NCBI GenBank assembly: GCA_963920705.1
Contig: OY987225.1
Span: forward strand, 12,914,829-12,978,828
Direction: 5' to 3'
Length of the DNA: 64,000 nucleotides
Origin: Odiellus spinosus
Lineage: Eukaryota; Arthropoda; Arachnida; Opiliones; Phalangiidae
In this document: piece by piece, positions 1-64,000 of the stretch
Numbering within the stretch: position 1 is the first letter of the stretch
Layout: every line of letters starts with the position of its first letter
Notes under the pieces: generated by a model
What the model was told of the DNA's origin: nothing
The model's database searches: none
What the model saw: only the letters and a program-made list of their open reading frames with translations
Made by a program: the position numbers and the translations under genes

Positions 1-2697
1 GTTTGCAACCTAGATTAAAAATTAAAATATGGTTTTTTTTTATTCCCTTTAAATTCCTTGTATAAGCATTCATAAGTTAACATGAACGAATTGCCTCGAC
101 TAAAGTCGAGGAGTTGTAATAAAACATTATCCATGGATTAGGTTTGTTCGTTTACAACCTAGATTAAAAATTAAAATATGGGGATTTTTTATTCCCTTTA
201 AATTCCTTGTATAAGCATTCATAAGCTAACATGAACGAATTGCCTCGACTAAAGTCGAGGATTTGTAATAAAACATTATCCATGGATTAGGTTTGTTCGT
301 TTACAACCTAGATTAAAAATTAAAATATGGGGATTTTTTATTCCCTTTAAATTCCTTGTATAAGCATTCATAAGCTAACATGAACGAATTGCCTCGACTA
401 AAGTCGAGGAGTTGTAATAAAACATTTTCCATGGATTAGGTTTGTTCGTTTGTAACCTAGATTAAAAATTAAAATATGGGGATTTTTTATTCCCTTTAAA
501 TTCCTTGTTTAAGCATTCATAAGCTAACATGAACGAATGAGGAGTTGTAATAAAACATTATCCATGGATTAGGTTTGTTCGTTTGCAACCTAGATTAAAA
601 ATTAAAATATGGGGATTTTTTATTCCCTTTAAATTCCTTGTATAAGCATTCATAAGCTAACATGAACGAATTGCCTCGACTAAAGCCGAGGAGTTGTAAT
701 AAAACATTTTCCATGGATTAGGTTTGTTCGTTTGTAACCTAGATTAAAAATTAAAATATGGGGATTTTTTATTCCCTTTAAATTCCTTGTATAAGCATTC
801 ATAAGCTAACATGAACGAATTGCCTCGACTAAAGTCGAGGAGTTGTAATAAAACATTATCCATGGATTAGGTTTGTTCGTTTACAACATAGATTAAAAAT
901 TAAAATATGGGGATTTTTTATTCCCTTTAAATTCCTTGTATAAGCATTCATAAGCTAACATGAACGAATTGCCTCGAATAAAGTCGAGGAGTTGTAATAA
1001 AACATTTTCCATGGATTAGGTTTGTTCGTTTGCAACCTAGATTAAAAATTAAAATATGGGGATTTTTTATTCCCTTTAAATTCCTTGTAAAAGCATTCAT
1101 AAGCTAACATGAACGAATGAGGAGTTGTAATAAAACATTATCCATGGATTAGGTTTGTTCGTTTGCAACCTAGATTAAAAATTAAAATATGGGGATTTTT
1201 TATTCCCTTTAAATTCCTTGTATAAGCATTCATAAGCTAACATGAACGAATTGCCTCGACTAAAGTCGAGGAGTTGTAATAAAACATTATCCATGGATTA
1301 GGTTTGTTCGTTTGCAACCTAGATTAATAATTAAAATATGGGAATTTTTATTCCCTTTAAATTCCTTGTATAAGAATTCATAGGCTAACATGAACGAATT
1401 GCCTCGACTAAAGTCGAGGAGTTGTAATAAAACAATATCCATGGATTAGGTTTGTTCGTTTGCAACCTAGATTAAAAATTAAAATATGGGTTTTTTTTAT
1501 TCCCTTTAAATTCCTTGTATAAGCATTCATAAGTTAACATGAACGAATTGCCTCGACTAAAGTCGAGGAGTTGTAATAAAACATTATCCATGGATTAGGT
1601 TTGTTCGTTTACAACCTAGATTAAAAATTAAAATATGGGGATTTTTTATTCCCTTTAAATTCCTTGTATAAGCATTCATAAGCTAACATGAACGAATTGC
1701 CTCGACTAAAGTCGAGGATTTGTAATAAAACATTATCCATGGATTAGGTTTGTTCGTTTACAACCTAGATTAAAAATTAAAATATGGGGATTTTTTATTC
1801 CCTTTAAATTCCTTGTATAAGCATTCATAAGCTAACATGAACGAATTGCCTCGACTAAAGTCGAGGAGTTGTAATAAAACATTTTCCATGGATTAGGTTT
1901 GTTCGTTTGTAACCTAGATTAAAAATTAAAATATGGGGATTTTTTATTCCCTTTAAATTCCTTGTTTAAGCATTCATAAGCTAACATGAACGAATGAGGA
2001 GTTGTAATAAAACATTATCCATGGATTAGGTTTGTTCGTTTGCAACCTAGATTAAAAATTAAAATATGGGGATTTTTTATTCCCTTTAAATTCCTTGTAT
2101 AAGCATTCATAAGCTAACATGAACGAATTGCCTCGACTAAAGCCGAGGAGTTGTAATAAAACATTTTCCATGGATTAGGTTTGTTCGTTTGTAACCTAGA
2201 TTAAAAATTAAAATATGGGGATTTTTTATTCCCTTTAAATTCCTTGTATAAGCATTCATAAGCTAACATGAACGAATTGCCTCGACTAAAGTCGAGGAGT
2301 TGTAATAAAACATTATCCATGGATTAGGTTTGTTCGTTTACAACATAGATTAAAAATTAAAATATGGGGATTTTTTATTCCCTTTAAATTCCTTGTATAA
2401 GCATTCATAAGCTAACATGAACGAATTGCCTCGAATAAAGTCGAGGAGTTGTAATAAAACATTTTCCATGGATTAGGTTTGTTCGTTTGTAACCTAGATT
2501 AAAAATTAAAATATGGGGATTTTTTATTCCCTTTAAATTCCTTGTAAAAGCATTCATAAGCTAACATGAACGAATGAGGAGTTGTAATAAAACATTATCC
2601 TTGGATTAGGTTTGTTCGTTTGCAACCTAGATTAAAAATTAAAATATGGGGAATTTTTATTCCCTTTAAATTCCTTGTATAAGCATTCATAAGGTAA
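1..2697 (+). repeat. Ten-monomer higher-order repeat, two tandem copies
   Basis: A block of ten monomers (eight long, two hairpin-less; 1,457 bp) is followed by a second copy with the same order of variants. The GGTTTTTT/GTTAAC monomer, the private GAGGATTTG variant (about 257 and 1714), the GCCGAGG variant (about 686 and 2143) and both short monomers recur at the 1,457-bp offset. The last two monomers of the second copy differ, so the match is clear to about 2697. A partial third copy begins near 3650 and lacks the GCCGAGG part. Confidence 0.8.
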
Positions 2698-5600
2698 CAT
2701 GAACGAATTGCCTCGACTAAAGTCGAGGAGTTGTAATAAAACATTATCCATGGATTAGGTTTGTTCGTTTGCAACCTAGATTAATAATTAAAATATGGGA
2801 ATTTTTATTCCCTTTAAATTCCTTGTATAAGCATTCATAGGCTAACATGAACGAATTGCCTTGACTAAAATCGAGGAGTTGTAATAAAACATTATCCATG
2901 GATTAGGTTTGTTCGTTTGTAACCTAGATTAAAAATTAAAATATGGGGATTTTTTATTCCCTTTAAATTCCTTGTATAAGCATTCATAAGCTAACATGAA
3001 CGAATTGCCTCGACTAAAGTCGAGGAGTTGTAATAAAACATTATCCATTTATTAGGTTTGTTCGTTTGCAACCTAGATTAAAAATTAAAATATGGGGAAT
3101 TTTTATTCCCTTTAAATTCCTTGTTTAAGCATTCATAAGCTAACATGAACGAATTGCCTCGACTAAAGTCGAGGAGTTGTAATAAAACATTATCCATGGA
3201 TTAGGTTTGTTCGTTTGCAACCTAGATTAAAAATTAAAATATGGGAATTTTTTATTCCCTTTAAATTCCTTGTATAAGCATTCATAAGCTAACATGAACG
3301 ACTTGCCTCGACTAAAGTCGAGGAGTTGTAATAAAACATTATCCATGGAGTAGGTTTGTTCGTTTGCAACCTAGATTAAAAATTAAAATATGGGGATTTT
3401 TTATTCCCTTTAAATTCCTTGTATAAGCATTCATAAGCTAACATGAACGAATTGCCTCGACTAAAGTCGAGGAGTTGTAATAAAACATTATCCATGGATT
3501 AGGTTTGTTCGTTTGCAACCTAGATTAATAATTAAAATATGGGAATTTTTATTCCTTTTAAATTCCTTGTATAAGCATTCATAGGCTAACATGAACGAAT
3601 TGCCTCGACTAAAGTCGAGGAGTTGTAATAAAACAATATCCATGGATTAGGTTTGTTCGTTTGCAACCTAGATTAAAAATTAAAATATGGGGTTTTTTTA
3701 TTCCCTTTAAATTCCTTGTATAAGCATTCATAAGTTAACATGAACGAATTGCCTCGACTAAAGTCGAGGAGTTGTAATAAAACATTATCCATGGATTAGG
3801 TTTGTTCGTTTACAACCTAGATTAAAAATTAAAATATGGGGATTTTTTATTCCCTTTAAATTCCTTGTATAAGCATTCATAAGCTAACATGAACGAATTG
3901 CCTCGACTAAAGTCGAGGAGTTGTAATAAAACATTATCCATGGATTAGGTTTGTTCGTTTACAACCTAGATTAAAAATTAAAATATGGGGATTTTTTATT
4001 CCCTTTAAATTCCTTGTATAAGCATTCATAAGCTAACATGAACGAATTGCCTCGACTAAAGTCGAGGAGTTGTAATAAAACATTTTCCATGGATTAGGTT
4101 TGTTCGTTTGTAACCTAGATTAAAAATTAAAATATGGGGATTTTTTATTCCCTTTAAATTCCTTGTTTAAGCATTCATAAGCTAACATGAACGAATGAGG
4201 AGTTGTAATAAAACATTATCCATGGATTAGGTTTGTTCGTTTGCAACCTAGATTAAAAATTAAAATATGGGGATTTTTTATTCCCTTTAAATTCCTTGTA
4301 TAAGCATTCATAAGCTAACATGAACGAATTGCCTCGACTAAAGTCGAGGAGTTGTAATAAAACATTATCCATGGATTAGGTTTGTTCGTTTACAACATAG
4401 ATTAAAAATTAAAATATGGGGATTTTTTATTCCCTTTAAATTCCTTGTATAAGCATTCATAAGCTAACATGAACGAATTGCCTCGAATAAAGTCGAGGAG
4501 TTGTAATAAAACATTTTCCATGGATTAGGTTTGTTCGTTTGTAACCTAGATTAAAAATTAAAATATGGGGATTTTTTATTCCCTTTAAATTAGTTGTAAA
4601 AGCATTCATAAGCTAACATGAACGAATGAGGAGTTGTAATAAAACATTATCCTTGGATTAGGTTTGTTCGTTTGCAACCTAGATTAAAAATTAAAATATG
4701 GGGAATTTTTATTCCCTTTAAATTCCTTGTATAAGCATTCATAAGGTAACATGAACGAATTGCCTCGACTAAAGTCGAGGAGTTGTAATAAAACATTATC
4801 CATGGATTAGGTTTGTTCGTTTGCAACCTAGATTAATAATTAAAATATGGGAATTTTTATTCCCTTTAAATTCCTTGTATAAGCATTCATAGGCTAACAT
4901 GAACGAATTGCCTCGACTAAAGTCGAGGAGTTGTAATAAAACAATATCCATGGATTAGGTTTGTTCGTTTGCAACCTAGATTAAAAATTAAAATATGTGG
5001 TTTTTTTATTCCCTTTAAATTCCTTGTATAAGCATTCATAAGCTAACATGAACGAATTGCCTCGACTAAAGTCGAGGAGTTGTAATAAAACATTATCCAT
5101 GGATTATGTTTGTTCGTTTGCAACCTAGATTAAAAATTAAAATATGGGGAATTTTTATTCCCTTTAAATTCCTTGGATAAGCATTCATAAGGTAACATGA
5201 ACGAATTGCCTCGACTAAAGTCGAGGAGTTGTGATAAAACATTATCCATGGATTAGGTTTGTTCGTTTTCAACATAGATTAAAAATTAAAGTATGGGGAT
5301 TTTTTATTCCCTTTAAATTCCTTGTGTAAGGATTCATAAGCTAACATGAACGAATTGCCTCGACTAAAGTCGAGGAGTTGTAATAAAACATTATCCATGG
5401 ATTAGGTTTGTTCGTTTGCAACCTAGATTAATAATTAAAATATGGGAATTTTTATTCCCTTTAAATTCCTTGTATAAGCATTCATAGGCTAACATGAACA
5501 AATTGCCTCGACTAAAATCGAGGAGTTGTAATAAAACATTATCCATGGATTAGGTTTGTTCCTTTTTGTAACCTAGATTAAAAATTAAAATATGGGGATT

Positions 5601-7299
5601 TTTTATTCCCTTTAAATTCCTTGTATAAGCATTCATAAGCTAACATGAACGAATTGCCTCGACTAAAGTCGAGGAATTGTAATAAAACAATAACCATGGA
5701 TTAGGTTTGTTCGTTTGCAACCTAGATTAAAAATTAAAATATGGGGATTTTTTACTCCCTTTAAATTCCTTGTATAAGCATTCATAAGCTAACATGAACG
5801 AATTGCCTCGACTAAAGTCGAGGAGTTGTAATAAAACATTATCCATGGATTAGGTTTGTTCGTTTGCAACCTAGATTAAAAATTAAAATATGGGGATTTT
5901 TTATTCCCTTTAAATTCCTTGTATAAGCATTCATAAGCTAACATGAACGAATTGCCTCGACTAAAGTCGAGGAGTTGTAATAAAACATTATCCATGGATT
6001 AGGTTTGTTCGTTTGTAACCTAGATTAAAAATTAAAATATGGGGATTTTTTATTCCCTTTAAATTCCTTGTAAAAGCATTCATAAGCTAACATGAACGAA
6101 TGAGGAGTTGTAATAAAACATTATCATTGGATTAGGTTTGTTCGTTTGCAACCTAGATTAAAAATTAAAATATGGGGAATTTTTATTCCCTTTAAATTCC
6201 TTGTATAAGCATTCATAAGGTAACATGAACGAATTGCCTCGACTAAAGTCGAGGAGTTGTAATAAAACATTATCCATGGATTAGGTTTGTTCGTTTGCAA
6301 CCTAGATTAATAATTAAAATATGGGAATTTTTATTCCCTTTAAATTCCTTATATAAGCATTCATAGGCTAACATGAACGAAATGCCTCGACTAAAGTCGA
6401 GGAGTTGTAAAAAAACAATATCCATGGATTAGGTTTGTTCGTTTGCAACCTAGATTAAAAATTAAAATATGTGGTTTTTTTATTCCCTTTAAATTCCTTG
6501 TATAAGCATTCATAAGGTAACATGAACGAATTGCCTCGACTAAAGTCGAGGAGTTGTGATAAAACATTATCCATGGATTAGGTTTGTTCGTTTGCAACAT
6601 AGATTAAAAATTAAAGTATGGGGATTTTTTATTCCCTTTAAATTCCTTGTATAAGGATTCATAAGCTAAAATGAACGAATTGCCTCGAATAAAGTCGAGG
6701 AGTTGTAATAAAACATTATCCATGGATTAGGTTTGTTCGTTTGCAACCTAGATTAATAATTAAAATATGGGAATTTTTATTCCCTTTAAATTCCTTGTAT
6801 AAGCATTCATAGGCTAACATGAACGAATTGCCTTGACTAAAATCGAGGAGTTGTAATAAAACATTATCCATGGATTAGGTTTGTTCGTTTGTAACCTAGA
6901 TTAAAAATTAAAATATGGGGATTTTTTATTCCCTTTAAATTCCTTGTATAAGCATTCATAAGCTAACATGAACGAATTGCCTCGACTAAAGTCGAGGAGT
7001 TGTAATAAAACATTATCCATGGATTAGGTTTGTTCGTTTGTAGCCTAGATTAAAAATTAAAATATGGGGATTTTTTTTTCCCTTTAAATTCCTTGTATAA
7101 GCATTCATAAGCTAACATGAACGAATGAGGAGTTGTAATAAAACATTATCCATTTATTAGGTTTGTTCGTTTGCAACCTAGATTAAAAATTAAAATATGG
7201 GGAATTTTTATTCCCTTTAAATTCCTTGTTTAAGCATTCATAAGCTAACATGAACGAATGAGGAGTTGTAATAAAACATTATCCATGGATTAGGTTTGT

Positions 7300-10200
7300 T
7301 CGTTTGCAACCTAGATTAAAAATTTAAATATGGGAATTTTTTATTCCCTTTAAATTCCTTGTATAAGCATTCATAAGCTAACATGAACCAATTGAATCGA
7401 CTAAAGTCGAAGAGTTGTAATAAAACATTATCCATGGATTAGGTTTGTTCGTTTGTAGCCTAGATTAAAAATTAAAATATGGGGATTTTTTTTTCCCTTT
7501 ACATTCCTTGTATAAGCATTCATAAGCTAACATGAACGAATGAGGAGTTGTAATAAAACATTATCCTTGGATTAGGTTTGTTCGTTTGCAACCTAGATTA
7601 AAAATTAAAATATGGGAATTTTTTATTCCCTTTAAATTCCTTGTATAAGCATTCATAAGCTAACATGAACGACTTGCCTCGACTAAAGTCGAGGAGTTGT
7701 AATAAAACATTATCCATGGAGTAGGTTTGTTCGTTTGCAACCTAGATTAAAAATTAAAATATGGGGATTTTTTATTCCCTTTAAATTCCTTGTATAAGCA
7801 TTCATAAGCTAACATGAACGAATTGCCTCGACTAAAGTCGAGGAGTTGTAATAAAACATTATCCATGGATTAGGTTTGTTCGTTTGCAACCTAGATTAAT
7901 AATTAAAATATGGGAATTTTTATTCCCTTTAAATTCCTTGTATAAGCATTCATAGGCTAACATGAACGAATTGTATCGACTAAAGTCGAGTTGTAATAAA
8001 ACAATATCCATGGATTAGGTTTGTTCGTTTGCAACCTAGATTAAAAATTAAAATATGGGTTTTTTTTATTCCCTTTAAATTCTTTGTATAAGCATTCATA
8101 AGTTAACATGAACGAATTGCCTCGACTAAAGTCGAGGAGTTGTAATAAAACATTATCCATGGATTAGGTTTGTTCGTTTACAACCTAGATTAAAAATTAA
8201 AATATGGGGATTTTTTATTCCCTTTAAATTCCTTGTATAAGCATTCATAAGCTAACATGAACGAATTGCCTCGACTAAAGTCGAGGAGTTGTAATAAAAC
8301 ATTTTCCATGTATTAGGTTTGTTCGTTTGTAACCTAGATTAAAAATTAAAATATGGGGATTTTTTATTCCCTTTAAATTCCTTGTTTAAGCATTCATAAG
8401 CTAACATGAACGAATGAGGAGTTGTAATAAAACATTATCCATGGATTAGGTTTGTTCGTTTGCAACCTAGATTAAAAATTAAAATATGGGGATTTTTTAT
8501 TCCCTTTAAATTCCTTGTATAAGCATTCATAAGCTAACATGAACGAATTGCCTCGACTAAAGCCGAGGAGTTGTAATAAAACATTTTCCATGGATTAGGT
8601 TTGTTCGTTTGTAACCTAGATTAAAAATTAAAATATGGGGATTTTTTATTCCCTTTAAATTCCTTGTATAAGCATTCATAAGCTAACATGAACGAATTGC
8701 CTCGACTAAAGTCGAGGAGTTGTAATAAAACATTATCCATTTATTAGGTTTGTTCGTTTGCAACCTAGATTAAAAATTAAAATATGGGGAATTTTTATTC
8801 CCTTTAAATTCCTTGTTTAAGCATTCATAAGCTAACATGAACGAATGAGGAGTTGTAATAAAACATTATCCATGGATTAGGTTTGTTCGTTTGCAACCTA
8901 GATTAAAAATTAAAATATGGGGATTTTTTATTCCCTTTAAATTCCTTGTATAAGCATTCATAAGCTAACATGAACGAATTGCCTCGAATAAAGTCGAGGA
9001 GTTGTAATAAAACATTTTCCATGGATTAGGTTTGTTCGTTTGTAACCTAGATTAAAAATTAAAATATGGGGATTTTTTATTCCCTTTAAATTCCTTGTAT
9101 AAGCATTCATAAGCTAACATGAACGAATTGCCTCGAATAAAGTCGAGGAGTTGTAATAAAACATTATCCATTTATTAGGTTTGTTCGTTTGCAACCTAGA
9201 TTAAAAATTAAAATATGGGGAATTTTTATTCCCTTTAAATTCCTTGTTTAAGCATTCATAAGCTAACATGAACGAATGAGGAGTTGTAATAAAACATTAT
9301 CCATGGATTAGGTTTGTTCGTTTGCAACCTAGATTAAAAATTAAAATATGGGGAATTTTTATTCCCTTTAAATTCCTTGTATAAGCATTCATAGGCTAAC
9401 ATGAACGAATTGCCTCGACTAAAAGCGAGGAGTTGTAATAAAACATTATCCATGGATTAGGTTTGTTCGTTTGTAACCTAGATTAAAAATTAAAATATGG
9501 GGATTTTTTACTCCCTTTAAATTCCTTGTATAAGCATTCATAAGCTAACATGAACGACTTGCCTCGACTAAAGTCGAGGAGTTGTAATAAAACATTATCC
9601 ATGGAGTAGGTTTGTTCGTTTGCAACCTAGATTAAAAATTAAAATATGGGGATTTTTTATTCCCTTTAAATTCCTTGTATAAGCATTCATAAGCTAACAT
9701 GAACGAATTGCCTCGACTAAAGTCGAGGAGTTGTAATAAAACATTATCCATGGATTAGGTTTGTTCGTTTGCAACCTAGATTAAAAATTAAAATATGGGG
9801 ATTTTTTATTCCCTTTAAATTCTTTATATAAGCATTCATAAGCTAACATGAACGAATGAGGAGTTGTAATAAAACATTATCCATGGATTAGGTTTGTTCG
9901 TTTGCAACCTAGATTAAAAATTAAAATATGGGGAATTTTTATTCCCTTTAAATTCCTTGTATAAGCATTCATAAGGTAACATGAACGAATTGCCTCGACT
10001 AAAGTCGAGGAGTTGTAATAAAACATTATCCATGGATTAGGTATGTTCGTTTGCAACCTAGATTAAAAATTAAAGTATGGGGATTTTTTATTCCTTTTAA
10101 ATTCCTTGTATAAGCATTCATAAGCTAACATGAACGAATTGCCTCGACTAAAGTCGAGGAGTTGTAATAAAACATTAACCATGGATTAGGTTTGTTCGTT

Positions 10201-13080
10201 TGCAACCTAGATTAAAAATTTAAATATGGGAATTTTTTATTCCCTTTAAATTCCTTGTATAAGCATTCATAAGCTAACATGAACCAATTGAATCGACTAA
10301 AGTCGAAGAGTTGTAATAAAACATTATCCATGGATTAGGTTTGTTCGTTTGTAGCCTAGATTAAAAATTAAAATATGGGGATTTTTTTTTCCCTTTAAAT
10401 TCCTTGTATAAGCATTCATAAGCTAACATGAACGAATGAGGAGTTGTAATAAAACATTATCCTTGGATTAGGTTTGTTCGTTTGCAACCTAGATTAAAAA
10501 TTAAAATATGGGAATTTTTTATTCCCTTTAAATTCCTTGTATAAGCATTCATAAGCTAACATGAACGACTTGCCTCGACTAAAGTCGAGGAGTTGTAATA
10601 AAACATTATCCATGGAGTAGGTTTGTTCTTTTGCAACCTAGATTAAAAATTAAAATATGGGGATTTTTTATTCCCTTTAAATTCCTTGTATAAGCATTCA
10701 TAAGCTAACATGAACGAATTGCCTCGACTAAAGTCGAGGAGTTGTAATAAAACATTATCCATGGATTAGGTTTGTTCGTTTGCAACCTAGATTAATAATT
10801 AAAATATGAGAATTTTTATTCCCTTTAAATTCCTTGTATAAGCATTCATAGGCTAACATGAACGAATTGCCTCGACTAAAGTCGAGGAGTTGTAATAAAA
10901 CAATATCCATGGATTAGGTTTGTTCGTTTGCAACCTAGATTAAAAATTAAAATATGGGTTTTTTTTATTCCCTTTAAATTCCTTGTATAAGCATTCATAA
11001 GTTAACATGAACGAATTGCCTCGACTAAAGTCGAGGAGTTGTAATAAAACATTATCCATGGATTAGGTTTGTTCGTTTACAACCTAGATTAAAAATTAAA
11101 ATATGGGGATTTTTTATTCCCTTTAAATTCCTTGTATAATCATTCATAAGCTAACATGAACGAATTGCCTCGACTAAAGTCGAGGAGTTGTAATAAAACA
11201 TTATCCATGGATTAGGTTTGTTCGTTTACAACCTAGATTAAAAATTAAAATATGGGGATTTTTTATTCCCTTTAAATTCCTTGTATAAGCATTCATAAGC
11301 TAACATGAACGAATTGCCTCGACTAAAGTCGAGGAGTTGTAATAAAACATTTTCCATGTATTAGGTTTGTTCGTTTGTAACCTAGATTAAAAATTAAAAT
11401 ATGGGGATTTTTTATTCCCTTTAAATTCCTTGTTTAAGCATTCATAAGCTAACATGAACGAATGAGGAGTTGTAATAAAACATTATCCATGGATTAGGTT
11501 TGTTCGTTTGCAACCTAGATTAAAAATTAAAATATGGGGATTTTTTATTCCCTTTAAATTCCTTGTATAAGCATTCATAAGCTAACATGAACGAATTGCC
11601 TCGACTAAAGCCGAGGAGTTGTAATAAAACATTTTCCATGGATTAGGTTTGTTCGTTTGTAACCTAGATTAAAAATTAAAATATGGGGATTTTTTATTCC
11701 CTTTAAATTCCTTGTATAAGCATTCATAAGCTAACATGAACGAATTGCCTCGACTAAAGTCGAGGAGTTGTAATAAAACATTATCCATTTATTAGGTTTG
11801 TTCGTTTGCAACCTAGATTAAAAATTAAAATATGGGGAATTTTTATTCCCTTTAAATTCCTTGTTTAAGCATTCATAAGCTAACATGAACGAATGAGGAG
11901 TTGTAATAAAACATTATCCATGGATTAGGTTTGTTCGTTTGCAACCTAGATTAAAAATTAAAATATGGGGATTTTTTATTCCCTTTAAATTCCTTGTATA
12001 AGCATTCATAAGCTAACATGAACGAATTGCCTCGAATAAAGTCGAGGAGTTGTAATAAAACATTATCCATTTATTAGGTTTGTTCGTTTGCAACCTAGAT
12101 TAAAAATTAAAATATGGGGAATTTTTATTCCCTTTAAATTCCTTGTTTAAGCATTCATAAGCTAACATGAACGAATGAGGAGTTGTAATAAAACATTATC
12201 CATGGATTAGGTTTGTTCGTTTGCAACCTAGATTAAAAATTAAAATATGGGGAATTTTTATTCCCTTTAAATTCCTTGTATAAGCATTCATAGGCTAACA
12301 TGAACGAATTGCCTCGACTAAAAGCGAGGAGTTGTAATAAAACATTATCCATGGATTAGGTTTGTTCGTTTGTAACCTAGATTAAAAATTAAAATATGGG
12401 GATTTTTTACTCCCTTTAAATTCCTTGTATAAGCATTCATAAGCTAACATGAACGACTTGCCTCGACTAAAGTCGAGGAGTTGTAATAAAACATTATCCA
12501 TGGAGTAGGTTTGTTCGTTTGCAACCTAGATTAAAAATTAAAATATGGGGATTTTTTATTCCCTTTAAATTCCTTGTATAAGCATTCATAAGCTAACATG
12601 AACGAATTGCCTCGACTAAAGTCGAGGAGTTGTAATAAAACATTATCCATGGATTAGGTTTGTTCGTTTGCAACCTAGATTAAAAATTAAAATATGGGGA
12701 TTTTTTATTCCCTTTAAATTCTTTATATAAGCATTCATAAGCTAACATGAACGAATGAGGAGTTGTAATAAAACATTATCCATGGATTAGGTTTGTTCGT
12801 TTGCAACCTAGATTAAAAATTAAAATATGAGGAATTTTTATTCCCTTTAAATTCCTTGTATAAGCATTCATAAGGTAACATGAACGAATTGCCTCGACTA
12901 AAGTCGAGGAGTTGTAATAAAACATTATCCATGGATTAGGTATGTTCGTTTGCAACCTAGATTAAAAATTAAAGTATGGGGATTTTTTATTCCTTTTAAA
13001 TTCCTTGTATAAGCATTCATAAGCTAACATGAACGAATTGCCTCGACTAAAGTCGAGGAGTTGTAATAAAACATTAACCA
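7300..13080 (+). repeat. About 2.9-kb higher-order satellite duplication
   Basis: A rare monomer with ACCAATTGAATCGAC and GTCGAAGAG occurs near 7385 and again near 10281, 2,896 bp apart. In both places it is followed by the same order of variants: GTAGCC short monomer, GACTTGCC monomer, GAGTAGG, ATTAATAATT, GTTAAC, ACAACC. The second copy has one additional ACAACC monomer. A more diverged copy of the same series starts near 21037. I estimated this by eye and did not compute identity. Confidence 0.7.
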
Positions 13081-13670
13081 TGGATTAGGTTTGTTCGTTT
13101 GCAACCTAGATTAATAATTAAAATACGGGAATTTTTATTCCCTTTAAATTCCTTGTATAAGCATTCATAGGCTAACATGAACGAATTGCCTCGAATAAAG
13201 TCGAGCAGTAGTAATAAAACAATATCCATGGATTAGGTTTGTTCGTTTGCAACCTAGATTAAAAATTAAAATATGGGGATTTTTTATTCCCTTTAAATTC
13301 CTTGTATAAGCATTCATAAGCTAACATGAACGAATTGCCTCGACTAAAGTCGAGGAGTTGTAATAAAACATTATCCATGGGTTAGGTTTGTTCGTTTACA
13401 ATCTAGATTAAAAATTAAAATATGGGGATTTTTTATTCCCTTTAAATTCCTTGTATAAGCATTCATAAGCTAACATGAACGAATTGCCTCGACTAAAGTC
13501 GAGGAGTTGTAATAAAACATTATCCATGGATTAGGTTTGTTCGTTTACAACCTAGATTAAAAATTAAATTATGGGGATTTTTTATTCCCTTTAAATTCCT
13601 TGTATAAGCATTCATAAGCTAACATGAACGAATTGCCTCGACTAAAGTCGAGGAGTTGTAATAAAACATT

Positions 13671-15960
13671 ATCCTTGGATTAGGTTTGTTCGTTTGCAAC
13701 CTAGATTAAAAATTAAAATATGGTTTTTTTTTATTCCCTTTAAATTCCTTGTATAAGCATTCATAGGCTAACATGAACGAATTGCCTCGAATAAAGTCGA
13801 GCAGTAGTAATAAAACAATATCCATGGATTAGGTTTGTTCGTTTGCAACCTAGATTAAAAATTAAAATATGGGGATTTTTTATTCCCTTTAAATTCCTTG
13901 TATAAGCATTCATAGGCTAACATGAACGAATTGCCTCGACTAAAGTCGAGGAGTTGTAATAAAACAATATCCATGGATTAGGTTTGTTCGTTTGCAACCT
14001 AGATTAAAAATTAAAATATGGGTTTTTTTTATTCCCTTTAAATTCCTTGTATAAGCATTCATAAGTTAACATGAACGAATTGCCTCGACTAAAGTCGAGG
14101 AGTTGTAATAAAACATTATCCATGGATTAGGTTTGTTCGTTTACAACCTAGATTAAAAATTAAAATATGGGGATTTTTTATTCCCTTTAAATTCCTTGTA
14201 TAATCATTCATAAGCTAACATGAACGAATTGCCTCGACTAAAGTCGAGGAGTTGTAATAAAACATTATCCATGGATTAGGTTTGTTCGTTTACAACCTAG
14301 ATTAAAAATTAAAATATGGGGATTTTTTATTCCCTTTAAATTCCTTGTATAAGCATTCATAAGCTAACATGAACGAATTGCCTCGACTAAAGTCGAGGAG
14401 TTGTAATAAAACATTTTCCATGTATTAGGTTTGTTCGTTTGTAACCTAGATTAAAAATTAAAATATGGGGATTTTTTATTCCCTTTAAATTCCTTGTTTA
14501 AGCATTCATAAGCTAACATGAACGAATGAGGAGTTGTAATAAAACATTATCCATGGATTAGGTTTGTTCGTTTGCAACCTAGATTAAAAATTAAAATATG
14601 GGGATTTTTTATTCCCTTTAAATTCCTTGTATAAGCATTCATAAGCTAACATGAACGAATTGCCTCGACTAAAGTCGAGGAGTTGTAATAAAACATTATC
14701 CATTTATTAGGTTTGTTCGTTTGCAACCTAGATTAAAAATTAAAATATGGGGAATTTTTATTCCCTTTAAATTCCTTGTTTAAGCATTCATAAGCTAACA
14801 TGAACGAATGAGGAGTTGTAATAAAACATTATCCATGGATTAGGTTTGTTCGTTTGCAACCTAGATTAAAAATTAAAATATGGGGATTTTTTATTCCCTT
14901 TAAATTCCTTGTATAAGCATTCATAAGCTAACATGAACGAATTGCCTCGACTAAAGTCGAGGAGTTGTAATAAAACATTATCCTTGGATTAGGTTTGTTC
15001 GTTTGCAACCTAGATTAAAAATTAAAATATGTTTTTTTTTTATTCCCTTTAAATTCCTTGTATAAGCATTCATAGGCTAACATGAACGAATTGCCTCGAA
15101 TAAAGTCGAGCAGTAGTAATAAAACAATATCCATGGATTAGGTTTGTTCGTTTGCAACCTAGATTAAAAATTAAAATATGGGGATTTTTTATTCCCTTTA
15201 AATTCCTTGTATAAGCATTCATAGGCTAACATGAACGAATTGCCTCGACTAAAGTCGAGGAGTTGTAATAAAACAATATCCATGGATTAGGTTTGTTCGT
15301 TTGCAACCTAGATTAAAAATTAAAATATGGGTTTTTTTTATTCCCTTTAAATTCCTTGTATAAGCATTCATAAGTTAACATGAACGAATTGCCTCGACTA
15401 AAGTCGAGGAGTTGTAATAAAACATTATCCATGGATTAGGTTTGTTCGTTTACAACCTAGATTAAAAATTAAAATATGGGGATTTTTTATTCCCTTTAAA
15501 TTCCTTGTATAATCATTCATAAGCTAACATGAACGAATTGCCTCGACTAAAGTCGAGGAGTTGTAATAAAACATTATCCATGGATTAGGTTTGTTCGTTT
15601 ACAACCTAGATTAAAAATTAAAATATGGGGATTTTTTATTCCCTTTAAATTCCTTGTATAAGCATTCATAAGCTAACATGAACGAATTGCCTCGACTAAA
15701 GTCGAGGAGTTGTAATAAAACATTTTCCATGTATTAGGTTTGTTCGTTTGTAACCTAGATTAAAAATTAAAATATGGGGATTTTTTATTCCCTTTAAATT
15801 CCTTGTTTAAGCATTCATAAGCTAACATGAACGAATGAGGAGTTGTAATAAAACATTATCCATGGATTAGGTTTGTTCGTTTGCAACCTAGATTAAAAAT
15901 TAAAATATGGGGATTTTTTATTCCCTTTAAATTCCTTGTATAAGCATTCATAAGCTAACA
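13671..15960 (+). repeat. 1.31-kb tandem duplication within the satellite
   Basis: The series starting with TCCTTGGATTAGG, then a T-tract monomer, the GAGCAGTAG variant, the GTTAAC monomer and the TAATCATTC variant is present from about 13671 and repeats about 1,310 bp later from about 14981. The second copy then continues with GCCGAGG monomers that the first lacks, as expected from unequal exchange. Confidence 0.7.
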
Positions 15961-18900
15961 TGAACGAATTGCCTCGACTAAAGCCGAGGAGTTGTAATAA
16001 AACATTTTCCATGGATTAGGTTTGTTCGTTTGTAACCTAGATTAAAAATTAAAATATGGGGATTTTTTATTCCCTTTAAATTCCTTGTATAAGCATTCAT
16101 AAGCTAACATGAACGAATTGCCTCGAATAAAGTCGAGGAGTTGTAATAAAACATTATCCATTTATTAGGTTTGTTCGTTTGCAACCTAGATTAAAAATTA
16201 AAATATGGGGAATTTTTATTCCCTTTAAATTCCTTGTTTAAGCATTCATAAGCTAACATGAACGAATGAGGAGTTGTAATAAAACATTATCCATGGATTA
16301 GGTTTGTTCGTTTGCAACCTAGATTAAAAATTAAAATATGGGGAATTTTTATTCCCTTTAAATTCCTTGTATAAGCATTCATAGGCTAACATGAACGAAT
16401 TGCCTCGACTAAAAGCGAGGAGTTGTAATAAAACATTATCCATGGATTAGGTTTGTTCGTTTGTAACCTAGATTAAAAATTAAAATATGGGGATTTTTTA
16501 CTCCCTTTAAATTCCTTGTATAAGCATTCATAAGCTAACATGAACGACTTGCCTCGACTAAAGTCGAGGAGTTGTAATAAAACATTATCCATGGAGTAGG
16601 TTTGTTCGTTTGCAACCTAGATTAAAAATTAAAATATGGGGATTTTTTATTCCCTTTAAATTCCTTGTATAAGCATTCATAAGCTAACATGAACGAATTG
16701 CCTCGACTAAAGTCGAGGAGTTGTAATAAAACATTATCCATGGATTAGGTTTGTTCGTTTGCAACCTAGATTAAAAATTAAAATATGGGGATTTTTTATT
16801 CCCTTTAAATTCTTTATATAAGCATTCATAAGCTAACATGAACGAATGAGGAGTTGTAATAAAACATTATCCATGGATTAGGTTTGTTCGTTTGCAACCT
16901 AGATTAAAAATTAAAATATGGGGAATTTTTATTCCCTTTAAATTCCTTGTATAAGCATTCATAAGGTAACATGAACGAATTGCCTCGACTAAAGTCGAGG
17001 AGTTGTAATAAAACATTATCCATGGATTAGGTATGTTCGTTTGCAACCTAGATTAAAAATTAAAGTATGGGGATTTTTTATTCCTTTTAAATTCCTTGTA
17101 TAAGCATTCATAAGCTAACATGAACGAATTGCCTCGACTAAAGTCGAGGAGTTGTAATAAAACATTAACCATGGATTAGGTTTGTTCGTTTGCAACCTAG
17201 ATTAATAATTAATATACGGGAATTTTTATTCCCTTTAAATTCCTTGTATAAGCATTCATAGGCTAACATGAACGAATTGCCTCGAATAAAGTCGAGCAGT
17301 AGTAATAAAACAATATCCATGGATTAGGTTTGTTCGTTTGCAACCTAGATTAAAAATTAAAATATGGGGATTTTTTATTCCCTTTAAATTCCTTGTATAA
17401 GCATTCATAAGCTAACATGAACGAATTGCCTCGACTAAAGTCGAGGAGTTGTAATAAAACATTATCCATGGATTAGGTTTGTTCGTTTACAATCTAGATT
17501 AAAAATTAAAATATGGGGATTTTTTATTCCCTTTAAATTCCTTGTATAAGCATTCATAAGCTAACATGAACGAATTGCCTCGACTAAAGTCGAGGAGTTG
17601 TAATAAAACATTATCCATGGATTAGGTTTGTTCGTTTACAACCTAGATTAAAAATTAAATTATGGGGATTTTTTATTCCCTTTAAATTCCTTGTATAAGC
17701 ATTCATAAGCTAACATGAACGAATTGCCTCGACTAAAGTCGAGGAGTTGTAATAAAACATTATCCTTGGATTAGGTTTGTTCGTTTGCAACCTAGATTAA
17801 AATTTAAAATATGGTTTTTTTTTATTCCCTTTAAATTCCTTGTATAAACATTCATAAGCTAACATGAACGAATTGCCTCGACTAAAGTCGAGGAGTTGTA
17901 ATAAAACATTATCCATGGATTAGGTTTGTTCGTTTACAACCTAGATTAAAAATTAAAATATGGGGATTTTTTATTCATAAGCTAACATGAACGAATTGCC
18001 TCGACTAAAGTCGAGGAGTTGTAATAAAACATTATCCATGGATTAGGTTTGTTCGTTTACAACCTAGATTAAAAATTAAAATATGGGGATTTTTATTCCC
18101 TTTAAATTCCTTGTATAAGCATTCATAAGCTAACATGAACGAATTGCCTCGACTAAAGTCGAGGAGTTGTAATAAAACATTTTCCATGGAATAGGTTTGT
18201 TCGTTTGTAACCTAGATTAAAAATTAAAATATGGGGATTTTTTATTCCCTTTAAATTCCTTGTATAAGCATTCATAAGCTAACATGAACGAATTGCTTCG
18301 ACTAAAGTCGAGGAGTTGTAATATAACATTATCCATTTATTAGGTTTGTTCGTTTGCAACCTAGATTAAAAATTAAAATATGGGGAATTTTTATTCCCTT
18401 TAAATTCCTTGTTTAAGCATTCATAAGCTAACATGAACGAATGAGGAGTTGTAATAAAACATTATCCATGGATTAGGTTTGTTCGTTTGCAACCTAGATT
18501 AAAAATTAAAATATGGGGATTTTTTATTCCCTTTAAATTCCTTGTATAAGCATTCATAAGCTAACATGAACGAATTGCCTCGAATAAAGTCGAGGAGTTG
18601 TAATAAAACATTTTCCATGGATTAGGTTTGTTCGTTTGTAACCTAGATTAAAAATTAAAATATGGGGATTTTTTATTCCCTTTAAATTCCTTGTATAAGC
18701 ATTCATAAGCTAACATGAACGAATTGCCTCGAATAAAGTCGAGGAGTTGTAATAAAACATTATCCATTTATTAGGTTTGTTCGTTTGCAACCTAGATTAA
18801 AAATTAAAATATGGGGAATTTGTATTCCCTTAAAATTCCTTGTATAAGCATTCATAAGGTAACATGAACGAATTGCCTCGACTAAAGTCGAGGAGTTGTA

Positions 18901-21900
18901 ATAAAACATTTTCCATGGATTAGGTTTGTTCCTTTTTGTAACCTAGATTAAAAATTAAAATATGGGGATTTTTTATTCCCTTTAAATTCCTTGTATAAGC
19001 ATTCATAAGCTAACATGAACGAATTCCCTCGACTAAAGTCGAGGAATTGTAATAAAACAATAACCATGGATTAGGTTTGTTCGTTTGCAACCTAGATTAA
19101 AAATTAAAATATGGGGATTTTTTACTCCCTTTAAATTCCTTGTATAAGCATTCATAAGCTAACATGAACGAATTGCCTCGACTAAAGTCGAGGAGTTGTA
19201 ATAAAACATTATCCATGGATTAGGTTTGTTCGTTTGCAACCTATATTAAAAATTAAAATATGGGGATTTTTTATTCCCTTTAAATTCCTTGTATAAGCAT
19301 TCATAAGCTAACATGAACGAAGTGCCTCGACTAAAGTCGAGGAGTTGTAATAAAACATTATCCATGGATTAGGTTTGTTCGTTTGCAACCTAGATAAAAA
19401 CTAAAATATGGGGATTTTTTATTCCCTTTAAATTCCTTGTAAAAGCATTCATAAGCTAACATGAACGAATGAGGAGTTGTAATAAAACATTATCCTTGGA
19501 TTAGGTTTGTTCGTTTGCAACCTAGATTAAAAATTAAAATATGGTTTTTTTTTATTCCCTTTAAATTCCTTGTATAAGCATTCATAAGCTAACATGAACG
19601 AATTGCCTCGACTAAAGTCGAGGAGTTGTAATAAAACATTATCCATGGATTAGGTTTGTTCGTTTACAACCTAGATTAAAAATTAAAATATGGGGATTTT
19701 TTATTCCCTTTAAATTCCTTGTATAAGCATTCATAAGCTAACATGAACGAATTGCCTCGACTAAAGTCGAGGAGTTGTAATAAAACATTAACCATGGATT
19801 AGGTTTGTTCGTTTACAACCTAGATTAAAAATTAAAATATGGGGATTTTTTATTCCCTTTAAATTCCTTGTATAAGCATTCATAAGCTAACATGAACGAA
19901 TTGCCTCGACTAAAGTCGAGGAGTTGTAATAAAACATTATCCATGGATTAGGTTTGTTCGTTTGTAACCTAGATTAAAAATTAAAATATGGGGATTTTTT
20001 ATTCCCTTTAAATTCCTTGTAAAAGCATTCATAAGCTAACATGAACGAATGAGGAGTTGTAATAAAACATTATCCTTGGATTAGGTTTGTTCGTTTGCAA
20101 CCTAGATTAAAAATTAAAATATGGGGAATTTTTATTCCCTTTCAATTCCTTGTATAAGAATTCATAAGGTAACATGAACGAATTGCCTCGACTAAAGTCG
20201 AGGAGTTGTAATAAAACATTATCCATGGATTAGGTTTGTTCGTTTGCAACCTAGATTAATAATTAAAATATGGGAATTTTTATTCCCTTTAAATTCCTTA
20301 TATAAGCATTCATAGGCTAACATGAACGAAATGCCTCGACTAAAGTCGAGGAGTTGTAAAAAAACAATATCCATGGATTAGGTTTGTTCGTTTGCAACCT
20401 AGATTAAAAATTAAAATATGTGGTTTTTTTATTCCCTTTAAATTCCTTGTATAAGCATTCATAAGGTAACATGAACGAATTGCCTCGACTAAAGTCGAGG
20501 AGTTGTGATAAAACATTATCCATGGATTAGGTTTGTTCGTTTGCAACATAGATTAAAAATTAAAGTATGGGGATTTTTTATTCCCTTTAAATTCCTTGTA
20601 TAAGCATTCATAAGCTAACATGAACGAATTGCCTCGACTAAAGTCGAGGAGTTGTAATAAAACATTATCCATGGATTAGGTTTGTTCGTTTGTAGCCTAG
20701 ATTAAAAATTAAAATATGGGGATTTTTTTTTCCCTTTAAATTCCTTGTATAAGCATTCATAAGCTAACATGAACGAATGAGGAGTTGTAATAAAACATTA
20801 TCCATTTATTAGGTTTGTTCGTTTGCAACCTAGATTAAAAATTAAAATATGGGGAATTTTTATTCCCTTTAAATTCCTTGTTTAAGCATTCATAAGCTAA
20901 CATGAACGAATGAGGAGTTGTAATAAAACATTACCCATGGATTAGGTTTGTTCGTTTGCAACCTAGATTAAAAATTTAAATATGGGAATTTTTTATTCCC
21001 TTTAAATTCCTTGTATAAGCATTCATAAGCTAACATGAACCAATTGAATCGACTAAAGTCGAAGAGTTGTAATAAAACATTATCCATGGATTAGGTTTGT
21101 TCGTTTGTAGCCTAGATTAAAAATTAAAATATGGGGATTTTTTTTTCCCTTTAAATTCCTTGTATAAGCATTCATAAGCTAACATGAACGAATGAGGAGT
21201 TGTAATAAAACATTATCCTTGGATTAGGTTTGTTCGTTTGCAACCTAGATTAAAAATTAAAATATGGGAATTTTTTATTCCCTTTAAATTCCTTGTATAA
21301 GCATTCATAAGCTATTATGAACGACTTGCCTCGACTAAAGTCGAGGAGTTGTAATAAAACATTATCCATGGAGTAGGTTTGTTCGTTTGCAACCTAGATT
21401 AAAAATTAAAATATGGGGATTTTTTATTCCCTTTAAATTCCTTGTATAAGCATTCATAAGCTAACATGAACGAATTGCCTCGACTAAAGTCGAGGAGTTG
21501 TAATAAAACATTATCCATGGATTAGGTTTGTTCGTTTGCAACCTAGATTAATAATTAAAATATGGGAATTTTTATTCCCTTTAAATTCCTTGTATAAACA
21601 TTCATAGGCTAACATGAACGAATTGCCTCGACTAAAGTCGAGGAGTTGTAATAAAACAATATCCATGGATTAGGTTTGTTCGTTTGCAACCTAGATTAAA
21701 AATTAAAATATGGGTTTTTTTTATTCCCTTTAAATTCCTTGTATAAGCATTCATAAGTTAACATGAACGAATTGCCTCGACTAAAGTCGAGGAGTTGTAA
21801 TAAAACATTATCCATGGATTAGGTTTGTTCGTTTACAACCTAGATTAAAAATTAAAATATGGGGATTTTTTATTCCCTTTAAATTCCTTGTATAACCATT

Positions 21901-24900
21901 CATAAGCTAACATGAACGAATTGCCTCGACTAAAGTCGAGGAGTTGTAATAAAACATTTTCCATGTATTAGGTTTGTTCGTTTGTAACCTAGATTAAAAA
22001 TTAAAATATGGGGATTTTTTATTCCCTTTAAATTCCTTGTTTAAGCATTCATAAGCTAACATGAACGAATGAGGAGTTGTAATAAAACATTATCCATGGA
22101 TTAGGTTTGTTCGTTTGCAACCTAGATTAAAAATTAAAATATGGGGATTTTTTATTCCCTTTAAATTCCTTGTATAAGCATTCATAAGCTAACATGAACG
22201 AATTGCCTCGACTAAAGCCGAGGAGTTGTAATAAAACATTTTCCATGGATTAGGTTTGTTCGTTTGTAACCTAGATTAAAAATTAAAATATGGGGATTTT
22301 TTATTCCCTTTAAATACCTTGTATAAGCATTCATAAGCTAACATGAACGAATTGCCTCGGCTAAAGTCGAGGAGTTGTAATAAAACATTATCCATTTATT
22401 AGGTTTGTTCGTTTGCAACCTAGATTAAAAATTAAAATATGGGGAATTTTTATTCCCTTTAAATTCCTTGTTTAAGCATTCATAAGCTAACATGAACGAA
22501 TGAGGAGTTGTAATAAAACATTATCCATGGATTAGGTTTGTTCGTTTGCAACCTAGATTAAAAATTAAAATATGGGGATTTTTTATTCCCTTTAAATTCC
22601 TTGTATAAGCATTCATAAGCTAACATGAACGAATTGCCTCGAATAAAGTCGAGGAGTTGTAATAAAACATTTTCCATGGATTAGGTTTGTTCGTTTGTAA
22701 CCTAGATTAAAAATTAAAATATGGGGATTTTTTATTCCCTTTAAATTCCTTGTATAAGCATTCATAAGCTAACATGAACGAATTGCCTCGAATAAAGTCG
22801 AGGAGTTGTAATAAAACATTATCCATTTATTAGGTTTGTTCGTTTGCAACCTAGATTAAAAATTAAAATATGGGGAATTTTTATTCCCTTTAAATTCCTT
22901 GTTTAAGCATTCATAAGCTAACATGAACGAATGAGGAGTTGTAATAAAACATTATCCATGGATTAGGTTTGTTCGTTTACAACCTAGATTAAAAATTAAA
23001 ATATGGGGATTTTTTATTCCCTTTAAATTCCTTGTATAAGCATTCATAAGCTAACATGAACGAATTGCCTCGACTAAAGTCGAGGAGTTGTAATAAAACA
23101 TTTTCCATGGAATAGGTTTGTTCGTTTGTAACCTAGATTAAAAATTAAAATATGGGGATTTTTTATTCCCTTTAAATTCCTTGTATAAGCATTCATAAGC
23201 TAACATGAACGAATTGCTTCGACTAAAGTCGAGGAGTTGTAATAAAACATTATCCATTTATTAGGTTTGTTCGTTTGCAACCTAGATTAAAAATTAAAAT
23301 ATGGGGAATTTTTATTCCCTTTAAATTCCTTGTTTAAGCATTCATAAGCTAAGATGAACGAATGAGGAGTTGTAATAAAACATTATCCATGGATTAGGTT
23401 TGTTCGTTTGCAACCTAGATTAAAAATTAAAATATGGGGATTTTTTATTCCCTTTAAATTCCTTGTATAAGCATTCATAAGCTAACATGAACGAATTGCC
23501 TCGACTAAAGTCGAGGAGTTGTAATAAAACATTATCCATGGATTAGGTTTGTTCGTTTACAACCTAGATTAACAATTAAAATATGGGGAATTTTTATTCC
23601 CTTTAAATTCCTTGTATAAGCATTCATAAGGTAACATGAACGAATTGCCTCGACTAAAGTCGAGGAGTTGTAATAAAACATTATCCATGGATTAGGTATG
23701 TTCGTTTGCAACCTAGATTAAAAATTAAAGTATGGGGATTTTTTATTCCTTTTAAATTCCTTGTATAAGCATTCATAAGCTAACATGAACGAATTGCCTC
23801 GACTAAAGTCGAGGAGTTGTAATAAAACATTAACCATGGATTAGGTTTGTTCGTTTGCAACCTAGATTAATAATTAAAATACGGGAATTTTTATTCCCTT
23901 TAAATTCCTTGTATAAGCATTCATAGGCTAACATGAACGAATTGCCTCGAATAAAGTCGAGCAGTAGTAATAAAACAATATCCATGGATTAGGTTTGTTC
24001 GTTTGCAACCTAGATTAAAAATTAAAATATGGGGATTTTTTATTCCCTTTAAATTCCTTGTATAAGCATTCATAAGCTAACATGAACGAATTGCCTCGAC
24101 TAAAGTCGAGGAGTTGTAATAAAACATTATCCATGGATTAGGTTTGTTCGTTTACAACCTAGATTAAAAATTAAAATATGGGGATTTTTTATTCCCTTTA
24201 AATTCCTTGTATAAGCATTCATAAGCTAACATGAACGAATTGCCTCGACTAAAGTCGAGGAGTTGTAATAAAACATTATCCATGGATTAGGTTTGTTCGT
24301 TTACAACCTAGATTAAAAATTAAAATATGGGGATTTTTTATTCCCTTTAAATTCCTTGTATAAGCATTCATAAGCTAACATGAACGAATTGCCTCGACTA
24401 AAGTCGAGGAGTTGTAATAAAACATTATCCATGGATTAGGTTTGTTCGTTTGCAACCTAGATTAATAATTAAAATATGGGAATTTTTATTCCCTTTAAAT
24501 TCCTTATATAAGCATTCATAGGCTAACATGAACGAATTGCCTCGACTAAAGTCGAGGAGTTGTAATAAAACAATATCCATGGATTAGGTTTGTTCGTTTG
24601 CAACCTAGATTAAAAATTAAAATATGGTTTTTTTTTATTCCCTTTAAATTCCTTGTATAAGCATTCATAAGCTAACATGAACGAATTGCCTCGACTAAAG
24701 TCGAGGAGTTGTAATAAAACATTATCCATGGATTAGGTTTGTTCGTTTACAACCTAGATTAAAAATTAAAATATGGGGATTTTTTATTCCCTTTAAATTC
24801 CTTGTATAAGCATTCATAAGCTAACATGAACGAATTGCCTCGACTAAAGTCGAGGAGTTGTAATAAAACATTATCCATGGATTAGGTTTGTTCGTTTACA

Positions 24901-24973
24901 ACCTAGATTAAAAATTAAAATATGGGGATTTTTTATTCCCTTTAAATTCCTTGTATAAGCATTCATAAGCTAA

Positions 24974-24975
24974 CA
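24974..24975. other. Target-site duplication CA, left copy
   Basis: The uninterrupted satellite reads CTAACATGAACG. Here it reads CTAACA followed by the transposon, and on the far side CA plus TGAACG. The duplicated bases are therefore CA, a length known for CACTA-type elements (2-3 bp). Confidence 0.8.
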
Positions 24976-24989
24976 CACTCTAAAAAAAA
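24976..24989 (+). repeat. Left terminal inverted repeat
   Basis: CACTCTAAAAAAAA, exactly the reverse complement of 37609-37622. On this side the A-run continues for two more bases before GGGAGTT. Confidence 0.9.
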
Positions 24990-25470
24990 AAGGGAGTTCC
25001 AAAGGTGTATTAAGGGTGTAAATATATTTTTTTATTCCTTTAAGGGAATTAATTGGAAGTCCAAAGGGAGTAAAAATAATTCTATTCCTTTTTTACACCC
25101 TAAAATGGTGTAATAAAGGGAATGTTTTTTCCTATATTCCCTTTTAACTCTGTTTAGGGAATATAAAGGTTCTACGTGAAAAGGTGTAGAAAGGGAATAA
25201 AAATAATTTTATTCCTTTTTTACACCTCAAATGGAGTTAAAAACTGAATATGCTTAATTTATTCCTTTTACACTCCATTTAGGGATTAAATTTGTAACAT
25301 TAGAAGGTGTCTTATGGGAGTGCAATCTTTACATTCCTTTTCCACACCCCTAATGGTGTTAAAAAGAGAATATAACTTAGTAATATTCCTTTAGAACTCC
25401 ATTTATTGGTACCAAAATGGAAATATTACAAAATGGAGTAAATTATCTTCTATTTATTAAATTACGAGAA
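24990..25470. repeat. Left subterminal repeat region
   Basis: About 480 bp made largely of recurring words in both orientations: GGTGTA/TACACC, GGAGT/ACTCC and AGGGAATA/TATTCCCT. Examples are the GGGAGTTCC at the edge, TTTACACCC near 25105, and ACTCCATTTAGGG and CCACACCCC further in. Spacing is irregular, unlike the regular array at the other end. In CACTA elements such subterminal motifs bind the element-encoded proteins; that role is inferred here. Confidence 0.75.
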
Positions 25471-27021
25471 TATAAATTTTGATTTTCAGAGTATATTGTA
25501 TATCGTCGAATATTTTAGAAGAATTATACGAAGCGAATTATACGAATCGATAAAATATTTTAAACAACGTACCAAATTGCATAACATTTAAAAGGAGTAC
25601 TAGAATTCCAAATTAGCAAGCCAATTAGTCGAATAAAATTCCTTATACACGAGTATGTGATGGAAACTGAGTGAAAACCTTCCTAGAATTAAAGACGAAA
25701 TCTTCTAAGTTGGTTGAGGTGATGTCATCATTTTGTTTAGAACTACATCAATGAACACCATTTCCGCGCTTTGTTGAATGGGGGCTCTGTCATTTTCTCT
25801 CGCGAATACTATTAGTTGAATCTATAAACTCTATATACGTTCCACCCTTGGAAAAAGGCAACATCTGCCGTAGAAACGGGTTCTATTTAACGACTCTTTT
25901 TTTTAGTTTCAAGGTTGGCAAAAGTATATATAATCCTATATTTAAAACCAGCCTTGGAAAAGGAAATATTAGCAATACAAACGGGTGCTTTTTAACGGCT
26001 CTTTTATCCGTTTCTATGTTAGTGTATATGTTACTTTATAGAACCATATATTTCACTCCTATCCATCACTGCTTTACCATATTACCTCCCACAAACTGGT
26101 TTACCGTGATTCCGCCCGTCTTAGGTTTTGGCGCTGAATAAATTCTTTCATAGACGGGAGTTATCGCTCTGTTATATTCAGTGTTCAGTTAAATAAGACA
26201 CCCTCATGGTCGCTTTATTCTTGGAAACCAAGCATGGTGATTGAAGGGAGAATAACTTCGGAAGTGCTGAAAACTAAAACGGTCTAACTCAGAAATCGAA
26301 GGTCATTTTATAAAGTCCATCCTAGTTTAGGTTGTCTGCTTTTACAAGCCTTGACTGCAGCAGTGTCGCGCCAAATATTTGAGGTTTGTTTCAAAAAATC
26401 TGGAACGAAATCATCTATAGATTACCATTTTTCGGGAATGGTTAGAATATTTTTTATTGAAATTCTTCCTTGGAATGAGTTGCAGGTTTCAATATATTAA
26501 AACGGCTTTAGGCTCCTTTTAAAGTCTATTAAGAATCTCAGGATAATTATTGAAGAAACTAAAAGTGATTATTAACCTACTCTCCGATTTATCTTTTGGT
26601 TTTATCTCCTATATTTGGCGAAGATTTTTGAAGTTTATTTAATACGTTACAGAAATAGAGTAATATTTCAATAAACAATTTTAATGTAAGAGTATTATTT
26701 AAATTAGAGATCCTCGATATTCATAGATTAAATTTAGAGAAGATATTTTTGTTTTGGATTAATATAGAATGATAAACACCATAATGAAGAAAGATAGTTT
26801 GACATGATCTGAACAATTAATATTCAACAGTTAGTAAATAAATTCGAACAATTTGACTTTAGGGATCATACTTTTAATACATTATTGATTCTGAAGTGTA
26901 ATCCAGGAATATTAAATTTCACATGGAGTTGTTACAAAGTTTGATCAATTTTATGAATTTACATATGCAAATAATTGAAAAATGAAATGAGTAACCTTTT
27001 CTTGGGTGGTTTTTCCTCTTA
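25471..27021. other. Non-coding stretch between left subterminal region and transposase
   Basis: No convincing gene on either strand. It probably holds the 3' untranslated region of the transposase (minus strand); a possible ATTAAA signal on that strand lies near 26873. It also holds a diverged direct repeat (separate entry) and a short tandem GAATTATACGAA motif near 25520-25550. Confidence 0.6.
25845..26010 (+). repeat. Diverged direct repeat, two copies about 104 bp apart
   Basis: CCTTGGAAAA...AAACGGGT...TTTAACG.CTCTTTT occurs at about 25847-25902 and again at about 25952-26006. An open frame of 97 codons (25848-26141) spans both copies, but it shows no recognisable domain and the repeat explains its open length, so I do not call it a gene. 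Confidence 0.6.
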
Positions 27022-29469
27022 TTAGAAATAATTTAGATTTGTTAGACACCCATACGGCAATGAAACGTATGTTTTTTCTCCGATTTCGTATTTATCTACC
27101 ATATGGTAATTGGTAAATTTCCCGGCTTCAATAATTTTAAATTGACATTGCTCGCCAGATGAAATTTCATAACTATGTAATCGTTTTGAAAAAACTTCGC
27201 AGTGAGAGAGAGTTCCAACGATTATTAAACGGTTGTCTACAGAGAAAATATACTTAATTTCGAAAAGCGTTGGTTCTCGGGAAATACTTATTTTGTAAAC
27301 AAAAAGGTTTCCTATCGCAAACTGAATGCTATCATAAGTTGCGCTTCTTACGGAGTATAATTGTTTTGGAATATCAGGGCTGAGTTGATTTTGTATTGCC
27401 GCTGGTAACGTCAATTGATCAACTAATGACCCTAATGACGTTTTCTCAATACAAGGGGATCTTTCTGACAGCCAATTATAACACTGGTAAAACTGGTGTT
27501 TGCAGGATAGAGTTTTCGTAATGTTTCTGAAATTTTTGCAATTCTGAGCAATGGATTTGAAATAAGAATGTTTACTTTCAAACCTTATGCATGATATATG
27601 CCGTAAGGGACCAAACTTCCTAATACAATGCGCGTAATGAATCAAGTAGTGAAATTTAGGAGTAAAAAAATTGTTACCGCATACTTGCCCAACGTGTTTG
27701 AGAAAATTTTCAATAAGATTTTCTATAATAGGTAAACTATTTTCCGGTATGGAAGGGGCGAATAAATAATCGCAGATTTCTCTTAATTCGAGATACAAGT
27801 CCCAGTAATGATTATCGTCGTCAATAAAATCAATTAGAATAAGAGGTAACAGCCTATACAGACAAAACATTTCAGTGGCAGTGCCTTTCAATTGGCCATT
27901 ACCCAGAATTGCATTTCGAATTTGGATTTGAGGACGATTTGTTTCCGATTTTCCGTAAGGAAAATCGCAAAGTTTTCGATTAAAAACATCCAGACTTAAT
28001 CCACGCGTGGAAATTAAATCCGATAGCACTAGTTTAAGAATTTTGGTAATGACACCTTCTTGCAAATCATGCATTATGTCCACAGGGAGCTGTTTTGTTA
28101 AATCAAAATACTTTAGTTTTAATAACGGGCTCTCAGACCGCACCCCGTAAATTGACCCCTCTTTTTCGTCCAAAGCTAAGCATTCTAAGTGGTAAAGATG
28201 CCGATTCATTGTCCTAGGTTCAACCTGCAATTCGGAAAATGTTTCTGCTATCTCTGTTTTATCCGTCATACAAAATCGACAAATCCTACCGGAATTGAAA
28301 CACGTGTTTAATCCAGCGAGTTTATGCAATCCTAAATTGTCTCCAGAAAATATACTGACGAATCCAAGTACAAATTGATCTAGGCATTTTGCAAAGATGC
28401 CTTCTGTCGATAGTTTTTCCAAATCGAACAATAAGGGTCGAAATATATCGTGCCATCCAAATTCATCAGCGTCTTTTGATTTTGCGAGAAATATCAAATG
28501 GATGTCGCTCAGTTTGGTTCTATACTGATTTTTCCGGTTTAATATTGAAAAATAGCATCCAATAATTTTCTGTTTCCCTCTTTTTGACCCAATGGGATTA
28601 ACAACTTCAAATTCGTCGATGTACAACTGAAGTTGAATGGTTTGAGGATCAAAGTTATTGTTCTCAATTATTTGTTTCGATATTTCCCCCTGTTTAAAAT
28701 GAGCGATTACATTTTTGGGAATGTTTCTCGTGTTTATATGTCGTTGTGGTTCCTCACTTTTTTCGTAAATACCCTCTAAAACCTTTAAAATAGGTACGTA
28801 GTGAAAGTGGCTAAGTTTTTTTCTCTCCAAGCTTAGAGAAAATGTAAACTGTTGAGGTTGAACCATTTTCAGTTCTGTTGCACAATGTGAAGATATTTTA
28901 TGGCTCGTGTTAACGCTCATAAACACATTCCGAATCTCTTTGGTTTGTTGGATCAATGTTTTGTCCTCAAGTTCAATATTATTTTCTCGCAGAAAGCTTT
29001 TAATTTTGGAGCACTGGGCGTCCATCAAATTAGCACATAAGTCAAAGATATCGTTGATCAAATTTTCAATAACACTTTTTGGTACCAAATGTTTCTCTCT
29101 GTATTTCAAAATTAGTTTTACAATCTTGTCTCGCATCTCAAGGGGCTTCAAAAACATTTGCGCTTCGAGTTCTTCGTTGTTATCCAAATTTTCATCTACG
29201 TTCATATTTTCATCAATAATTTCATCCTGAATTGTTGAAACTTCTTCAAACTGGGTTCTTTCATCTTCAATCACCTTTTTGTGATTTCTATAAACGTGTT
29301 TTCTGTAGCTTTCTACATTTTTGAAACATTTCCCACAGTTGTTTAAGCCACATAAAACGGAAAAATTTGGTTCGTGAGAATGTATGTTTTTAACGTGTGC
29401 TATCAATAAAGTAAATTTTTTAGCAAGGAATACACATTTTGCGCATTTGTAAAATCTATCAGCACTCAT
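27022..29469 (-). CDS. CACTA/EnSpm-type transposase with N-terminal C2H2 fingers
   Basis: An intact single-exon frame of 815 residues, starting at ATG 29469 in an AAAAATGAG context. It would catalyse excision and insertion of this element in the nucleus. Two zinc fingers come first: C9-C12-H25-H30 and C40-C45-H58-H63. An acidic linker follows (about 66-103). The core carries the marks of the animal EnSpm/CMC family: LYIDEFEVVNPIGSKRG with D285, FSGDNLGLHKLAG with D377, paired cysteines CRFC (397-400), LPVDIMHDLQEGV (461-473), then HYLIHYAH and RFESKHSYFK with E631. D285, D377 and E631 are my candidates for the catalytic triad; only an alignment would fix them. The C-terminal 170 residues are less conserved. 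No frameshift or internal stop, so it may be active. It is divergent from the plus-strand gene, with 557 bp between start codons. Confidence 0.92.
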   Translation of the reverse strand: MSADRFYKCAKCVFLAKKFTLLIAHVKNIHSHEPNFSVLCGLNNCGKCFKNVESYRKHVYRNHKKVIEDERTQFEEVSTIQDEIIDENMNVDENLDNNEELEAQMFLKPLEMRDKIVKLILKYREKHLVPKSVIENLINDIFDLCANLMDAQCSKIKSFLRENNIELEDKTLIQQTKEIRNVFMSVNTSHKISSHCATELKMVQPQQFTFSLSLERKKLSHFHYVPILKVLEGIYEKSEEPQRHINTRNIPKNVIAHFKQGEISKQIIENNNFDPQTIQLQLYIDEFEVVNPIGSKRGKQKIIGCYFSILNRKNQYRTKLSDIHLIFLAKSKDADEFGWHDIFRPLLFDLEKLSTEGIFAKCLDQFVLGFVSIFSGDNLGLHKLAGLNTCFNSGRICRFCMTDKTEIAETFSELQVEPRTMNRHLYHLECLALDEKEGSIYGVRSESPLLKLKYFDLTKQLPVDIMHDLQEGVITKILKLVLSDLISTRGLSLDVFNRKLCDFPYGKSETNRPQIQIRNAILGNGQLKGTATEMFCLYRLLPLILIDFIDDDNHYWDLYLELREICDYLFAPSIPENSLPIIENLIENFLKHVGQVCGNNFFTPKFHYLIHYAHCIRKFGPLRHISCIRFESKHSYFKSIAQNCKNFRNITKTLSCKHQFYQCYNWLSERSPCIEKTSLGSLVDQLTLPAAIQNQLSPDIPKQLYSVRSATYDSIQFAIGNLFVYKISISREPTLFEIKYIFSVDNRLIIVGTLSHCEVFSKRLHSYEISSGEQCQFKIIEAGKFTNYHMVDKYEIGEKTYVSLPYGCLTNLNYF

Positions 29470-30026
29470 TTTTAAAATTTTCTAGTAAACTTGTGCTAAG
29501 AAAAACCGATTAAAATACATTATAAACAAGACGAGGTATTCTACGTCACATCGGATACCAAAGGTATTCAAACTATTTTCGTTTTCTTTTCTACACTAAA
29601 CAGTTTAACCCCCCCCCCCCGGGGTTTTCACGTAAATCCGCCCAACCCTCTCATATATAACTCCCCCTTCAAGAGTTATTTTTAGAAACTTTACGAAAAT
29701 CGTTTTGCCATCCACGACCTTGGCATTCTACTCAACGGCCCCTTCGTTGCCTTCATTCAATGACAGAGCACGAACAAACTTCTCGTGATGCGCTTCCCCC
29801 TCCCTCAGCTTGTAAAAATAAAGACGAATTCAAAAGTTACCCCTCTATAAGTTTCCCCCTTCTTTTGGCGATAAAAGGGCGCAGTATTTTTCTTGGACTT
29901 GACCCAAAGTGCACCGCACGGCGCACGCGAGTGACGCGACCACGCGTCTTGTTCAGTTCGAAACGGTTACGGGATTCGGGACTGGCCATTTATTTCAAAA
30001 GAAAGCCAAATCATAAAAATTTAAAA
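29470..30026. promoter_or_regulatory. Shared divergent promoter region
   Basis: The only sequence between the two start codons. It contains a 12-base C-tract (29609-29620), a TATA-like TATATAA (29654-29660, plus direction), a CpG-rich patch at about 29905-29950 that stands out in the AT-rich surroundings, and an insect-type initiator TCAGTT (29953-29958, plus direction). TTTATA on the minus strand near 29520 could serve the transposase. An open frame runs upstream of the plus-strand ATG from 29760, but 30027 has the better start context. Promoter function is inferred from position and motifs only. Confidence 0.5.
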
Positions 30027-32404
30027 ATGAGTGCGCAGACTATGTGTTTGATATGCTGTGGAGAAAGCAAACGTATCTATAAAATAATGAAGGAAAATCC
30101 AACTTTGAAAGATCTAAAGGATTCTTTGGCCACAGATCCCGCCTTTGAGGATATCAAGGAAGGGAATTTCATTTTCCAGGTATGTACTCAAATTCTTTAA
30201 CCATTTGTTTGGGAAATGGTAGTTCAAATTTTTTAAACACTTTACCCTCACTTCGGATGAGGCGTAATTAGCCGGTTTAATCAGATTTAACTGAAGTTTA
30301 CCCAGCCTTCTCAGTTTTATTAACCTCGGTGAAATCTGATTAAACCGGGCTAATTACGCCTCGTCTGAAGTAGAGGATAAGGAAGTAAAATTCGATCCAC
30401 ATTAGTGCACGAGATTTTTGGCGTTTATTAACTTGACTCTTAAAATCCTCCCGATGGATCCCGGCTAAGCCTTATTTGGAATAGGCTATTAAATACTAGC
30501 TTGTAAATTAATTAGAATTAACTAGAAATCAATTTTAAATTTACCCGAAAAGTAGGCTTAGCCGGGATTCATGTGTTTCATAGATTTTACATTGGGAGAG
30601 TGCCAACAAATTAGTAAACGCGAATCAGGGTATCTTCGCAAACAGGCGAGTGCTCTGCGCGCGCTTTTTTTTTCTAAATTAAAAGTCTATAATTGGGTAT
30701 AATTATAATTAGGAGCAGTGTTGCCAATGAATGGGATATATCCCACATTGTGGGTTTTTTGGTCTTAGTGGGATAAAGGGATTTGTCAACAAAATTGGCC
30801 GATTTTGTGGGATTTTTGACTATGGCGGGGTTTTAACGATCCTTTTTTTTACCAAAGAGGCAAAGATATTTTTCGAGCTTGACCAGAATTCACTAGCATT
30901 TTACAGTACAAAATATAAAATTCAGTAAAGCGCGAGGAAAAATAATAGTACAAGGTCGTTTGTTTAGTTATTTTCCCCTCCGTCAATGTTATACCACGTG
31001 TTCAGTGAAATTTCTGTATTTTTGGAAATTTTCACAGTGGGGGTGCCACTATACAATAAAGTTTCAATTCTATATGTAGCAAGCCCTCTTTATTATAGTC
31101 AACCATAGTTTGCAGCGTGTACAAACTTATGCTATACCTTATCTCTGTCAATTGTTTGTTTATTGGGATATTGAGCGCCTCGCTTCACGCGTGCTATCAT
31201 GTTTGAATGTCGTTTAAATGCAGCTGGTTGACTCTCTGTAGTTCACCTTAATTTGGCAGCACATATAATCCCACTCTTTCCGTTATCTCTATGAATTGTT
31301 TACTTAGAAATATAGGAAGCCTCATTTTTCGCGTGCTGACAATTTAATCTAGGGAGTTTAGTAAGAAAAAGGGTCCCACAAGATCATGCTGATACTAATA
31401 GTTGATATTATAAAAAACCTTGGAACCAGTCGTAAAAGGAATAAAATAGCGACTGTGGGTTTTTCGGTTCATAAACATTGGCAAAACTACCCCAAAGCGA
31501 GAATTTAGAGAGCGTAAAATATACTTGTTTCCGTTTTTATCAGTATGCGCGCTGAAGTCTAGCATTTTTTAACCCGTTTTGGAGAGTATCATAAGTTTAA
31601 GGAGTGTCATAGGCTTAACTTCGCTTGGGCTGCATAATCTAGGTTATTATCTACTTCACTAGGCTCTTGACTAATTTTTATTATATTCAATTTAGTCATA
31701 CGACGCTGATTTTGACCAAGACGTTGATCTAAATAACCTATCAAAAATAGAAAACAAAATGATAATTAAAGTCATTGGAACGAGGACTTGCACGGTGTGT
31801 TAATAATTTGTTTAAATACCAACAATTAATAAATAAAATTATTAATATCCATAATGTTTTCTAGATGTCATCAGAGGACAGTCCTCCTAAGAAAATAAAA
31901 TCCGATAGTGAAATTAATTTAATTGCCAATTCGGTAAGAGTTTAGTTGAATATTATTAATTTTGAAACTTATGGGATAGTTTTAATATTCGAAATGTGTG
32001 CACTGTTACAAATAATTTTAATATCATGCAGTCTATACGAACTTTTCATCCAATAATTATTCTTATCATGGATTCATTGAGCATTAATTATTCTCAATTT
32101 AAAGGGTATAATTTATTGTTCTATAAGAATTACAAACAGCCAATTCGAAGTGTTTTTCCTTCTTTTAGTAAATAGTGTTTCTTATAATAATTTTTTAAAA
32201 TTTTAATAGAATGTAGAAAAGAATGAAGAATTAAATCTAGTGGAAGGTCGAAGCATTTCTTTAACTACAAATCAAGATTCTTGGTAATTATAAGATTAGT
32301 CTTAGGTTGATTTCCAAATTCTCTATGTAAGAGTTTCTCTCTTGGAGTTCCTATTACATGGCCTGCTCCACCTCTCTCATCTGAAATCCTCATCTGATCA
32401 TTCC

Positions 32405-32436
<32 letters not shown>

Positions 32437-35400
32437 GATAATTTGGGAATTACCTTCTAAAAATTTTACTTTTGAAGTCATCGACGTTCGGGAGAAATTT
32501 AATATCTATAATTTCCTAATAGTGTAATGAATGGAGAAGTTCTAATCATTGACGAACAAACTAAGATTACACGATCAAAATTTACAGTAGAATACCAGCT
32601 TCCAGCCTTTCCAGTGACATTAATACAAAAAGACAAGTACAACTTGTATACTCCCTGCGAAAGAAAAAGAGCAAACAAGGAAATCTTGAACATTCTTTAC
32701 CACGATTTGGTTAATCGTTATTCATTGTACGTGGAAGATTACTTGATCACTATTCACTATATTAAGAACATATTAATAGAACTATACTTTTTTGCACTCT
32801 TAGATATCCACCATCTCACGCCCATGTTGCCGGAAAACTAACTAGTGAACTACCCTATATTGGAAATACGGTAATAAAGTCACAAGTAATAATACACCTA
32901 AGTTATTTCGTCTCATTGAATATTTTTTTCTATTTAGGAAACGTGGCGCCTTTTTTTGAGAAATAAATTCAAAAACAGCAGAAAGTATTTGAGAGATAAC
33001 AAGAATGTTCAAGTGGCTAGAAAATTATATGGTAGAACCAAGGAGCAAATCAAGGCAATGAAAGAAGCTAAGCAGAAGGAAATCGAAAAACTAGAAAAAA
33101 ATCTCAAAGGCAACGCCAAAGAATCGGACATACCAGCGGATGATAGTACGGAGTCCATTTTCGAGGAAATGTCCGCAAATATTGATGATCCAACTACAGA
33201 CCAGTAGCCGGATTCAGCTGGATGGTATTAGACGGTATTAGCTTAATACGCCACGCCCCTAGGAGGAGCGTATTAAGAAGAATGGCTGCATTTCCGGCGG
33301 CAACCCTTAGACAGGTATAGCTATGTATGTAGGGACGAGAATGAGCAAGTAGCAATCAGCGTGGGAAATAAGGCGTGCCAGAGGGCAAATGACTACTTTA
33401 AAAATTGCCTCGATCGCTTAAAAAATTAAATCGGAGGGGGTGACCACTTAGAAAATTAAAGGATTTTTTCCAAGCGTGTCGTGATTCAATAATATTTGGA
33501 AGTTTGTTTGGACTTTGGTAGTTTTGTTTCTACAAAATTAGTAGAAAAAATGTTATACCTGTAGGTCCGAGTCATTGAAAGCTAATTTATCAGGCTGTGT
33601 GAGTGTGAGTTTTGCCTGTGACTCCTCAGGGGGTCGGTGGTCATTTGTTCACTTTAAAAAAAAAACCTTATTTCCCACCCTGATAGTAACTGCATACTTT
33701 ATGGTTCAGTTCAGCTCACTACCTTCAGCTGTCTGCATGATGCTACCGCGGGAAATTTAAAGCAAACGTCACGTTGAAGGTGTGTTTGTCGTCTGTAAGT
33801 GCAGTGGACATTGTCTGATATATTTTGCCAAATGCCCCATAACTTATTATTTTTGAGAGGGAGTTTGTCCTATATGAAAAAGTTCTTATTAATAGAAGAA
33901 ATCTAGTAATGTCTGATAATTATTTTAAATGTCCGATTACTTTGAATAGGTGAAGGGGGTTAAGAAAACTTTTCTTATTTCCGTCTCTGGCCACGTGCTA
34001 GATTATTCGTGAATCGTGACGTCAACCGTATGACTGGACATAATCATTAAAAAACCATTTCCGTTCGAAATATTTATGGGGAAAATTAAGGTAATACGCT
34101 TGCGCAGTAGCCACCAATCCGGGACCGCCCATCTAACTTGAATTAACACTGTAGGAAATAACGTCACGCACTAATACCGTAGGGGGCGGATGGTATTAGC
34201 GAACTGCAGCAGCTGAATCCGGCCACAAAACGGTAGTACAACCTCTACGAACGGGCTTGAAGAACCCGAAGGTCCTTCAAGCAAAAAAGACATAATTCCA
34301 AAGAAACGTGTTCTTCGGCATGAGGTAAAAATATTCTTAGCTTCAAAATTTACATTTTTAAATATTTTAATGGAAGAGCTGGATCAATTCTTTTAAGTAT
34401 TGATGTAAATTATACATGTATGCATAGGTAAAAGAAAAAGAATCATTTGAGGATGAAAAAAGTGTGGAATCGCACATTAAACAAATGAAGGAAGAGCTTC
34501 GAAAAACAAAAATTGATCAGCGCATAATCAATTCAAAAATGTCCAGGACATTTCAAGACAGAGCTATGAAAATTCGAAGGGGAATATCAATATCGAAGAT
34601 TACCGAAGAATATCCAGCTTTATGTCATTTAAAACAGGTAAACAATATTATATTATTATATATATATATACTTGGTTTTATATATCTCGTTCAATTTGCT
34701 GAACTGCGAAATGACAGGCAGATGTTCCTTGCACTTAAGAAAGAGTTTTATTGCATTTCCAGAGTTGTAACCAACAGAGTAACATTTATCCACTAAACCC
34801 CTCCCCTTTTATGAAGCCAAGCAATATGTATGCATTTTGCTGTAACACCCATTTCTTTCAAAAAAAGTTTCTATTACAACAAGTAGAATATATAATTTGT
34901 AAAACTATAGTTTTTAACCTTGACCTTAAATCGTTTTTAGTTTCTATCAGAATTCCAACGGATAAAAGAAATTGACCCGGAAAAGAAATTATCTGAGTCA
35001 ATTCAGAAATACTCGGAAAAAATTTGGCAGAATTCTCCTTCGAAAGATTTCAAAAATAAAATGCTAAGCGAGATTAATGAAGAAATTGATTTAGTTGAAA
35101 GGAAACGTAAGTATTTTTTATTATTTAAATTAAAAAGGTTGGACAAAAGAAACTTATTTTTTGGCTTTAAATGGAGACTGCAACCAAACAATAATTTCTA
35201 TCGATTCCTCATCGTTTAGATAGGCCTAATTCATCAGTAAAAAAATACACTAGAAATATATTTTAAACTTATCCGGAAAATAGGCTTATCTGGATTCATG
35301 GAGATTGGCTTAACCTCTTCGCTTTAATCGACCAAAGTCTGTTTGATAAGGCAACATCTCCGTGACACTTCCAATAACATTCGACGCAAGAAATTCAGGA

Positions 35401-36235
35401 TTTCCTCGAGTCCATTAAAAACTATTTTCCGATTAAGCTTTAAATTGATTTCTAGTTTTGTAAATTATGAAACTAGTGGATTATGCCGATTTAAAATACA
35501 AGCAATCGATTAAAAAAAATCGCTTGTTGTAACTGTATTCTCCCTGTAAGGACTAGAATATCTCTAAAGCAAAAGGTTATTCTGATAAAGTCAATTTTGT
35601 TTACTTGTCTTGATGCTTACCAAAAAAATAATATTAAAGAACACATGACTTTTATTTTTATAATTTATTTATTATAAAAACTGCATAACCTGTTGTAAAG
35701 CATAGTTTTTATGAATACCACCCGGAACCAATGAGACTTGTTAAATACAAGTACTATTGCCTGCATAACAAAAAATTATAACGCCTATTGCTTGATGATC
35801 TTGTTGTTTTCAACATAGGAGATAACTGCATATTTTGTTTAATTATATACAAATAATATTTCTTTATATGTAGATCAAAAACAAAGTGCCGCACTTTTAC
35901 TTATTCCAAGTATTGTAAAAGAAAAATACTACAACATGTTTTTAAAGGATTCTAACCTGTCATCAGAACTAGATGTCCACCCGGTTTTGGTATACAAAGG
36001 ACATCAAATATTAAGTAGTGATTGTTTTATTTTATATGTAGACAAAATTGAAATTTTGCAATCGAATGAAATTTCAAGCGCAATTTTAGCATGGGTTTGC
36101 TCATTTTGGGTGTTTGATTTAGAATACTTGGACAGTTTGTCAAAAACTTTACTCGTGTACGAGTATTTAATTTTAAATATTAGCAAACCCAAATCAAAAG
36201 GCCCTGTTTTCACGCTTCTAGAAAAATTTCAATAA
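30027..36235 (+). CDS. Multi-exon SAMD3-like accessory protein of the transposon (about 585 aa, reconstructed)
   Basis: Exons read by eye: 30027-30179, 31696-31794, 31865-31933, 32210-32283, 32523-32726, 32804-32870, 32938-33203, 34237-34324, 34428-34637, 34941-35106 and 35874-36235. All joins are GT-AG and keep phase. Exons 1-2 form a ubiquitin/PB1-like domain: TLKDLKDSLA, then FQSYDADFDQDVDL and NKMIIKVIG. Exon 3 carries a basic PPKKIK, a possible nuclear signal. Exons 5-7 give LPAFP, ILNILYHDLVNRYSLYPP, HVAGKLTSELP and TWRLFLRNKFKNSRKYL. Exons 9-10 give SRTFQDRAMKIRRGI, EEYPALCHLKQ and FLSEFQRIKEID. Exon 11 has ALLLIPSIVKEKYY and ends with KSKGPVFTLL. I recognise this order from multicopy 'SAMD3-like' proteins of animals. 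Its place in this element suggests a TnpA-like binding or accessory role (inference). The exon 7/8 join is weakest: a 1-kb insertion lies there, and without splicing translation stops at TAG 33205. Confidence 0.8.
30238..30381. mobile_element. Foldback/MITE-like hairpin in intron 1
   Basis: Two arms of about 48 bases (30239-30288 and 30331-30380) are near-perfect inverted copies, with cores GAGGCGTAATTAGCC and GGTTTAATCAGATTT separated by one extra C in one arm. A loop of about 40 bases lies between. Size and structure fit a MITE. I could not find a clear target duplication, and the family is unknown. Confidence 0.7.
30455..30573. mobile_element. Small MITE-like element in intron 1
   Basis: About 119 bp, with inverted ends GATCCCGGCTAAGCCT and AGGCTTAGCCGGGATTC; the interior is AT-rich. 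The inner part ACTAGAAATCAATTTTAAA and the right end recur in degenerate form near 35249-35301, and in inverted form near 35425-35460, which supports a dispersed repeat family. Confidence 0.65.
30716..31489. mobile_element. Possible hAT-like MITE in intron 1
   Basis: The left end CAGTGTTGCCAATG and the right end CATTGGCAAAACTA are inverted copies with two mismatches. The flanking 8-mers do not match, so no target duplication supports it. Inside are several GTGGGTTTTT repeats and no gene. A weak call. Confidence 0.35.
32406..32435 (+). repeat. 30-base poly-T tract in intron 4
   Basis: An uninterrupted T-run of 30 bases between exons 4 and 5 of the plus-strand gene. It could be a microsatellite or the tail of an antisense retroposed fragment; nothing next to it identifies one. 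Confidence 0.85.
33207..34223. mobile_element. 1.0-kb inverted-repeat element inserted in coding sequence
   Basis: Termini GCCGGATTCAGCTG (33207-33220) and CAGCTGAATCCGGC (34210-34223) are perfect 14-bp inverted repeats. Each end also has an internal hairpin: CTTAATACGC...GCGTATTAAG on the left and CTAATACC...GGTATTAG on the right. No gene is visible inside. It interrupts the plus-strand gene between the acidic tail DDPTTDQ and TTSTNGLEEPEG; the first base of the element completes a TAG stop codon (33205-33207). A GT at 33204 and an AG at 34235-34236 lie just outside it in compatible phase, so it may be removed as an intron. The target duplication is not clear, and the family is not identified. 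Confidence 0.75.
33357..33682. mobile_element. hAT-like MITE nested in the 1.0-kb element
   Basis: 326 bp with 17-bp terminal inverted repeats, CAGCGTGGGAAATAAGG on the left and CCTTATTTCCCACCCTG on the right (one mismatch). The flanking 8-mers GTAGCAAT and ATAGTAAC agree at five of eight positions and all three differences are transitions, fitting an old 8-bp hAT-type duplication. CAG-type termini also fit hAT. No coding capacity. Confidence 0.6.
35249..35460. repeat. Degenerate inverted pair related to the 30455 MITE, in the last intron
   Basis: 35249-35301 (ACTAGAAATATATTTTAAA to GGATTCATG) resembles the right half of the 30455-30573 element with scattered mismatches. 35425-35460 carries the reverse complement of the same inner part (TTTAAATTGATTTCTAGTT). 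About 110 bp of unrelated sequence lies between. It is probably an older, rearranged copy. Confidence 0.5.
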
Positions 36236-36236
36236 A
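36231..36236 (+). promoter_or_regulatory. Candidate polyadenylation signal AATAAA
   Basis: AATAAA overlaps the TAA stop of the plus-strand gene, and the following 100 bases are AT-rich before the subterminal array starts. This would give a very short 3' untranslated region. Position and motif only. Confidence 0.5.
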
Positions 36237-36365
36237 ATGAATATTCTATAATTATATAACGCTAAATAATTTCACATATTTCATTTATTGGTATTATTAT
36301 TAATTCAAAAGGGTTTAATTTTGAATAATAATATTCCCAACAAACTGAGCAACATTCACTACCCA

Positions 36366-37432
36366 TGGGACAATAATTTGACACCACTAGGGGAATAATA
36401 CGATTCCTCTAGGGGAATAATACGATTCCTCGAGGGGAATAATACGAATCCTCGAGGGGAATAATACGATTCCTCGAGGGGAATAATACGATTCCTCGAG
36501 GGGAATAAAACGATTCCTCGAGGGGAATAATACGATTCCTCGAGGGGAATAATACGATTCCTCGAGGGGAATAAGTCGATTCCTGCAGGGGAATAAATCG
36601 ACTGCATATGGGGAAGAAATCGACTGCATATGGGGAATAATTCGACTCCTTCAGGGGAATAATTCGACTCCTTCAGGGGAATAATTCGACTCCTTCAGGG
36701 GAATAGTTCGACTCCTTCAGGGGAATAGTTCGACTCCTTCAGGGGAATAATTCGACTCCTCCAGGGGAATAATTCGACTCCTCCAGGGGAATAATTCGAC
36801 TCCTTCAGGGGAATAATTCGACTCCTTCAGGGGAATAATTCGACTCCTTCAGGGGAATAATTCGACTCCTTCAGGGGAATAATTCGACTCCTTCAGGGGA
36901 ATAATTCGACTCCTTCAGGGGAATAATTCGACTCCTTCAGGGGAATAATTCGACTCCTTCAGGGGAATAATTCGACTCCTTCAGGGGAATAATTCGACTC
37001 CTTCAGGGGAATAATTCGACTCCATCAGGGGAATAATTCGACTCCTTCAGGGGAATAATTCGACTCCTTCAGGGGAATAATTCGACTCCTTCAGGGGAAT
37101 AATTCGACTCCTTCAGGGGAATAATTCGACTCCTTCAGGGGAATAATTCGACCCCTTCAGGGGAATAACGCGACTCCTTCAGGGGAATAATTCGACCCCT
37201 TCAGGGGAATAGCGCGACTCCATACGGGGAATAACGCGACTCCATACGGGGAATAACGCGACTCCATACGGGGAATAACGCGACTCCATTCGGGGAATAA
37301 TTCGACTCCATACGGGGAATAATTCGACTCTATATGGGGAATAACACGAATAATATGATACCAAAAGGGGAATAATACGACTCCACGAAGGGAATAATAT
37401 GACACCATGAGGGGAATAATACGACTCCTTTA
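36366..37432. repeat. 22-bp tandem array (about 48 units), right subterminal region
   Basis: The core unit is GGGGAATAATTCGACTCC plus four variable bases, 22 bp in all. Sub-blocks differ in the variable part: ATACGATTCCTCGA (about 36387-36580), ATTCGACTCCTTCA (about 36640-37190) and ACGCGACTCCATAC (about 37200-37310). Each unit holds one GGGGAATA and usually one ACTCC (GGAGT on the other strand), the same words that are scattered in the left subterminal region. Probable binding sites for the element's proteins (inference). Short minus-strand open frames here are products of the repeat. Confidence 0.93.
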
Positions 37433-37608
37433 GGAGAAAAGTTTCATTCCTTTACTGATATAGTTTGACTCCTTTACGGGAATAAAGGAACTTTTTGGAG
37501 AAAATGCTTTTTGAGAAATTTACACCCTTTGGGGAATATTTCTAGTACGAATTGGGAGTGAAATCTGTGACAACCGAAAACTCCTTTGAAGGAATTGTTT
37601 TACACCAC
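37433..37608. repeat. Right subterminal region outside the 22-bp array
   Basis: Irregular copies of the same words up to the terminus: GACTCC, GGGAATA, TTACACCC, GGGGAATA, GGGAGT, ACTCC and TTACACC. This part most resembles the left subterminal region in style. Confidence 0.7.
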
Positions 37609-37622
37609 TTTTTTTTAGAGTG
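37609..37622 (-). repeat. Right terminal inverted repeat
   Basis: TTTTTTTTAGAGTG, the exact reverse complement of 24976-24989. It is followed directly by the CA target duplication and the rest of the satellite monomer. Confidence 0.9.
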
Positions 37623-37624
37623 CA
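37623..37624. other. Target-site duplication CA, right copy
   Basis: CA precedes TGAACGAATTGCC and restores the satellite monomer broken at 24975. Confidence 0.8.
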
Positions 37625-38849
37625 TGAACGAATTGCCTCGACTAAAGTCGAGGAGTTGTAATAAAACATTTTCCATGGATTAGGTTTGTTCGTTTGTAAC
37701 CTAGATTAAAAATTAAAATATGGGGATTTTTTATTCCCTTTAAATTCCTTGTATAAGCATTCATGAACGAATTGCTTCGACTAAAGTCGAGGAGTTGTAA
37801 TAAAACATTATCCATTTATTAGGTTTGTTCGTTTGCAACCTAGATTAAAAATTAAAATATGGGGAATTTTTATTCCCTTTAAATTCCTTGTTTAAGCATT
37901 CATAAGCTAACATGAACGAATGAGGAGTTGTAATAAAACATTATCCATGGATTAGGTTTGTTCGTTTGCAACCTAGATTAAAATTTAAAATATGGGGATT
38001 TTTTATTCCCTTTAAATTCCTTGTATAAGCATTCATAAGCTAACATGAACGAATTGCCTCGAATAAAGTCGAGGAGTTGTAATAAAACATTTTCCATGGA
38101 TTAGGTTTGTTCGTTTGTAAACTAGATTAAAAATTAAAATATGGGGATTTTTTATTCCCTTTAAATTCCTTGTATAAGCATTCATAAGCTAACATGAACG
38201 AATTGCCTCGAATAAAGTCGAGGAGTTGTAATAAAACATTATCCATTTATTAGGTTTGTTCGTTTGCAACCTAGATTAAAAATTAAAATATGGGGAATTT
38301 TTATTCCTTTTAAATTCCTTGTTTAAGCATTCATAAGCTAACATGAACGAATGAGGAGTTGTAATAAAACATTATCCATGGATTAGGTTTGTTCGTTTGC
38401 AACCTAGATTAAAAATTAAAATATGGGGAATTTTTGTTCCCTTCAAATTCCTTGTATAAGCATTCATAGGCTAACATGAACGAATTGCCTCGACTAAAAG
38501 CGAGGAGTTGTAATAAAACATTATCCATGGATTAGGTTTGTTCGTTTGTAACCTAGATTAAAAATTAAAATATGGGGATTATTTACTCCCTTTAAATTCC
38601 TTGTATAAGCATTCATAAGCTAACATGAACGACTTGCCTCGACTAAAGTCGAGGAGTTGTAATAAAACATTATCCATGGAGTAGGTTTGTTCGTTTGCAA
38701 CCTAGATTAAAAATTAAAATATGGGGATTTTTTATTCCCTTTAAATTCCTTGTATAAGCATTCATAAGCTAACATGAACGAATTGCCTCGACTAAAGTCG
38801 AGGAGTTGTAATAAAACAACATCCATGGATTAGGTTTGTTCGTTTGCAA

Positions 38850-39560
38850 CCTAGATTAAAAACTAAAATATGGGGATTTTTTATTCCCTTTAAATTCTTT
38901 ATATAAGCATTCATAAGCTAACATGAACGAATGAGGAGTTGTAATAAAACATTATCCATGGATTAGGTTTGTTCGTTTGCAACCTAGATTAAAAATTAAA
39001 GTATGGGGATTTTTTATTCATTTTAAATTCCTTGTATAAGCATTCATAAGCTAACATGAACGAATTGCCTCGACTAAAGTCGAGGAGTTGTAATAAAACA
39101 TTATCCATGGATTAGGTTTGTTCGTTTGCAACCTAGATTAAAAACTAAAATATGGGGATTTTTTATTCCCTTTAAATTCTTTATATAAGCATTCATAAGC
39201 TAACATGAACGAATGAGGAGTTGTAATAAAACATTATCCATGGATTAGGTTTGTTCGTTTGCAACCTAGATTAAAAATTAAAGTATGGGGATTTTTTATT
39301 CATTTTAAATTCCTTGTATAAGCATTCATAAGCTAACATGAACGAATTGCCTCGACTAAAGTCGAGGAGTTGTAATAAAACATTATCCATGGATTAGGTT
39401 TGTTCGTTTGCAACCTAGATTAAAAACTAAAATATGGGGATTTTTTATTCCCTTTAAATTCTTTATATAAGCATTCATAAGCTAACATGAACGAATGAGG
39501 AGTTGTAATAAAACATTATCCATGGATTAGGTTTGTTCGTTTGCAACCTAGATTAAAAAT
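38850..39560 (+). repeat. 282-bp dimer repeated in tandem
   Basis: A short monomer (AAAAACTAAAATATGG, CTTTATATAAGC, hairpin lost) paired with a long one (AAAGTATGG, ATTCATTTTAAA) recurs at about 38860, 39142 and 39424. It is a local two-monomer higher-order repeat of 133 plus 149 bp. The third copy has ATTCCTTTTAAA instead. Confidence 0.75.
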
Positions 39561-40999
39561 TAAAGTATGGGGATTTTTTATTCCTTTTAAATTCCTTGTA
39601 TAAGCATTCATAAGCTAACATGAACGAATTGCCTCGACTAAAGTCGAGGAGTTGTAATAAAACATTAACCATGGATTAGGTTTGTTCGTTTGCAACCTAG
39701 ATAAATAATTAAAATACGGGAATTTTTATTCCCTTTAAATTCCTTGTATAAGCATTCATAGGCTAACATGAACGAATTGCCTCGAATAAAGTCGAGCAGT
39801 AGTAATAAAACAATATCCATGGATTAGGTTTGTTCGTTTGCAACCTAGATTAAAAATTAAAATATGGGGATTTTTTATTCCCTTTAAATTCCTTGTATAA
39901 GCATTCATAAGCTAACATGAACGAATTGCCTCGACTAAAGTCGAGGAGTTGTAATAAAACATTATCCATGGATTAGGTTTGTTCGTTTACAACCTAGATT
40001 AAAAATTAAAATATGGGGATTTTTTATTCCCTTTAAATTCCTTGTATAAGCATTCATAAGCTAACATGAACGAATTGCCTCGACTAAAGTCGAGGAGTTG
40101 TAATAAAACATTTTCCATGGATTAGGTTTGTTCGTTTGTAACCTAGATTAAAAATTAAAATATGGGGATTTTTTATTCCCTTTAAATTCCTTGTATAAGC
40201 ATTCATAAGCTAACATGAACGAATTGCTTCGACTAAAGTCGAGGAGTTGTAATAAAACATTATCCATTTATTAGGTTTGTTCGTTTGCAACCTAGATTAA
40301 AAATTAAAATATGGGGAATTTTTATTCCCTTTAAATTCCTTGTTTAAGCATTCATAAGCTAACATGAACGAATGAGGAGTTGTAATAAAACATTATCCAT
40401 GGATTAGGTTTGTTCGTTTGCAACCTAGATTAAAATTTAAAATATGGGGATTTTTTATTCCCTTTAAATTCCTTGTATAAGCATTCATAAGCTAACATGA
40501 ACGACTTGCCTCGACTAAAGTCGAGGAGTTGTAATAAAACATTATCCATGGAGTAGGTTTGTTCGTTTGCAACCTAGATTAAAAATTAAAATATGGGGAT
40601 TTTTTATTCCCTTTAAATTCCTTGTATAAGCATTCATAAGCTAACATGAACGAATTGCCTCGACTAAAGTCGAGGAGTTGTAATAAAACATTATCCATGG
40701 ATTAGGTTTGTTCGTTTGCAACCTAGATTAAAAACTAAAATATGGGGATTTTTTATTCCCTTTAAATTCTTTATATAAGCATTCATAAGCTAACATGAAC
40801 GAATGAGGAGTTGTAATAAAACATTATCCATGGATTAGGTTTGTTCGTTTGCAACCTAGATTAAAAATTAAAGTATGGGGATTTTTTATTCCTTTTAAAT
40901 TCCTTGTATAAGCATTCATAAGCTAACATGAACGAATTGCCTCAACTAAAGTCGAGGAGTTGTAATAAAACATTAACCATGGATTAGGTTTGTTCGTTT

Positions 41000-43900
41000 G
41001 CAACCTAGATAAATAATTAAAATACGGGAATTTTTATTCCCTTTAAATTCCTTGTATAAGCATTCATAGGCTAACATGAACGAATTGCCTCGAATAAAGT
41101 CGAGCAGTAGTAATAAAACAATATCCATGGATTAGGTTTGTTCGTTTGCAACCTAGATTAAAAATTAAAATATGGGGATTTTTTATTCCCTTTAAATTCC
41201 TTGTATAAGCATTCATAAGCTAACATGAACGAATGAGGAGTTGTAATAAAACATTATCCATGGATTAGGTTTGTTCGTTTGCAACCTAGATTAAAAATTA
41301 AAATATGGGGAATTTTTGTTCCCTTCAAATTCCTTGTATAAGCATTCATAGGCTAACATGAACGAATTGCCTCGACTAAAAGCGAGGAGTTGTAATAAAA
41401 CATTATCCATGGATTAGGTTTGTTCGTTTGTAACCTAGATTAAAAATTAAAATATGGGGATTATTTACTCCCTTTAAATTCCTTGTATAAGCATTCATAA
41501 GCTAACATGAACGACTTGCCTCGACTAAAGTCGAGGAGTTGTAATAAAACATTATCCATGGAGTAGGTTTGTTCGTTTGCAACCTAGATTAAAAATTAAA
41601 ATATGGGGATTTTTTATTCCCTTTAAATTCTTTATATAAGCATTCATAAGCTAACATGAACGAATGAGGAGTTGTAATAAAACATTATCCATGGATTAGG
41701 TTTGTTCGTTTGCAACCTAGATTAAAAATTAAAGTATGGGGATTTTTTATTCCTTTTAAATTCCTTGTATAAGCATTCATAAGCTAACATGAACGAATTG
41801 CCTCGACTAAAGTCGAGGAGTTGTAATAAAACATTAACCATGGATTAGGTTTGTTCGTTTGCAACCTAGATAAATAATTAAAATACGGGAATTTTTATTC
41901 CCTTTAAATTCCTTGTATAAGCATTCATAGGCTAACATGAACGAATTGCCTCGAATAAAGTCGAGCAGTAGTAATAAAACAATATCCATGGATTAGGTTT
42001 GTTCGTTTGCAACCTAGATTAAAAATTAAAATATGGGGATTTTTTATTCCCTTTAAATTCCTTGTATAAGCATTCATAAGCTAACATGAACGAATTGCCT
42101 CGACTAAAGTCGAGGAGTTGTAATAAAACATTATCCATGGATTAGGTTTGTTCGTTTACAACCTAGATTAAAAATTAAAATATGGGGATTTTTTATTCCC
42201 TTTAAATTCCTTGTATAAGCATTCATAAGCTAACATGAACGAATTGCCTCGACTAAAGTCGAGGAGTTGTAATAAAACATTTTCCATGGATTAGGTTTGT
42301 TCGTTTGTAACCTAGATTAAAAATTAAAATATGGGGATTTTTTATTCCCTTTAAATTCCTTGTATAAGCATTCATAAGCTAACATGAACGAATTGCTTCG
42401 ACTAAAGTCGAGGAGTTGTAATAAAACATTATCCATTTATTAGGTTTGTTCGTTTGCAACCTAGATTAAAAATTAAAATATGGGGAATTTTTATTCCCTT
42501 TAAATTCCTTGTTTAAGCATTCATAAGCTAACATGAACGAATGAGGAGTTGTAATAAAACATTATCCATGGATTAGGTTTGTTCGTTTGCAACCTAGATT
42601 AAAATTTAAAATATGGGGATTTTTTATTCCCTTTAAATTCCTTGTATAAGCATTCATAAGCTAACATGAACGAATTGCCTCGAATAAAGTCGAGGAGTTG
42701 TAATAAAACATTTTCCATGGATTAGGTTTGTTCGTTTGTAAACTAGATTAAAAATTAAAATATGGGGATTTTTTATTCCCTTTAAATTCCTTGTATAAGC
42801 ATTCATAAGCTAACATGAACGAATTGCCTCGAATAAAGTCGAGGAGTTGTAATAAAACATTATCCATTTATTAGGTTTGTTCGTTTGCAACCTAGATTAA
42901 AAATTAAAATATGGGGAATTTTAATTCCTTTTAAATTCCTTGTTTAAGCATTCATAAGCTAACATGAACGAATGAGGAGTTGTAATAAAACATTATCCAT
43001 GGATTAGGTTTGTTCGTTTGCAACCTAGATTAAAAATTAAAATATGGGGATTATTTACTCCCTTTAAATTCCTTGTATAAGCATTCATAAGCTAACATGA
43101 ACGACTTGCCTCGACTAAAGTCGAGGAGTTGTAATAAAACATTATCCATGGAGTAGGTTTGTTCGTTTGCAACCTAGATTAAAAATTAAAATATGGGGAT
43201 TTTTTATTCCCTTTAAATTCCTTGTATAAGCATTCATAAGCTAACATGAACGAATTGCCTCGACTAAAGTCGAGGAGTTGTAATAAAACATTATCCATGG
43301 ATTAGGTTTGTTCGTTTGCAACCTAGATTAAAAACTAAAATATGGGGATTTTTTATTCCCTTTAAATTCTTTATATAAGCATTCATAAGCTAACATGAAC
43401 GAATGAGGAGTTGTAATAAAACATTATCCATGGATTAGGTTTGTTCGTTTGCAACCTAGATTAAAAATTAAAGTATGGGGATTTTTTATTCCTTTTAAAT
43501 TCCTTGTATAAGCATTCATAAGCTAACATGAACGAATTGCCTCGACTAAAGTCGAGGAGTTGTAATAAAACATTAACCATGGATTAGGTTTGTTCGTTTG
43601 CAACCTAGATAAATAATTAAAATACGGGAATTTTTATTCCCTTTAAATTCCTTGTATAAGCATTCATAGGCTAACATGAACGAATTGCCTCGAATAAAGT
43701 CGAGCAGTAGTAATAAAACAATATCCATGGATTAGGTTTGTTCGTTTGCAACCTAGATTAAAAATTAAAATATGGGGATTTTTTATTCCCTTTAAATTCC
43801 TTGTATAAGCATTCATAAGCTAACATGAACGAATGAGGAGTTGTAATAAAACATTATCCATGGATTAGGTTTGTTCGTTTGCAACCTAGATTAAAAATTA

Positions 43901-46600
43901 AAATATGGGGAATTTTTGTTCCCTTCAAATTCCTTGTATAAGCATTCATAGGCTAACATGAACGAATTGCCTCGACTAAAAGCGAGGAGTTGTAATAAAA
44001 CATTATCCATGGATTAGGTTTGTTCGTTTGTAACCTAGATTAAAAATTAAAATATGGGGATTATTTACTCCCTTTAAATTCCTTGTATAAGCATTCATAA
44101 GCTAACATGAACGACTTGCCTCGACTAAAGTCGAGGAGTTGTAATAAAACATTATCCATGGAGTAGGTTTGTTCGTTTGCAACCTAGATTAAAAATTAAA
44201 ATATGGGGATTTTTTATTCCCTTTAAATTCCTTGTATAAGCATTCATAAGCTAACATGAACGAATTGCCTCGACTAAAGTCGAGGAGTTGTAATAAAACA
44301 ACATCCATGGATTAGGTTTGTTCGTTTGCAACCTAGATTAAAAACTAAAATATGGGGATTTTTTATTCCCTTTAAATTCTTTATATAAGCATTCATAAGC
44401 TAACATGAACGAATGAGGAGTTGTAATAAAACATTATCCATGGATTAGGTTTGTTCGTTTGCAACCTAGATTAAAAATTAAAGTATGGGGATTTTTTATT
44501 CATTTTAAATTCCTTGTATAAGCATTCATAAGCTAACATGAACGAATTGCCTCGACTAAAGTCGAGGAGTTGTAATAAAACATTATCCATGGATTAGGTT
44601 TGTTCGTTTGCAACCTAGATTAAAAACTAAAATATGGGGATTTTTTATTCCCTTTAAATTCTTTATATAAGCATTCATAAGCTAACATGAACGAATGAGG
44701 AGTTGTAATAAAACATTATCCATGGATTAGGTTTGTTCGTTTGCAACCTAGATTAAAAATTAAAGTATGGGGATTTTTTATTCCTTTTAAATTCCTTGTA
44801 TAAGCATTCATAAGCTAACATGAACGAATTGCCTCGACTAAAGTCGAGGAGTTGTAATAAAACATTAACCATGGATTAGGTTTGTTCGTTTGCAACCTAG
44901 ATAAATAATTAAAATACGGGAATTTTTATTCCCTTTAAATTCCTTGTATAAGCATTCATAGGCTAACATGAACGAATTGCCTCGAATAAAGTCGAGCAGT
45001 AGTAATAAAACAATATCCATGGATTAGGTTTGTTCGTTTGCAACCTAGATTAAAAATTAAAATATGGGGATTTTTTATTCCCTTTAAATTCCTTGTATAA
45101 GCATTCATAAGCTAACATGAACGAATTGCCTCGACTAAAGTCGAGGAGTTGTAATAAAACATTATCCATGGATTAGGTTTGTTCGTTTACAACCTAGATT
45201 AAAAATTAAAATATGGGGATTTTTTATTCCCTTTAAATTCCTTGTATAAGCATTCATAAGCTAACATGAACGAATTGCCTCGACTAAAGTCGAGGAGTTG
45301 TAATAAAACATTTTCCATGGATTAGGTTTGTTCGTTTGTAACCTAGATTAAAAATTAAAATATGGGGATTTTTTATTCCCTTTAAATTCCTTGTATAAGC
45401 ATTCATAAGCTAACATGAACGAATTGCTTCGACTAAAGTCGAGGAGTTGTAATAAAACATTATCCATTTATTAGGTTTGTTCGTTTGCAACCTAGATTAA
45501 AAATTAAAATATGGGGAATTTTTATTCCCTTTAAATTCCTTGTTTAAGCATTCATAAGCTAACATGAACGAATGAGGAGTTGTAATAAAACATTATCCAT
45601 GGATTAGGTTTGTTCGTTTGCAACCTAGATTAAAATTTAAAATATGGGGATTTTTTATTCCCTTTAAATTCCTTGTATAAGCATTCATAAGCTAACATGA
45701 ACGAATTGCCTCGAATAAAGTCGAGGAGTTGTAATAAAACATTTTCCATGGATTAGGTTTGTTCGTTTGTAAACTAGATTAAAAATTAAAATATGGGGAT
45801 TTTTTATTCCCTTTAAATTCCTTGTATAAGCATTCATAAGCTAACATGAACGAATTGCCTCGAATAAAGTCGAGGAGTTGTAATAAAACATTATCCATTT
45901 ATTAGGTTTGTTCGTTTGCAACCTAGATTAAAAATTAAAATATGGGGAATTTTAATTCCTTTTAAATTCCTTGTTTAAGCATTCATAAGCTAACATGAAC
46001 GAATGAGGAGTTGTAATAAAACATTATCCATGGATTAGGTTTGTTCGTTTGCAACCTAGATTAAAAATTAAAATATGGGGATTATTTACTCCCTTTAAAT
46101 TCCTTGTATAAGCATTCATAAGCTAACATGAACGACTTGCCTCGACTAAAGTCGAGGAGTTGTAATAAAACATTATCCATGGAGTAGGTTTGTTCGTTTG
46201 CAACCTAGATTAAAAATTAAAATATGGGGATTTTTTATTCCCTTTAAATTCCTTGTATAAGCATTCATAAGCTAACATGAACGAATTGCCTCGACTAAAG
46301 TCGAGGAGTTGTAATAAAACATTATCCATGGATTAGGTTTGTTCGTTTGCAACCTAGATTAAAAACTAAAATATGGGGATTTTTTATTCCCTTTAAATTC
46401 TTTATATAAGCATTCATAAGCTAACATGAACGAATGAGGAGTTGTAATAAAACATTATCCATGGATTAGGTTTGTTCGTTTGCAACCTAGATTAAAAATT
46501 AAAGTATGGGGATTTTTTATTCCTTTTAAATTCCTTGTATAAGCATTCATAAGCCAACATGAACGAATTGCCTCGACTAAAGTCGAGGAGTTGTAATAAA
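41000..46600 (+). repeat. About 3.03-kb higher-order duplication in the right arm
   Basis: Rare variants recur at a constant offset: GTAAACTAG near 42735 and 45769, and GAATTTTAATTCC near 42918 and 45951, both about 3,033 bp apart. The monomers between them keep the same order. Boundaries are approximate. Confidence 0.65.
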
Positions 46601-47930
46601 ACATTAACCATGGATTAGGTTTGTTCGTTTGCAACCTAGATTAATAATTAAAATACGGGAATTTTTATTCCCTTTAAATTCCTTGTATAAGCATTCATAG
46701 GCTAACATGAACGAATTGCCTCGAATAAAGTCGAGCAGTAGTAATAAAACAATATCCATGGATAAGGTTTGTTCGTTTGCAACCTAGATTAAAAATTAAA
46801 ATATGGGGATTTTTTATTCCCTTTAAATTCCTTGTATAAGCATTCATAAGCTAACATGAACGAATTGCCTCGACTAAAGTCGAGGAGTTGTAATAAAACA
46901 TTATCCATGGATTAGGTTTGTTCGTTTACAACCTAGATTAAAAATTAAAATATGGGGATTTTTTATTCCCTTTAAATTCCTTGTATAAGAATTCATAAGC
47001 TAACATGAACGAATTGCCTCGACTAAAGTCGAGCAGTAGTAATAAAACAATATCCATGGATAAGGTTTGTTCGTTTGCAACCTAGATTAAAAATTAAAAT
47101 ATGGGGATTTTTTATTCCCTTTAAATTCCTTGTATAAGCATTCATAAGCTAACATGAACGAATTGCCTCGACTAAAGTCGAGGAGTTGTAATAAAACATT
47201 ATCCATGGATTAGGTTTGTTCGTTTACAACCTAGATTAAAAATTAAAATATGGGGATTTTTTATTCCCTTTAAATTCCTTGTATAAGAATTCATAAGCTA
47301 ACATGAACGAATTGCCTCGACTAAAGTCGAGGAGTTGTAATAAAACATTATCCTTGGATTAGGTTTGTTCGTTTGCAACCTAGATTAAAAATTAAAATAT
47401 GGGGAATTTTTATTCCCTTTAAATTCCTTGTATAAGCATTCATAAGGTAACATGAACGAATTGCCTCGACTAAAGTCGAGGAGTTGTAATAAAACATTAT
47501 CCATGGATTAGGTTTGTTCGTTTGCAACCTAGATTAATAATTAAAATATGGGAATTTTTTTCCCTTTAAATTCCTTATATAAGCATTCATAGGCTAACAT
47601 GAACGAATTGCCTCGACTAAAGTCGAGGAGTTGTAATAAAACAATATCCATGGATTAGGTTTGTTCGTTTGCAACCTAGATTAAAAATTAAAATATGTGG
47701 TTTTTTTATTCCCTTTAAATTCCTTGTATAAGCATTCATAAGCTAACATGAACGAATTGCCTCGACTAAAGTCGAGGAGTTGTAATAAAACATTATCCAT
47801 GGATTATGTTTGTTCGTTTGCAACCTAGATTAAAAATTAAAATATGGGGAATTTTTATTCCCTTTAAATTCCTTGTATAAGCATTCATAAGGTAACATGA
47901 ACGAATTGCCTCGACTAAAGTCGAGGAGTT

Positions 47931-50280
47931 GTGATAAAACATTATCCATGGATTAGGTTTGTTCGTTTGCAACATAGATTAAAAATTAAAATATGGGGAT
48001 TTTTTATTCCCTTTAAATCCCTTGTATAAGGATTCATAAGCTAAAATGAACGAATTGCCTCGACTAAAGTCGAGGAGTTGTAATAAAACATTATCCATGG
48101 ATTAGGTTTGTTCGTTTGCAACCTAGATTAATAATTAAAATATGGGAATTTTTATTCCCTTTAAATTCCTTGTATAAGCATTCATAGGTTAACATGAACG
48201 AATTGCCTTGACTAAAATCGAGGAGTTGTAATAAAACATTATCCATGGATTAGGTTTGTTCGTTTGTAACCTAGATTAAAAATTAATATATGGGGATTTT
48301 TTATTCCCTTTAAATTCCTTGTATAAGCATTCATAAGCTAACATGAATGAATTGCCTCGACTAAAGTCGAGGAATTGTAATAAAACAATAACCATGGATT
48401 AGGTTTGTTCGTTTGCAACCTAGATTAAAAATTAAAATATGGGGATTTTTTACTCCCTTTAAATTCCTTGTATAAGCATTCATAAGCTAACATGAACGAA
48501 TTGCCTCGACTAAAGTCGAGGAGTTGTAATAAAACATTATCCATGGATTAGGTTTGTTCGTTTGCAACCTAGATTAAAAATTAAAATATGGGGATTTTTT
48601 TATTCCCTTTAAATTCCTTGTATAAGCATTCATAAGCTAACATGAACGAAGTGCCTCGACTAAAGTCGAGGAGTTGTAATAAAACATTATCCATGGATTA
48701 GGTTTGTTCGTTTGCAACCTAGATAAAAACTAAAATATGGGGATTTTTTATTCCCTTTAAATTCTTTATATAAGCATTCATAAGCTAACATGAACGAATG
48801 AGGAGTTGTTATAAAACATTATCCATGGATTAGGTTTGTTCGTTTGCAACCTAGATTAAAAATTAAAATATGGGGAATTTTTATTCCCTTTAAATTCCTT
48901 GTATAAGCATTCATAGGCTAACATGAACGAATTGCCTCGAATAAAGTCGAGCAGTAGTAATAAAACAATATCCATGGATTAGGTTTGTTCGTTTGCAACC
49001 TAGATTAAAAATTAAAATATGGGGATTTTCTATTCCCTTTAAATTCCTTGTATAAGCATTCATAAGCTAACATGAACGAATTGCCTCGACTAAAGTCGAG
49101 GAGTTGTGATAAAACATTATCCATGGATTAGGTTTGTTCGTTTGCAACATAGATTAAAAATTAAAATATGGGGATTTTTTATTCCCTTTAAATCCCTTGT
49201 ATAAGGATTCATAAGCTAAAATTAACGAATTGCCTCGACTAAAGTCGAGGAGTTGTAATAAAACATTATCCATGGATTAGGTTTGTTCGTTTGCAACCTA
49301 GATTAATAATTAAAATATGGGAATTTTTATTCCCTTTAAATTCCTTGTATAAGCATTCATAGGTTAACATGAACGAATTGCCTTGACTAAAATCGAGGAG
49401 TTGTAATAAAACATTATCCATGGATTAGGTTTGTTCGTTTGTAACCTAGATTAAAAATTAATATATGGGGATTTTTTATTCCCTTTAAATTCCTTGTATA
49501 AGCATTCATAAGCTAACATGAATGAATTGCCTCGACTAAAGTCGAGGAATTGTAATAAAACAATAACCATGGATTAGGTTTGTTCGTTTGCAACCTAGAT
49601 TAAAAATTAAAATATGGGGATTTTTTACTCCCTTTAAATTCCTTGTATAAGCATTCATAAGCTAACATGAACGAATTGCCTCGACTAAAGTCGAGGAGTT
49701 GTAATAAAACATTATCCATGGATTAGGTTTGTTCGTTTGCAACCTAGATTAAAAATTAAAATATGGGGATTTTTTTATTCCCTTTAAATTCCTTGTATAA
49801 GCATTCATAAGCTAACATGAACGAAGTGCCTCGACTAAAGTCGAGGAGTTGTAATAAAACATTATCCATGGATTAGGTTTGTTCGTTTGCAACCTAGATA
49901 AAACTAAAATATGGGGATTTTTTATTCCCTTTAAATTCTTTATATAAGCATTCATAAGCTAACATGAACGAATGAGGAGTTGTTATAAAACATTATCCAT
50001 GGATTAGGTTTGTTCGTTTGCAACCTAGATTAAAAATTAAAATATGGGGAATTTTTATTCCCTTTAAATTCCTTGTATAAGCATTCATAGGCTAACATGA
50101 ACGAATTGCCTCGAATAAAGTCGAGCAGTAGTAATAAAACAATATCCATGGATTAGGTTTGTTCGTTTGCAACCTAGATTAAAAATTAAAATATGGGGAT
50201 TTTCTATTCCCTTTAAATTCCTTGTATAAGCATTCATAAGCTAACATGAACGAATTGCCTCGACTAAAGTCGAGGAGTTG
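47931..50280 (+). repeat. 1,175-bp tandem duplication
   Basis: The block starting GTGATAAAAC, followed by AACATAG, AAATCCCTTG, ATAAGGATTC, the CCTTGAC...AATCGAGG monomer and the AATGAATTG monomer, is present at 47931 and again at about 49106. Close copies of the same series appear near 55390 and 62500, so this is a recurring higher-order unit. Confidence 0.75.
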
Positions 50281-52040
50281 TAATAAAACATTATCCATTT
50301 ATTAGGTTTGTTCGTTTGCAACCTAGATTAAAAATTAAAATATGGGGAATTTTTATTCTCTTTAAATTCCTTGTTTAAGCATTCATAAGCTAACATGAAC
50401 GAATGAGGAGTTGTAATAAAACATTATCCATGGATTAGGTTTGTTCGTTTGCAACCTAGATTAAAAATTAAAATATGGGGATTTTTTATTCCTTTAAATT
50501 CCTTGTATAAGCATTCATAAGCTAACATGAACGAATTGCCTCGACTAAAGTCGAGGAGTTGTAATAAAACATTATCCATGGATTAGGTTTGTTCGTTTGT
50601 AACCAAGATTAAAAATTAAAATATGGGTAATTTTTATTCCCTTTAAATTCCTTGTATAAGCATTCATAAGCTAACATGAACGAATGAGGAGTTGTAATAA
50701 AACATTATCCTTGGATTAGGTTTGTTCGTTTGCAACCTAGATTAAAAATTAAAATATGGGTAATTTTTATTCCCTTTAAATTCCTTGTATAAGCATTCAT
50801 AAGGTAACATGAACGAATTGCCTCGACTTTAGTCGAGGAGTTGTAATAAAACATTATCCATGGATTAGGTTTGTTCGTTTGCAACCTAGATTAATAATTA
50901 AAATATGGGAATTTTTATTCCCTTTAAATTCCTTGTATAAGCATTCATAGGCTAACATGAACGAATGAGGAGTTGAAATAAAACATTATCCATGGATTAG
51001 GTTTGTTCGTTTGCAACCTAGATTAAAAATTAAAGTATGGCGATTTTTTATTCCTTTTAAATTCCTTGTATAAGCATTCATAAGCTAACATGAACGAATT
51101 GCCTCGACTAAAGTCGAGGAGTTGTAATAAAACATTAACCATGGATTAGGTTTGTTCGTTTGCAACCTAGATTAATAATTAAAATACGGGAATTTTTATT
51201 CCCTTTAAATTCCTTGTATAAGCATTCATAGGCTAACATGAACGAATTGCCTCGAATAAAGTCGAGCAGTAGTAATAAAACAATATCAATGGATTAGGTT
51301 TGTTCGTTTGCAACCTAGATAAAAAATTAAAATATGGGGATTTTTTATTCCCTTTAAATTCCTTGTATAAGCATTCATAAGCTAACATGAACGAATTGCC
51401 TCGACTAAAGTCGAGGAGTTGTAATAAATCATTATCCATGGATTAGGTTTGTTCGTTTACAACCTAGATTAAAAATTAAAATATGGGGATTTTTTATTCC
51501 CTTTAAATTCCTTGTATAAGCATTCATAAGCTAACATGAACGAATTGCCTCGACTAAAGTCGAGGAGTTGTAATAAAACATTTTCCATGGATTAGGTTTG
51601 TTCGTTTGTAACCTAGATTAAAAATTAAAATATGGGGATTTTTTATTCCCTTTAAATTCCTTGTATAAGCATTCATAAGCTAACATGAACGAATTGCTTC
51701 GACTAAAGTCGAGGAGTTGTAATAAAACATTATCCATTTATTAGGTTTGTTCGTTTGCAACCTAGATTAAAAATTAAAATATGGGGAATTTTTATTCCCT
51801 TTAAATTCCTTGTTTAAGCATTCATAAGCTAACATGAACGAATGAGGAGTTGTAATAAAACATTATCCATGGATTAGGTTTGTTCGTTTGCAACCTAGAT
51901 TAAAAATTAAAATATGGGGATTTTTTATTCCCTTTAAATTCCTTGTATAAGCATTCATAGGCTAACATGAACGAATTGCCTCGACTAAAAGCGAGGAGTT
52001 GTAATAAAACATTATCCATGGATTAGGTTTGTTCGTTTGT

Positions 52041-55000
52041 AACCTAGATTAAAAATTAAAATATGGGGATTATTTACTCCCTTTAAATTCCTTGTATAAG
52101 CATTCATAAGCTAACATGAACGACTTGCCTCGACTAAAGTCGAGGAGTTGTAATAAAACATTATCCATGGAGTAGGTTTGTTCGTTTGCAACCTAGATTA
52201 AAAATTAAAATATGGGGATTTTTTATTCCCTTTAAATTCCTTGTATAAGCATTCATAAGCTAACATGAACGAATTGCCTCGACTAAAGTCGAGGAGTTGT
52301 AATAAAACATTATCCATGGATTAGGTTTGTTCGTTTGCAACCTAGATTAAAAACTATAATATGGGGATTTTTTATTCCCTTTAAATACTTTATATAAGCA
52401 TTCATAAGCTAACATGAACGAATGAGGAGTTGTAATAAAACATTATCCATGGATTAGGTTTGTTCGTTTGCAACCTAGATTAAAAATTAAAGTATGGGGA
52501 TTTTTTATTCCTTTTAAATTCCTTGTATAAGCATTCATAAGCCAACATGAACGAATTGCCTCGACTAAAGTCGAGGAGTTGTAATAAAACATTAACCATG
52601 GATTAGGTTTGTTCGTTTGCAACCTAGATTAATAATTAAAATACGGGAATTTTTATTCCCTTTAAATTCCTTGTATAAGCATTCATAGGCTAACATGAAC
52701 GAATTGCCTCGAATAAAGTCGAGCAGTAGTAATAAAACAATATCCATGGATTAGGTTTGATCGTTTGCAACCTAGATTAAAAATTAAAATATGGGGATTT
52801 TTTATTCCCTTTAAATTCCTTGTATAAGCATTCATAAGCTAACATGAACGAATTGCCTCGACTAAAGTCGAGGAGTTGTAATAAAACATTATCCCTGGAT
52901 TAGGTTTGTTCGTTTACAACCTAGATTAAAAATTAAAATATGGGGATTTTTTATTCCCTTTAAATTCCTTGTATAAGCATTCATAAGCTAACATGAACGA
53001 ATTGCCTCGACTAAAGTCGAGGAGTTGTAATAAAACATTATCCATGGATTAGGTTTGTTCGTTTACAACCTAGATTAAAAATTAAAATATGGGGATTTTT
53101 TATTCCCTTTAAATTCCTTGTATAAGAATTCATAAGCTAACATGAACGAATTGCCTCGACTAAAGTCGAGGAGTTGTAATAAAACATTATCCTTGGATTA
53201 GGTTTGTTCGTTTGCAACCTAGATTAAAAATTAAAATATGGGGAATTTTTATTCCCTTTAAATTCCTTGTATAAGCATTCATAAGGTAACATGAACGAAT
53301 TGCCTCGACTAAAGTCGAGGAGTTGTAATAAAACATTATCCATGGATTAGGTTTGTTCGTTTGCAACCTAGATTAATAATTAAAATATGGGAATTTTTTT
53401 CCCTTTAAATTCCTTATATAAGCATTCATAGGCTAACATGAACGAATTGCCTCGACTAAAGACGAGGAGTTGTAATAAAACAATATCCATGGATTAGGTT
53501 TGTTCGTTTGCAACCTAGATTAAAAATTAAAATATGTGGTTTTTTTATTCCCTTTAAATTCCTTGTGTAAGCATTCATAAGCTAACATGAACGAATTGCC
53601 TCGACTAAAGTCGAGGAGTTGTAATAAAACATTATCCATGGATTATGTTTGTTCGTTTGCAACCTAGATTAAAAATTAAAATATGGGGATTATTTACTCC
53701 CTTTAAATTCCTTGTATAAGCATTCATAAGCTAACATGAACGACTTGCCTCGACTAAAGTCGAGGAGTTGTAATAAAACATTATCCATGGAGTAGGTTTG
53801 TTCGTTTGCAACCTAGATTAAAAATTAAAATATGGGGATTTTTTATTCCCTTTAAATTCCTTGTATAAGCATTCATAAGCTAACATGAACGAATTGCCTC
53901 GACTAAAGTCGAGGAGTTGTAATAAAACATTATCCATGGATTAGGTTTGTTCGTTTGCAACCTAGATTAAAAACTAAAATATGGGGATTTTTTATTCCCT
54001 TTAAATACTTTATATAAGCATTCATAAGCTAACATGAACGAATGAGGAGTTGTAATAAAACATTATCCATGGATTAGGTTTGTTCGTTTGCAACCTAGAT
54101 TAAAAATTAAAGTATGGGGATTTTTTATTCCTTTTAAATTCCTTGTATAAGCATTCATAAGCCAACATGAACGAATTGCCTCGACTAAAGTCGAGGAGTT
54201 GTAATAAAACATTAACCATGGATTAGGTTTGTTCGTTTGCAACCTAGATTAATAATTAAAATACGGGAATTTTTATTCCCTTTAAATTCCTTGTATAAGC
54301 ATTCATAGGCTAACATGAACGAATTGCCTCGAATAAAGTCGAGCAGTAGTAATAAAACAATATCCATGGATTAGGTTTGTTCGTTTGCAACCTAGATTAA
54401 AAATTAAAATATGGGGATTTTTTATTCCCTTTAAATTCCTTGTATAAGCATTCATAAGCTAACATGAACGAATTGCCTCGACTAAAGTCGAGGAGTTGTA
54501 ATAAAACATTATCCCTGGATTAGGTTTGTTCGTTTACAACCTAGATTAAAAATTAAAATATGGGGATTTTTTATTCCCTTTAAATTCCTTGTATAAGCAT
54601 TCATAAGCTAACATGAACGAATTGCCTCGACTAAAGTCGAGGAGTTGTAATAAAACATTATCCATGGATTAGGTTTGTTCGTTTACAACCTAGATTAAAA
54701 ATTAAAATATGGGGATTTTTTATTCCCTTTAAATTCCTTGTATAAGAATTCATAAGCTAACATGAACGAATTGCCTCGACTAAAGTCGAGGAGTTGTAAT
54801 AAAACATTATCCTTGGATTAGGTTTGTTCGTTTGCAACCTAGATTAAAAATTAAAATATGGGGAATTTTTATTCCCTTTAAATTCCTTGTATAAGCATTC
54901 ATAAGGTAACATGAACGAATTGCCTCGACTAAAGTCGAGGAGTTGTAATAAAACATTATCCATGGATTAGGTTTGTTCGTTTGCAACCTAGATTAATAAT

Positions 55001-55280
55001 TAAAATATGGGAATTTTTTTCCCTTTAAATTCCTTATATAAGCATTCATAGGCTAACATGAACGAATTGCCTCGACTAAAGTCGAGGAGTTGTAATAAAA
55101 CAATATCCATGGATTAGGTTTGTTCGTTTGCAACCTAGATTAAAAATTAAAATATGTGGTTTTTTTATTCCCTTTAAATTCCTTGTGTAAGCATTCATAA
55201 GCTAACATGAACGAATTGCCTCGACTAAAGTCGAGGAGTTGTAATAAAACATTATCCATGGATTATGTTTGTTCGTTTGC
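52041..55280 (+). repeat. 1,620-bp tandem duplication
   Basis: GGGGATTATTTACTCC (about 52067 and 53687), TTAAATACTTTATAT (52380 and 54000) and GATTATGTTTG (53641 and 55261) all recur at an offset of exactly 1,620 bp. Few differences are visible by eye, so the duplication looks recent. Confidence 0.75.
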
Positions 55281-58200
55281 AACCTAGATTAAAAATTAAA
55301 ATATGGGGAATTTTTATTCCCTTTAAATTCCTTGTATAAGCATTCATAAGGTAACATGAACGAATTGCCTCGACTAAAGTCGAGGAGTTGTGATAAAACA
55401 TTATCCATGGATTAGGTTTGTTCGTTTGCAACATAGATTAAAAATTAAAATATGGGGATTTTTTATTCCCTTTAAATCCCTTGTATAAGGATTCATAAGC
55501 TAAAATGAACGAATTGCCTCGACTAAAGTCGAGGAGTTGTAATAAAACATTATCCATGGATTAGGTTTGTTCGTTTGCAACCTAGATTAATAATTAAAAT
55601 ATGGGAATTTTTATTCCCTTTAAATTCCTTGTATAAGCATTCATAGGTTAACATGAACGAATTGCCTTGACTAAAATCGAGGAGTTGTAATAAAACATTA
55701 TCCATGGATTAGGTTTGTTCGTTTGTAACCTAGATTAAAAATTAATATATGGGGATTTTTTATTCCCTTTAAATTCCTTGTATAAGCATTCATAAGCTAA
55801 CATGAATGAATTGCCTCGACTAAAGTCGAGGAATTGTAATAAAACAATAACCATGGATTAGGTTTGTTCGTTTGCAACCTAGATTAAAAATTAAAATATG
55901 GGGATTTTTTACTCCCTTTAAATTCCTTGTATAAGCATTCATAAGCTAACATGAACGAATTGCCTCGACTAAAGTCGAGGAGTTGTAATAAAACATTATC
56001 CATGGATTAGGTTTGTTCGTTTGCAACCTAGATTAAAAATTAAAATATGGGGATTTTTTAATTCCCTTTAAATTCCTTGTATAAGCATTCATAAGCTAAC
56101 ATGAACGAAGTGCCTCGACTAAAGTCGAGGAGTTGTAATAAAACATTATCCATGGATTAGGTTTGTTCGTTTGCAACCTAGATAAAAACTAAAATATGGG
56201 GATTTTTTATTCCCTTTAAATTCTTTATATAAGCATTCATAAGCTAACATGAACGAATGAGGAGTTGTTATAAAACATTATCCATGGATTAGGTTTGTTC
56301 GTTTGCAACCTAGATTAAAAATTAAAATATGGGGAATTTTTATTCCCTTTAAATTCCTTGTATAAGCATTCATAGGCTAACATGAACGAATTGCCTCGAA
56401 TAAAGTCGAGCAGTAGTAATAAAACAATATCCATGGATTAGGTTTGTTCGTTTGCAACCTAGATTAAAAATTAAAATATGGGGATTTTCTATTCCCTTTA
56501 AATTCCTTGTATAAGCATTCATAAGCTAACATGAACGAATTGCCTCGACTAAAGTCGAGGAGTTGTAATAAAACATTATCCATTTATTAGGTTTGTTCGT
56601 TTGCAACCTAGATTAAAAATTAAAATATGGGGAATTTTTATTCCCTTTAAATTCCTTGTTTAAGCATTCATAAGCTAACATGAACGAATGAGGAGTTGTA
56701 ATAAAACATTATCCATGGATTAGGTTTGTTCGTTTGCAACCTAGATTAAAAATTAAAATATGGGGATTTTTTATTCCTTTAAATTCCTTGTATAAGCATT
56801 CATAAGCTAACATGAACGAATTGCCTCGACTAAAGTCGAGGAGTTGTAATAAAACATTATCCATGGATTAGGTTTGTTCGTTTGTAACCTAGATTAAAAA
56901 TTAAAATATGGGGATTTTTTATTCCCTTTAAATTCCTTGTATAAGCATTCATAAGCTAACATGAACGAATGAGGAGTTGTAATAAAACATTATCCTTGGA
57001 TTAGGTTTGTTCGTTTGCAACCTAGATTAAAAATTAAAATATGGGTAATTTTTATTCCCTTTAAATTCCTTGTATAAGCATTCATAAGGTAACATGAACG
57101 AATTGCCTCGACTAAAGTCGAGGAGTTGTAATAAAACATTATCCATGGATTAGGTTTGTTCGTTTGCAACCTAGATTAATAATTAAAATATGGGAATTTT
57201 TATTCCCTTTAAATTCCTTGTATAAGCATTCATAGGCTAACATGAACGAATTGCCTCGACTAAAGTCGAGGAGTTGTAATAAAACAATATCCATGGATTA
57301 GGTTTGTTCGTTTGCAACCTAGATTAAAAATTAAAATATGGGTTTTTTTTATTCCCTTTAAATTCCTTGTATAAGCATTCATAAGCTAACATGAACGAAT
57401 TGCCTCGACTAAAGTCGAGGAGTTGTAATAAAACATTTTCCATGGATTAGGTTTGTTCGTTTGTAACCTAGATTAAAAATTAAAATATGGGGATTTTTTA
57501 TTCCCTTTAAATTCCTTGTATAAGCATTCATAAGCTAACATGAACGAATTGCTTCGACTAAAGTAAAGGAGTTGTAATAAAACATTATCCATTTATTAGG
57601 TTTGTTCGTTTGCAACCTAGATTAAAAATTAAAATATGGGGAATTTTTATTCCCTTTAAATTCCTTGTTTAAGCATTCATAAGCTAACATGAACGAATGA
57701 GGAGTTGTAATAAAACATTATCCATGGATTAGGTTTGTTCGTTTGCAACCTAGATTAAAAATTAAAATATGGGGATTTTTTATTCCCTTTAAATTCCTTG
57801 TATAAGCATTCATAAGCTAACATGAACGAATTGCCTCGACTAAAGTCGAGGAGTTGTAATAAAACATTTTCCATGGATTAGGTTTGTTCGTTTGTAACCT
57901 AGATTAAAAATTAAAATATGGGTTTTTTTTATTCCCTTTAAATTCCTTGTATAAGCATTCATAAGCTAACATGAACGAATTGCCTCGACTAAAGTCGAGG
58001 AGTTGCAATACAACATTATCCATGGATTAGGTTTGTTCGTTTACAACCTAGATTAAAAATTAAAATATGGGGATTTTTTATTCCCTTTAAATTCCTTGTA
58101 TAATCATTCATAAGCTAACATGAACGAATTGCCTCGAATAAAGTCGAGGAGTTGTAATAAAACATTTTCCATGGATTAGGTTTGTTCGTTTGTAACCTAG

Positions 58201-61200
58201 ATTAAAAATTAAAATATGGGGATTTTTTATTCCCTTTAAATTCCTTGTATAAGCATTCATAAGCTAACATGAACGAATTGCCTCGACTAAAGTCGAGGAG
58301 TTGTAATAAAACATTTTCCATGGATTAGGTTTGTTCGTTTGTAACCTAGATTAAAAATTAAAATATGGGGATTTTTTATTCCCTTTAAATTCCTTGTATA
58401 AGCATTCATAAGCTAACATGAACGAATTTTAAAAATTAAAATATGGGGATTTTTTATTCCCTTTAAATTCCTTGTATAAGCATTCATAAGCTAACATGAA
58501 CGAATTGCTTCGACTAAAGTCGAGGAGTTGTAATAAAACATTATCCATTTATTAGGTTTGTTCGTTTGCAACCTAGATTAAAAATTAAAATATGGGGAAT
58601 TTTTATTCCCTTTAAATTCCTTGTTTAAGCATTCATAAGCTAACATGAACGAATGAGGAGTTGTAATAAAACATTATCCATGGATTAGGTTTGTTCGTTT
58701 GCAACCTAGATTAAAAATTAAAATATGGGGATTTTTTATTCCCTTTAAATTCCTTGTATAAGCATTCATAAGCTAACATGAACGAATTGCCTCGACTAAA
58801 GTCGAGGAGTTGTAATAAAACATTTTCCATGGATTAGGTTTGTTCGTTTGTAACCTAGATTAAAAATTAAAATATGGGGATTTTTTATTCCCTTTAAATT
58901 CCTTGTATAAGCATTCATAAGCTAACATGAACGAATTGCCTCGAATAAAGTCGAGGAGTTGTAATAAAACATTTTCCATGGATTAGGTTTGTTCGTTTGT
59001 AACCTAGATTAAAAATTAAAATATGGGGATTTTTTATTCCCTTTAAATTCCTTGTATAAGCATTCATAAGCTAACATGAACGAATTGCCTCGAATAAAGT
59101 CGAGGAGTTGTAATAAAACATTATCCATTTATTAGGTTTGCTCGTTTGCAACCTAGATTAAAAATTAAAATATGGGGATTTTTTACTCCCTTTAAATTCC
59201 TTGTATAAGCATTCATAAGCTAACATGAACGACTTGCCTCGACTAAAGTCGAGGAGTTGTAATAAAACATTATCCATGGAGTAGGTTTGTTCGTTTGCAA
59301 CCTAGATTAAAAATTAAAATATGGGGATTTTTTATTCCCTTTAAATTCCTTGTATAAGCATTCATAAGCTAACATGAACGAATTGCCTCGACTAAAGTCG
59401 AGGAGTTGTAATAAAACATTATCCATGGATTAGGTTTGTTCCTTTGCAACCTAGATTAAAAACTAAAATATGGGGATTTTTTATTCCCTTTAAATTCTTT
59501 ATATAAGCATTCATAAGCTAACATGAACGAATGAGGAGTTGTAATAAAACATTATCCATGGATTAGGTTTGTTCGTTTGCAACCTAGATTAAAAATTAAA
59601 GTATGGGGATTTTTTATTCCTTTTAAATTCCTTGTATAAGCATTCATAAGCTAACATGAACGAATTGCCTCGACTAAAGTCGAGGAGTTGTAATAAAACA
59701 TTAACCATGGATTAGGTTTGTTCGTTTGCAACCTAGATTAATAATTAAAATACGGGAATTTTTATTCCCTTTAAATTCCTTGTATAAGCATTCATAGGCT
59801 AACATGAACGAATTGCCTCGAATAAAGTCGAGCAGTAGTAATAAAACAATATCCATGGATTAGGTTTGTTCGTTTGCAACCTAGATTAAAAATTAAAATA
59901 TGGGGAATTTTTATTCCCTTTAAATTCCTTGTATAAGCATTCATAAGGTAACATGAACGAATTGCCTCGACTAAAGTCGAGGAGTTGTAATAAAACATTA
60001 TCCATGGATTAGGTTTGTTCGTTTGCAACCTTGATTAAAAATTAAAGTATGGGGATTTTTTATTCCTTTTAAATTCCTTGTATAAGCATTCATAAGCTAA
60101 CATGAACGAATTGCCTCGACTAAAGTCGAGGAGTTGTAATAAAACATTAACCATGGATTAGGTTTGTTCGTTTGCAACCTAGATTAATAATTAAAATACG
60201 GGAATTTTTATTCCCTTTAAATTCGTTGTATAAGCATTCATAGGCTAACATGAACGAATTGCCTCGAATAAAGTCGAGCAGTAGTAATAAAACAATATCC
60301 ATGGATTAGGTTTGTTCGTTTGCAACCTAGATTAAAAATTAAAATATGGGGATTTTTTATTCCCTTTAAATTCCTTGTATAAGCATTCATAAGCTAACAT
60401 GAACGAATTGCCTCGACTAAAGTCGAGGAGTTGTAATAAAACATTATCCATGGATTAGGTTTGTTCGTTTACAACCTAGATTAAAAATTAAAATATGGGA
60501 ATTTTTTATTCCCTTTAAATTCCTTGTATAAGCATTCATAAGCTAACATGAACGAATTGCCTCGACTAAAGTCGAGGAGTTGTAATAAAACATTATCCAT
60601 GGATTAGGTTTGTTCGTTTGCAACCTAGATTAAAAATTAAAATATGGGGATTTTTTTATTCCCTTTAAATTCCTTGTATAAGCATTCATAAGCTAACATG
60701 AACGAAGTGCCTCGACTAAAGTCGAGGAGTTGTAATAAAACATTATCCATGGATTAGGTTTGTTCGTTTGCAACCTAGATAAAAAATTAAAATATGGGGA
60801 TTTTTTATTCCCTTTAAATTCCTTGTATAAGCATTCATAAGCTAACATGAACGAATTGCCTCGACTAAAGTCGAGGAGTTGTAATAAAACATTTTCCATG
60901 GATTAGGTTTGTTCGTTTGTAATCTAGATTAAAAATTAAAATATGGGGATTTTTTATTCCCTTTAAATTCCTTGTATAAGCATTCATAAGCTAACATGAA
61001 CGAATTGCCTCGACTAAAGTCGAGGAGTTGTAATAAAGCATTATCCATGGATTAGGTTTGTTCGTTTACAACCTAGATTAAAAATTAAAATATGGGGATT
61101 TTTTATTCCCTTTAAATTCTTTATATAAGCATTCATAAGCTAACATGAACGAATGAGGAGTTGTAATAAAACATTATCCATGGATTAGGTTTGTTCGTTT

Positions 61201-64000
61201 GCAACCTAGATTAAAAATTAAAGTATGGGGATTTTTTATTCCTTTTAAATTCCTTGTATAAGCATTCATAAGCCAACATGAACGAATTGCCTCGACTAAA
61301 GTCGAGGAGTTGTAATAAAACATTAACCATGGATTAGGTTTGTTCGTTTGCAACCTAGATTAATAATTAAAATACGGGAATTTTTATTCCCTTTAAATTC
61401 CTTGTATAAGCATTCATAGGCTAACATGAACGAATTGCCTCGAATAAAGTCGAGCAGTAGTAATAAAACAATATCCATGGATTAGGTTTGTTCGTTTGCA
61501 ACCTAGATTAAAAATTAAAATATGGGGATTTTTTATTCCCTTTAAATTCCTTGTATAAGCATTCATAAGCTAACATGAACGAATTGCCTCGACTAAAGTC
61601 GAGGAGTTGTAATAAAACATTATCCCTGGATTAGGTTTGTTCGTTTACAACCTAGATTAAAAATTAAAATATGGGGATTTTTTATTCCCTTTAAATTCCT
61701 TGTATAAGCATTCATAAGCTAACATGAACGAATTGCCTCGACTAAAGTCGAGGAGTTGTAATAAAACATTATCCATGGATTAGGTTTGTTCGTTTACAAC
61801 CTAGATTAAAAATTAAAATATGGGGATTTTTTATTCCCTTTAAATTCCTTGTATAAGAATTCATAAGCTAACATGAACGAATTGCCTCGACTAAAGTCGA
61901 GGAGTTGTAATAAAACATTATCCTTGGATTAGGTTTGTTCGTTTGCAACCTAGATTAAAAATTAAAATATGGGGAATTTTTATTCCCTTTAAATTCCTTG
62001 TATAAGCATTCATAAGGTAACATGAACGAATTGCCTCGACTAAAGTCGAGGAGTTGTAATAAAACATTATCCATGGATTAGGTTTGTTCGTTTGCAACCT
62101 AGATTAATAATTAAAATATGGGAATTTTTTTCCCTTTAAATTCCTTATATAAGCATTCATAGGCTAACATGAACGAATTGCCTCGACTAAAGTCGAGGAG
62201 TTGTAATAAAACAATATCCATGGATTAGGTTTGTTCGTTTGCAACCTAGATTAAAAATTAAAATATGTGGTTTTTTTATTCCCTTTAAATTCCTTGTATA
62301 AGCATTCATAAGCTAACATGAACGAATTGCCTCGACTAAAGTCGAGGAGTTGTAATAAAACATTATCCATGGATTATGTTTGTTCGTTTGCAACCTAGAT
62401 TAAAAATTAAAATATGGGGAATTTTTATTCCCTTTAAATTCCTTGTATAAGCATTCATAAGGTAACATGAACGAATTGCCTCGACTAAAGTCGAGGAGTT
62501 GTGATAAAACATTATCCATGGATTAGGTTTGTTCGTTTGCAACATAGATTAAAAATTAAAATATGGGGATTTTTTATTCCCTTTAAATCCCTTGTATAAG
62601 GATTCATAAGCTAAAATGAAGGAATTGCCTCGACTAAAGTCGAGGAGTTGTAATAAAACATTATCCATGGATTAGGTTTGTTCGTTTGCAACCTAGATTA
62701 ATAATTAAAATATGGGAATTTTTACTCCCTTTAAATTCCTTGTATAAGCATTCATAGGTTAACATGAACGAATTGCCTTGACTAAAATCGAGGAGTTGTA
62801 ATAAAACATTATCCATGGATTAGGTTTGTTCGTTTGTAACCTAGATTAAAAATTAATATATGGGGATTTTTTATTCCCTTTAAATTCCTTGTATAAGCAT
62901 TCATAAGCTAACATGAATGAATTGCCTCGACTAAAGTCGAGGAATTGTAATAAAACAATAACCATGGATTAGGTTTGTTCGTTTGCAACCTAGATTAAAA
63001 ATTAAAATATGGGGATTTTTTACTCCCTTTAAATTCCTTGTATAAGCATTCATAAGCTAACATGAACGAATTGCCTCGACTAAAGTCGAGGAGTTGTAAT
63101 AAAACATTATCCATGGATTAGGTTTGTTCGTTTGCAACCTAGATTAAAAATTAAAATATGGGGATTTTTTATTCCCTTTAAATTCTTTATATAAGCATTC
63201 ATAAGCTAACATGAACGAATGAGGAGTTGTTATAAAACATTATCCATGGATTAGGTTTGTTCGTTTGCAACCTAGATTAAAAATTAAAATATGGGGAATT
63301 TTTATTCCCTTTAAGTTCCTTGTATAAGCATTCATAGGCTAATATGAACGAATTGCCTCGAATAAAGTCGAGCAGTAGTAATAAAACAATATCCATGGAT
63401 TAGGTTTGTTCGTTTGCAACCTAGATTAAAAATTAAAATATGGGGATTTTCTATTCCCTTTAAATTCCTTGTATAAGCATTCATAAGCTAACATGAACGA
63501 ATTGCCTCGACTAAAGTCGAGGAGTTGTAATAAAACATTATCCATTTATTAGGTTTGTTCGTTTGCAACCTAGATTAAAAATTAAAATATGGGGAATTTT
63601 TATTCCCTTTAAATTCCTTGTTTAAGCATTCATAAGCTAACATGAACGAATTGCCTCGACTAAAGTCGAGGAGTTGTAATAAAACATTATCCATGGATTA
63701 GGTTTGTTCGTTTGTAACCTAGATTAAAAATTTAAATATGGGGATTTTTTATTCCCTTTAAATTCCTTGTATAAGCATTCATAAGCTAACATGAACGAAT
63801 GAGGAGTTGTAATAAAACATTATCCTTGGATTAGGTTTGTTCGTTTGCAACCTAGATTAAAAATTAAAATATGGGTAATTTTTATTCTCTTTAAATTCCT
63901 TGTATAAGCATTCATAAGGTAACATGAACGAATTGCCTCGACTAAAGTCGAGGAGTTGTAATAAAACATTATCCATGGATTAGGTTTGTTCGTTTGCAAC

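Follow-up and report, generated by a model that had tools for sequence, protein, structure and literature searches.

A SAMD3-related second gene divergent to the transposase in EnSpm/CACTA-type elements of Odiellus spinosus

Results

The window analyzed here (the whole 64,000-nucleotide stretch of Odiellus spinosus contig OY987225.1) is a 149-bp satellite that breaks off and restarts at positions 24976 and 37622. The interval holds one complete element with two divergent genes, one encoding a transposase and the other a spliced gene, called gene 2 below. The element comprises the following features:

24974..24975, no strand: target-site duplication CA, left copy, from sequence and empty-site match
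24976..37622, no strand: complete EnSpm/CACTA-type element, 12,647 bp, within the 149-bp satellite
24976..24989, + strand: left terminal inverted repeat, 14 bp, CACTCTAAAAAAAA, identified against the reverse-complemented right end
27022..29469, - strand: transposase gene, one exon, 815 aa, with C2H2 fingers, a DDE core, and a C-terminal BAH-like domain
29470..30026, no strand: 557-bp spacer separating the starts of the divergent genes, from its position a presumed shared promoter region
36389..37425, no strand: subterminal tandem array, 22-bp unit, 43.5 + 3.5 copies
37609..37622, - strand: right terminal inverted repeat, 14 bp, pairing with the left end
37623..37624, no strand: target-site duplication CA, right copy, from sequence and empty-site match

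The ends of the element read CACTCT...AGAGTG. The empty site (flanks joined, 44 bases with a single CA) occurs 115 times in the window; satellite boundaries, CA duplication, and empty-site matches agree that gene 2 lies inside the termini, as the initial annotation had claimed. Similarity between this element and a copy on C107 ends no more than 3 bases from the same right terminus. Assignment to EnSpm/CACTA follows from the CA...TG (CACTA-like) ends with inverted repeats and from duplications within the 2- to 3-bp range, CA in the window and TA in a second whole element on C216.

The transposase contains the DDE core residues D285, D377, and E631 and the motifs C397-x2-C400 and H607-x3-H611, with a fold of the RAG1/Transib type. 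Across an alignment of 59 sequences, D285, D377, and C397-x2-C400 were invariant, and E631 and H607-x3-H611 were found in at least 90%, so that both the DDE triad and the C(2)C and H(3-4)H motifs flanked by the second D and the E, which form part of the EnSpm/CACTA definition (PMC12730594), are present. Compared to Pfam, the window transposase matched DUF4218 below the cut-off (E = 0.018) and did not match PF02992 (Transposase_21); among 17 proteins (the window transposase and 16 relatives; E ≤ 0.01), 3 matched PF02992, 5 matched DUF4218, and 7 matched Plavaka. Scans of viral contigs with the transposase, its alignment A1, and alignment A3, and of genome contigs with A1, yielded no confirmed relative.

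Gene 2 was found where the initial annotation had placed it (ATG at 30027, stop codon ending at 36235), and its exons join in phase into a continuous reading over the whole chain, 589 aa as joined. The eleven exons first reported are in fact ten. GT/AG borders were present at all joins of the reported chain but one (33204/34226, between its exons 7 and 8), which was rejected as an intron. This join marks where an insertion of about 1 kb, with inverted ends of about 14 bp, splits a single exon; two further copies of the element, L009 (C4) and L010 (C107), lack the insertion at the corresponding place. The exon chain predicted from splice signals, phase, and copies is as follows:

30027..30179, + strand: exon 1 (ATG); a 55 to 59% identical exon in the 65% families L011 and L012
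31696..31794, + strand: exon 2; also in L011, diverged in L014 and L016, weak in L015 and L018
31865..31933, + strand: exon 3; from splice sites and phase alone, with L009 and L010 carrying near-identical copies
32210..32283, + strand: exon 4; from splice sites and phase alone, with L009 and L010 carrying near-identical copies
32523..32726, + strand: exon 5; SAMD3 block A
32804..32870, + strand: exon 6; 5' junction at SAMD3 residue 190
32938..33203, + strand: exon 7, first part, interrupted; SAMD3 block B, 5' junction at SAMD3 218/219
33204..34225, no strand: insertion in exon 7, about 1 kb, inverted ends around GCCGGATTCAGCTG, edges good to about 2 bases
34226..34324, + strand: exon 7, second part, resuming after the insertion
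34428..34637, + strand: exon 8; SAMD3 block C
34941..35106, + strand: exon 9; SAMD3 block D, 5' junction at SAMD3 341
35874..36235, + strand: exon 10, with stop; SAMD3 block E

Exons 3 and 4 are visible solely in near-identical copies, so they rest on splice signals and phase. Because the insertion interrupts exon 7, the window copy of gene 2 is probably dead or inactive.

With a profile built from 120 SAMD3 proteins, the predicted protein scored 65.9 bits, well beyond chance similarity (best decoy, 5.2 bits among 585, made up of 84 transposases, 500 shuffles, and 1 reversed sequence), and hhalign of gene 2 against SAMD3 gave a probability of 97.8 (E = 1e-12). The match is confined to the post-SAM region of SAMD3, where the three blocks of the original claim are colinear (window residues ~152-262, ~345-470, and ~471-575 with SAMD3 residues ~143-258, ~273-398, and ~399-501). 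Gene 2 had no match to the SAM domain in Pfam at E ≤ 10. The proposed SAMD3-like membership therefore stands as homology to the post-SAM part, and gene 2 is not classed as SAMD3 itself. Junctions 5/6, 6/7, and 8/9 of gene 2 coincide with SAMD3 residues 190, 218, and 341, the SAMD3 junctions being taken from exon-skipping isoforms rather than gene records, and a further junction near SAMD3 residue 274 is offset by 2 to 3 residues. The three coinciding junctions recur in other element families. The transposon protein thus resembles SAMD3 in three colinear post-SAM blocks and three splice positions and differs from it in its lack of a SAM domain, its N terminus, and its low identity (24 to 26%).

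No Pfam family came near the cut-off for gene 2, its N terminus, or two pieces of L013. Searched alone against the protein database, the window protein had no homologue at E ≤ 10, a result that we suspect is due to lysine/glutamate-rich stretches filling the word filter. In a PDB sequence search, the matches to alignment A3 were limited to the SAM part of SAMD3. A structure model of SAMD3 was of low quality (pLDDT of 39) and was set aside. The N terminus of gene 2, unlike that of SAMD3, appeared PB1-like by eye, which Pfam did not confirm.

In the host genome, 20 of 57 transposase matches were inspected for gene 2, which was present and divergent to the transposase at 11 of the 20 loci; the divergent orientation claimed from the window thus held in all 11. 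Gene 2 occurred in all six examined families with a transposase identity of at least 44% and in none of about four at ≤34%, corresponding to no detectable gene 2 at 8 of 8 loci in the latter range; none was detected at L017 either, so the gene is not universal. The co-occurrence with EnSpm transposases on which the initial annotation had staked its proposal accordingly extends to six families of this genome, the transposases of which have diverged to about 45%. The SAMD3 HMM that gave the 65.9-bit score, which does not include the window protein, matched ORFs (E ≤ 0.5) at L009, L010, L013, L014, L015, L016, L018, L019, and L028 (weakly at L009 and L019, E = 0.02 to 0.03), making 9 of the 20 upstream loci, and at none of the other 11. 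Against block-joined family proteins, for which the profiles used in choosing the blocks contained SAMD3, this HMM scored 82.6, 71.4, 67.5, and 16.5 bits, with 70.4 bits for the window protein. The second whole element (C216:355060-363268; 8,209 bp) has CACTG ends and a TA duplication and contains both genes.

Five gene-2 families formed one clade in the transposase tree (SH-aLRT, 100), and the sole transposase without gene 2 that was placed in the tree fell outside it. The C216 and C8 families were mutual nearest relatives both in this tree and by gene-2 BLAST scores, as co-inheritance predicts; a gene-2 tree did not resolve the families. Coding sequence changed more slowly than introns between the window and C107 copies (3 of 1,695 coding versus 22 of 3,352 intron sites; P = 0.02) and in three pooled pairs (window-C107, C17/C84, and C8/C8; odds ratio, 0.38; P = 0.02), with window-C107 the only pair significant alone and C8/C8 running in the opposite direction. 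Changes between copies were too few for dN/dS.

Arrays with a 22-bp period were also seen downstream of gene 2, toward the terminus, in L010, L013/L028, L014/L016, and L018, and none was seen in L009, L011, L012, L015, or L019; the period is that read at these loci alone. Units from different families were no more similar to one another than shuffled sequences were, and similarity between the units of different families was rejected on this comparison.

Discussion

Within one EnSpm clade, gene 2 is a stable constituent, on the grounds of its recurrence among families, the second whole element, and its slower coding change. Its presence in distant relatives makes it look like a working part and not a passenger, and it is very probably a stable functional component of the element. 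The reading that we prefer, to which we give as a whole a probability of about 0.6, is that the element is an EnSpm/CACTA-type cut-and-paste DNA transposon of a lineage with two divergently transcribed genes, the second of which would encode an accessory, TnpA-like protein. Such a protein may bind element DNA near the ends, with the 22-bp subterminal arrays as candidate sites, and could bring the ends together or lift silencing, aiding the transposase by analogy with plant TnpA. Granted that gene 2 is a functional component, the chances that this TnpA-like end binding or regulation is its role are about even; Pfam recognized no DNA-binding domain in gene 2, which counts against it, as do the dissimilar 22-bp units of the different families and their absence from the arrays seen at L009, L011, L012, L015, and L019.

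Many animals carry SAMD3-like genes in multiple copies, and a host genome dense with them could bring some near transposases by accident. In the window and C216 elements, the exact termini that enclose gene 2 refute such a chance neighborhood, and it is exceedingly improbable in general, given the uniformly divergent orientation and the 9 of 20 same-size loci at which the same search detected no gene 2. Alternatively, an EnSpm element may have captured a genomic SAMD3-like copy, introns included, as a passenger with no part in transposition. Capture of genomic DNA would yield introns at SAMD3 positions, and the restriction of the tested gene-2 families to one clade, with the tested gene-2-less transposase outside, fits such an event. 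A passenger would be expected to decay, however, whereas gene 2 persists in six families despite the divergence of their transposases, retains splice sites at homologous places across families, changes less in coding than in intron sequence, and pairs C216 with C8 in both genes; simple capture is therefore improbable. Capture first, with recruitment later, could still have taken place.

A further alternative, by analogy with RAG2, is that gene 2 encodes a regulatory protein or chromatin factor that does not bind specific DNA sequences and would instead bind the transposase or host chromatin and control when and where the transposase cuts. RAG1/RAG2 and ProtoRAG likewise combine a transposase of the RAG1-type fold with a second gene inside the element. 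The parallel is one of analogy and not of similarity between gene 2 and RAG2, of which gene 2 is not a known relative, and the pair described here is divergent, whereas that of ProtoRAG is convergent. The subterminal arrays, moreover, suggest some DNA-binding partner. We consider this alternative rather unlikely, although less so than simple capture.

Animal EnSpm/CACTA elements are known mostly through their transposase. Plant En/Spm elements carry repeats near their ends, to which the subterminal arrays may be likened; the likeness of gene 2 to TnpA is one of arrangement and proposed role rather than of compared sequence. Gene 2 is a separate gene, read from the other strand and starting at an ATG of its own, and is not a splice product of the transposase transcript. 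Plant En/Spm, with TnpA and TnpD, is also a two-protein CACTA element, one protein of which has the accessory role proposed here (PMC1636069); TnpA, however, shares the transcription unit of TnpD (in part PMC1636069), and gene 2 is read from a divergent one. SmTRC1 of Schistosoma similarly has 2-bp duplications and a DDE transposase belonging to this superfamily, together with further proteins that come from alternatively spliced transcripts and in which its authors found no resemblance to sequences from other elements of animals or fungi (PMC1636069). Unlike the SmTRC1 products, the second protein here comes from a separate, divergent gene and belongs to the SAMD3 family. Among the titles and abstract openings surveyed, no report linked SAMD3 with EnSpm/CACTA elements or with transposons.

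The second protein of an animal EnSpm element now has an identity, in the SAMD3 family. Through this identity, vertebrate SAMD3, a gene of little-known function, is placed in a family and acquires a likely molecular context, as well as an origin that can be tested. We predict that the multicopy "SAMD3-like" gene models of animals are at least partly transposon genes, to be masked or reannotated. The core of vertebrate SAMD3 may, tentatively and at less than even odds, have been a transposon protein originally, in which case an EnSpm accessory gene would have gained a SAM domain and been domesticated, keeping its intron positions while kin of SAMD3 still ride in elements; the derivation of RAG1 from a related transposase offers a parallel.

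Element boundaries and structure of gene 2

The window (C1:12914829-12978828 of the 443-Mb host genome) is made up almost entirely of satellite units of ~149 bp, broken within the window by one stretch only. At its left edge the satellite, ...gctaaCA, gives way to CACTCTAAAAAAAA, and on the right ...TTTTTTTTAGAGTG leads into CAtgaacg. The ends are 14-bp inverted sequences with a 2-bp target-site duplication (CA), and the flanks joined with a single CA form a 44-base string that occurs 115 times in the window. Positions 24976 to 37622 (12,647 bp) are therefore a single insertion, one element with inverted ends, containing the following features.

24976-37622, EnSpm/CACTA-type element
27022-29469 (-), one-exon DDE transposase gene
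30027-36235 (+), gene 2, spliced and SAMD3-like
30231-30390 and 30454-30572, short inverted-repeat structures in intron 1 of gene 2, probably small non-autonomous elements
33204-34225, ~1-kb insertion with inverted ends in gene 2

Six near-identical full-length transposases, spaced at about 136, 152, 136, 152, and 22 kb, lie in C1:12653306-13254505, which includes the window; they probably represent large duplications of the satellite array that carried the element along and not separate insertions.

The initial annotation described gene 2 as eleven exons chained in phase. The chain is in phase (589 codons as joined), but one join is an insertion edge: the sequence at 33204-34225 was rejected as an intron because it has inverted ends and is missing from the copies on contigs C4 and C107. 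Gene 2 of the window thus has ten exons and is interrupted in this copy. Neither copy without the insertion is flawless as an element. On C4, gene 2 is incomplete: exon 1 starts at residue 18, the exon of residues 345 to 414 matches only as far as 401, no last exon turned up within the 10 kb read, and a crude frame check placed a stop in exon 7. In the C107 copy, the transposase is split in two parts with 4.7 kb between them.

A second whole element, read to its far end, occupies C216:355060-363268 (8,209 bp). Its ends, CACTGTTAGAAATAAGGG, are perfectly inverted and its duplication is TA; it sits in a 23-bp satellite, and the joined site has one match to a satellite copy. This element also encloses both genes.

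Kinship with SAMD3

A Pfam scan of the gene-2 protein named no family and found no SAM domain, and the window protein as sole query retrieved no relative from the protein database. Membership among SAMD3-like proteins, as suggested in the initial annotation, was borne out by a profile of the best 120 of 304 database relatives of two baits (all but a few mammalian SAMD3 by name, the window protein left out), against which the window protein scored 65.9 bits, compared to 5.2 for the best of 585 decoys. Human SAMD3 matched it directly with 26% identity over 238 residues (BLASTP against a one-sequence database, E = 1e-17).

Exon-skipping isoforms among the 120 proteins place SAMD3 exon junctions at human residues 128, 190, 218, 274, and 341. 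Gene-2 junctions aligned with those at 190, 218, and 341, and a further one lies 2 to 3 residues off 274; the 218-type junction is two residues ahead of a conserved W in both proteins. In a partial survey of other transposon families, the same junctions recurred at the places inspected, with phase and splice signals agreeing (190-type in L013; 218-type in L013, L014, L018, and L019; 341-type in L013, L014, and L018). The shared junctions indicate a spliced common ancestor of gene 2 and SAMD3; a retrocopy origin is at odds with them.

Recurrence beside transposases

The host genome yielded 57 transposase matches, several being fragments of one locus. Twenty places were chosen among them (L009 to L028), with 10 kb examined on the upstream side of each; the remaining matches, some above 44% identity, lay outside the sample. 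Gene 2 accompanied EnSpm transposases elsewhere in this genome, in 11 of the 20 loci and divergently in all 11.

Loci with gene 2 (transposase identity to the window; state of gene 2)
L009, L010; 99%; present
L011, L012; 65%; exons 1-2 only and exon 1 only, respectively
L013, L028, L014, L016, L015, L018, L019; 44-46%; present

With the window protein alone, tblastn gave best E values of 1e-4 to 1e-17 in the distant gene-2 loci, L019 excepted (5e-7); the much lower values of block-profile searches came from profiles that had absorbed the matches, and shuffled ORFs reached E = 0.07 at best in block searches. Built without the window sequence, the SAMD3 profile unaided recovered gene 2 at 9 of the 20 loci, with weak matches at L009 and L019, and at none of the remaining 11 at E values up to 0.5. 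No gene 2 was detected in 10 kb at L017, an L016-family copy that diverges from L016 after ~2.5 kb, nor in 10 kb at each of L020 to L027 (transposases 27 to 34% identical). Counted by our own family grouping, gene 2 was present in 6/6 families examined at ≥44% and in 0 of about 4 at ≤34%.

Among the latter, L024 to L027 form a family at 27% identity. Similarity among L024, L025, and L026 ends together after AAGAG, roughly 6 kb from the transposase on its upstream side, with TG following in L025 and L026 and not in L024; L027 equals L024 across 10 kb. Upstream of the 34% transposase of L020 is a RING-finger ORF (PF13920; 3208-3873), probably a host gene.

In a 74-row transposase tree (quick method, no bootstrap), which left out the C5:1.96M family and also the remaining families at ≤34%, the gene-2 families included (window/C4, C33, C216, C8, and C17) formed one clade (SH-aLRT, 100), and the C13 transposase, without gene 2, fell outside. 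C216 and C8 were the top-scoring pair in the gene-2 comparison, matching the transposase tree; a gene-2 tree of four families did not separate their branching order.

Coding constraint, role, and origin

With columns near gaps excluded, the window and C107 differed at 3/1,695 coding and 22/3,352 intron sites (P = 0.02), the only pair significant alone. The C17/C84 pair differed at 3/908 and 13/1,562 sites, and the C8/C8 pair, in the opposite direction, at 3/906 and 1/496; pooled, the three gave an odds ratio of 0.38 (P = 0.02).

Downstream of gene 2, a 22-bp tandem array, a unit of about two helical turns, was found in the window, C107, L013/L028, L014/L016, and L018, where nine copies adjoin an 85-bp array; L015, of the L018 family, has the 85-bp array only. 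No 22-bp array was seen in the 10 kb read at each of L009, L011, L012, and L019, and the units compared were unrelated in sequence between families.

Gene 2 belongs to the element and appears to have done so throughout the divergence of these families. The simplest reading is that its product would serve as an accessory transposition protein, a counterpart of plant TnpA in its work though not a demonstrated relative in sequence; the main rival would make it a RAG2-like regulator. As to origin, an EnSpm ancestor may have captured a SAMD3-like gene, introns included, and within this genome gene 2 appears confined to a single clade, a distribution that leans toward such capture, or toward loss elsewhere. 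Alternatively, SAMD3 may descend from a transposon gene such as gene 2; multicopy SAMD3-like genes are widespread, which leans toward an old transposon family.
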